Origin: an uncultured Fidelibacterota bacterium
Lineage (GTDB): Bacteria; Fidelibacterota; Marinisomatia; Marinisomatales; Marinisomataceae
Direction: 5' to 3'
Assembly (NCBI GenBank): GCA_902629855.1
Contig: CACOSI010000007.1
Location: 1-37,990 of the forward strand
Length of the DNA stretch: 37,990 bases
In this document: positions 1-37,990 of the stretch, piece by piece
How positions within the stretch are numbered: position 1 is the first letter of the stretch
Layout: each line of letters begins with the position of its first letter
Notes under the pieces: generated by a model
Seen by the model: the letters and a program-made list of their open reading frames with translations, nothing else
Told to the model about the DNA's origin: nothing
Databases searched by the model: none
Position numbers and translations under genes: made by a program

Positions 1-1
1 A

Positions 2-418
2 TGGAGAAATCATCTATTAGGTATGGATCAATTGAGGGAGGGAATAGGTTTAAGAGCTTATGGACAAAAAAATCCACTTATTGAGTATAAATCAGAAGCT
101 TACAATTTTTTTCAGGAATTGATGATAAGTCTTAGAAGTACAGTTCTTCAAAGAGTTTTTCATGCTCAAATTAGCGATCAAAATCAGACTCGTCAAAATC
201 CACTTCAAAAAAATCTAGAAATGAAGCGAGAAGATATTAATCCAATTGAGAAAAAATCAGTTAAGCAAGATATTCAGAAGAAAGAGCAAAACACTGATAA
301 CACAAAAATTGGAAGAAATGAAAAAGTTGAACTTATTTCACCATCTGGAGAAAAAATATCAGTAAAATATAAAAAAATTGAACAATACTTAATGAAAGGC
401 TATCAACGTGCCAATTAA
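2..418 (+). CDS. secA: SecA preprotein translocase ATPase, C-terminal fragment
   Basis: This is the last 138 codons of SecA, the motor ATPase that drives unfolded preproteins through SecYEG at the inner membrane. The reading frame is open from the window edge; it begins WRNHLLGMDQLREGIGLR and continues GQKNPLIEYK, the highly conserved helical-scaffold/C-terminal region of SecA. The ATG at 23 is internal and not a start. After this region comes a lysine- and glutamine-rich linker, then a tail that keeps the GRNE lead-in of the zinc-binding SEC-C motif. None of the usual cysteines or the CPCGSGKKYK core follows; the protein ends in an unrelated basic tail. The end overlaps the next gene by 11 nt. 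The identification is secure; the function of the altered tail is unknown. Confidence 0.95.
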   Translation, partial: WRNHLLGMDQLREGIGLRAYGQKNPLIEYKSEAYNFFQELMISLRSTVLQRVFHAQISDQNQTRQNPLQKNLEMKREDINPIEKKSVKQDIQKKEQNTDNTKIGRNEKVELISPSGEKISVKYKKIEQYLMKGYQRAN

Positions 419-1580
419 AAATAAAAAATTAAAGTTTTCAACAAAGACAATTCATGTTGGAAATAAAATTGATGATACCGGAGCAACAGTTACTCCACTT
501 CACTTATCATCTACTTTTAAACAGCCTGGCTTTTCAAGTTCAGAGAAATTTGTTTACTCTAGAACTGGAGGACCTACTATTGATGCTTTGGAAGAAAATT
601 TTCGAATGTTAGAAAATTCAAAGTATTCATTTGCTTTCGGTTCTGGTATGGCTGCAATGACTGCCATTTTCTTAATGTTTAAACCAGGTGATCATGTTCT
701 AATATCAAAAAATGTTTATGGTGGCGTTTTTAGACTGGTTACAAAGGTATTGAATGACAATGGAATAAAATTTGAATTTGTTGATACTACTGATTTAGAA
801 TTAATTAAAAAATCTATTAAAGATAACACTAAATTAATCCATCTTGAAACTCCAAGTAATCCGCTGCTAGAATTAGCAGACATCAAATCGATTTCAAAAA
901 TCGCAAAACAAAATGATATTTTAGTAAGTGTTGATAATACGTTTATGAGCCCCTATGGTCAGAATCCTCTCGACTTAGGTGCTGATATTGTTATGCACAG
1001 TACAACTAAATTTATATGTGGCCACTCAGATATATTGAGTGGTGCATTAATGGTAAATCATGATAAATCCGCTGAAAAAATTACACTAATTCAAAATACT
1101 GGAGGTGCACTACCAAGCCCCTTTGATGCTTGGCTACTTTTGCGTTCTGTAAAAACTCTATCTTTGAGAGTTGAAAAACAATTTAAAAATGCTGAAAAAA
1201 TAGCAGATTGGCTTGATAGCCATCCAAAAGTATCAAAAGTAATTTTTCCTGGACTAAAAAGTCATCCACAACATGATCTCGCATTAAAACAGCATAGCGA
1301 TCCAAACGGAAACCCTGTTTTTGGTAGTATGATTTCTTTTGAGCTTGATGAATCATCAAATTTAGATACGTTTGCAGAAAATCTTGAAATTATTACATTA
1401 GCTGAAAGCTTAGGTGGTGTTAAAACTTTAATTTCTTGTCCATATTCAATGACTCATGCATCAGTACCAAAAGATGAAAAAGAAAAATTAGGTATTACTA
1501 AAAATCTTTTAAGGATTTCTATTGGTATAGAAGATGTCGATGATTTAATATCTGAACTTGATTTTGCTATAAATCATTAA
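408..1580 (+). CDS. Cys/Met metabolism PLP-dependent enzyme (cystathionine gamma-synthase/lyase type)
   Basis: A fold-type I PLP enzyme of the Cys/Met metabolism family, acting on cystathionine, O-acylhomoserine or related sulfur amino acids in the cytoplasm. The Schiff-base lysine is K201 in HSTTKF, the PLP-ring Asp is D176 in SVDNTF, the phosphate-binding segment is YSRTGGPT (50-57), and FGSG (77-80) precedes the cofactor loop. The segment VYGG at about 103-106 carries Gly where methionine gamma-lyases usually have Cys, favouring a cystathionine gamma-synthase/lyase-like activity, but substrate cannot be fixed from sequence. The 390-residue length is normal. The start is GTG, preceded by AAAGG at a good distance and overlapping secA by 11 nt. 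The usual Asn of YSRxGNPT is Gly here. Confidence 0.9.
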   Translation: MPIKNKKLKFSTKTIHVGNKIDDTGATVTPLHLSSTFKQPGFSSSEKFVYSRTGGPTIDALEENFRMLENSKYSFAFGSGMAAMTAIFLMFKPGDHVLISKNVYGGVFRLVTKVLNDNGIKFEFVDTTDLELIKKSIKDNTKLIHLETPSNPLLELADIKSISKIAKQNDILVSVDNTFMSPYGQNPLDLGADIVMHSTTKFICGHSDILSGALMVNHDKSAEKITLIQNTGGALPSPFDAWLLLRSVKTLSLRVEKQFKNAEKIADWLDSHPKVSKVIFPGLKSHPQHDLALKQHSDPNGNPVFGSMISFELDESSNLDTFAENLEIITLAESLGGVKTLISCPYSMTHASVPKDEKEKLGITKNLLRISIGIEDVDDLISELDFAINH

Positions 1581-1623
1581 AAAAGTTTTTTTAATTAAAA
1601 TTTATTTATATTTCGATTATTAT

Positions 1624-1705
1624 GCCGTGGTGGCGGAATTGGTAGACGCGCTGGTCTTAGGAACCAGTATCGTAAGATGTGAAGGTTCGAGTCCTTTCCA
1701 CGGTA
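1624..1705 (+). tRNA. tRNA-Leu (anticodon UAG)
   Basis: A complete cloverleaf can be drawn. The acceptor strands GCCGTGG and CCACGGT pair with a terminal G-U. The anticodon arm CTGGT-CTTAGGA-ACCAG shows anticodon TAG, reading CUN leucine codons. An extended variable arm and the T loop TTCGAGT follow. The discriminator is A1705; CCA is not encoded. A TATATT at 1607-1612 is a plausible -10 element upstream. The downstream permease ATG begins only 3 nt after the mature 3' end. Confidence 0.95.
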
Positions 1706-1708
1706 CTT

Positions 1709-3499
1709 ATGGAAATTATATTTCTAAGTGCTATTATTTTGTTGGCTTTAGTTCTGTTTATAACAGAGTTCTTTCCAATTGACGTTACAGCTTTATTAGT
1801 TTTAGGATTACTTTTGATTTTAGGGCTCGTTAGCCCGACGGAAAGTATTTCAGGTTTCTCAAACCCTGCTGTCATAACAATAGCTTGTTTATTTATTTTA
1901 AGTCACGCTCTTCAAAAATCTCATGTTCTTGAATACTTAATTATTAACATTAATAAAATTATCGATAAATCAAGAGCTCTAGGTATGGTTGCATATTTAT
2001 TTGCTATTGGTGTTGCCTCAGCTGTTGTTAATAATACAGCGATAGTTGCAATTTTTATGCCAGTTACAATTAGGCTTGCTGATAAATATCAAATAAGTCC
2101 CTCAAAAGTCTTAATTCCTTTGAGTTATGCTGCAATTCTTGGAGGAACTCTTACTTTGGTTGGTACATCCACTAATTTAATTGTTAACTCAATTTTGGTC
2201 GATTCTTCTAATGGTACTGTTTCATTAGGTATGTTAGAATTTGCCAAGTTTGGTATTATAAAGTTTATAGTTGGATTAATATATATCTTTACTATTGGCT
2301 ATAAACTTCTCCCTATCAGGGTTGCAAAATCTTCAAGTATTGAAGATTACCGCCTTGATGGATATCTAACTGAGTTTAAGGTAATCTCAAATTCTCCATT
2401 AGCGGGAAAAACTCTTTTAGATAGAAAAATAAATGAAAACTACGATGTGATTGTCCTAGATGTTCTACGAAACGGGGAGATAATAAATTCTAATTTGAGA
2501 AATTTAGTTATTGAGCAAGAAGATATTCTTTTTGTTAAAGGTTCTTTTGATAATTTTCAACGTTTGAAAGAGATTGAAAATCTTACCATGTTAGCGGATG
2601 AAAAACTTACTCAGGAAGAACTTGAACAAGAAGATAATATTTTAGCAGAATGTCTTGTTACCGATAATTCAGACTTAATTGGCCTTTCATTACAAGAAGC
2701 TAATTTTAGAAGATCTTTTGGTAGTTTTGTTTTGGCTATTAGAAGAGAAGGGGAAATTATTAGAAGAAAGCTTGCACATTTTATATTAAAACCTTTTGAT
2801 ACATTATTAGTTTATGGTCCTAAAGATAGAATTAATCAATTGGCTAATAAAGAAGGTTTTATTGTTTTAGGAAAAGTGGATGGTTCTTTAGATAGTCATC
2901 CTTTTTGGTGGCTTAGTCTTGCATCAATACTCTTAGCAGTCACGCTAGCTATTTTTAAAATTGTCCCTATTGTTGTTGGAGTTATTATTGGTGTTATTGC
3001 TCTTCTACTTTCAAAGGTAATCACACCTAATGAAGCATATGGATCAATTCATTGGCAAGTAATTATAGTAATTGCCGCATTTTTACCAATGGGTATTGCC
3101 ATGCAAAGAACTGGATTTGATGCTTTAATAGGTGATTCAATATCATCTTTAGTAAATATTTTTCCAACAGATTTGCTTCCATATATTTTATTGGCAATTA
3201 TTTATTTAATAACAATGATTTTAACTGAGATAGCTTCTAATGCAGCCACAGCTATTATTATGACACCTATCACTTTGTCGCTTGCTGCTAGCTTTGGATT
3301 TGATCCTAAGCCGTTTATATTTGCCGTTTGCTATGCTGCATCTGCATCATTTATTACACCGGTGGGTTATCAGACAAACTTGATGGTATTTGGTCCTGGA
3401 GGTTATAGATATTCAGACTATATTAAAGTAGGACTTCCTTTAGGAATAATTTTATGGGTAATTTCTGTAGCAATTATACCAATGATTTGGCCTTTTTAA
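1709..3499 (+). CDS. SLC13/DASS-type permease with two TrkA-C (RCK_C) domains
   Basis: An inner-membrane transporter of the divalent anion/sodium symporter (ArsB/CitT) superfamily, probably moving a dicarboxylate, sulfate or a similar anion with Na+. Hydrophobic segments fill residues 1-205. A soluble central region (about 212-390) contains two TrkA-C-like regulatory domains, and a second membrane half follows. The motifs VVNNTAIVAIFMPV and TLVGTSTNLI in the first half and TEIASNAATAIIM and GYQTNLMVFGPG in the second half are the two inverted-repeat hairpin signatures. The longer frame upstream reads through tRNA-Leu, so ATG 1709 (596 aa) is the only sensible start. There is no room for a ribosome-binding site between tRNA and ATG. 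Substrate is not determinable from sequence. Confidence 0.9.
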   Translation: MEIIFLSAIILLALVLFITEFFPIDVTALLVLGLLLILGLVSPTESISGFSNPAVITIACLFILSHALQKSHVLEYLIININKIIDKSRALGMVAYLFAIGVASAVVNNTAIVAIFMPVTIRLADKYQISPSKVLIPLSYAAILGGTLTLVGTSTNLIVNSILVDSSNGTVSLGMLEFAKFGIIKFIVGLIYIFTIGYKLLPIRVAKSSSIEDYRLDGYLTEFKVISNSPLAGKTLLDRKINENYDVIVLDVLRNGEIINSNLRNLVIEQEDILFVKGSFDNFQRLKEIENLTMLADEKLTQEELEQEDNILAECLVTDNSDLIGLSLQEANFRRSFGSFVLAIRREGEIIRRKLAHFILKPFDTLLVYGPKDRINQLANKEGFIVLGKVDGSLDSHPFWWLSLASILLAVTLAIFKIVPIVVGVIIGVIALLLSKVITPNEAYGSIHWQVIIVIAAFLPMGIAMQRTGFDALIGDSISSLVNIFPTDLLPYILLAIIYLITMILTEIASNAATAIIMTPITLSLAASFGFDPKPFIFAVCYAASASFITPVGYQTNLMVFGPGGYRYSDYIKVGLPLGIILWVISVAIIPMIWPF

Positions 3500-3500
3500 A

Positions 3501-3734
3501 ATGGAATGGATCGAAAAAAATAATATTTTATCAAAAGAGTTTGAATTTAATTCATACTTAGCTGGCATTGATTTTGTAAATGAAGTTGCAAATGTTGCTG
3601 AGCAGGAAAATCACCACCCAGATATCACTATTGGTTATTGTAAAGTCAGTATATCTTTAACAACGCATGATGCTGGCCATTTAACTGAGAAAGATTATCG
3701 TCTAGCAAAGATAATTGATGATCTTGTAGGTTAA
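3501..3734 (+). CDS. Pterin-4a-carbinolamine dehydratase family protein (short)
   Basis: A 77-residue member of the PCD/DCoH family, which dehydrates 4a-hydroxytetrahydropterin, regenerating the pterin cofactor of aromatic amino acid hydroxylases. The active-site pattern is present: ENHHP at 36-40 followed by T-T-H-D at 54-57 and a later Asp (D65). It is shorter than the usual roughly 95-110 residues because the N-terminal helix and strand are missing. An in-frame TGA at 3483-3485 rules out an upstream start. It begins 1 nt after the permease stop, so the two are surely co-transcribed. No aromatic amino acid hydroxylase gene is in the window, so its physiological partner is unknown. Confidence 0.85.
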   Translation: MEWIEKNNILSKEFEFNSYLAGIDFVNEVANVAEQENHHPDITIGYCKVSISLTTHDAGHLTEKDYRLAKIIDDLVG

Positions 3735-3735
3735 T

Positions 3736-4566
3736 TTGAATTATTTAATATTTGTATCAATTCTATGGTCATTTTCTTTCGGAATAATAAAATATGGATT
3801 AGAAGGAGTTGATTCATTTTTTATAAGTTTTTCAAGGAATTTAATAGCCTTTTCTTTCTTTGCAGGAATATCCCTATATAACTTTAAGAAATTTTTCTTC
3901 GATTATAAATTGTTATGTATCGGAGCTATACAATTTGGATTAATGTATATTTTTTATATTCAATCCTATCAATTTCTTCCAGCGTATCTTGTAGCTACTT
4001 TTACAATCACAACCCCTATTTTTATTGCTATATCAAATAAGGTTTTATTAAAGAAGGATATACCATTAGCTGGGATATATGCAATTCTTTTAGTTCTAAC
4101 TGGATCATTTATTATGAGGTATAATGTTGTCAATCCCTTCGATTATTGGAAAGGCTTCTTTTTAATACAAATAGCTAATTTCTTTTTTGCTGCTGGACAA
4201 ATTTTATTTAAAGACTGGAATGAAAAGAATAATAATATTGACATTATACATAATTTTTCTCAACTGTTTTTAGGTGCGTCAATAGTAACATCAATTTTTT
4301 ATATTTCTTCATCAAATTCCTATGATTCATTATCAAATCTGAATTTAATAACTTTATTTTTCTTGGGTTTTATTTCAAGTGGTTTAGGATTTCTTTTATG
4401 GAATATTGGTGCAACAAAAGTCAGTACAGAAAAGCTAGCTATTTCAAATAATATAATTATTCCTATAGCAGTAATAAATTCATACTTGATTTTTGGGGAA
4501 CAGATAAACTTATTTTCTTTTTTACCAGGATTGCTGTGTTTTTATATTGCTTATAGGATACTATAA
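3736..4566 (+). CDS. EamA/DMT-superfamily transporter
   Basis: A very hydrophobic 276-residue protein with about ten predicted membrane helices, the two-times-five layout of drug/metabolite (EamA) transporters. Typical features are the early LWSFSFGIIKYGLEG helix-loop, a conserved proline in the TTPIF segment of the fourth helix region, and the second-half helix FLGFISSGLGFLLWNIGATK. The start is TTG at 3736, one base after the previous stop; the first membrane helix begins immediately and the next Met lies well inside it. Substrate is unknown (metabolite or amino-acid export is usual for the family). Its last 6 nt overlap the convergent SDR gene. Confidence 0.85.
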   Translation: MNYLIFVSILWSFSFGIIKYGLEGVDSFFISFSRNLIAFSFFAGISLYNFKKFFFDYKLLCIGAIQFGLMYIFYIQSYQFLPAYLVATFTITTPIFIAISNKVLLKKDIPLAGIYAILLVLTGSFIMRYNVVNPFDYWKGFFLIQIANFFFAAGQILFKDWNEKNNNIDIIHNFSQLFLGASIVTSIFYISSSNSYDSLSNLNLITLFFLGFISSGLGFLLWNIGATKVSTEKLAISNNIIIPIAVINSYLIFGEQINLFSFLPGLLCFYIAYRIL

Positions 4567-5319
4567 TTTATTTCTATTCTTTTCATGAGCCTTCCTAAAA
4601 GGTATTGACATAAAGTAGGATATTGGTTTTTCAAGTAGTATTACTAATCTCCAGACAAATGGAAAAATAAACATTTTTTTCTTTTTATCAAGAGCCTTTA
4701 CAATCCTATTTACACCATCTTCTGTTGATATCATAAAAGGAGTCCACGTACCCATCGTATCTGTCATCTCACTTTTGACAAATCCTGGACAAATTAATGT
4801 TACATCAACATTTTTTGGTAAAGTTCTTCTCCAACTTTGACTCAATGCTTTTACAGCATGTTTTGATGCAGCGTATGCTCCAGCTCCAGGCCATGCAAAA
4901 TGACTTGCTACAGAACCGACAATTGCGATATGACCTCTATTATTTTTTATCATAGAAGGCATAAAAGGTATTACTGTATTGATTACTCCAATAACATTAA
5001 TATCTATAATTTTATTAAGCACTGTAGGGTCACCTTTATGAATTTGATCAATATGTCCAAAACCAGCATTGGCTATTACAAGATCTACATGAGAAATTTT
5101 TGATAAAAAATCTTGAATTGATTCTTTTGTAGCATGTTGATCTGATACATCTACACAATAAGTGACAACTTTTGCTCCCAATTCTTCACACTTTTTGGCT
5201 ACCGAATCTAGCTTTTCTCTTCTTCTTCCTGATAAAGCAAGAAATGCACCTCTTTTAGCATATTTATAAGAAAGATGTTCTCCGATTCCACTTGTTGCTC
5301 CAGTCAAGAATATATTCAT
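4561..5319 (-). CDS. Short-chain dehydrogenase/reductase (SDR)
   Basis: A classical SDR NAD(P)-dependent oxidoreductase of 252 residues. The dinucleotide motif TGATSGIG spans residues 6-13, NAG lies at 84-86, and the catalytic set is N108, S136, Y149 and K153 (YAASK). A basic GRRREK stretch after the second strand suggests NADPH preference. A hydrophobic segment near the C-terminus (FIFPFVWRLVILLE) suggests peripheral or single-pass membrane association, as in several lipid- or ketone-reducing SDRs. I place the start at the ATG at 5319, because the longer frame adds 23 residues before the canonical first beta-strand and would overlap divergent kdsD. The substrate is unknown. Confidence 0.9.
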   Translation of the reverse strand: MNIFLTGATSGIGEHLSYKYAKRGAFLALSGRRREKLDSVAKKCEELGAKVVTYCVDVSDQHATKESIQDFLSKISHVDLVIANAGFGHIDQIHKGDPTVLNKIIDINVIGVINTVIPFMPSMIKNNRGHIAIVGSVASHFAWPGAGAYAASKHAVKALSQSWRRTLPKNVDVTLICPGFVKSEMTDTMGTWTPFMISTEDGVNRIVKALDKKKKMFIFPFVWRLVILLEKPISYFMSIPFRKAHEKNRNKL

Positions 5320-5379
5320 GGAAGATACTACAAATTTATAGCCCACAATTCCACAAAAACTATTTATATTATCAACTAA

Positions 5380-6351
5380 ATGAGTCAAAACGAAAATATA
5401 GATCTTTCAAAGTCAATAATTGAGAGTTTATCAAAGCAGCTTTTAGACGTTGCTGATAATGTAAGTAGTGATATTGATAAGGCTTCAGATTTAATTATTA
5501 ATAATTCTGGCAAGGTTGTTATTTGTGGTTTAGGTAAATCTGGATTAATAGGACAAAAGATAGTTGCAACTTTATGTAGTACCGGTACTAGAGCCGTCTT
5601 TATGCATGCAGCAGAAGCTACTCATGGTGATTTAGGGATCTATAATCCTGGTGATCCTACAATTTTAATTTCCAAAAGTGGAAATACAGAAGAATTAGTG
5701 AGATTGATTCCAATTTTAAAAGAATTTAAATCTCCTCTAATTTCGATAATTGGCAATCTTGACTCAACCTTAGCCAAACATTCTGATATTGTGTTGAACG
5801 GTTCGGTTGAAAATGAAATTGATCCACTTGGCGTTGTACCAACAACTAGTTCATTAGTTGCATTAGCAATTGGTGATGCTTTGGCTTCTGTTTTAATGGC
5901 TAAGAGAGGTTTCGATAAAAATGATTTTGCTAGAAATCATCCTGGTGGAGAACTTGGAAAACAATTAGCATTAAAAGTTGAAACTATTATGCATCCAATT
6001 AATCAGGTTGCTCAAATAACTCCTGAAGACTCAATAAACGATTGCGCAATTTTGATGACCCAAAATCCACTAGGTGCTGCATTATTTATTGATAACGGAA
6101 ATTTAAAGGGGATTGTCACGGAAGGAGATTTAAGAAAATCAATTACGCAAAAAGAAAATCTATCAGATCCGATTGGTGAATTTGTTAATGAAAAACCTAT
6201 TTGCATTCCTTCTACAACTTCTATTTTTGATGCTATGAAAGTGATGGAAGATAGAGAATCTCAAATTTCAGTTTTACCCGTAGTAGATAGTAATAATGAA
6301 TGTATTGGCCTTTTGACCATCCATGATTTATACCAAACTAAATTAGTTTAA
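5380..6351 (+). CDS. kdsD: D-arabinose-5-phosphate isomerase (KpsF/GutQ/KdsD family)
   Basis: Interconverts D-ribulose 5-phosphate and D-arabinose 5-phosphate, the first step of Kdo synthesis for LPS. The 323 residues hold an N-terminal SIS domain (about 38-175) with GLGKSG (50-55), ATHGDLG (80-86), SKSGNTEE (98-105) and NHPGGELG (about 187-194), all diagnostic of this family. Two CBS domains follow (about 205-323), beginning at the conserved IMHP and ending in a GLLTIHDL segment. It stands alone, divergent from the SDR gene with a 60-bp AT-rich promoter gap. Its stop is only 2 bp from the stop of the giant minus-strand gene. Together with the hldE-like gene it indicates an LPS-bearing outer membrane. 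Confidence 0.95.
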   Translation: MSQNENIDLSKSIIESLSKQLLDVADNVSSDIDKASDLIINNSGKVVICGLGKSGLIGQKIVATLCSTGTRAVFMHAAEATHGDLGIYNPGDPTILISKSGNTEELVRLIPILKEFKSPLISIIGNLDSTLAKHSDIVLNGSVENEIDPLGVVPTTSSLVALAIGDALASVLMAKRGFDKNDFARNHPGGELGKQLALKVETIMHPINQVAQITPEDSINDCAILMTQNPLGAALFIDNGNLKGIVTEGDLRKSITQKENLSDPIGEFVNEKPICIPSTTSIFDAMKVMEDRESQISVLPVVDSNNECIGLLTIHDLYQTKLV

Positions 6352-6353
6352 TT

Positions 6354-9300
6354 TTATCGAACAAGAACCATTTTCATGGTCTTATTATAATTACTTTGAC
6401 CATCTACTTTAGTTCTTAATTGATAGAAGTAAACACCACTACTTACTTGTTCACCGTCATCGTTTTTACCATCCCAAATAACAGTATATTGACCTGCTGC
6501 CTTATCGCCTTCATCGAGTTTTCTGACAACTTGTCCAAGTGTGTTATAAATATGAATCTCTGTTGGAACATTATTTACCATTAATGATGGAATATCATAT
6601 TTAATAGTAGTTTGGTTTCTAAATGGATTTGGATAGTTCTGATAAAGTTTAAATTCGTCAGGATTTCTGATTTCCATAATTCCATTACCAGCTAATCCAT
6701 TTTCATTGAATAATTGATAAGTCAAACTTAAATCAAGATTATCAGTTTGATTATTGTCAATGGTAATAATGATTGTATTATCAATATCAGATAATTTTCC
6801 AAATTCTAGTTCATAAAATTCATTATCATCATCTTTGTTCTGAAGAAGTATTAAATCTTCAGTGCTTGTGTTAGATGAAAACTCAATTAAATTATCGATA
6901 TTTGGTAGTTCAAATCTTCCTGCAGTAATACCTTCTGGTAAAGTTATTCTAATTTCATTACCAATTAATTCAGCATTAAAATCAATAGAAATAATTTCAG
7001 AATTATTGTCTTCAACTGATCTACCTTGTGATTTTGTCCATAACCAATTTCTTGCAAAAACACTTACATCTTTAATATCATTTACATTATCAAATGTAGG
7101 AATTAAGTAAGGAGCTGTTCCTGTTGCAGGACCTATATCAACAGCACCTACAACACCTGCATTAGGCCATGCGTTTACAAATGCGTTAAGATCTTCAACA
7201 TCTACATCAAAGTCATCATCATAATCTCCAAGCAGTGCGACATAAGTTGTAAATGTAGCCTCAGCTCCAGGGTCAGAGACGTTTCCACCACCGTCATAAG
7301 CTTCAGCAAGAACAGTATACTCACTTCGGTCAGTTAATGATAATCCAGTAAAGGTCAGATTATCTCCTGCTTCAAATATTTTTTGATCAGAAGTACCTCC
7401 ACCAGTAATAGTAATTCTGTATCCAGCTATTCCCGTGTCATCACTAAATCCGTCAACACTCAAACTTACATCTGTTAATGATTGTAAAATATTTGTGTCA
7501 ACTAAATTGTTTACTGATACAGTTCCAGCAGTTGGATTTACTGTATCTAAGACAAAGGAGTATTCTTCTGTTAATGTCTCATTTCCGTCTGTATCAACTG
7601 CACCAATTTTGTAATACCATTTTTCACCTGAATTTACCTGATGAACATAATTATCAATCATATAGGTTTGAGTATAAACAAATGTTGTATCTGGCCATGG
7701 CGTAGTAGAAGGAGAAGGCTCAAAATGTTGAGAGTTTATATCTCCTAGAGTCCCTTGTCCAAGTAGGGTGGAAGAGTCTGCTGTAAAGCTTTGCGTTAAA
7801 CTACCATATACATTATATGATGAAAAATCACTTTCTCCGTTTCTATTCCAATAAAGTTCAATACCATTATCTGTTACTGTCCATACATTATTAGCTGCAT
7901 CAAATTCAAGATCTCTGGCAATGGTAACACCTTGAGGAGCAGATGGAGCACCCGTTGGATCAAGTTGTCCAGATGTAATTGTTACATTATCAAAGAACAT
8001 ATATCCTTGTTGGGCAGTATTTACCTGAAATGCTATTCTGATTTCAGGTCCATAGTTTGTTAAATCATAAGTATGTTGGGTCCAGCTTGAAGAGGTTTCT
8101 GTTACTTCAGCTAGTACTTCCATATCTTCATAAGCTGTTGTATGATCATTAGCAATTAATACTCTAAATGATTCTTCACCACCATTTGAATTTGTATAGA
8201 AAGTTAACATACTGTCTACACCAGGTCTTAGCCATAAACGTGGGCTCACAATAGCATCGTCAGCTGGTAATGAACCAGCCATACCTAATCCTGACATCCA
8301 ATGACTATTGAAGGCTGCACCATACCCGGCTGTATAATACCACCAGCCAAAAGTTTCAGCATCATTATTTGTATTTATTACTCCCCATGGATAACTCTGT
8401 CTTCCAAAACTATCGAGTCTATTATATGGTGATGATTCAAAACCTTCTTCATATAAAGTATCTTGAACAGCTGTTGCCCAAATTAAATTATTTTTTGTAG
8501 TTACATTTGTATTAGAGCCGTCACCAACAGTTAAAGAAACTGTATAGCGACCTGCGTTATCATAAGTATGCGACGGACTTTGCTCAGTACTTGAGTTACC
8601 ATCACCAAAGTCCCATGCCCAACTTGAAACATTACCAGTTGACCTATCAACAAAGTCAACTTCAAGCGGGAAAACACCGGAAGTTTTACTTGGAGAAAAT
8701 GCTGCATTTAAAGGTGCCGTAGAAGTAAATCCTGGTGAAGTAAACATTCCTCTACCAAAAGTTCCAGCTGACATTTCACCATCATTATTCATAGCCAACA
8801 TGTCTACTCTAACATTTGCTAAACCATCGTTTGATGGATTCCATACAACTGATGAGCTTGTAACATCATCGGACACCCAAACCCCAACTTCAGTAGCGAT
8901 AGCAACTTGATTAAAATTATCTCTATTGTACAGTCCCCATCTTACAGGTATATCAGGAAGGTCCCCTTCAATATCAACCCATCCATTACCACCACCACCA
9001 GAAATAGTTTCATAAATAGAATCTATACCATAGTTTGATAATGTAATTAAAATTTGATTATCATCTTTACCGACATCAATTGAAGAAATATATCCTGAAG
9101 TATTTGATGGGCTAATCTCTGTTATAGCATAGTTGTCAGTATTAGCATCAGTTATTTTAAAAACCCTACCTCCAGCGGTACCAACAAATAGAACACCACT
9201 TGTATGAGGTGAAACTTTATAAGCAGACGCACCTGAACCTAAACTAATATTTATGAAATCATGAGCCGAGAGTTGTGTATAATTTTTTTGCCTTAAAATA

Positions 9301-11081
9301 GTGTCATTGGAAAAAGTTACATACATAGCTTTATTGACAGGATCAATTACGCTTGGATTGATAAAGAACCCTGCATCAGTTCCGTCACTTGCTACAACAT
9401 CTGAATAAAGGCTAAAACTTGTACCACCATTAGTACTACGAAAAATATTTCCGTATGTAGTTGCTCCAAATTGATAGCTCGGATCAATTTGATCAATGTG
9501 AGCATAACCACCGTCACCCCCAATTACTTCATTCCCAACTACTTTACCTGCAACATTTAATCTCCAGGTTCCATTGTCTTGAGTTCCACCTAAAACATAG
9601 CTATCATCAGTTGGATGAATAGCAGTAGAATAAAATTGTGTAGTAACCATATTGTCATTCTTCATTGTGAATGTATTACCACCATCTTGAGTTAAAAATA
9701 CACCACCGTCATTTGATACCAATATATTGTTACTATCTATAAAAATAATATTATGGTGATCAGCGTGAACGTAAGGTAATGGAAATCCATTCCCTCTCCA
9801 TTCAGAAATTTCAGTCCATGTTGTACCTGAGTCGGTTGATTTATGTATGGAAAGCGCACCGGCAGCATATACAGTATTAGGGTCGTTTGGATCAATACCC
9901 AAAAAGCCCCAATAGTCCATGGAACCTTGATAGTCTCCAAACGGATTTCCGTTCTCATCTTGACCAATATTACCTTGGGTCCATGTCGTACCACCATCTG
10001 AAGATTTACCAAACCAAGTTATATATCCTGTTGAAGCATTTTCAAACATCGCATAAAGAATATTTGGATCACTTGGGGATACATCTATAAAGGTTCTATC
10101 AAATTGCCCTAGAGCACCTGTATCAATTTTTGTAAATGTCGAACCATCATCAGTATAAAATATTTCACCTCCACCATCTCCAAATGTATTTACTCTTGTT
10201 CCAACAAGAAGTCTATTGTTTGAATCAATCTCTAAATCAGTAACGTGATGATTTGAGTTCGTGGCTATTTCTCCAAGAACTTCTGTCCAGGTAGTACCGC
10301 CATCAGTAGATTTTTGCAATCCATTAATACCTGTATACTCTCCTTGAGATAGAGATCTTCCGCCTCCAGCATAAACTGCACCAATACCACCTTCGTCCCT
10401 TACAATAATTGTATCAATATATTTTAGTCCAGTTGAAGATGTTAACTGAGTCCAATTTGCTCCTCCATCAGAGGTTTTCCAAATTCCAAATCCTTTAAGA
10501 CCACTACCTCTTTTCTCACCAGTACCAACGTAAATAATATTTGAGTCAGTCGGATCAGAAGCAACACATGTAATATTCAAACTATCCCAAAAATCTGAAA
10601 CCTTTGTCCATTCGGAGCCAGAACTTTCTATGTTTGTAATAGACCAAAGACCACCGCTTACTCCTGCAGCCCAGACTTTCTTATTTGAATTATAATTAGT
10701 ATCTAACATGAGCGCTCTTGTTCTACCAGCTTGTTTGCTTGGGCCACGTTCAACCCAATTAATTTCACTTAATCGATTAGCATATGTTAAGCTATTTAAT
10801 TTTGCATCTTTGATTTTTATAGCTTCTAATATCCTTTCAGAAGGGACTGTATTAGAGCTGGGATCTCTTGTCATTAAAAAGTCATGATAGTTTTTTAAAT
10901 CGGGCCTTAATCTCTTAGGTAGGCTTTTAACGTAACTTCTAGAAAATGATTTATCACTTAAATATTCCTTTAGATATGCTTCATTCTTTAATCTTTTATT
11001 TTCGTAATAAATGTTTTTTGCTGGTTGATAAACTATTAATCCAAGCAAAGTAAAAGCGACTATGTATTTAATTTTTCTCAT
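6354..11081 (-). CDS. Giant exported beta-propeller (Asp-box/VPS10-like) protein with PKD, dockerin-like and T9SS C-terminal domains
   Basis: A 1575-residue surface or secreted protein. It has an N-terminal hydrophobic segment (about 5-20) without a clear A-x-A cleavage site, and an opening WVERGPSKQAGRTRAL like other large exported propellers. Asp-box (BNR) repeats occur at roughly 205, 262, 363, 418, 467 and 550 (e.g. STDGGTTWTE). A PKD domain spans about 789-870 (WDFGDGNSSTEQSPSHTY) and a jelly-roll/MAM-like region about 875-1040. Fibronectin-III-like modules follow to about 1275. A dockerin-like segment lies at about 1284-1346 (GDYDDDFDVDVEDLNAF), then a beta-rich domain. Residues about 1472-1575 form a type A T9SS sorting domain (FKLYQNYPNPF, ending KTMKMVLVR). 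No catalytic residues are recognisable. It starts 4 nt after the cohesin lipoprotein stop, so the two form one operon. Function is inferred as surface binding or scaffolding. Confidence 0.85.
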   Translation of the reverse strand: MRKIKYIVAFTLLGLIVYQPAKNIYYENKRLKNEAYLKEYLSDKSFSRSYVKSLPKRLRPDLKNYHDFLMTRDPSSNTVPSERILEAIKIKDAKLNSLTYANRLSEINWVERGPSKQAGRTRALMLDTNYNSNKKVWAAGVSGGLWSITNIESSGSEWTKVSDFWDSLNITCVASDPTDSNIIYVGTGEKRGSGLKGFGIWKTSDGGANWTQLTSSTGLKYIDTIIVRDEGGIGAVYAGGGRSLSQGEYTGINGLQKSTDGGTTWTEVLGEIATNSNHHVTDLEIDSNNRLLVGTRVNTFGDGGGEIFYTDDGSTFTKIDTGALGQFDRTFIDVSPSDPNILYAMFENASTGYITWFGKSSDGGTTWTQGNIGQDENGNPFGDYQGSMDYWGFLGIDPNDPNTVYAAGALSIHKSTDSGTTWTEISEWRGNGFPLPYVHADHHNIIFIDSNNILVSNDGGVFLTQDGGNTFTMKNDNMVTTQFYSTAIHPTDDSYVLGGTQDNGTWRLNVAGKVVGNEVIGGDGGYAHIDQIDPSYQFGATTYGNIFRSTNGGTSFSLYSDVVASDGTDAGFFINPSVIDPVNKAMYVTFSNDTILRQKNYTQLSAHDFINISLGSGASAYKVSPHTSGVLFVGTAGGRVFKITDANTDNYAITEISPSNTSGYISSIDVGKDDNQILITLSNYGIDSIYETISGGGGNGWVDIEGDLPDIPVRWGLYNRDNFNQVAIATEVGVWVSDDVTSSSVVWNPSNDGLANVRVDMLAMNNDGEMSAGTFGRGMFTSPGFTSTAPLNAAFSPSKTSGVFPLEVDFVDRSTGNVSSWAWDFGDGNSSTEQSPSHTYDNAGRYTVSLTVGDGSNTNVTTKNNLIWATAVQDTLYEEGFESSPYNRLDSFGRQSYPWGVINTNNDAETFGWWYYTAGYGAAFNSHWMSGLGMAGSLPADDAIVSPRLWLRPGVDSMLTFYTNSNGGEESFRVLIANDHTTAYEDMEVLAEVTETSSSWTQHTYDLTNYGPEIRIAFQVNTAQQGYMFFDNVTITSGQLDPTGAPSAPQGVTIARDLEFDAANNVWTVTDNGIELYWNRNGESDFSSYNVYGSLTQSFTADSSTLLGQGTLGDINSQHFEPSPSTTPWPDTTFVYTQTYMIDNYVHQVNSGEKWYYKIGAVDTDGNETLTEEYSFVLDTVNPTAGTVSVNNLVDTNILQSLTDVSLSVDGFSDDTGIAGYRITITGGGTSDQKIFEAGDNLTFTGLSLTDRSEYTVLAEAYDGGGNVSDPGAEATFTTYVALLGDYDDDFDVDVEDLNAFVNAWPNAGVVGAVDIGPATGTAPYLIPTFDNVNDIKDVSVFARNWLWTKSQGRSVEDNNSEIISIDFNAELIGNEIRITLPEGITAGRFELPNIDNLIEFSSNTSTEDLILLQNKDDDNEFYELEFGKLSDIDNTIIITIDNNQTDNLDLSLTYQLFNENGLAGNGIMEIRNPDEFKLYQNYPNPFRNQTTIKYDIPSLMVNNVPTEIHIYNTLGQVVRKLDEGDKAAGQYTVIWDGKNDDGEQVSSGVYFYQLRTKVDGQSNYNKTMKMVLVR

Positions 11082-11085
11082 AATT

Positions 11086-12150
11086 TTATTCTACGTATAT
11101 ATAAACGTTATCCTTACCATTAAATGTCATCTCAGCACCATTTGCATCAAGCATGTAGTTTCCTCCACCTGCAGCTCCAGCAGCATCATCACCCCAAAAA
11201 ACACTGGTATCGGTAGAACCATCAACTGTAAAATTAACAGTAGCAATAACACCATCTCCATCTGAGCTAGGTTGATCGCTTGAAAGGGAAGATGTATAAA
11301 TAATAACTCTACCAACTCCTGGATTACTTGTAATTACAAGTAATGGGTCAGTGTTGCCTTTTAAAAAATCTCCTGCAGTAATATCACCTAATGTTAATAA
11401 GCTATTGTCATATCGAAGCGTAGCTTGTGCTGCAGCCAAGCCAGTTACTCCAACAACCTCTACATCAAAAGATATCGTAGAACCAGTTGTTGTTTCTATA
11501 TATTTAGGATTAAGCTTGAAAGCAGGAGTTTGAAGATCCTCTACAATAATATAAGATGATTTGGTTTCAACTGTTTCTCCTCCATCACCAATGGCTGTAA
11601 GTGAAACATCGAAAGTGCCTGAGCTTTCGTATGTATGTCTTGGGTTTTCTTCTGTACTTGTATTACCATCTCCAAAATCCCATGAAGATGAAGAATAATT
11701 TGATGACCCATTTACAAAATTAACATTATGTGGAACAATACCAGAAATTTCATCTTCAGTGGCTGTAGAAAATTCAGCTATTGGTGCTGTTGCTAATACA
11801 GTAATAAAATCTGTTTTAGTATTAGTATCGGTTCCACCTGGACCAGTTGCTGTTAAAGAAACTGAATAAGTTCCTGCATTATTATATGTGTATGCTACAG
11901 TTGCTCCTGCTGCATCTAAACTTCCATCATTATCAAAATCCCATTGATGAGCTGAGGTATTTGTAGATGTAGATACAAAAGTAACAGATAGAGGAGCATT
12001 ACCAGTTGTCGGAGTAGCAGTAAATATAGCGACTGGTGGATCATTTGTTGGGCCAGTTCCACCTCCAGTGTCGTCTCCGCCACCGCCGCCACCGCCACCG
12101 CCGCAGCCTATCATCATTATTAATAAAAGTGGTAATATTTTTTTGAGCAT
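11086..12150 (-). CDS. PKD-domain lipoprotein with C-terminal cohesin-like domain
   Basis: A 354-residue predicted lipoprotein. The signal peptide ends in a lipobox-like MMIGC with C16 as the acylated residue, followed by nine consecutive glycines (17-25) and a Gly/Asp/Thr linker. Two PKD domains follow (about 38-118 and 123-203; second with WDFGDGNTSTEENPRHTY). Residues about 209-353 look like a type I cohesin: a VTGLAAAQATLRYDNSLLTLG segment split over two strands, then GVGRVIIYTSS, then DGDGVIATVNFTV. The next gene, 4 nt away, carries a dockerin-like segment, so it may be the anchored partner. I prefer ATG 12150 over the TTG two codons earlier. Neither has a clear ribosome-binding site. 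The cohesin call is by pattern recognition only. Confidence 0.8.
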   Translation of the reverse strand: MLKKILPLLLIMMIGCGGGGGGGGGDDTGGGTGPTNDPPVAIFTATPTTGNAPLSVTFVSTSTNTSAHQWDFDNDGSLDAAGATVAYTYNNAGTYSVSLTATGPGGTDTNTKTDFITVLATAPIAEFSTATEDEISGIVPHNVNFVNGSSNYSSSSWDFGDGNTSTEENPRHTYESSGTFDVSLTAIGDGGETVETKSSYIIVEDLQTPAFKLNPKYIETTTGSTISFDVEVVGVTGLAAAQATLRYDNSLLTLGDITAGDFLKGNTDPLLVITSNPGVGRVIIYTSSLSSDQPSSDGDGVIATVNFTVDGSTDTSVFWGDDAAGAAGGGNYMLDANGAEMTFNGKDNVYIYVE

Positions 12151-12201
12151 TAGCAAATCTACATCATAATTTGTTTTTTTTACAACTGAATATTTATGAT
12201 T

Positions 12202-13287
12202 TTACTGAATTTTTTTAAATATTTTGATTCCCCTTGATTTTAAATAACTAAGCAAGAAGTCCGTACATGTTGAATTTGATCCAACAATTTCAGGAGGGGA
12301 AACACCTTTATTATTATACATATCATTTAAAAGCATATTTACTGTAGCTGTAGCAGTATATCCTGTAGTTCTTGCCATAGATGAAATTTTTGTCTTAGAA
12401 CAATATTCGTCATACAAGTGATAATGAATCTTTTTTTCTCCTAAAATATCTATATCTAGAACTGTAAATTCACTTTCATTTTCACCTAATTTCCAATCCA
12501 TGAAAAGTTTTTTTGAGGTTTCATCAATATTATTGTCATCAAACAATCCATCATCTGACATCTTTTGAATTAAATTTGTATGTCCAGGAAATCGCAAGGT
12601 TTTTTCTTTCATGTTTGGTATGTGAGACATCGTTTTTAATAAAGATCTTAGTCCGTCCGTATTAAAACCTTCAAGTTTTCCAACATCTTTTACATCCATC
12701 ATTTCAAGATCTGAAAGAGCTGGTTTGATAATTACTTCACCATTATGCATCATTCTTGCTGGTCTTGTGTACTCTTCAATCACATCAATTGGTGAAAATG
12801 GTGCTTTATAAAAAAAAGGTGGTTCAGGATTTTTCGGTAAACCACCAACAATATAGTTAAATGATTGTATTTTTAATTTTGAGTTCCAATAACCCAATAG
12901 AAAGTTTGGTATGCCTGGAGCAACACCAGCATCAACTACTGCACAGACATTTTTTTTAACAGCTAAATCATTTAATTGAAGAGTATCTTCTGGTGAAAAA
13001 GAAATATCAACGACGTCTTTTTCACAACTAATTATTGTTTCCAGCGTGTTGTACCCTAAAAAGCCAGGTATGGCAAGTAGTACAATATCAGCTTCTTTAA
13101 TAAAATTACTTACTGCATTTTTATCTTTAACATCGAGTTCAAAAATATCGATATCGTTATTTATGCATTTAATATTTTCTAAAAGCTTTTTATTATTATC
13201 AGCTAAATGAACCTTATGATTTTTTGCAAGGTCGAGTGCCATTGCTTTTCCTACAAGACCGGCACCAATTTGGAAGATATTTTTCAT
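12202..13287 (-). CDS. Saccharopine dehydrogenase-like oxidoreductase (lysine 6-dehydrogenase-like)
   Basis: A 361-residue NAD(P)-dependent enzyme with an N-terminal Rossmann fold (GAGLVG at 8-13; acidic residue at the end of the second strand, HLADN). The saccharopine dehydrogenase C-terminal domain contains DAGVAPGIPNFLLG and a GGLPKNPEPPF segment typical of the family. The length and the GGLP region resemble L-lysine 6-dehydrogenase and related amino-acid dehydrogenases rather than the larger bifunctional enzymes. The exact substrate cannot be fixed. The ATG begins 9 nt after the 3' end of tRNA-Asp on the same strand. The downstream cohesin lipoprotein follows after 51 nt, which leaves space for a separate promoter. 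Confidence 0.85.
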   Translation of the reverse strand: MKNIFQIGAGLVGKAMALDLAKNHKVHLADNNKKLLENIKCINNDIDIFELDVKDKNAVSNFIKEADIVLLAIPGFLGYNTLETIISCEKDVVDISFSPEDTLQLNDLAVKKNVCAVVDAGVAPGIPNFLLGYWNSKLKIQSFNYIVGGLPKNPEPPFFYKAPFSPIDVIEEYTRPARMMHNGEVIIKPALSDLEMMDVKDVGKLEGFNTDGLRSLLKTMSHIPNMKEKTLRFPGHTNLIQKMSDDGLFDDNNIDETSKKLFMDWKLGENESEFTVLDIDILGEKKIHYHLYDEYCSKTKISSMARTTGYTATATVNMLLNDMYNNKGVSPPEIVGSNSTCTDFLLSYLKSRGIKIFKKIQ

Positions 13288-13296
13288 GAAGGATTG

Positions 13297-13370
<74 letters not shown>

Positions 13371-13374
13371 AGAA

Positions 13375-13587
13375 TTATTTTTTTAATAATGCTATTGGAA
13401 TTAAAACTAAATATCCAAATAATAGAAGCAGAGGAGAAATAACTAAGCTTTGAAAGCTGTCAACTTCTCCTAAATACATTATCAAATAACCCATAATTAT
13501 AACGAAAACTCCAACACCAAACAAAACATAATTTTTTCTTTTGTAAGGCCAAGTAAGCTGGATATTTTTTTTATTTTCTTTGGTCAT
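13375..13587 (-). CDS. DUF3098 family small membrane protein
   Basis: A 70-residue protein with a charged N-terminus and two hydrophobic helices (about 20-39 and 47-67) ending in a Lys pair. The FGVGVFVIIMGYLIM first helix, the acidic break after it, and the ISPLLLLFGYLVLIPIALLKK end match the DUF3098 family, common in Bacteroidota and relatives and of unknown role. It begins at ATG 13587 and is divergent from mltG, with an 92-bp AT-rich intergenic region that should hold both promoters. tRNA-Asp follows after 4 nt. Confidence 0.75.
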   Translation of the reverse strand: MTKENKKNIQLTWPYKRKNYVLFGVGVFVIIMGYLIMYLGEVDSFQSLVISPLLLLFGYLVLIPIALLKK

Positions 13588-13679
13588 ATCAGGAAGTTAG
13601 TTTTGATAATTATTCTTTGCAAAAATATTATTCCATCCATTGATTTGGATTAATAAATAAGCTAATTTCTTTGCTTCAT

Positions 13680-14681
13680 ATGAAATTTATAAATATGCAG
13701 TCAAATGATTCAAAATTCTACGGTTTATCTTTAATTATCATTCTTCTAACTTTTTTCTTATCGACAAATACACATGTAATAAGTAAACAATCTTTTGTAA
13801 TTGAAAAAGGCATGTCACTTGATAGTGTTTCTACTATGCTGTTTAATCAGAAAATAATTAACAATAAAAATTTATTTAAAGTGAAGGTTATGGCTAAAGG
13901 GCTTTCATCAAAAATCCCTGCTGGTACTTTTGTAGTTGAAGGAAGAGTAAGTGACAAATCTTTAATTGATACGATTTTTAAAGTTGGACCTGTTAAAATA
14001 AAGTTAGTTCTTCCTGAGGGACTTAATTCTAAACAAATCTTTACCAGAATCAATAATCTTTTTGATACTAATATTAATTTTCCAGATTTGATTATAGAAA
14101 ATAGTTTTGTTGAGATTCATAATATACAATCTAATTCTGTTGAAGGTTATTTATACCCGAGTACCTATTATTTCTATCATAATACATCTCCACAAGAGGT
14201 GATCAATACTCTTCTATCAGAATTTTGGAAACAATTTGATATAAAATTACAAAATAGAGCAATTGAGCTAGGATTTACGGTGCATGAAGTATTAACTTTG
14301 GCGTCGATTATCGAAGGGGAAGCAATGCTAGATGATGAAAGAGCAATTATCTCATCGGTTTATCACAATAGGTTAAAAATAAATATGAAATTACAAGCAG
14401 ACCCAACAATACAATATATAATACCAGGTCCACCTAAAGCTGTTTCAACAAGAGATTTAAAAATTAAATCACCTTATAATACTTATATGAATTATGGATT
14501 ACCTCCTGGCCCAATTAATAATCCAGGCCTAGAATCTATAAAAGCTGCATTATATCCTGCAGATACAAATTTTTTATTTTTTGTGGCACAAGGTGATGGT
14601 TCTCATGCTTTTTCAACAAATGAAAAAGATCACGAGAAAGCCAAAAGGATTTATAAGATAAATAAAAGAAAAAATAGATGA
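13680..14681 (+). CDS. mltG: Endolytic murein transglycosylase MltG (YceG family)
   Basis: Cleaves nascent glycan strands in the periplasm and is thought to set glycan chain ends. The protein is anchored by one N-terminal membrane helix (about 15-34). A LysM-like region lies at about 38-90, and the YceG catalytic domain follows with SVEGYLYPSTYYF (153-165), the catalytic Glu E212 in ASIIEGEA, the SVYHNRL segment, LQADPTIQY (239-247) and GLPPGPINNPG. The start is ATG 13680 (333 aa); a TTG three codons upstream and an ATG five codons inside (13695) are alternatives. It overlaps the helicase gene by an ATGA junction, implying translational coupling. Confidence 0.93.
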   Translation: MKFINMQSNDSKFYGLSLIIILLTFFLSTNTHVISKQSFVIEKGMSLDSVSTMLFNQKIINNKNLFKVKVMAKGLSSKIPAGTFVVEGRVSDKSLIDTIFKVGPVKIKLVLPEGLNSKQIFTRINNLFDTNINFPDLIIENSFVEIHNIQSNSVEGYLYPSTYYFYHNTSPQEVINTLLSEFWKQFDIKLQNRAIELGFTVHEVLTLASIIEGEAMLDDERAIISSVYHNRLKINMKLQADPTIQYIIPGPPKAVSTRDLKIKSPYNTYMNYGLPPGPINNPGLESIKAALYPADTNFLFFVAQGDGSHAFSTNEKDHEKAKRIYKINKRKNR

Positions 14682-16843
14682 AATTATCTGATCTAAATGC
14701 ACAACAATTAAAAGCAGTTCAAACTGTAAATAAACCTGTTTTAGTTTTTGCTGGAGCAGGAAGTGGAAAAACAAGAGTATTAACATATAAGGTATGGCAT
14801 TTAATAAAAGAAAAACTATTTAAGCCCCAAAACATTCTTGCTCTTACTTTTACAAATAAAGCAGCTTCAGAGATGAAGAGTAGAATCCAGCAAAGTATTT
14901 CGAGTAATGGAGTGAATGTTGGCACTTTTCATTCTGTTGGAGCGAGAATGATGCGCAATCATATTTCTTTACTTGATGAAAATTTTAATTCCAATTTTAC
15001 TATTTATGATACAGTTGATCAAAAGTCAGTAATAAAAGAAGTACTTGAAGAGCTAAATCTTTCTGAGTTCAAAGAATTAAGTGTAGGTTTTTTAAAAGTT
15101 CAAATTGATCAGTTCAAAAATTCTGATATGACAGTTGAATTGGTTGAAAAAAAGGCCCAGACATTTGAAGATGAAAAAATTGCTGAAGTTTACAAGGGTT
15201 ATAATGATAAGCTAAAATCAAACAATGCTCTTGATTTTAATGATTTGATAATTTTTCCTATCAGACTTTTAAAGCAAAACAAAAAAATATTAAAATATTA
15301 TCAGGATTTGTGGCAATACATATTAGTTGATGAATTTCAAGATACAAATTCTCCGCAATTTGAAATTGTTTCACTATTAGCGCAAAAACACAAAAACATT
15401 ACTGTTGTTGGCGATGACGATCAATCTATCTATGGTTGGCGAGGTGCAAATATTGACAACATCTTAACGAATTTTCAAGATACATTTCCTAAAAAAATTG
15501 AAATAAAATTAGAAAAAAACTATCGTTCTACGCAAAGAATTTTAGATGGTGCCTGGTCCGTTGTATCTAACAATAAAAATAGAGCTGAAAAAAAATTATA
15601 TGCAACTAAAGGTGAAGGAGAAAAGATTTCATTAATCTCAACAGGTAGTGATGAAGAAGAATCAAATGCAATTTGTGATGCCATAAAATCAGAAATCAAA
15701 ATCAATAAAAATACATTTAAAGATTTTGCTGTTTTATATAGAACAAATGCCCAATCACGATCAATTGAACAAGCTATGGTTAAGGAAGGGCTTCCATATA
15801 ATATAGTAGGTGGAACTAAATTTTATGATAGAAAAGAAATTAAAGATGTATTAGCATATTTGACACTTGTATCAAATAATAATGATGATATTGCATTAAA
15901 AAGAATCATCAATTTTCCAGTTAGAGGAATTGGAGAAAAATCCATTAATATGTTTGTAGACTTAGCTTCAAAGAAAAAAATATCATTGTTTGAAAGTCTA
16001 AAATTTTGCAGAGATATGAAGTTAAGAGGTAAACAACAAGACTCTATTGAAAATTTTCATGCATCGATTTTAAAGTTTAGTGGTTTAATTGAAAAACTTG
16101 ACCCTAAAGAGCTTGTTAGGGCATTATTGGAAGAATTTAATATTGAAAATTATTATAAAAATAATCCAGTAGAGCAGGATAGATATGATAACATTCAAGA
16201 ACTAAAACAAACCGTAGATAAATTTTCTGATCAAACAGGGGGTAATCTTAATGATTTTCTCCAGGAAATTTCCTTATTTACAGACATAGACGAATGGGAT
16301 GATAAAAACAATACTATTACCTTAATGACAGTGCATGCTGCCAAAGGTCTAGAGTTTTCTACAGTTTTTGTTTCAGGATTAGAACAAGGACTATTTCCAT
16401 TAATTAGAATAGATGATACCGAAGATCAAATGGAAGAAGAAAGAAGACTTTTTTATGTTGCTGTTACTAGAGCCATGGATAGGGTATATTTACTAAATGC
16501 TAAGTACAGAAGACGTTTTGGAGCAGTTAACAGCACTTCATTTGTTCAGTCTGATTTTTTAAACGAAATTGATGAAAATGTTGTTAAAGTTAAATCATAT
16601 AAATCGGTTTACACGCGTAGAGTTGTAGGAACTGGTTCTTCCAAAAAAATTGAAATTTCAAGAACAGTAACTGAATTTGATGACTTTCAAATTGGTGATC
16701 AAGTGCAACATAATCTATTTGGAGTTGGTACAATTTTAGTTCTAACAGGTTCCGGTGAAAATCAAAAAGTTGGTGTTGAATTTGATGGTGGATTAAGGAA
16801 GAAATTAATCGTCAAATATGCACGTTTAAAAAAAATAGATTAA
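14678..16843 (+). CDS. UvrD/PcrA-type superfamily 1 DNA helicase
   Basis: A 721-residue 3'-5' helicase used in nucleotide-excision and mismatch repair and in clearing replication obstacles. Motifs appear in order: the Q motif NAQQ, Walker A AGAGSGKT (25-32), motif Ia TFTNKAA, Walker B VDEFQDTN (about 217), motif III GDDDQSIYGWRGA (about 245-257), motif IV NYRST, motif V TVHAAKGLEF and motif VI VAVTRAMDRVYL. The C-terminus (about 670-721) is the Tudor-like RNA polymerase-interacting domain typical of PcrA and UvrD (HNLFGVGTIL). It overlaps mltG by 4 nt (ATGA). PcrA versus UvrD naming cannot be separated from sequence alone. Confidence 0.95.
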   Translation: MKLSDLNAQQLKAVQTVNKPVLVFAGAGSGKTRVLTYKVWHLIKEKLFKPQNILALTFTNKAASEMKSRIQQSISSNGVNVGTFHSVGARMMRNHISLLDENFNSNFTIYDTVDQKSVIKEVLEELNLSEFKELSVGFLKVQIDQFKNSDMTVELVEKKAQTFEDEKIAEVYKGYNDKLKSNNALDFNDLIIFPIRLLKQNKKILKYYQDLWQYILVDEFQDTNSPQFEIVSLLAQKHKNITVVGDDDQSIYGWRGANIDNILTNFQDTFPKKIEIKLEKNYRSTQRILDGAWSVVSNNKNRAEKKLYATKGEGEKISLISTGSDEEESNAICDAIKSEIKINKNTFKDFAVLYRTNAQSRSIEQAMVKEGLPYNIVGGTKFYDRKEIKDVLAYLTLVSNNNDDIALKRIINFPVRGIGEKSINMFVDLASKKKISLFESLKFCRDMKLRGKQQDSIENFHASILKFSGLIEKLDPKELVRALLEEFNIENYYKNNPVEQDRYDNIQELKQTVDKFSDQTGGNLNDFLQEISLFTDIDEWDDKNNTITLMTVHAAKGLEFSTVFVSGLEQGLFPLIRIDDTEDQMEEERRLFYVAVTRAMDRVYLLNAKYRRRFGAVNSTSFVQSDFLNEIDENVVKVKSYKSVYTRRVVGTGSSKKIEISRTVTEFDDFQIGDQVQHNLFGVGTILVLTGSGENQKVGVEFDGGLRKKLIVKYARLKKID

Positions 16844-16870
16844 AAATTCAATTTAATGTAATTTAAAAAA

Positions 16871-17335
16871 ATGAAGAATTTAATACCATGCAGGTTTCAT
16901 GTTGAAGTTGAAGCTGTTTTAAAAAGCGAAGGTTTAAGAGCAACAAAACAGCGTTTAGATATTTGGGATGAGTTATCATCTACAGATAAACACCGTGATA
17001 TCGAAACAATATTAAGAGATCTCAAAAAAAATAAAATCAATGTTTCAAGAGCAACTCTTTATAGAACAATTGATGTTTTTGTTAAGCACGATCTTTTAAC
17101 AAAAATTACATTAGACAACGGTAGATTTTTGTATGAGCACAACAAGAAGACTATCACACCAAAGCATGACCATATTTTGTGCGAGGACTGCGGAGAGATT
17201 TTTGAATTTTATGATAATACAATCTCTTCTATCGAAAATAGAATAGCTGAGGATTTAAATATAAAGCTTACAAAAAGAGTTCATCAGTTATCAGGCAAGT
17301 GCATTGATGGTAAATGCAACCATTCAAGAAATTAA
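16871..17335 (+). CDS. Fur-family metalloregulator
   Basis: A 154-residue repressor with the Fur winged helix (LRATKQRLDIWDEL, then NVSRATLYRTIDVF as recognition helix) and a dimerisation/metal domain. The HDH at 99-101 and the structural zinc cysteines C104, C107, C144 and C149 (CxxC and CxxxxC, spacing as in E. coli Fur) are intact. It could respond to Fe2+, Zn2+ or peroxide; the ligand set alone does not decide. The gene lies 27 nt after the helicase, in an AT-rich gap without a terminator hairpin, and 4 nt before the YhaM-like gene. No obvious Fur box was found by eye in the window's promoters. Confidence 0.92.
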   Translation: MKNLIPCRFHVEVEAVLKSEGLRATKQRLDIWDELSSTDKHRDIETILRDLKKNKINVSRATLYRTIDVFVKHDLLTKITLDNGRFLYEHNKKTITPKHDHILCEDCGEIFEFYDNTISSIENRIAEDLNIKLTKRVHQLSGKCIDGKCNHSRN

Positions 17336-17339
17336 TTAA

Positions 17340-18227
17340 ATGAAATCAATTCAAATCAAAAACTTAGTTTCAGAAATGAAGCTTCAGGGCTTTTATTTAT
17401 GTATTGAAAAAAGATTGCTTAAGAAAAAAGATGGTTCTTCTTATTTGAATTTACTTTTTCAAGATAAAACTGGAGTGATAAGGGCAAGAATTTGGGATAA
17501 CGTTCAAAAATTATCTAACAAATTTGAAAATGGTGATCCGGTTGCAATAAAAGGAAAAACCTATCAATACGGAAGTAGTTTGATGATTAAAGTTGAAAAT
17601 ATTTCTAAAGCAACGGAAAAGAAATATCAAAAATATGGGTTTAATGCAACTGATTTAATTCCAAAGTCAAAAGAAAATCCTAGCGATTTATGGAACAAGC
17701 TTTTAAAAGAAGTTGATAAAATTTCAAAAAATCATTTTAAACTTTTAACCAAAAAGATTCTTAATGATCATAAAAAGAAATTTAAAGTTTACCCTGCAAG
17801 TATATCTTTTCATTATAATTATCAAGGCGGTTTAGTAGAACAGACAATCTCCATTATTAAAATTTCAAAAGTTATAGGAAAACATTACTCAATCGATAAT
17901 GATTTGTTATTGACCGGAGCATGCCTACATCAAATTGGAAAATTATATTCAATTAATCTTGGTTCTTCAGAATTCAACTTAAATAAAAAGTCTTTATTAG
18001 GTAATGCAATACTCTCAAGAGATATTGTAAATAAATACATTGGATTAATTAAAAACTTCCCAAAAGAGGATAAATTAAAGTTAGAACATTTGATTCTTTC
18101 ATATCAAGGAAGGAAAGAATGGCAAAGTCCAGTTGAACCTCAAACTGTTGAAGCAATTCTTTTACACACAATCAACTATATGGATTCTCATATTAACGTT
18201 ATGAAAAGAGATGAAGACAGCATTTAG
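17340..18227 (+). CDS. YhaM-like OB-fold plus HD-domain protein, probable catalytically dead
   Basis: A 295-residue protein with the architecture of YhaM/CBF1 3'-5' exoribonucleases. The N-terminal OB-fold spans about 15-90 (DKTGVIRARIW, then GDPVAIKGKTYQY). The HD domain spans about 150-285 and is recognisable from YQGGLVEQT, LLLTGACLHQIGKL, LILSYQGRKEWQSPVEPQTVEAILLH and MDSH. The usual metal ligands are replaced: the His of the EHT segment is Q168, the HD dyad is H197-Q198, the SHHG pair is Y255-Q256, and the first Asp of the last helix is N279. The fold signature remains, so it is not a decaying pseudogene. I infer a non-catalytic nucleic-acid-binding or regulatory role. It overlaps the next gene by 17 nt. 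Confidence 0.75.
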   Translation: MKSIQIKNLVSEMKLQGFYLCIEKRLLKKKDGSSYLNLLFQDKTGVIRARIWDNVQKLSNKFENGDPVAIKGKTYQYGSSLMIKVENISKATEKKYQKYGFNATDLIPKSKENPSDLWNKLLKEVDKISKNHFKLLTKKILNDHKKKFKVYPASISFHYNYQGGLVEQTISIIKISKVIGKHYSIDNDLLLTGACLHQIGKLYSINLGSSEFNLNKKSLLGNAILSRDIVNKYIGLIKNFPKEDKLKLEHLILSYQGRKEWQSPVEPQTVEAILLHTINYMDSHINVMKRDEDSI

Positions 18228-19806
18228 GTCTTTTCTAGTATTTTTAAGTTTTTCACTTGCTCAGGAATCAATATCCTATGACATTTCAAATCAATTTGGT
18301 TATCAAATAAAAAATAATTTGATACAATGGAATAATGATCAAGAATTTGACAATATTTTAGTTGATAGAAGTTCAAAAAATTTTACTAATAAATTTCATT
18401 CCTTCAATTTTAACGAATTTCCCGCTGATTCAATCTATACCAAAAGTAAATTTATTTATGAATTTGGAGATTACGGTTTTGATGCATTAAATATCGGTCT
18501 TAAAAAAAATAATGAAATGAATAGCTTTCAATTTTTTGCAGGAAAGAAAAGTTTCTTTGGTAATTATTCTGAATTTTCGGATGAAGATGGTAGTCCGCTT
18601 AGTTTATTTTATAAGTTTGACTTTTCAGTAAAAGTTAAAAATCATTCAGTATATACATCGGCTGGTTATTTTAGGGAGAAATCAAATTTCCGATTCAATA
18701 ATCCATTTGGATTAGATTCATCTAATAATAAAGAGTTTTCTGACTTTATATCTTTAAAAGTTGGAGATGCATTCAAAATAAATGATAATCATTATAATAT
18801 TGAGCTAAATCATATAAGCAAGTTTGATTCAATTAATATTGCAGAATATAATCTTAATAATAGAAATGATTTAAAACGAAACTTGTTAAATATGGAAGTT
18901 CATAATGGAAGATGGTTACATTTTAAAGCTGTTATAGATAACAACTATTACATGAATGAAATTTCATCAAAAGGTTTTTCAACAAACCTAGTATCCTTAT
19001 CAAACAAAAATAACTTTTCTGTAGGAGATATTACATACGGAGTAGACTTTTTAGAAGATGATATATCACCAAAAATTTTGATTAACAATTCTTTTGGAAT
19101 TTTTAATATTAGTGTACAGTCTATAAATAAGCCAAATAGAGTATTAAATGACTTATTTTCCTATCAAGTTATTGATGAATTTTCTGGAAGAAAACTAGAA
19201 AATTGGAATTCAGTAAATATTGGTTTAAATATTGATAAAAAAGTAAGTATTTCATCTCATATAAATTTTACTCAAGCAAATGATATAGCTATTTCCCAAA
19301 AACCTCTTGAGATGTCTGTTGTTGAGGATGATATATATTTAAATATTAACGACAACATTACATCATTAGAAACCAGTATATCATTTCCAATAAAATTTGG
19401 TCAATTTGATATAACTCATTATTACAATTTTTATGATAGTGCAATCAGTTCTAATAGATCACATAGTCTTAACTTAGAATACTTATACAATTTATCTTTA
19501 GTATCAAACAAATTAGGTATAGAAGGTAAGATAGGGCTTCAATATTTTTCAGAAAATGATTCAGATTATTATTTTGATTACTTTAGAGATATTCCAGTTA
19601 AAGGTAAAAATTATGTACTTGATGATTTTTACAATTTATATCTCAAAATGGATCTTTCAATTTCTGATGTGATATTGACCATTCGTTTAAAAAATGGTCT
19701 ATATAAGTTTTTTGAAGAAGATGACTACTCACCAGTTAATCATGAACTTTTCAATCCAGTAAGTAGTCTCTTATCTTTCGGAATAATCTGGGAATTTGAC
19801 GATTAA
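18211..19806 (+). CDS. Putative outer-membrane beta-barrel protein, function unknown
   Basis: A 531-residue protein with a clear Sec signal peptide (FLVFLSFSLAQ, cleavage near residue 17-18). The rest is rich in Asn, Asp, Ser, Phe and Tyr, arranged as alternating amphipathic strands with polar turns, e.g. LKMDLSISDVILTIRLKNGL. This resembles a plug-less TonB-receptor-like barrel or porin. I see no TonB plug, no enzyme motif and no known family. It lacks a C-terminal aromatic residue (ends WEFDD). Its start lies inside the YhaM-like gene (17-nt overlap), so they are co-transcribed. Its stop codon is read from the same TTAA as the convergent TonB receptor. Confidence 0.6.
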   Translation: MKTAFRSFLVFLSFSLAQESISYDISNQFGYQIKNNLIQWNNDQEFDNILVDRSSKNFTNKFHSFNFNEFPADSIYTKSKFIYEFGDYGFDALNIGLKKNNEMNSFQFFAGKKSFFGNYSEFSDEDGSPLSLFYKFDFSVKVKNHSVYTSAGYFREKSNFRFNNPFGLDSSNNKEFSDFISLKVGDAFKINDNHYNIELNHISKFDSINIAEYNLNNRNDLKRNLLNMEVHNGRWLHFKAVIDNNYYMNEISSKGFSTNLVSLSNKNNFSVGDITYGVDFLEDDISPKILINNSFGIFNISVQSINKPNRVLNDLFSYQVIDEFSGRKLENWNSVNIGLNIDKKVSISSHINFTQANDIAISQKPLEMSVVEDDIYLNINDNITSLETSISFPIKFGQFDITHYYNFYDSAISSNRSHSLNLEYLYNLSLVSNKLGIEGKIGLQYFSENDSDYYFDYFRDIPVKGKNYVLDDFYNLYLKMDLSISDVILTIRLKNGLYKFFEEDDYSPVNHELFNPVSSLLSFGIIWEFDD

Positions 19807-21848
19807 ATAATATACTCTAAAGTTAAGTTTATACTTCTGCCAGGTTCAGGATAACCAAGTGTGGATTCATATTCTTGATCAAGTGCATTATCGATAGTAA
19901 TAGTCGCATCAAGAATACTTTTTCCATCCATAGATAAAATACTCCTTGTAGCTGCTATACTTAATAATGATAAAGCTGGACCAATAACTTCATCACTAAA
20001 AGAGGATTCATATTGCAGAATTCTTTCTCCGGTTTTTTTATAGTGCATTGCTAAACTTGTTTTTTTATTTAAGTTGTATGAAAGCATTAAACTCATTGAT
20101 GAATTCGGAACATATAATAGATCTTTATCCAGCTCTTTATCTTTTGATTCATATTTATTGTAAGCAACTTGCATCTCAACTTTTTCAAAACTTTTTAAAA
20201 AAGTTAAATTCATTGAATTTCTTTCTGCAGATGAAATATTTATTGGAATATATTTAAATGATTCATCTGGTTGCCAAACAATTAAATTATCATAGTTTTT
20301 TAACGATGTAGAAAGTGAAATTTTTCCTAAAAAAGAATTGCTTGTTACCTTAAGAGCAACATAATCACTTTCTTCAGGTTTCAAATCTGGATTTCCACCA
20401 CTATATAGTCCATCAGGCCAAAAAAGATCATTCATTGTTGGAAATTGAAAAGACGTTCCAAAGTCAAAATTGAAATCAAATCCCATTTTTTCATTTGAAA
20501 ACTGATCAACAGCTTCTAAACCAAGATTGTAAGTGGTTTCTTTATTTCCAGGCTGTGAATCATATCTTAATGATGGTAGAATTTTGAAATTCTTTTCAAG
20601 ATCAACATAAGTTACATTTACGGCCATTGATGTAGTATCTATTTCACGTTTTGCTAAATCTGTACTATCAACTCTTTCAGACTTTTCTATTAGGTCTAAT
20701 TCATATGCAACTGATTTACTAAATTTTTGCTTTAAATTTAATCCAAACCTTGATGTAGTTAGATCATGTTCACTTAAAACAGGAAATGATTCATTTGGGT
20801 CATCATAGACTTGATTATTTTTTGATCTATTCATAGATAATTTTAACGTTCCTTTATTGATGAACCGCACTACAGAAAAATCGTTTAAATCAAATTCATC
20901 TGTTCGAGTTGCTAAATTTGATGGAAAAGTTGTACTTCCTGAAACCCCTCTTATATTTTCCATCATTAAAGAACTAAAGTTAATTAAAGTTTTTTCATTA
21001 ATTATAAATTCACGGCCAACACTAAGAAAAAATTGATCAAGATAGTTATTTTCCCTTTTTTCTCTTTCTTCAGTAGTGGTATTCAAAAACTCGTAATTAC
21101 CATCATATTCCGTTTTTCCAAAAACTATATTTCTACTTCCTCTATCCGTTCTAATATTGTAAGTAGCTCCATATTGATTAAATCCAAAGTCACCAGTACC
21201 ATAAATAATTTTATTTGAATTAACATTATTATTTATGTTGATTGATCCATCAATTGATCCAGATCCAAATCTTGTTCCTGAGTTTAGTCGATAATTTACA
21301 GATTGAAGTGCAAAGGACGGAAAAATTGATAAATCAACTTGTCCATTCATTGCATCTGTTAAATCAACTTCATTATATAAAACTTTTGTATGTCGTGCAA
21401 ATCCACCATCAAAAGATGCTGATGAAACACCTGCATAACCTCCACCAGTTCTTATTTCAATTGAAGGAATTTGATTAATTGATCCACCTTTTGAAAATTT
21501 GCTTAAAGCGTTAGAATTTGTAGTATTATTAAGATATTTTTTAGTACTGCCATAAACGTCAACACTTTGAAGTTCAATATTTTCATTTTTTAGAACGAAT
21601 ACTTTATCAGTATTATTTTCTAAATCAACTATAAGTTTTTCATAGCCAATTAAAGAAAATACTATCTCATTTTCACTATCAATTTTTGTAGTAAAACCAC
21701 CATTTTCATTTGTTGTAGATAAATTTTCTCCATGTCTTACAAAGACGTATTGAAGTGGATCACCTGATGAATCAGTTACTATTCCTGTAAAAGTTTGAGC
21801 AGAAAGACTGCTTATAAAGATTGATAAAACTATAATGTAATTTTTCAT
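19803..21848 (-). CDS. TonB-dependent outer-membrane receptor, probable cobalamin/corrinoid transporter
   Basis: A 681-residue receptor. The signal peptide ends around SLSAQ (17-18). A carboxypeptidase-regulatory-like domain spans about 19-95 (FTGIVTDSSGDPLQYVFV), a plug domain about 100-205 (VDVYGSTKK..., FDGGFARHTKVLYNEVDLTDA), and the barrel runs to the end with the conserved FQFPTMNDLFWP and NPDLKPEES receptor motifs. It lies 32 nt downstream of a cobalamin riboswitch, so vitamin B12 or another corrinoid is the best substrate guess and it is BtuB-like. A strong Shine-Dalgarno (GGAGG) precedes the ATG, unusual in this window. The last residues are EYII rather than the usual terminal aromatic. 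Confidence 0.88.
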   Translation of the reverse strand: MKNYIIVLSIFISSLSAQTFTGIVTDSSGDPLQYVFVRHGENLSTTNENGGFTTKIDSENEIVFSLIGYEKLIVDLENNTDKVFVLKNENIELQSVDVYGSTKKYLNNTTNSNALSKFSKGGSINQIPSIEIRTGGGYAGVSSASFDGGFARHTKVLYNEVDLTDAMNGQVDLSIFPSFALQSVNYRLNSGTRFGSGSIDGSININNNVNSNKIIYGTGDFGFNQYGATYNIRTDRGSRNIVFGKTEYDGNYEFLNTTTEEREKRENNYLDQFFLSVGREFIINEKTLINFSSLMMENIRGVSGSTTFPSNLATRTDEFDLNDFSVVRFINKGTLKLSMNRSKNNQVYDDPNESFPVLSEHDLTTSRFGLNLKQKFSKSVAYELDLIEKSERVDSTDLAKREIDTTSMAVNVTYVDLEKNFKILPSLRYDSQPGNKETTYNLGLEAVDQFSNEKMGFDFNFDFGTSFQFPTMNDLFWPDGLYSGGNPDLKPEESDYVALKVTSNSFLGKISLSTSLKNYDNLIVWQPDESFKYIPINISSAERNSMNLTFLKSFEKVEMQVAYNKYESKDKELDKDLLYVPNSSMSLMLSYNLNKKTSLAMHYKKTGERILQYESSFSDEVIGPALSLLSIAATRSILSMDGKSILDATITIDNALDQEYESTLGYPEPGRSINLTLEYII

Positions 21849-21880
21849 TATACTTTCCTCCGAAGTTATTAAATTTTTTT

Positions 21881-22016
21881 TGCAAATAAGGTTTCCTGAC
21901 TCATACCTAAAACGATTTAAAGCCTTCTCCTGATTAACAGAATGGATAATATTAAATCTCAGTATTTACAGTAGCGGGGACTGTCAAAGCTTTTCACTTT
22001 GTTCCCTACATTTGCG
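21881..22016 (-). promoter_or_regulatory. Cobalamin riboswitch
   Basis: The minus strand reads GGGAAC, then AAAGTGAAAAGCTTT, ACAGTCCCCGCTACTGTAA, CAGGAGAAGGC and GAGTCAGGAAACCT. This matches the conserved cobalamin aptamer core and its B12-box 3' end (consensus GCCAGGAGACCTGCC). The P1 stem pairs GCAAAT (22010-22015) with ATTTGC (21882-21887). It ends 32 nt before the TonB receptor ATG. No GC-rich terminator hairpin with a T-run follows, so control is more likely at translation. The ribosome-binding site GGAGG lies in the loop of a small ACTT/AAGT hairpin at 21852-21866. Confidence 0.9.
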
Positions 22017-22072
22017 TAAAAACATTAAAATATATTTTATAAAATGTAAACGATTTTTTTATAAATTAAAAT

Positions 22073-22600
22073 ATGTCAGATAAGCAATCCAATCAACTTA
22101 GCAACTTAACACTAATTTTGAATGCAAGTTATTTACCTTTAGGTGTCTGTACATCAAAACGAGCAATTTGCCTTTTCTTTCTTAATAAAGTCGATATCTT
22201 AATGAATTATGAGGATTATATTTATTCTCCCTCAACACGCTTAAAAGTTCCAAGCGTTATTAAACTAAAAAAATATGTCAATTTTAATAGTCTTGATGTT
22301 GTTCTTAATAGAAAGAATTTGCTGCTAAGAGATAACTCATGCTGCCAATATTGCTCCTCTACAAAAAATTTGACTATTGATCATATAATTCCTAAACAAA
22401 AGGGCGGTAAAGATACATGGGAAAATTTAATTATTGCATGTTCTTCATGTAATGCAAAGAAAGGAAATAGAACACCTTTTGAGGCAAATATGAAACTTAT
22501 GAAAGAAGCAAAAAAGCCAAATAGATTTATGTATTATAATCAATTTATTAATTATAAAAATAAAGGTTGGAAAGACTATCTTTTCCATGGAAAAAATTAA
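22073..22600 (+). CDS. HNH endonuclease domain protein
   Basis: A 175-residue protein with an N-terminal alpha/beta region (LTLILNASYLPLGV, common to a conserved bacterial HNH family) and a C-terminal HNH domain. Zinc cysteines are C91, C94, C123 and C126. The catalytic segment is LTIDHIIPK with H104, followed by N118 (WENLIIACSSC). It probably nicks or cuts DNA; the family is widespread as a single chromosomal gene and its cellular role is unclear. It is divergent from the B12-regulated receptor and sits 3 nt upstream of trpS, so it appears to head the following operon. Nothing around it indicates restriction or defence. Confidence 0.88.
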   Translation: MSDKQSNQLSNLTLILNASYLPLGVCTSKRAICLFFLNKVDILMNYEDYIYSPSTRLKVPSVIKLKKYVNFNSLDVVLNRKNLLLRDNSCCQYCSSTKNLTIDHIIPKQKGGKDTWENLIIACSSCNAKKGNRTPFEANMKLMKEAKKPNRFMYYNQFINYKNKGWKDYLFHGKN

Positions 22601-22603
22601 TAT

Positions 22604-23569
22604 ATGAAAAAAAGAATTTTAAGTGGAATACAGCCGTCTGGACAATTGCATGTTGGAAATTATTTTGGCATGATCGAGAGGATGGTAAATTTTCAGGAAG
22701 AATCTGAGCTTCTTTGCTTTATTGCTAATTATCATTCGTTAACTTCCTTATCAGATAGTAAAAAGCTTGAAAGAAATACATTTGAAGCATTTGTTGATCT
22801 TTTATCTCTTGGGATAGACCCTCAAAAGTCAATATTTTGGGTACAATCTCATGTTCCAGAAGTAACAGAATTAGCATGGATTCTATCTAATTTTACATCT
22901 GTAGGCTTGATGCAAAGATCTACATCCTATAAAGATAAAATTTCAAATGGTTTAAAGCCTAATATGGGATTATTTTCTTATCCGGTTTTGATGGCATCTG
23001 ATATTTTATTATATCAATCTAATATCGTTCCAGTTGGCAAAGATCAAAAACAGCATTTGGAAATGACAAAAGATATAGCTTTGAAGTTTAATAATTTTTA
23101 TGGTGATACTTTTATTATTCCGGAAGTAGAAATTGATAAGAATAAAGATCTTATAATTGGAATCGATGGCAAAAAAATGAGTAAATCATATAATAACACT
23201 ATTCCAATATTTGGTAAAGAATCACAAATTAAAGATCAAATAATGAATATTAAAACTGATTCTGCAGGATTAAATGATTTAAAAGATACTAATACTCCTT
23301 TGTTTCAAATTTTTTCAATGTTTTTAAGCGATAATGAGTTAAAAACTCTTGATGAAAGGTACAATACCCCAGGCTTAAAATATATGGAAGTCAAAAAAGA
23401 ACTTTTTGAAAAAGTAATGGATTATTTTTCTAATCAAAGAAAGAACAGAGATAAATTTATTAATAATCCTGATGATGTAAGAGATTTGATGAAGTTGGGA
23501 GCAGAAAAAGCAAGAGATATCGCATCAAAAACGTTATTAAAAGTTAAAAAAGCTGCTGGTTTAATTTAG
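22604..23569 (+). CDS. trpS: Tryptophanyl-tRNA synthetase
   Basis: A class Ic aminoacyl-tRNA synthetase that charges tRNA-Trp. The HIGH-type signature is HVGN (16-19, within SGIQPSGQLHVGN) and the KMSKS loop is intact at 191-195 followed by SYNN. Other family landmarks are the GLMQRSTSYKDK helix, FSYPVLMASDILLY and the KDQKQHLEMTKD segment that contacts tryptophan and ATP. The 321-residue length is normal. It lies between the HNH gene and scpA with gaps of 3 and 0 nt. Confidence 0.97.
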   Translation: MKKRILSGIQPSGQLHVGNYFGMIERMVNFQEESELLCFIANYHSLTSLSDSKKLERNTFEAFVDLLSLGIDPQKSIFWVQSHVPEVTELAWILSNFTSVGLMQRSTSYKDKISNGLKPNMGLFSYPVLMASDILLYQSNIVPVGKDQKQHLEMTKDIALKFNNFYGDTFIIPEVEIDKNKDLIIGIDGKKMSKSYNNTIPIFGKESQIKDQIMNIKTDSAGLNDLKDTNTPLFQIFSMFLSDNELKTLDERYNTPGLKYMEVKKELFEKVMDYFSNQRKNRDKFINNPDDVRDLMKLGAEKARDIASKTLLKVKKAAGLI

Positions 23570-24292
23570 ATGTTTGAGATTAAGCTAGAAAACTTTAACG
23601 GACCTTTAGATTTATTACTTTATTTTATAAAAAGAGATAAGATAGATATTTATGATATTCCAATTACACAAATCACAGATGAATACATTCAAGTAATAGA
23701 TAAGGCCAAAAAGTTAGATATTTCAATTGCTGGAGAGTTTTTATTTATGGCATCTATGTTGCTCAGAATTAAAACTCAAATGCTTTTACCAAGAAAAATT
23801 GATGAAGAAGGTTTTGAGATTGATGATCCAAGAATAGACTTAGTTGCACAGCTTATAGAGTATAAAAAATTTAAAAGTATAGCTCATCAGCTTAAACAAA
23901 TTCACGAAAATAATAAAAATATATTTTTCCGTTCGGATTCAAAAGTTGTTTATGATAAATCAAATCAAGTTTCAGATTATTTAAAAGAAGTAACGCTTTA
24001 TGATATTTCAAAAATTTTTAAAGAAGCCATTGATAATGCACCAACAGTGGACACATTTAAAATTTATAGGGAAATAGTATCATTGAAAAAACAGAAGAGC
24101 TTTATAATTTCATTATTTAAAGACAAAGATATTTTATCGCTAAAAAAGCTTGTCAAAAGGCTTAAAGATAAAATGGAGATAATTGTTACATTTCTTGCAT
24201 TATTAGAAATGATTAAAGAAGGTGAAATAATTTGTCATCAAAAGCAAAATTTTGATGACATTGAAATAAAACTAAATGTGGTTAAAGCTTGA
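23570..24292 (+). CDS. scpA: Segregation and condensation protein A
   Basis: The kleisin subunit of the bacterial SMC-ScpAB condensin, linking the SMC heads during chromosome compaction and segregation. The N-terminus (FEIKLENFNGPLDLLLYFI, followed by KRDKIDIYDIPITQITDEY) is the conserved SMC-neck-binding segment; the C-terminus (VTFLALLEMIKEGEI) is the winged helix that contacts the SMC cap. The 240-residue length is typical. Its TGA stop overlaps the TTG start of scpB, so the two subunits are translationally coupled. Confidence 0.95.
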   Translation: MFEIKLENFNGPLDLLLYFIKRDKIDIYDIPITQITDEYIQVIDKAKKLDISIAGEFLFMASMLLRIKTQMLLPRKIDEEGFEIDDPRIDLVAQLIEYKKFKSIAHQLKQIHENNKNIFFRSDSKVVYDKSNQVSDYLKEVTLYDISKIFKEAIDNAPTVDTFKIYREIVSLKKQKSFIISLFKDKDILSLKKLVKRLKDKMEIIVTFLALLEMIKEGEIICHQKQNFDDIEIKLNVVKA

Positions 24293-24810
24293 AAAAAAAT
24301 AAAATAATAGAATCTTTACTTTTTGTGTCAACCTCACCGTTAGGACAAAAAGATATAGACAAAGTCTTTGGTAAAAATGAAACTGTTGATTTAGAGAAAG
24401 TAGTAAAAGAGCTAAATGATAATTACAAAAATAGTGCAATGTATATTAAAGATATAGGTTCAGGATTTCTTATGGTTACAAGAAAAGATTTTGAGCCATA
24501 TATATCAAAATTAATACCTTCTAAAAAGTTAATTTTGTCAAACGCTGCTTTAGAGGTACTTGCTATTATTGCGTATAAACAACCAATTTCTAGAATAGAT
24601 GTTGAAGCAATAAGAGGTGTAGATTGTAAGGGAGTTATTAAAAATCTTTTATCAAAAAAATTAGTTAAAATTCAGGGCAGAGAAGATTCAATTGGTAAAG
24701 CCCTTCTATACAAAACAACAGATAACTATCTTAAGCACTTTGGTATATCAAATTTATCAGATATGCCAACACCACATGAATTATCTGATATTGAATCTTC
24801 CCAAAACTAA
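24289..24810 (+). CDS. scpB: Segregation and condensation protein B
   Basis: The dimeric winged-helix (kite) partner of ScpA in the SMC condensin complex. Recognisable segments are IIESLLFVSTSPLG, LSNAALEVLAIIAYKQPISR and the GVDCKGVIKNLLSKKLVKI second winged helix, ending YKTTDNYLKHFG. At 173 residues it is within the family range. The start is TTG at 24289 inside the scpA stop (TTGA), matching the expected N-terminus; no ATG lies near. The rluB-type gene follows after 3 nt. Confidence 0.95.
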   Translation: MKKNKIIESLLFVSTSPLGQKDIDKVFGKNETVDLEKVVKELNDNYKNSAMYIKDIGSGFLMVTRKDFEPYISKLIPSKKLILSNAALEVLAIIAYKQPISRIDVEAIRGVDCKGVIKNLLSKKLVKIQGREDSIGKALLYKTTDNYLKHFGISNLSDMPTPHELSDIESSQN

Positions 24811-24813
24811 TAT

Positions 24814-25527
24814 ATGAAACTTTTCAAATTCATTGCCGATTCTGGTTTATTGTCAAGAAGAAGAGCTCAAGAGGAAATTAAGAATGCAATGGTCACTGTA
24901 AATGATAAATTAATATTAGATCCATTTCATGATATAAATATAAAGGACGATGTCAGATATGATCAAAAAAAGGTTAAGCAAAGAGATAGATTTACTACAA
25001 TTTTGCTTCATAAACCTAAGGGGTATATTTCGACAAAATCTGATGAAAAAGATAGAAAAACAATTTTTGAGCTAATACCTTCAAAATATTATTTAAATCA
25101 TGTTGGTCGTCTTGATAAAGATACAACAGGCGCAATTCTTTTAACTGATGATGGACAACTTTCACAATTTTTGATGCATCCAAAAAACAAAATTGAGAAA
25201 GAATATTTAGCTGTTTCAGATAAATTTTTGGATAAAAAAACAATAGATAAAATTAAAAGAGGCATATTTATTGGCTCAAATCAAAAAGGAAAAGCTAAAA
25301 TAATATCTCAAGAAAAAATAAAAAATAGAGTTGAAATTAAAATGATCCTTAGGCAGGGAAAGAAGAATGAAATAAGAAGAATTTTTAAATTTTTAGACTT
25401 GAAACTATTCTCTTTAAAGCGTGAAAGAATTGGTGAAATTTTGTTGGGAGATTTACCAAAAGGTTCATGGCGTGAACTTTCTAAAAAAGAAATAAAATTT
25501 TTACAAAGAATTCGTTCAAAAAGTTAA
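24814..25527 (+). CDS. rluB: rRNA pseudouridine synthase (RsuA/RluB family)
   Basis: Isomerises a uridine of ribosomal RNA, most likely in 23S helix 90 by analogy with RluB. The N-terminal S4 RNA-binding domain (about 1-55; ADSGLLSRRRAQEEI) precedes the catalytic domain, with HKPKGYIST and the active Asp D101 in VGRLDKDTTGAILLTDDG. RQGKKNEIRRIF is the other family signature. The 237-residue length is normal. The scpA-scpB-rluB-cmk-rpsA order is a common bacterial arrangement and supports the RluB call, although RsuA/RluE/RluF activity is not excluded by sequence. Confidence 0.9.
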   Translation: MKLFKFIADSGLLSRRRAQEEIKNAMVTVNDKLILDPFHDINIKDDVRYDQKKVKQRDRFTTILLHKPKGYISTKSDEKDRKTIFELIPSKYYLNHVGRLDKDTTGAILLTDDGQLSQFLMHPKNKIEKEYLAVSDKFLDKKTIDKIKRGIFIGSNQKGKAKIISQEKIKNRVEIKMILRQGKKNEIRRIFKFLDLKLFSLKRERIGEILLGDLPKGSWRELSKKEIKFLQRIRSKS

Positions 25528-25582
25528 GAATTTAAACTATTTGGTATTTGCATAAAGAAAAACTAACTTTCTGAGCATTTTT

Positions 25583-26254
25583 ATGGTAATAACTATAGAC
25601 GGAGCAGCTGGAGTTGGTAAAACATCAACAGCAAAGGAAGTAGCAAAAAAGCTTGGCTTTCAGTACTTTGATACTGGTTCAATGTACAGGGCAGTCACAC
25701 TGCACTTCTTAGAGAAAAAAGTTGATTTTTTCTCTGATTCTGAAATAGAAAAAGCTTTAGATACCATGGAATTGAAAATTGATTTTTCAGAGAAAAACAA
25801 CATGAAGTTGTTGCTTGATGGAATTGATATTAGCTTGAAAATTCGTAATCATAATGTTACAAAAAATGTTAGTGCCGTTAGTGCTATAAAATCTGTAAGA
25901 ACTTTGATGGTAAATATTCAAAGATCTGTTACTGAAAACGGCAACTTTGTTGTTGAGGGAAGAGATATTGGAACTGTAGTTTTTCCAGATGCTAAACACA
26001 AATTTTTTTTAGAAGCAGATTATGATGCTAGAGCTAAAAGAAGGATGGCTGATTTTATTAAAATAAATGAAGTCATAAATATTAACGAAATAAAAAAGGA
26101 TTTGATTGAAAGAGATAAGTACGATAGTAATCGTAAACTATCTCCACTGAAAAAGCCTACGGATGCAATAAGCATAAATACTTCACATTGTTCATTCGAA
26201 GAGCAGGTAATTCAAATTCTGAAACACATTGAGAGTAAAGATGAAAGAAACTAA
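25583..26254 (+). CDS. cmk: Cytidylate kinase
   Basis: Phosphorylates CMP and dCMP with ATP, recycling nucleotides from RNA and lipid turnover. The P-loop GAAGVGKTS is at 7-15, followed by YFDTGSMYRAVT, the NMP-binding insert and NFVVEGRDIGTVVFPDA, with the LID region DYDARAKRR. The 223-residue length is standard. The ATG follows a 55-bp AT-rich gap after the pseudouridine synthase, the likeliest place for an internal promoter in this run. Its last 14 nt overlap the rpsA start. Confidence 0.96.
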   Translation: MVITIDGAAGVGKTSTAKEVAKKLGFQYFDTGSMYRAVTLHFLEKKVDFFSDSEIEKALDTMELKIDFSEKNNMKLLLDGIDISLKIRNHNVTKNVSAVSAIKSVRTLMVNIQRSVTENGNFVVEGRDIGTVVFPDAKHKFFLEADYDARAKRRMADFIKINEVININEIKKDLIERDKYDSNRKLSPLKKPTDAISINTSHCSFEEQVIQILKHIESKDERN

Positions 26255-28040
26255 AGAAAATATTAATAAAACAAACGAAGTAGAAAATTTAGATAAGAAT
26301 GCTAATGTTGAAGAGGTTGCTTTAAAAAATGATTCAAAAGAAGTTGAATCTGAAGTTGTAAAAGAAGAGGTAAATACTAGCGCAAATCCAAAAATAAAAG
26401 ATTATTTAAACAAAGATTTATTCGCTGATGTTAAGCGAATTTCTTTTAATGATGATAGTTCAGAAGAGTTGAAATCTGAAAATACATTATCAGAAGATTA
26501 TCAAGGAACCTTCAATGACATATCTGAAAATCAGATTATTTCCGCAAAGGTTATTGGTATAAGTGACAGTGACGTTATGGTTGATATTGGGTTCAAATCT
26601 GAAGGTCTAATAAATAGATCTGAATTCGATAATAAAAACCTCCCAGAAATAGGTTCAAATATAGATATTTTTCTTGAAAAATTTGAAGATACCGATGGTA
26701 ATATTACACTTTCAAAGTATAAAGCAGACTTTATAAAACGCTGGGACGAGTTAAAGCATTTTTGTGACAGTGGAGAGCCTGTTAGCGGTAAAATTATAAA
26801 AAGAGTTAAAGGTGGTTTAGTTGTAGATCTTGGAGTCATTCAAGCTTTTTTACCAGGTTCACAAGCAGATGTTCAACCAGTTAAAAATTTTGATGATTTA
26901 ATTAATAAAGAGTTTGATTTCCAAATTGTAAAAGTTGATGAAGTAAGAAAAAATCTTGTGGTTTCAAGAAAGGCTATTTTAGAAGAATCTTTAAATGAAA
27001 AAAGACAAGAGTTAATGACTCAAATAGAAATTGGAGCTCAACTTAAAGGAGTTGTGAAAAACATTACTGATTTTGGAGCTTTTGTTGATTTAGGTGGAGT
27101 TGATGGTTTAATTCATATTACAGATTTTTCTTGGGGTAGAATAAATCATCCGTCAGAAATTGTTTCAATAGGTGATGAAATTTCTGTTCAAGTCATAGAT
27201 TTCAATCAAGAAACCTCCAGAATATCATTAGGACTTAAACAGCTTGTAGACAATCCATGGGAGACTATCCCTGAAAAGTATAAGGTCGGAGATGTTGTAT
27301 CCGGAAATATTGTTAGCATTATGAACTACGGTATTTTCATAGAGCTTGAAAAGGGAATAGAAGGTCTAATCCATATTTCTGAAATATCATGGACAAAGAA
27401 TGTTCAAAACCTACAAGATACTTATAAAGTCGGAGATTCTATCGATTCAAAAGTATTATTTGTAGATGCAAATGAGCAAAAGATAAGCTTGGGAATAAAG
27501 CAGCTATCCAAAGACCCTTGGGAGACAATTACTGAAGATGTTAAAGTAGGTGATAAGAAGTCTGGAACTGTTAATAAGCTTACTAAATTTGGTGCATTTG
27601 TTACCTTAACAGATGAACTTGAAGGTTTTGTTAGAACAACGGAATTTCATTGGACAAAAAATTCGTCTCACCCAAAGGAATTCGTTTCAGAAGGTGATTC
27701 TATTGATTACATAATAACAGATATTCTTGAGAAAGAAAGAAAAGTTCTTCTGAGTGTGAAGGATTTATCTGAAAGTCCGTGGCCTGAAATTGAAACAAAA
27801 TTTAATTCAGGAGACAAGTTAAAAGGAACTTTTGAAAAGATGCTAGATTCAGGAGTTATCATTAAATTAGATGATGATATTGAAGGTTTTATACCTATGA
27901 GCAAGATTTCTAAAGATCAGAAAAAAGATGTTATTGCAAATTTAAATGACGGTGATAATGTTGATTTAGTTGTTGTTGAGGTTAAAGCTGAAGAAAAAAA
28001 TGTAGTTTTAATGCTTGATGAAACAAATGTTGACGATTAA
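26241..28040 (+). CDS. rpsA: 30S ribosomal protein S1
   Basis: The mRNA-binding ribosomal protein S1, with six S1/OB domains at roughly 95-165, 178-250, 262-335, 348-420, 435-508 and 522-590. Domains 3 and 4 are the best conserved (e.g. NITDFGAFVDLGGVDGLIHI; NYGIFIELEKGIEGLIHISE). An acidic, low-complexity N-terminal extension of about 90 residues precedes domain 1. I use ATG 26241 (599 aa) rather than the TTG four codons upstream; it overlaps the end of cmk by 14 nt. In a genome where few genes show Shine-Dalgarno sequences, S1-mediated mRNA capture may matter more than usual (inference). Confidence 0.95.
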   Translation: MKETKENINKTNEVENLDKNANVEEVALKNDSKEVESEVVKEEVNTSANPKIKDYLNKDLFADVKRISFNDDSSEELKSENTLSEDYQGTFNDISENQIISAKVIGISDSDVMVDIGFKSEGLINRSEFDNKNLPEIGSNIDIFLEKFEDTDGNITLSKYKADFIKRWDELKHFCDSGEPVSGKIIKRVKGGLVVDLGVIQAFLPGSQADVQPVKNFDDLINKEFDFQIVKVDEVRKNLVVSRKAILEESLNEKRQELMTQIEIGAQLKGVVKNITDFGAFVDLGGVDGLIHITDFSWGRINHPSEIVSIGDEISVQVIDFNQETSRISLGLKQLVDNPWETIPEKYKVGDVVSGNIVSIMNYGIFIELEKGIEGLIHISEISWTKNVQNLQDTYKVGDSIDSKVLFVDANEQKISLGIKQLSKDPWETITEDVKVGDKKSGTVNKLTKFGAFVTLTDELEGFVRTTEFHWTKNSSHPKEFVSEGDSIDYIITDILEKERKVLLSVKDLSESPWPEIETKFNSGDKLKGTFEKMLDSGVIIKLDDDIEGFIPMSKISKDQKKDVIANLNDGDNVDLVVVEVKAEEKNVVLMLDETNVDD

Positions 28041-28992
28041 TACCAGACAATTTAAAAGGATAGCATATTCTTTTTTAATAGCTTTTGTATTTTGGTTTTT
28101 TATCAAAAGTGAAGATACGTATTCTGTAAATGTAGATATACCATTAGTTGCTAGAAATCTTCAGGAACAAAAAACATATAAGGAAGAAGTCCCAGATAAC
28201 ATTTTTGTTACTTTAAAAGGAACTGGTAGGGCATTTATATGGCTGAAGTTTTTTAGTAGTTTTTATGATGATTTCAAGGCGGTAATTGATTTAAGCAGTA
28301 TTACTGATGAGTATAATTTTGACTTAGATTCTTATTATAAAGAAAATCCTGAAAAAATTGTACTTCCTTCATCACTTAATTTACAATTTGTAGAGGTTCT
28401 TTCGCCAAGAAGTATTCAAATTAAACTTGAGAGATATTTAGTAAAGAAAGTGCCCGTTAAATCTCAAGTAATGATAAATACTGAACCAGGATATATTGCA
28501 ATTAATCCGGTATTTTTACCTGATTCAATAAGTATTGGAGGTCCGGAAGAAGAAGTTAATTCAATTAAGTTTGTTTTGACTCAAAAAGATACACTTTTAA
28601 ATCTAATTTCTTCAGTAAATATGGAGAATGTTCAAATTGAAAATCCTAGTAAACTTGTTAGTTTTGATCCTAAAAAAGTTAATGGCTTTTTTAATATTCA
28701 ACCAATTAGTGAGACAATAATTACAGGAATTCCTGTTCAATTAATTAATAAACCAAACGATATAAACGTTTTTGTTAATCCAGCAACGGTTTCTCTAACA
28801 ATCGTTGGAGGTCTAGAGCAAATAACAAACATAGAACCTTCAGATATAGATGTTTTGATAGATTTCGAGAAATCTTGGAATCAAGATAAACAATTTTATT
28901 CACCATCTATAAGAATTCCAGATTATCTACTTGAATGGAAAGATCTTTCACCTAACAATTTAGAAATTTTAGTTATTAAAGAAATAAATTGA
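28027..28992 (+). CDS. YbbR-domain (CdaR-like) membrane-anchored protein
   Basis: A 321-residue protein with one N-terminal membrane helix (YSFLIAFVFWFFI) and an extracytoplasmic region made of YbbR-like beta repeats. Typical elements are the opening WFFIKSEDTYSVNVDIPL and the paired PVKSQ and GIPVQLIN repeat starts. In Firmicutes, CdaR (YbbR) regulates the c-di-AMP cyclase CdaA; no cyclase gene is in the window, so that link is not shown here. Possible starts are 28015 (TTG), 28018 and 28027 (both ATG), all inside the rpsA end; I chose the last. Its TGA overlaps the TTG start of tsaD. Confidence 0.82.
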   Translation: MLTINTRQFKRIAYSFLIAFVFWFFIKSEDTYSVNVDIPLVARNLQEQKTYKEEVPDNIFVTLKGTGRAFIWLKFFSSFYDDFKAVIDLSSITDEYNFDLDSYYKENPEKIVLPSSLNLQFVEVLSPRSIQIKLERYLVKKVPVKSQVMINTEPGYIAINPVFLPDSISIGGPEEEVNSIKFVLTQKDTLLNLISSVNMENVQIENPSKLVSFDPKKVNGFFNIQPISETIITGIPVQLINKPNDINVFVNPATVSLTIVGGLEQITNIEPSDIDVLIDFEKSWNQDKQFYSPSIRIPDYLLEWKDLSPNNLEILVIKEIN

Positions 28993-29963
28993 TAGTACTA
29001 GGAATAGAAACATCATGCGATGAAACGGGTGTAGCACTTTGTAGTGATTTAAAAGTTCTTTCTAGTTATACCAAGACTCAAACTATCCATCAAAAGTACG
29101 GAGGTGTAGTTCCAGAAATTGCATCAAGGGAACATGAAAAGTACTTACCTGGAATTACAAGAAAAGTAATAAAAGATGCAAATATATCAATTGAAGATAT
29201 AGACTACATTGCTGTAACTAACGGGCCAGGTTTGATGGGATCATTACTATCTGGAATTAGTTTCGCAAAAGGAATGTCACAAGGCTTAAATATCCCCTTG
29301 ATTCCCGTTAATCACTTAGAAGCACATTTAAATTCAGTTTTTATCGAGCATCAAAATTTGAAACCACCTTTTATAAATTTATTAGTCTCCGGAGGGCATA
29401 CACAATTATGGATTGTTAAAGACCTTTTTGATTATGAATTAATTGGTGAAACTTTAGATGATGCATGTGGAGAGGCATTTGATAAAGGTGCTAAAAAATT
29501 AAATCTCAATTATCCTGGAGGACCTGAAATAGAAAAAATGGCATCAACTGGAGAAAAGAATAAAATAGCTTTTCCGAGACCTTTAAAAGATGACAAAACA
29601 TTCAATTATAGTTTCAGTGGTTTAAAAACTGCTCTGATTAATTGTGTTGATAAGGGTCTTTATAATGATAATGATATTGCTGCAAGCTACCAAGAAGCAA
29701 TTGTTGACTCATTAATAATTAAGTTTGATAAAGCCCTTAAGAAGAATAAAATTGAAACTGGAATTATTTGCGGAGGTGTTGCAGCAAATAAAAGATTAAG
29801 GGAAAAGTTAAAAAAAATAGGCTCTAATATTATTTACCCATCAATGAAATATTGTACAGATAATGCAGATATGATTGCATACTTAGCAGAATTAAAAGTT
29901 CAAAATAGAAGAATTGATTTTGACAAAAATTTTACAGCTTACTCAAGGGGAATGGTTGTATGA
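28989..29963 (+). CDS. tsaD: tRNA N6-threonylcarbamoyladenosine transferase TsaD
   Basis: Transfers the threonylcarbamoyl group to A37 of tRNAs reading ANN codons, in a complex with TsaB and TsaE. The N-terminus VLGIETSCDETG is diagnostic. The metal ligands H109 and H113 lie in NHLEAH; LLVSGGHTQLW, ETLDDACGEAFDK and the C-terminal CTDNADMIAYLA segment, with the metal-binding Asp, are all intact. The length of 324 is near the family norm. The start is TTG at 28989, embedded in the stop of the preceding gene. The following lipoprotein gene overlaps by ATGA. Confidence 0.97.
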   Translation: MIVLGIETSCDETGVALCSDLKVLSSYTKTQTIHQKYGGVVPEIASREHEKYLPGITRKVIKDANISIEDIDYIAVTNGPGLMGSLLSGISFAKGMSQGLNIPLIPVNHLEAHLNSVFIEHQNLKPPFINLLVSGGHTQLWIVKDLFDYELIGETLDDACGEAFDKGAKKLNLNYPGGPEIEKMASTGEKNKIAFPRPLKDDKTFNYSFSGLKTALINCVDKGLYNDNDIAASYQEAIVDSLIIKFDKALKKNKIETGIICGGVAANKRLREKLKKIGSNIIYPSMKYCTDNADMIAYLAELKVQNRRIDFDKNFTAYSRGMVV

Positions 29964-31147
29964 AAGTTGTACATTTTTTCGTACTTGCAATTATTTCATT
30001 ATTGTTTTTTGGTTGTCAAAAAAGTGAAGAAAGTTATCAAGGTTTTGAACAAGAAAAACCTGATGAAATCATGGTTGATAGTGAAAAAATAACGGATATT
30101 TTTATAAATAATATCATCATTTATCCCAATCAATATGATAAAAATTCAATTTATATTGATACAGAAATTATAAATAATCACGGTGATGGATTATCTCAAG
30201 TTGCTCTTACAAATGCTAAAAGAATCTTAGCATCAAATGAAATCCAATTTAATAAAAGCAAAAAAAAATATTTTCAATCATTCTTAGTTTCAGAAAGTAT
30301 TGATTTTGATCAAGAGTTTGAAATAAGTATTTCAGCACTCGATGGAGAAGTTGATATTAAAAATAATAGGTATAGTTTTTTTAGTAATGTCAAAATAGAA
30401 AAACCAAAAGTAGCAGTTATATCAGGAAGTCTTAACTTTAATTCAAATCAAATTATTAGAAGTATAAATGCGGATTACGAACACTATTATCCAAGTTTTA
30501 TTAGTGGTGAAATTGATATTACAAATTTTTGGTTCAATAAATACGATATCATCATACTTGACAATTTTCCAATAAATCCCATTTCTGACAAGTGGTTGAA
30601 ACTTTTTTTAAAAAAAATTTACTCTGAGCAAAGTTCAGTGATAATGATTTTAAATCAATCGCAAAATTTTGATAACATCAATTCATTTTTTCCTATTTTT
30701 GGTTTGAGTCTAAAAACGGAAGATGAACTAAAATCAATCAATAAAATTCATAAATTTCAAAAAAATGAATTTAAATCTACTTTGATTTCTCATGAAAATT
30801 TCTACGTTAACATTCGAAATTCAAAAAAAAATCTTCTTAATGAAACTATTGAATGGATACTTTCAGATAGCGATATAAAATATTCTTTTTTCAAGGCTAG
30901 ATCAAATAGTAATACTGATGAGCCAATATTTTTTTATGGATATTCTAGTTCTGTTGATGAAGGAATTAAAAATTTTATAGCAACATTTGAAGATAAAGAT
31001 AGTATTATTAAAAAAACTCAGGTTTTATATAATCCGGTAACAGGTTATTATTTCGGACAATTCGATATTGAGAACCCTGGAAATTATAAAATAAACATTT
31101 TCAATAAAGAAACTATTGTTGATACTATAAATATAAACATAATGTAA
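29960..31147 (+). CDS. Predicted lipoprotein of unknown function with a possible glutamine-amidotransferase-like fold domain
   Basis: I do not recognise a named family. The 395-residue protein has a lipoprotein signal peptide with C19 as the acylated residue (LLFFGC). Residues about 45-135 look like an immunoglobulin-type beta domain (FINNIIIYPNQYDKNSIYI). The middle (about 150-235) alternates strands and helices: KVAVISGSLNFNSN, then YDIIILDNFP, then SVIMILNQSQNFD. This resembles the GATase-like domain of periplasmic BatA/VWA-associated proteins. The last about 80 residues are again beta-rich. The domain calls are inference from pattern only. The gene is coupled to tsaD by an ATGA overlap, and serS starts 19 nt downstream. 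Confidence 0.6.
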   Translation: MKVVHFFVLAIISLLFFGCQKSEESYQGFEQEKPDEIMVDSEKITDIFINNIIIYPNQYDKNSIYIDTEIINNHGDGLSQVALTNAKRILASNEIQFNKSKKKYFQSFLVSESIDFDQEFEISISALDGEVDIKNNRYSFFSNVKIEKPKVAVISGSLNFNSNQIIRSINADYEHYYPSFISGEIDITNFWFNKYDIIILDNFPINPISDKWLKLFLKKIYSEQSSVIMILNQSQNFDNINSFFPIFGLSLKTEDELKSINKIHKFQKNEFKSTLISHENFYVNIRNSKKNLLNETIEWILSDSDIKYSFFKARSNSNTDEPIFFYGYSSSVDEGIKNFIATFEDKDSIIKKTQVLYNPVTGYYFGQFDIENPGNYKINIFNKETIVDTININIM

Positions 31148-31166
31148 TAATTGAGTAAATTGTGAT

Positions 31167-32432
31167 ATGCTTGACTTAAAAAAAATCAGGGAAAACCCAA
31201 AAAAATTTAAAGATTTAATTTCTTTAAAGGAAAAGGATGTTTCTCTAAAAAAAATTATTGATTTGGACTCCCAATTAAAGTCCTTAGTAAGCAAGCTTAA
31301 TAATCTTCAAGCAGACCAAAATAATAAATCAAAAGAAATTGGAATTATGAAGTCAAAAGGTGAGAAAACCAATGACTTATTTTCTGATTTAAAAAAACTT
31401 TCTGATGAGATTAAATTACTTGAAAAAGAAGAAAAGAAAATATCTTTATCTTTAAAAGAAGAGTTGCTTCAAATTCCAAATATACCTCATTCAACTGTAC
31501 CAATTGGTTTATCAGAAAAAGATAACATTATTAAGGTTGATTGTGACGAAAAAAAGAAATTCAATTTTAAACCAAGAAATCATATTGATCTTGGAAAAGG
31601 TCTTGATATTTTAGACTTTGAGTCAGCTGCTAAGATTTCTGGAAGTGGTTTCCCCATGTTTAAAGGAAAAGGAGCATTGCTAGAAAGAGCACTTATAAGC
31701 TTCATGATTGATTTTAGCCTTAAAAATTATAATTATACTGAATTTTTTACTCCATTTATGGTAAAGCCTGATTCAGCTTTAACTACAGGTCAACTTCCTA
31801 AGTTTGACGATGACATGTATTATATCGAAAAAGATGATTTATTCTTAATTCCAACTGCAGAAGTATCCTTAACAAATATTCATAAAGATGAAATTTTACA
31901 AAATGAGGAATTACCAAAATACTATTTAGGATATTCTAGTTGTTTTAGACGAGAAGCTGGCTCTTACGGCAAAGATACCAGAGGTCTATTACGTGTACAT
32001 CAATTTAATAAGGTCGAGTTAGTAAAATTTGTTGAACCATCAAGGTCTTATGAAGAGCTGGAGTCACTTGTTAGTCAAGCAGCTGAAATTTGTAAGTTAT
32101 TAGAATTGGACTACAGAGTTATTGAATTATGTACTGGAGATTTAAGTTTTTCCGCTGCAAAATGCTATGATATTGAAGTTTGGGCACCCGGCGAATCAAA
32201 ATGGCTTGAAGTCTCTTCATGCAGTAATTTTGAAGATTTTCAATCAAGAAGAGGCAATATAAGATTTAAAAATGTTGAAGGAAAAGTTGAATTTGTTCAT
32301 ACATTGAATGGATCGGGCTTAGCCACACCACGTATTTTTGCATCTTTAATTGAAACACATCAAAATGAAGACGGTAGTATTTCAGTTCCCGTTGCTCTTC
32401 AACCATATTTGGGAATCTCGGAGATTAAATAA
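31167..32432 (+). CDS. serS: Seryl-tRNA synthetase
   Basis: A class II synthetase that charges tRNA-Ser (and tRNA-Sec where present). The N-terminal helical coiled-coil arm (about 25-100) binds the long variable arm of tRNA-Ser. The catalytic core follows, with motif 2 CFRREAGSYGKDTRGLLRVH, the serine-binding TAEVSLTN region, CTGDLSFSAAKCYDIEVW and motif 3 LNGSGLATPRI. The 421-residue length is standard. The ATG at 31167 lies 19 nt after the unknown lipoprotein. The plsC-type gene begins immediately after the stop with TTG. Confidence 0.97.
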   Translation: MLDLKKIRENPKKFKDLISLKEKDVSLKKIIDLDSQLKSLVSKLNNLQADQNNKSKEIGIMKSKGEKTNDLFSDLKKLSDEIKLLEKEEKKISLSLKEELLQIPNIPHSTVPIGLSEKDNIIKVDCDEKKKFNFKPRNHIDLGKGLDILDFESAAKISGSGFPMFKGKGALLERALISFMIDFSLKNYNYTEFFTPFMVKPDSALTTGQLPKFDDDMYYIEKDDLFLIPTAEVSLTNIHKDEILQNEELPKYYLGYSSCFRREAGSYGKDTRGLLRVHQFNKVELVKFVEPSRSYEELESLVSQAAEICKLLELDYRVIELCTGDLSFSAAKCYDIEVWAPGESKWLEVSSCSNFEDFQSRRGNIRFKNVEGKVEFVHTLNGSGLATPRIFASLIETHQNEDGSISVPVALQPYLGISEIK

Positions 32433-33131
32433 TTGAGAACGATTTGGGTTTATTCAAATATAGCTCTTTGGACATTAATTTTTGGTCTTGGATCTTATTT
32501 CACTATTTTATTAACAGGTAAAAAAAAATATTTTAGATTTTTTGCAAATATTTGGGGTAAAACACTTTCTTTGATTTTTAATATAAAACTTGAAGTAGAT
32601 GGATATGAAAATTTAAACAAAAAAGATAACTATATATTTGCTGCCAACCACTGCTCATTTATTGATATTCCTCTCCTATGTGTTGCTTGTAAAAGATATC
32701 TAGTATTTGTTGCAAAAAGCGAATTAAAGAAAATTCCAATATTTAAATCTATTTTAGATAGAGCAGGATTTATATTTGTTGATAGAAAAAATAGTAATAA
32801 TGCAATTAATTCTATGAATATTTTAGTAGATGATATATCAAAAGAGCCAAGATCTGTTGGTATTTTTCCTGAAGGTACTAGATCAAGAAGTGGTATTTTA
32901 AAAAAATTCAAGAAAGGTGCAGCAGTAATGGGAATAAATACGGGTATGCCTGTTGTTCCTGTACTTATTTCTGGGAGCCATGAATGGTCCAGAAAAAGCC
33001 TATTTAACCTTTCAAAAAGTACAATTAAGTTTCAATTTTCTAAGCCAATTGATTCAAAAAAATATACATATGATGAGCGGCAATTTTTTACGGATTCTAT
33101 ACAAAGTAAAGTTGAAGGTATGCGAAGATGA
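32433..33131 (+). CDS. plsC: 1-acyl-sn-glycerol-3-phosphate acyltransferase (PlsC family)
   Basis: Acylates lysophosphatidic acid to phosphatidic acid at the inner membrane. An N-terminal hydrophobic helix (about 8-28) precedes the acyltransferase domain, with the catalytic H73-x4-D78 (NHCSFID) and the substrate motif FPEGTRSRSG at about 146. The VPVLISGSHEW strand also fits the family. It is 232 residues long. The TTG start directly abuts the serS stop and the stop overlaps the next start as ATGA. Other lysophospholipid or ornithine-lipid acyltransferases share these motifs, so the exact acceptor is inferred. Confidence 0.9.
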   Translation: MRTIWVYSNIALWTLIFGLGSYFTILLTGKKKYFRFFANIWGKTLSLIFNIKLEVDGYENLNKKDNYIFAANHCSFIDIPLLCVACKRYLVFVAKSELKKIPIFKSILDRAGFIFVDRKNSNNAINSMNILVDDISKEPRSVGIFPEGTRSRSGILKKFKKGAAVMGINTGMPVVPVLISGSHEWSRKSLFNLSKSTIKFQFSKPIDSKKYTYDERQFFTDSIQSKVEGMRR

Positions 33132-33592
33132 AATATTCAATTAAAGAAAAGATGGAATTCATAAAGAAAATTAAGAGTCAAAACCTAAATATTGTTTTCA
33201 CAAATGGATGCTTTGATATATTGCATGTTGGTCATACAAGATACTTAAACCGAGCTAAAGAACTTGGAGATTTTTTAGTTGTAGGTCTTAATTCAGATAG
33301 TTCTGTTAAAGAAAATAAAGGTAGTGATAGACCAATAAATAAGTTTAATGATCGAGCAAAAATTTTATCTAGTTTAGAGGCTGTTGATTTAGTTATCAAG
33401 TTTGAGGAAAAAACTCCTTTAAAATTAATTTTAGCTATTATGCCCGATATCTTAGTCAAAGGTGGAGATTATAAAATTGAGGATATTGTTGGTTCAGATG
33501 AAGTAATAAAACAAGGTGGTAAAGTAATACCTTTAGGTTTTTATGAAGGATACAGTAGTTCAAAATATATTAAAAGAATAAAAAAACACTAG
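33128..33592 (+). CDS. D-glycero-beta-D-manno-heptose 1-phosphate adenylyltransferase-type nucleotidyltransferase
   Basis: A 154-residue stand-alone cytidylyltransferase-fold enzyme matching the C-terminal half of HldE (RfaE2). TNGCFDILHVGH (25-36) contains the HxGH nucleotide motif; VVGLNSDSSVK, PDILVKGGDY and YSSSKYIKRI are further signatures of the ADP-heptose branch. It would adenylylate heptose 1-phosphate for LPS inner-core synthesis. No HldE kinase half is present here, so that activity must lie elsewhere. The gene overlaps plsC by ATGA. Confidence 0.9.
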   Translation: MKYSIKEKMEFIKKIKSQNLNIVFTNGCFDILHVGHTRYLNRAKELGDFLVVGLNSDSSVKENKGSDRPINKFNDRAKILSSLEAVDLVIKFEEKTPLKLILAIMPDILVKGGDYKIEDIVGSDEVIKQGGKVIPLGFYEGYSSSKYIKRIKKH

Positions 33593-33630
33593 CTTGATTA
33601 TCCAAAACAATTCAAATAATTTCACCAGCT

Positions 33631-35379
33631 ATGATAAATAAATTTAACATAATCATTTTCTTATTTTTTTTAAATATTGGTTTTGCACAAAATACATCTG
33701 TAAAACCAAAAAAACCTTTCATGAATACAGATGATATTTCTTTTTTAGGTACTTCAAATAGAATTACATCCATTCTTGATGAAGCGAAACAGTTTTTGTC
33801 AGATGCTATCATTGCCGATGTCAATCAAGATACAGTTGAAGTTGTATATAACATAAAAAAGGTCTTTGATTTACTGTCTGATGTTGAGCAAATAGGTGTA
33901 AGAGAAGAGCTTGATAAAATTGAATTTGAAAAATTTCAAACCGATTTTATTAAAATTTATACAACAAAATTGAATACTATTGACAGTTCATCACAATTTT
34001 TGACAGCAGACTTAATTCGAAGAGATATAGCTCAAATCACATCTGAAAATGAATTTGTTGAAATGGGTACTACAAAATTCACTGTTATTGATGACCGTGA
34101 AGGACATATACCTTTAGTTACTAATTCTCAAGTCGAAAGTTATATCAGATATTTTCAAGGTAAGGGCAGGAAAGGTTTTAATATTTGGCTTAGAAGATAT
34201 GTTCAATACAAAGAATTAATTTTACCAATTCTTGAGGAATATGATTTACCGGAGGAACTGATTGTTGTATCAATGATTGAGTCTGGTTTTGATCCAAAAG
34301 CTGTTTCAAAAGCAAAGGCCGTAGGTTTGTGGCAATTTATGTACTCAACTGGAAAGCAATATGGTTTAAAAAGAAACTGGTATATTGATGAAAGACAGGA
34401 TCCTGTAAAATCTACGCGTGCTGCAGCCAAGTATTTTGTAGATTTATACGATGAGTTTGAAGACTGGTATCTTGTACTTGCTGCTTACAATACTGGACCT
34501 GGTAGATTAAATAGAGCTTTGAACTTGCATGAAACATCAGATTATTGGCAACTATATTCTCTACCAAAAGATACAAAAAATTATATTCCATACTATTTAT
34601 CTTCAGCAATCATTTTGAAAAATCCAGAAAAATATGGTTTTAAAATACCCAAGGTTAGCCCCTTAAAATTTGATATAGTGACTATTGAGAAAAGTGCTGA
34701 TTTATCCGTTATTGCTAAATCTGCTGATACAAAAGTTAGTACTATTAAAAAATTAAATCCCGAATTACGTCAGCCTGCAACACCATCAAACGGACCTTAT
34801 GTTTTAAATATCCCTCTCGGAAAAAAAGATTCTTTCTATGAAAAATTCAATAAAATACCAGATGATGAGAAATTTGCTGTTCAGAATGTTGAGCACAGAG
34901 TTAAAAAAGGTGAAAATTTGATTTCAATCGCTTCAAAATACAGGGTTCTTGTAGCAGATCTACAAACAATAAATAATATATCTAATAAAGATTTTTTATC
35001 AATAGGGCAGAGGCTTAAAATCCCTGTAAAGGGTGGTCTCTACTCAAATTATCCTGAGAAAGTTATTTATAAGGTAAGAAGTGGAGATACCCTAGGACAT
35101 ATTGCAGAAGAATACAATACTAGAGCAAGCGAGATTAGAAAATGGAACAACATGGGAGGAAGCTCATTGATACGTCCTGGACAGAAACTAACCTTATTTG
35201 TTAAAGGACAACCAGTTAAGGATACTCCCAAGAAAAATGTTTATATTGTCAAGAGCGGTGATAGTTTGGGTAAGATTGCCAGAAAAAATAATACTTCTGT
35301 AAATAAAATTAAGAATTGGAATAATATAAAATCTGACACAATTTATCCTGGTCAAAAATTAACAATTTATTTTGAATGA
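33631..35379 (+). CDS. mltD: Membrane-bound lytic murein transglycosylase D-type protein with three LysM domains
   Basis: A 582-residue exported peptidoglycan lyase. The signal peptide is FLFFLNIGFAQ (cleavage near 19-20). Helical residues follow, then the SLT domain at about 195-300 with the catalytic Glu E217 in MIESGFDPKAVSKAKAVGLW, and LAAYNTGPGRLNRAL. Three LysM domains bind glycan at about 421-466, 478-525 and 535-582 (e.g. KSGDSLGKIARKNNTSV, YPGQKL). It cleaves the MurNAc-GlcNAc bond to leave 1,6-anhydro ends. The leader of 38 nt after the adenylyltransferase may carry a promoter. The HU-type gene follows after 17 nt. Confidence 0.93.
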   Translation: MINKFNIIIFLFFLNIGFAQNTSVKPKKPFMNTDDISFLGTSNRITSILDEAKQFLSDAIIADVNQDTVEVVYNIKKVFDLLSDVEQIGVREELDKIEFEKFQTDFIKIYTTKLNTIDSSSQFLTADLIRRDIAQITSENEFVEMGTTKFTVIDDREGHIPLVTNSQVESYIRYFQGKGRKGFNIWLRRYVQYKELILPILEEYDLPEELIVVSMIESGFDPKAVSKAKAVGLWQFMYSTGKQYGLKRNWYIDERQDPVKSTRAAAKYFVDLYDEFEDWYLVLAAYNTGPGRLNRALNLHETSDYWQLYSLPKDTKNYIPYYLSSAIILKNPEKYGFKIPKVSPLKFDIVTIEKSADLSVIAKSADTKVSTIKKLNPELRQPATPSNGPYVLNIPLGKKDSFYEKFNKIPDDEKFAVQNVEHRVKKGENLISIASKYRVLVADLQTINNISNKDFLSIGQRLKIPVKGGLYSNYPEKVIYKVRSGDTLGHIAEEYNTRASEIRKWNNMGGSSLIRPGQKLTLFVKGQPVKDTPKKNVYIVKSGDSLGKIARKNNTSVNKIKNWNNIKSDTIYPGQKLTIYFE

Positions 35380-35396
35380 TTTAATGGAGATTTTTT

Positions 35397-35687
35397 ATGA
35401 TTAAACAGGACATGATAGACAACATTGCAAATTCAACAGGGCTTACAAAGGTTGAAGTTGAAGCAGTAATTAATGAATCTTTTATAGAAATAATTAACTC
35501 ACTAAGCAAAAATGAAAATATTGAACTAAGAGGTTTTGGTTCATTTTCAGTAAAGCATAGAATGCCTAAAAAAGCTAGAAATCCGAGAACAGGTGATCCA
35601 ATATTTTTACCTGAGAGATACGTTCCTGTTTTTAAACCATCTAAGTTGATGAAAGATACCGTTAATAAAAAATTAATTGAATATTAA
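35397..35687 (+). CDS. HU/IHF-family DNA-binding protein
   Basis: A 96-residue nucleoid protein of the HU/IHF family. It binds and bends DNA as a dimer. The GFGSFSVKHR strand and the arm motif RNPRTGDPIF (61-70) are intact, followed by FKPSKLMKDTVN, the C-terminal helix. The arm retains the intercalating proline of RNP. A TGGAG sequence upstream of the ATG is a clear ribosome-binding site, in contrast to most genes here, consistent with high expression. HU versus IHF subunit identity is not resolved. Confidence 0.94.
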   Translation: MIKQDMIDNIANSTGLTKVEVEAVINESFIEIINSLSKNENIELRGFGSFSVKHRMPKKARNPRTGDPIFLPERYVPVFKPSKLMKDTVNKKLIEY

Positions 35688-35698
35688 GGGAGATAATA

Positions 35699-35794
35699 AT
35701 GCCTTGTGGTAAAAAAAGAAAAAAAAGAAAAATGAACACTCATAAACGTAAAAAACGTTTAAGAGCTGATAGACATAAGAAAAAAAATAAATAG
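35699..35794 (+). CDS. AURKAIP1/COX24-domain micro-protein (bS22/mS38-like ribosomal protein)
   Basis: A 31-residue, extremely basic protein beginning MPCGKKRKKRKMNTHKRKKR and ending DRHKKKNK. This is the pattern of the AURKAIP1/COX24 (mS38) family seen as very short ORFs in Bacteroidota and, as bS22, in mycobacteria, where such peptides sit in the small ribosomal subunit near the decoding centre. A strong AGGGAG lies just upstream of the ATG. It falls between the HU gene and nadK with gaps of 11 and 8 nt, so it is co-transcribed. It is too short for normal gene finding. Assignment rests on composition, length and the THKRKKR core. Confidence 0.85.
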   Translation: MPCGKKRKKRKMNTHKRKKRLRADRHKKKNK

Positions 35795-35802
35795 TAAGCG
35801 TT

Positions 35803-36669
35803 ATGCAATTAAAAAGTTTTGCTATTTGGGCTAACGCCGATAAAAAGCAAGTTCCTGAGCTTGTGAGTAAAACAGTTGAATGGGCTGAAAAAAATAGTTT
35901 GAAAGTTCATTTACCTGTTAAATTAAAAAGTGAATTTAATTCAGAAAACGTATCATTTTATGAATCAAATGAACCTCCCTTAGTTGATTTTCTGCTTTGT
36001 TTTGGTGGAGATGGTACGCTTATTGCAGGAGTAAGAATTTTTAATAATCATAATGTTCCTATTCTCGGCGTACATCTTGGTGGTCTTGGCTTTCTTGCTC
36101 AAATCACTTCAGATGTTTTAGTTGAAAAATTAAATTCAATCAAAAATAATGATTTTAAGATTCAAGATAGATTAATTCTTTCAGCTGAAATCTCAAATAA
36201 CAATGATAAATACTATGCGATAAACGATTTTGTTGTACAAAATGAGATATCATTCAGAGTTACTTCGCTCTCACTTTATGTAAATGACAAGCATGTAAGC
36301 GATTATAAGTCTGATGGTATTATTATAAGTAGTCCTACTGGATCCACAGCTTACTCATTATCTTCTGGGGGTCCAATAGTTCAACCTGATGTTTTTTCTA
36401 TTGTTATTACACCAATTGCACCACATTCTTTAACATCAAGACCGCTTGTTTTACCACCAGATGTTGAAGTTGAATTTAAATTTTCTGATGAAAGTGAGGA
36501 AAATTTGAATCTAATTGTTGATGGTCAAAATATCATAAAATTTTCAAAAGAATCTAAAGTAACCATGAGACAGGCAAATCATCAGTTAAAGTTTATCACA
36601 TTCAAAGATTATGATTATTATAAAACCCTTAAATCAAAAATGGTTTGGGGTAGAAGGGGAAATAAATAG
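35803..36669 (+). CDS. nadK: NAD kinase
   Basis: Phosphorylates NAD to NADP in the cytoplasm. The diagnostic GGDGT motif is at 68-72 (LCFGGDGTLIAG), followed by LGGLGFLAQ, the conserved DYKSDGIIISSPTGSTAYSL segment split across the NAD site, and GGPIV. The C-terminal domain with ITPIAPHSLTSRPLV and DGQ is normal. The length is 288 residues. The ATG lies 8 nt after the micro-protein stop. The peptidase gene follows after 8 nt. Confidence 0.96.
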   Translation: MQLKSFAIWANADKKQVPELVSKTVEWAEKNSLKVHLPVKLKSEFNSENVSFYESNEPPLVDFLLCFGGDGTLIAGVRIFNNHNVPILGVHLGGLGFLAQITSDVLVEKLNSIKNNDFKIQDRLILSAEISNNNDKYYAINDFVVQNEISFRVTSLSLYVNDKHVSDYKSDGIIISSPTGSTAYSLSSGGPIVQPDVFSIVITPIAPHSLTSRPLVLPPDVEVEFKFSDESEENLNLIVDGQNIIKFSKESKVTMRQANHQLKFITFKDYDYYKTLKSKMVWGRRGNK

Positions 36670-36677
36670 GAGAACAT

Positions 36678-37990
36678 ATGTCCAATAAAATCACATTAGA
36701 CAGAATTAATGAATTAAGTAAAAAATTTTCGGAAGACAATCATGTAAAAGTTATAAGAAATGCAATGATAAAAACTGATTCAAATGAACTTTCAATGGAT
36801 TGGGACACTTATAGAAAAATTGATCATTCATTTTCAAATGTTATAACCGGCGAAATGCCTGCTACGAATCAAAAATCTAGTGGAAGATGTTGGGGTTTTG
36901 CAGGGTTAAATCTTTTTAGGGTATACCTTGGAAGAAAACACAATCTTAAAAATTTTGAGTTTTCACAAAGTTATTTTATGTTTTGGGATAAACTTGAAAA
37001 GGCTAATTATTTTTTAGAATCGATAATCGAAACAGCAAGTGAAAAATCAAATTCTAGAATTGTTTCTCATCTCTTAAGTTATCCCCTAGAGGACGGAGGC
37101 CAATGGGATATGTGGGTAAATCTTATTAATAAATATGGAGTTTTACCTCAAAGTGAAATGTCTGAATCATTTTCAACTAGTCAGTCATCTCAAATGAACA
37201 AAATGATTTCAAATAAGTTGAGAGAATACGCTTCTGAACTAAGAAAGTCTTTCAAGAACGGAGAATCATTAGATAAAATAAGAGAAATGAAGAATATAAT
37301 GATCGATGAAGTTTTTAAAATGCTTTCTATGCATATCGGAACACCGCCTCAAAAGTTTGATTGGCAAGTAAGAAATAAAGATAAAAAATTTTTAAGATTT
37401 AAAAACCTTACGCCTCAATCTTTTTTTAATGAACATGTTGGACTTAAGCTTGATGACTATGTCTGCTTAATAAATTGTCCAATGGATGATAAAGAGTATA
37501 ACAAAGTTTATACCGTCGAGCACCTTGGTAATGTTGTTGAAGGAAGAAAAATTAGATATTTGAATGTTACAAGCAAAGAAATGAAAGATGCATCCATAAA
37601 GTCTATTAAAGAGGATAATCCAGTTTGGTTTGGATGCGATGTTGGAAAATATTTTCATAGAAACCTTGGAGTAATGGATACTAATCTATTTGATTATAAT
37701 TCTTTTTATGGCTCTGAATTTAATATGGATAAGTCCCAAAGATTAGAATATGGTCAAAGTATGATGACACATGCTATGCTTTTTACTGGTGTAGACCTTG
37801 ATGAAAATGGTCATCCTTTAAAATGGAGAGTAGAAAATAGCTGGGGTAAAAAGGGAGGCAATAAAGGATATCATATAATGACAGATGACTGGTTTGATGA
37901 GTATAATTACGAAGTCGTTGTGCATAAAGATTTCATTTCAAAAGAATTAAATGAAATATTTGATAATCAAGAAGCTATTCCATTAAAACC
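36678..37990 (+). CDS. C1-family aminopeptidase (bleomycin hydrolase / PepC type), 3' end cut by window
   Basis: A papain-fold cysteine aminopeptidase of the bleomycin hydrolase/PepC family that normally forms a cytoplasmic hexamer releasing N-terminal residues from peptides. The frame is open from ATG 36678 to the window end (437 codons). Catalytic residues are intact: Q65 and C71 in NQKSSGRCWGFAG, H365 in MMTHAM, and N387 in VENSWG. About 430-460 residues is usual, so only a few codons should be missing. The ATG has an AGGAG ribosome-binding site. There is no signal peptide, consistent with a cytoplasmic enzyme. Confidence 0.93.
   Translation, partial: MSNKITLDRINELSKKFSEDNHVKVIRNAMIKTDSNELSMDWDTYRKIDHSFSNVITGEMPATNQKSSGRCWGFAGLNLFRVYLGRKHNLKNFEFSQSYFMFWDKLEKANYFLESIIETASEKSNSRIVSHLLSYPLEDGGQWDMWVNLINKYGVLPQSEMSESFSTSQSSQMNKMISNKLREYASELRKSFKNGESLDKIREMKNIMIDEVFKMLSMHIGTPPQKFDWQVRNKDKKFLRFKNLTPQSFFNEHVGLKLDDYVCLINCPMDDKEYNKVYTVEHLGNVVEGRKIRYLNVTSKEMKDASIKSIKEDNPVWFGCDVGKYFHRNLGVMDTNLFDYNSFYGSEFNMDKSQRLEYGQSMMTHAMLFTGVDLDENGHPLKWRVENSWGKKGGNKGYHIMTDDWFDEYNYEVVVHKDFISKELNEIFDNQEAIPLK

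Follow-up and report, generated by a model that had tools for sequence, protein, structure and literature searches.

The cohesin-dockerin interaction is best known from cellulosomes, where it serves as a many-to-one assembly code and the scaffoldins bear multiple cohesins. Non-cellulosomal cohesin and dockerin modules were reportedly described by Peer and colleagues in 2009, and to our knowledge the scattered non-cellulosomal cohesins mostly have no assigned partner; two of them, 2xdh, which we take to be a cohesin of A. fulgidus, and 2w1n, presumably the cohesin-FN3 construct of C. perfringens GH84C, occurred among the structural matches (Foldseek) in this work. In type IX secretion (T9SS), SprB with its SprF/PorP-like partner exemplifies a large exported adhesin-like substrate whose adjacent gene encodes an outer-membrane partner. 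The nearest published case found in our literature search is the cellulosome-like complex of the Cloacimonadota 'Ca. Stygibacter', in which a 3,755-aa multi-cohesin/CBM scaffoldin bears a CTD and the enzymes carry C-terminal dockerins (PMC8542988). The search found nothing relevant on cohesin lipoproteins with T9SS cargo, nor on cohesin or dockerin in Marinimicrobia.

Here we describe a two-gene module in a window of 37,990 nucleotides (the whole stretch of DNA that was analysed) from an uncultured Fidelibacterota bacterium. With the clostridial cellulosome (type I/II, including XDoc) it shares the true cohesin fold, an EF-type loop-helix partner, an adjoining helper domain and, as we propose, the surface attachment of exported proteins. 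However, it has a single cohesin in each protein and a dedicated cargo for each cohesin, a predicted lipid anchor and T9SS export; its cargo lacks a recognised glycoside hydrolase or CBM, its dockerin is half-degenerate and ends in a conserved MWxW-type motif, and its helper domain follows the dockerin instead of preceding it and is itself probably cohesin-like. As in 'Ca. Stygibacter', cohesin and dockerin proteins with CTD surface attachment belong to an uncultured bacterium outside Clostridia, but here the cohesins are single and on lipoproteins, the operons are private, and the CTD is on the dockerin partner (PMC8542988). Like 2xdh and 2w1n the cohesin stands alone outside a cellulosome, but those are scattered, whereas this one belongs to a recurrent order-wide operon with a matched partner. 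The arrangement of a large exported protein with a neighbour-encoded outer-membrane partner resembles SprB and SprF/PorP-like; unlike there, the partner is a cohesin lipoprotein and the sorting domain is of type A, not type B.

Results

The source genome (0.93 Mb, 88% complete) carries the module between two border genes, with the following features.

12202..13287, minus strand: saccharopine-dehydrogenase-like gene, upstream border, outside the module
11086..12156, minus strand: cohesin lipoprotein gene (open reading frame, 356 aa from a TTG start; ATG at 12150)
12103..12105, minus strand: predicted lipidated cysteine, residue 18 (...LIMMIGC-GGGGGGGGG), from the sequence
11542..12039, minus strand: two PKD (Ig-like) spacer domains, residues about 40-205 (PF18911/PF00801 in two stretches, Pfam)
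11089..11529, minus strand: cohesin domain, residues 210-356 (PF00963; PDB matches; AlphaFold (AF2) model; Foldseek)
6354..11081, minus strand: gene of the predicted T9SS-exported 1575-aa propeller protein, the cargo (open reading frame)
8727..10799, minus strand: Asp-box/BNR beta-propeller region, residues about 95-785 (profile against PDB, GH74 and BNR propellers, partial)
8493..8702, minus strand: PKD domain, residues 794-863 (PF18911)
7026..7229, minus strand: dockerin-like domain, residues 1285-1352 (alignments A3/A4; loop statistics; AF2 helices; HHalign)
7191-7226, minus strand: complete calcium loop of the dockerin-like domain (the second loop is without its first two ligands)
6648..6986, minus strand: X domain between the dockerin-like domain and the CTD, residues about 1366-1478 (HHalign; Foldseek)
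6357..6635, minus strand: T9SS type A C-terminal sorting domain (CTD), residues 1483-1575 (TIGR04183; FlgD_ig/Por_Secre_tail; PorU match)
5380..6351, plus strand: KpsF-like sugar isomerase gene, downstream border, outside the module

The lipoprotein stop and the ATG of the cargo gene are exactly 4 bases (aatt) apart. The first-pass annotation had placed a lipoprotein and a 1575-residue exported protein on one strand with this spacing, and both were recovered in these places on the minus strand, the lipoprotein start being moved from the ATG at 12150 to the TTG at 12156. A scan for promoters and terminators gave no signals above the shuffle level.

The lipoprotein sequence has a lipobox, MIGC, followed by a glycine run, and whole-length homologues, which exist within the genus, also have a lipobox (LINC, LISC, MISC or LLSC). 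We regard it as certain, from sequence and modelled fold together, that its C-terminus, noted as cohesin-like before any database search, is a true cohesin: PF00963 matches with E 4.8e-13 and 49.9 bits (cut-off 24.1), the PDB matches to a profile of 16 cohesin relatives are cellulosomal cohesins only (best E 1.8e-9), the AF2 model on 66 homologues reached pLDDT 93.9 and pTM 0.88, and the best 50 matches listed for this model against the PDB by Foldseek are all cohesins (TM 0.68-0.82). No other cohesin, and no multi-cohesin scaffoldin, was found in the source genome at 88% completeness. In other families most cohesin lipoproteins do without the PKD spacers; beyond the genus the usual form is a bare cohesin lipoprotein of ~185 aa (range about 173-235 aa).

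The 1575-aa cargo runs from an exported N-terminus through the Asp-box propeller, the PKD domain and a weak MAM-like match to the dockerin-like domain, the X domain and the T9SS CTD. The sorting domain, already recognised in the first-pass annotation, scores 28.4 bits with TIGR04183 (curated cut-off 23), with FlgD_ig/Por_Secre_tail matches in Pfam and a PorU match in Foldseek, and the T9SS translocon SprA is encoded in the source genome (554 bits). The propeller profile (A6) finds GH74 xyloglucanases and BNR propellers in the PDB with a best E of 2.5e-15 in fragmentary alignment. Membership in GH74 was considered but not adopted, the likeness being confined to fragments in the Asp-box repeats. 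The earlier statement that no glycoside hydrolase is present agrees with Pfam, which finds no GH or CBM family in the cargo, but is too firm, as Asp-box repeats are common to the propeller and GH74; the propeller region may have enzymatic activity.

The dockerin-like calcium loop occupies residues 1285-1297. Across 46 homologues, loop 1 keeps D1 (46/46), N/D3 (43/46), D/N5 (45/46), a hydrophobic residue at position 8 (46/46) and D12 (46/46), and loop 2 keeps D/N5 (46/46), D/N9 (38/46) and D12 (46/46), its ligands 1 and 3 not being kept; the domain has one complete and one half-degenerate loop, not two complete calcium loops. Its AF2 model (pLDDT 87) consists of two loop-helix units, with helices 18-27 and 59-74 and a hairpin inserted between, and HHalign gave 78% in a comparison with bona fide dockerins from the same class, in which the two loops fall in register. 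Pfam found no Dockerin_1 (PF00404) match at E<=1 in the cargo or the source genome, none of 15 homologues reached the threshold (one had E 0.11), no Dockerin_1 was found in the genus, and the best match of a PDB profile search was a dockerin at E 0.39, below significance. Of the dockerin likeness noted earlier, the calcium loop, the loop-helix units and the HHalign likeness stand, but the Pfam cut-off is missed, and on the evidence of alignment and model the domain is best called dockerin-like, short of a proven Dockerin_1 member. In three other families of the same class (f16-f18, G096-G117, 1.1-3.2 Mb), most genomes have 33 to 50 or more Dockerin_1 matches each, and few have a cohesin of the lipoprotein type. 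Since the class includes lineages with at least 50 ordinary dockerins in each genome, the raw material for a dockerin-like domain was at hand.

The X domain, on suggestive evidence, probably has the fold of a remote cohesin, lying in cis to the dockerin-like domain: HHalign against the cohesin profile gave 48% over 89 columns, with three control comparisons at 0.3-1.7%, and the best Foldseek match of the cargo-tail model is the cohesin-FN3 construct 2w1n.

Within the genus, the pair sits between the saccharopine-dehydrogenase-like gene and kpsF in 10 genomes, the source included, with both genes present; in five others (G003, G007, G008, G009 and G019) the border genes directly adjoin and neither module gene occurs, and no interval holds one module gene alone. 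Therefore, the module has been gained or lost as a unit. The pair is fragmented in G012 and G001; a reading of this as gene decay was dropped, as the kpsF neighbour is broken too and assembly indels are the probable cause. One genome (G020) has an extra saccharopine-dehydrogenase-like ORF between kpsF and the cargo gene (L065, 2552-3619, minus strand). One genus member has a second, diverged cohesin and dockerin-X locus (L067, 4086-5264 and 7129-8425; G015:C3:338500-349139), with a separate ORF between the cohesin and tail genes and a tail gene that is broken into two frames.

Additionally, an M43/pappalysin-like metalloprotease carries a dockerin-like, X and T9SS tail (G000:C3, about 11918-14460; L003 1-2358). 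Proteases of this type with that tail occur in nearly all genus genomes, including six without a detected cohesin, and their loops are intact there. The idea that cohesin loss relaxes the protease dockerin loops was rejected, the loops being intact with and without cohesin. The first-pass annotation had counted one domain lacking any counterpart in the genome as evidence against its pairing, and the metalloprotease tail in these six genomes is such a case. Since the protease tail is kept there, it is used with more than the lipoprotein cohesin, and must therefore serve an additional function or have a second partner, for which the cohesin-like X domain in cis is a candidate.

Across the order, profile searches of 85 genomes returned 98 cohesins and 145 dockerin-X tails. 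For the 54 cohesin genes with a tail gene on their contig, the tail lies downstream on the same strand in 52, and the cargo gene starts essentially at the cohesin stop, on the same strand, in 46, about 0.2 being expected by chance; the gene pair looked for in related genomes is thus conserved as an operon order-wide (46/54), besides its joint presence or absence in the genus. Nineteen cohesins on contigs without a tail gene were inspected: for 11 the following gene is on the same strand and is cut short by the contig edge or by masked sequence, 5 lie at a contig end, and the remaining 3 (L162, L163 and L174) are genuine exceptions. A tail gene is present in 58/59 cohesin-bearing and 14/26 cohesin-negative genomes (Fisher p 8e-7). 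The cargo bodies are unrelated, among them a kelch propeller, laminin-G, a beta-helix with a pectinesterase-like stretch and fn3, and Ig-like domains; the conserved part of the cargos is the tail, and the body varies. At three loci (L130, L131 and L133; G051:C14, G053:C15 and G068:C4) one cohesin gene is followed by two giant dockerin-X-T9SS genes in tandem, and therefore one cohesin may serve two cargos.

The domains also diverge in a correlated manner. Among the pairwise distances of 32 pairs, one of them from the genus, the correlations were 0.85 for cohesin-dockerin, 0.79 for cohesin-X, 0.74 for dockerin-X, 0.65 for cohesin-CTD and 0.62 for dockerin-CTD, values to which shared inheritance contributes and in which domain lengths differ and related genomes are non-independent. 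The cohesin-dockerin correlation, between two proteins, exceeds the dockerin-CTD correlation within one chain (bootstrap difference 0.12-0.41; Mantel below 1/5000), and in genomes with more than one pair the partners match better as cognates than when swapped in 7/8 comparisons, the eighth being a tie; operon inheritance accounts for part of this correlated divergence.

Discussion

Based on these findings, we propose, with a probability of roughly 0.58, that the locus is a dedicated one-to-one cohesin-dockerin operon, whose lipid-anchored cohesin is predicted to bind its own T9SS cargo and would hold it. First, the upstream gene would produce an outer-membrane lipoprotein that presents its one cohesin at the end of two PKD spacers, and the second gene a large type IX-exported protein whose tail would comprise the dockerin-like domain, the cohesin-like X domain and the T9SS sorting signal. 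The cohesin could then bind its own cargo through the dockerin-like domain, presumably in a calcium-dependent manner, and the bound cargo would be held at the outer membrane, most likely at the cell surface after export, which we prefer over the periplasm. Such a tether may add to or replace CTD-mediated anchoring, and each cargo would have a private cohesin, with no multi-cohesin scaffoldin involved.

The first-pass annotation had also pictured a lipid-anchored cohesin that could tether the T9SS-exported propeller or its partners at the cell surface. The order-wide operon, the gain or loss as a unit and the correlated divergence fit a cohesin dedicated to its cargo and make the case stronger across the order than the window by itself could show, whereas the tail also occurs where no cohesin is detected; its term 'scaffold' is too strong because there is one cohesin per protein and one cargo per cohesin. 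Against the tether count also the Dockerin_1 score below threshold, the second loop without two of its calcium ligands, the protease tail without a cohesin and the tail's own X domain. Moreover, a T9SS sorting domain can by itself anchor a protein, which counts against the need for a cohesin tether.

An unlikely alternative is that the lipoprotein cohesin is periplasmic and engages the tail ahead of or in the course of export, acting as a chaperone for its particular cargo or as a T9SS recruitment factor, in a role like that of the dedicated partners beside some T9SS substrates. It would fit a single partner encoded immediately upstream of each cargo and a dockerin that adjoins the export signal. 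It would also fit the LpoB/CsgG-DUF5683 gene, a type associated with secretion and the envelope, that directly precedes the cohesin in 59 of the 63 loci outside the genus (for example L074 5614-6609, L075 4713-5795 and L076 9061-10203, with 56 further loci) and makes up, with cohesin and cargo, a three-gene operon. However, no convincing homologue of this gene was found in the genus, where it was lost and the pair kept; the two PKD spacers of the genus suggest reach and not a close adaptor, and in six genus genomes a T9SS cargo has the same tail with no detected cohesin.

The tail bears its own cohesin-like X domain, and therefore the dockerin could be occupied in cis. On this ground the dockerin-like domain might pack on the X domain of the same chain for tail stabilisation only, leaving the lipoprotein cohesin to another ligand, which we consider rather improbable. 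The probably cohesin-like nature of X and the persistence of the tail where the lipoprotein is missing, both in the M43-type protease and in the 14 cohesin-negative genomes that have it, point in this direction, but the order-wide adjacency of cohesin and cargo would be left unexplained, and the correlation of the dockerin with the lipoprotein cohesin (0.85) is no lower than that with the X domain of its own chain (0.74). A bivalent tail of dockerin and cohesin-like X could also join cargo molecules, dockerin to X, in chains on the surface that start from the lipoprotein cohesin as their membrane-bound base, giving a self-assembling fibre or lattice with a private version of the code for each cargo type; this idea is speculative and we give it little credence. 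Finally, that two ordinary surface proteins were merely co-inherited as neighbours, with no interaction, is highly improbable. In its favour, the genes are co-linear and synteny within the genus alone could be plain descent; against it, the adjacency recurs, far above chance, at different sites in many families and with cargo bodies that are unrelated, and the genus genomes carry both genes or neither.

In the preferred reading of a dedicated tether, the recurrence of the pairing across the order suggests that the locking system of cellulose-digesting complexes has been reused one-to-one for widely differing surface proteins. A whole bacterial order thus offers dozens of matched pairs, each of one cohesin lipoprotein and one very large T9SS-exported protein, with the partners named by the operon, and therefore non-cellulosomal recognition, and the specificity between paralogous pairs in one cell, become directly testable. 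If the proposal is true, a non-covalent lipoprotein tether would join the known ways in which T9SS cargo is anchored, and the pairs would provide a new set of possibly orthogonal binding partners.
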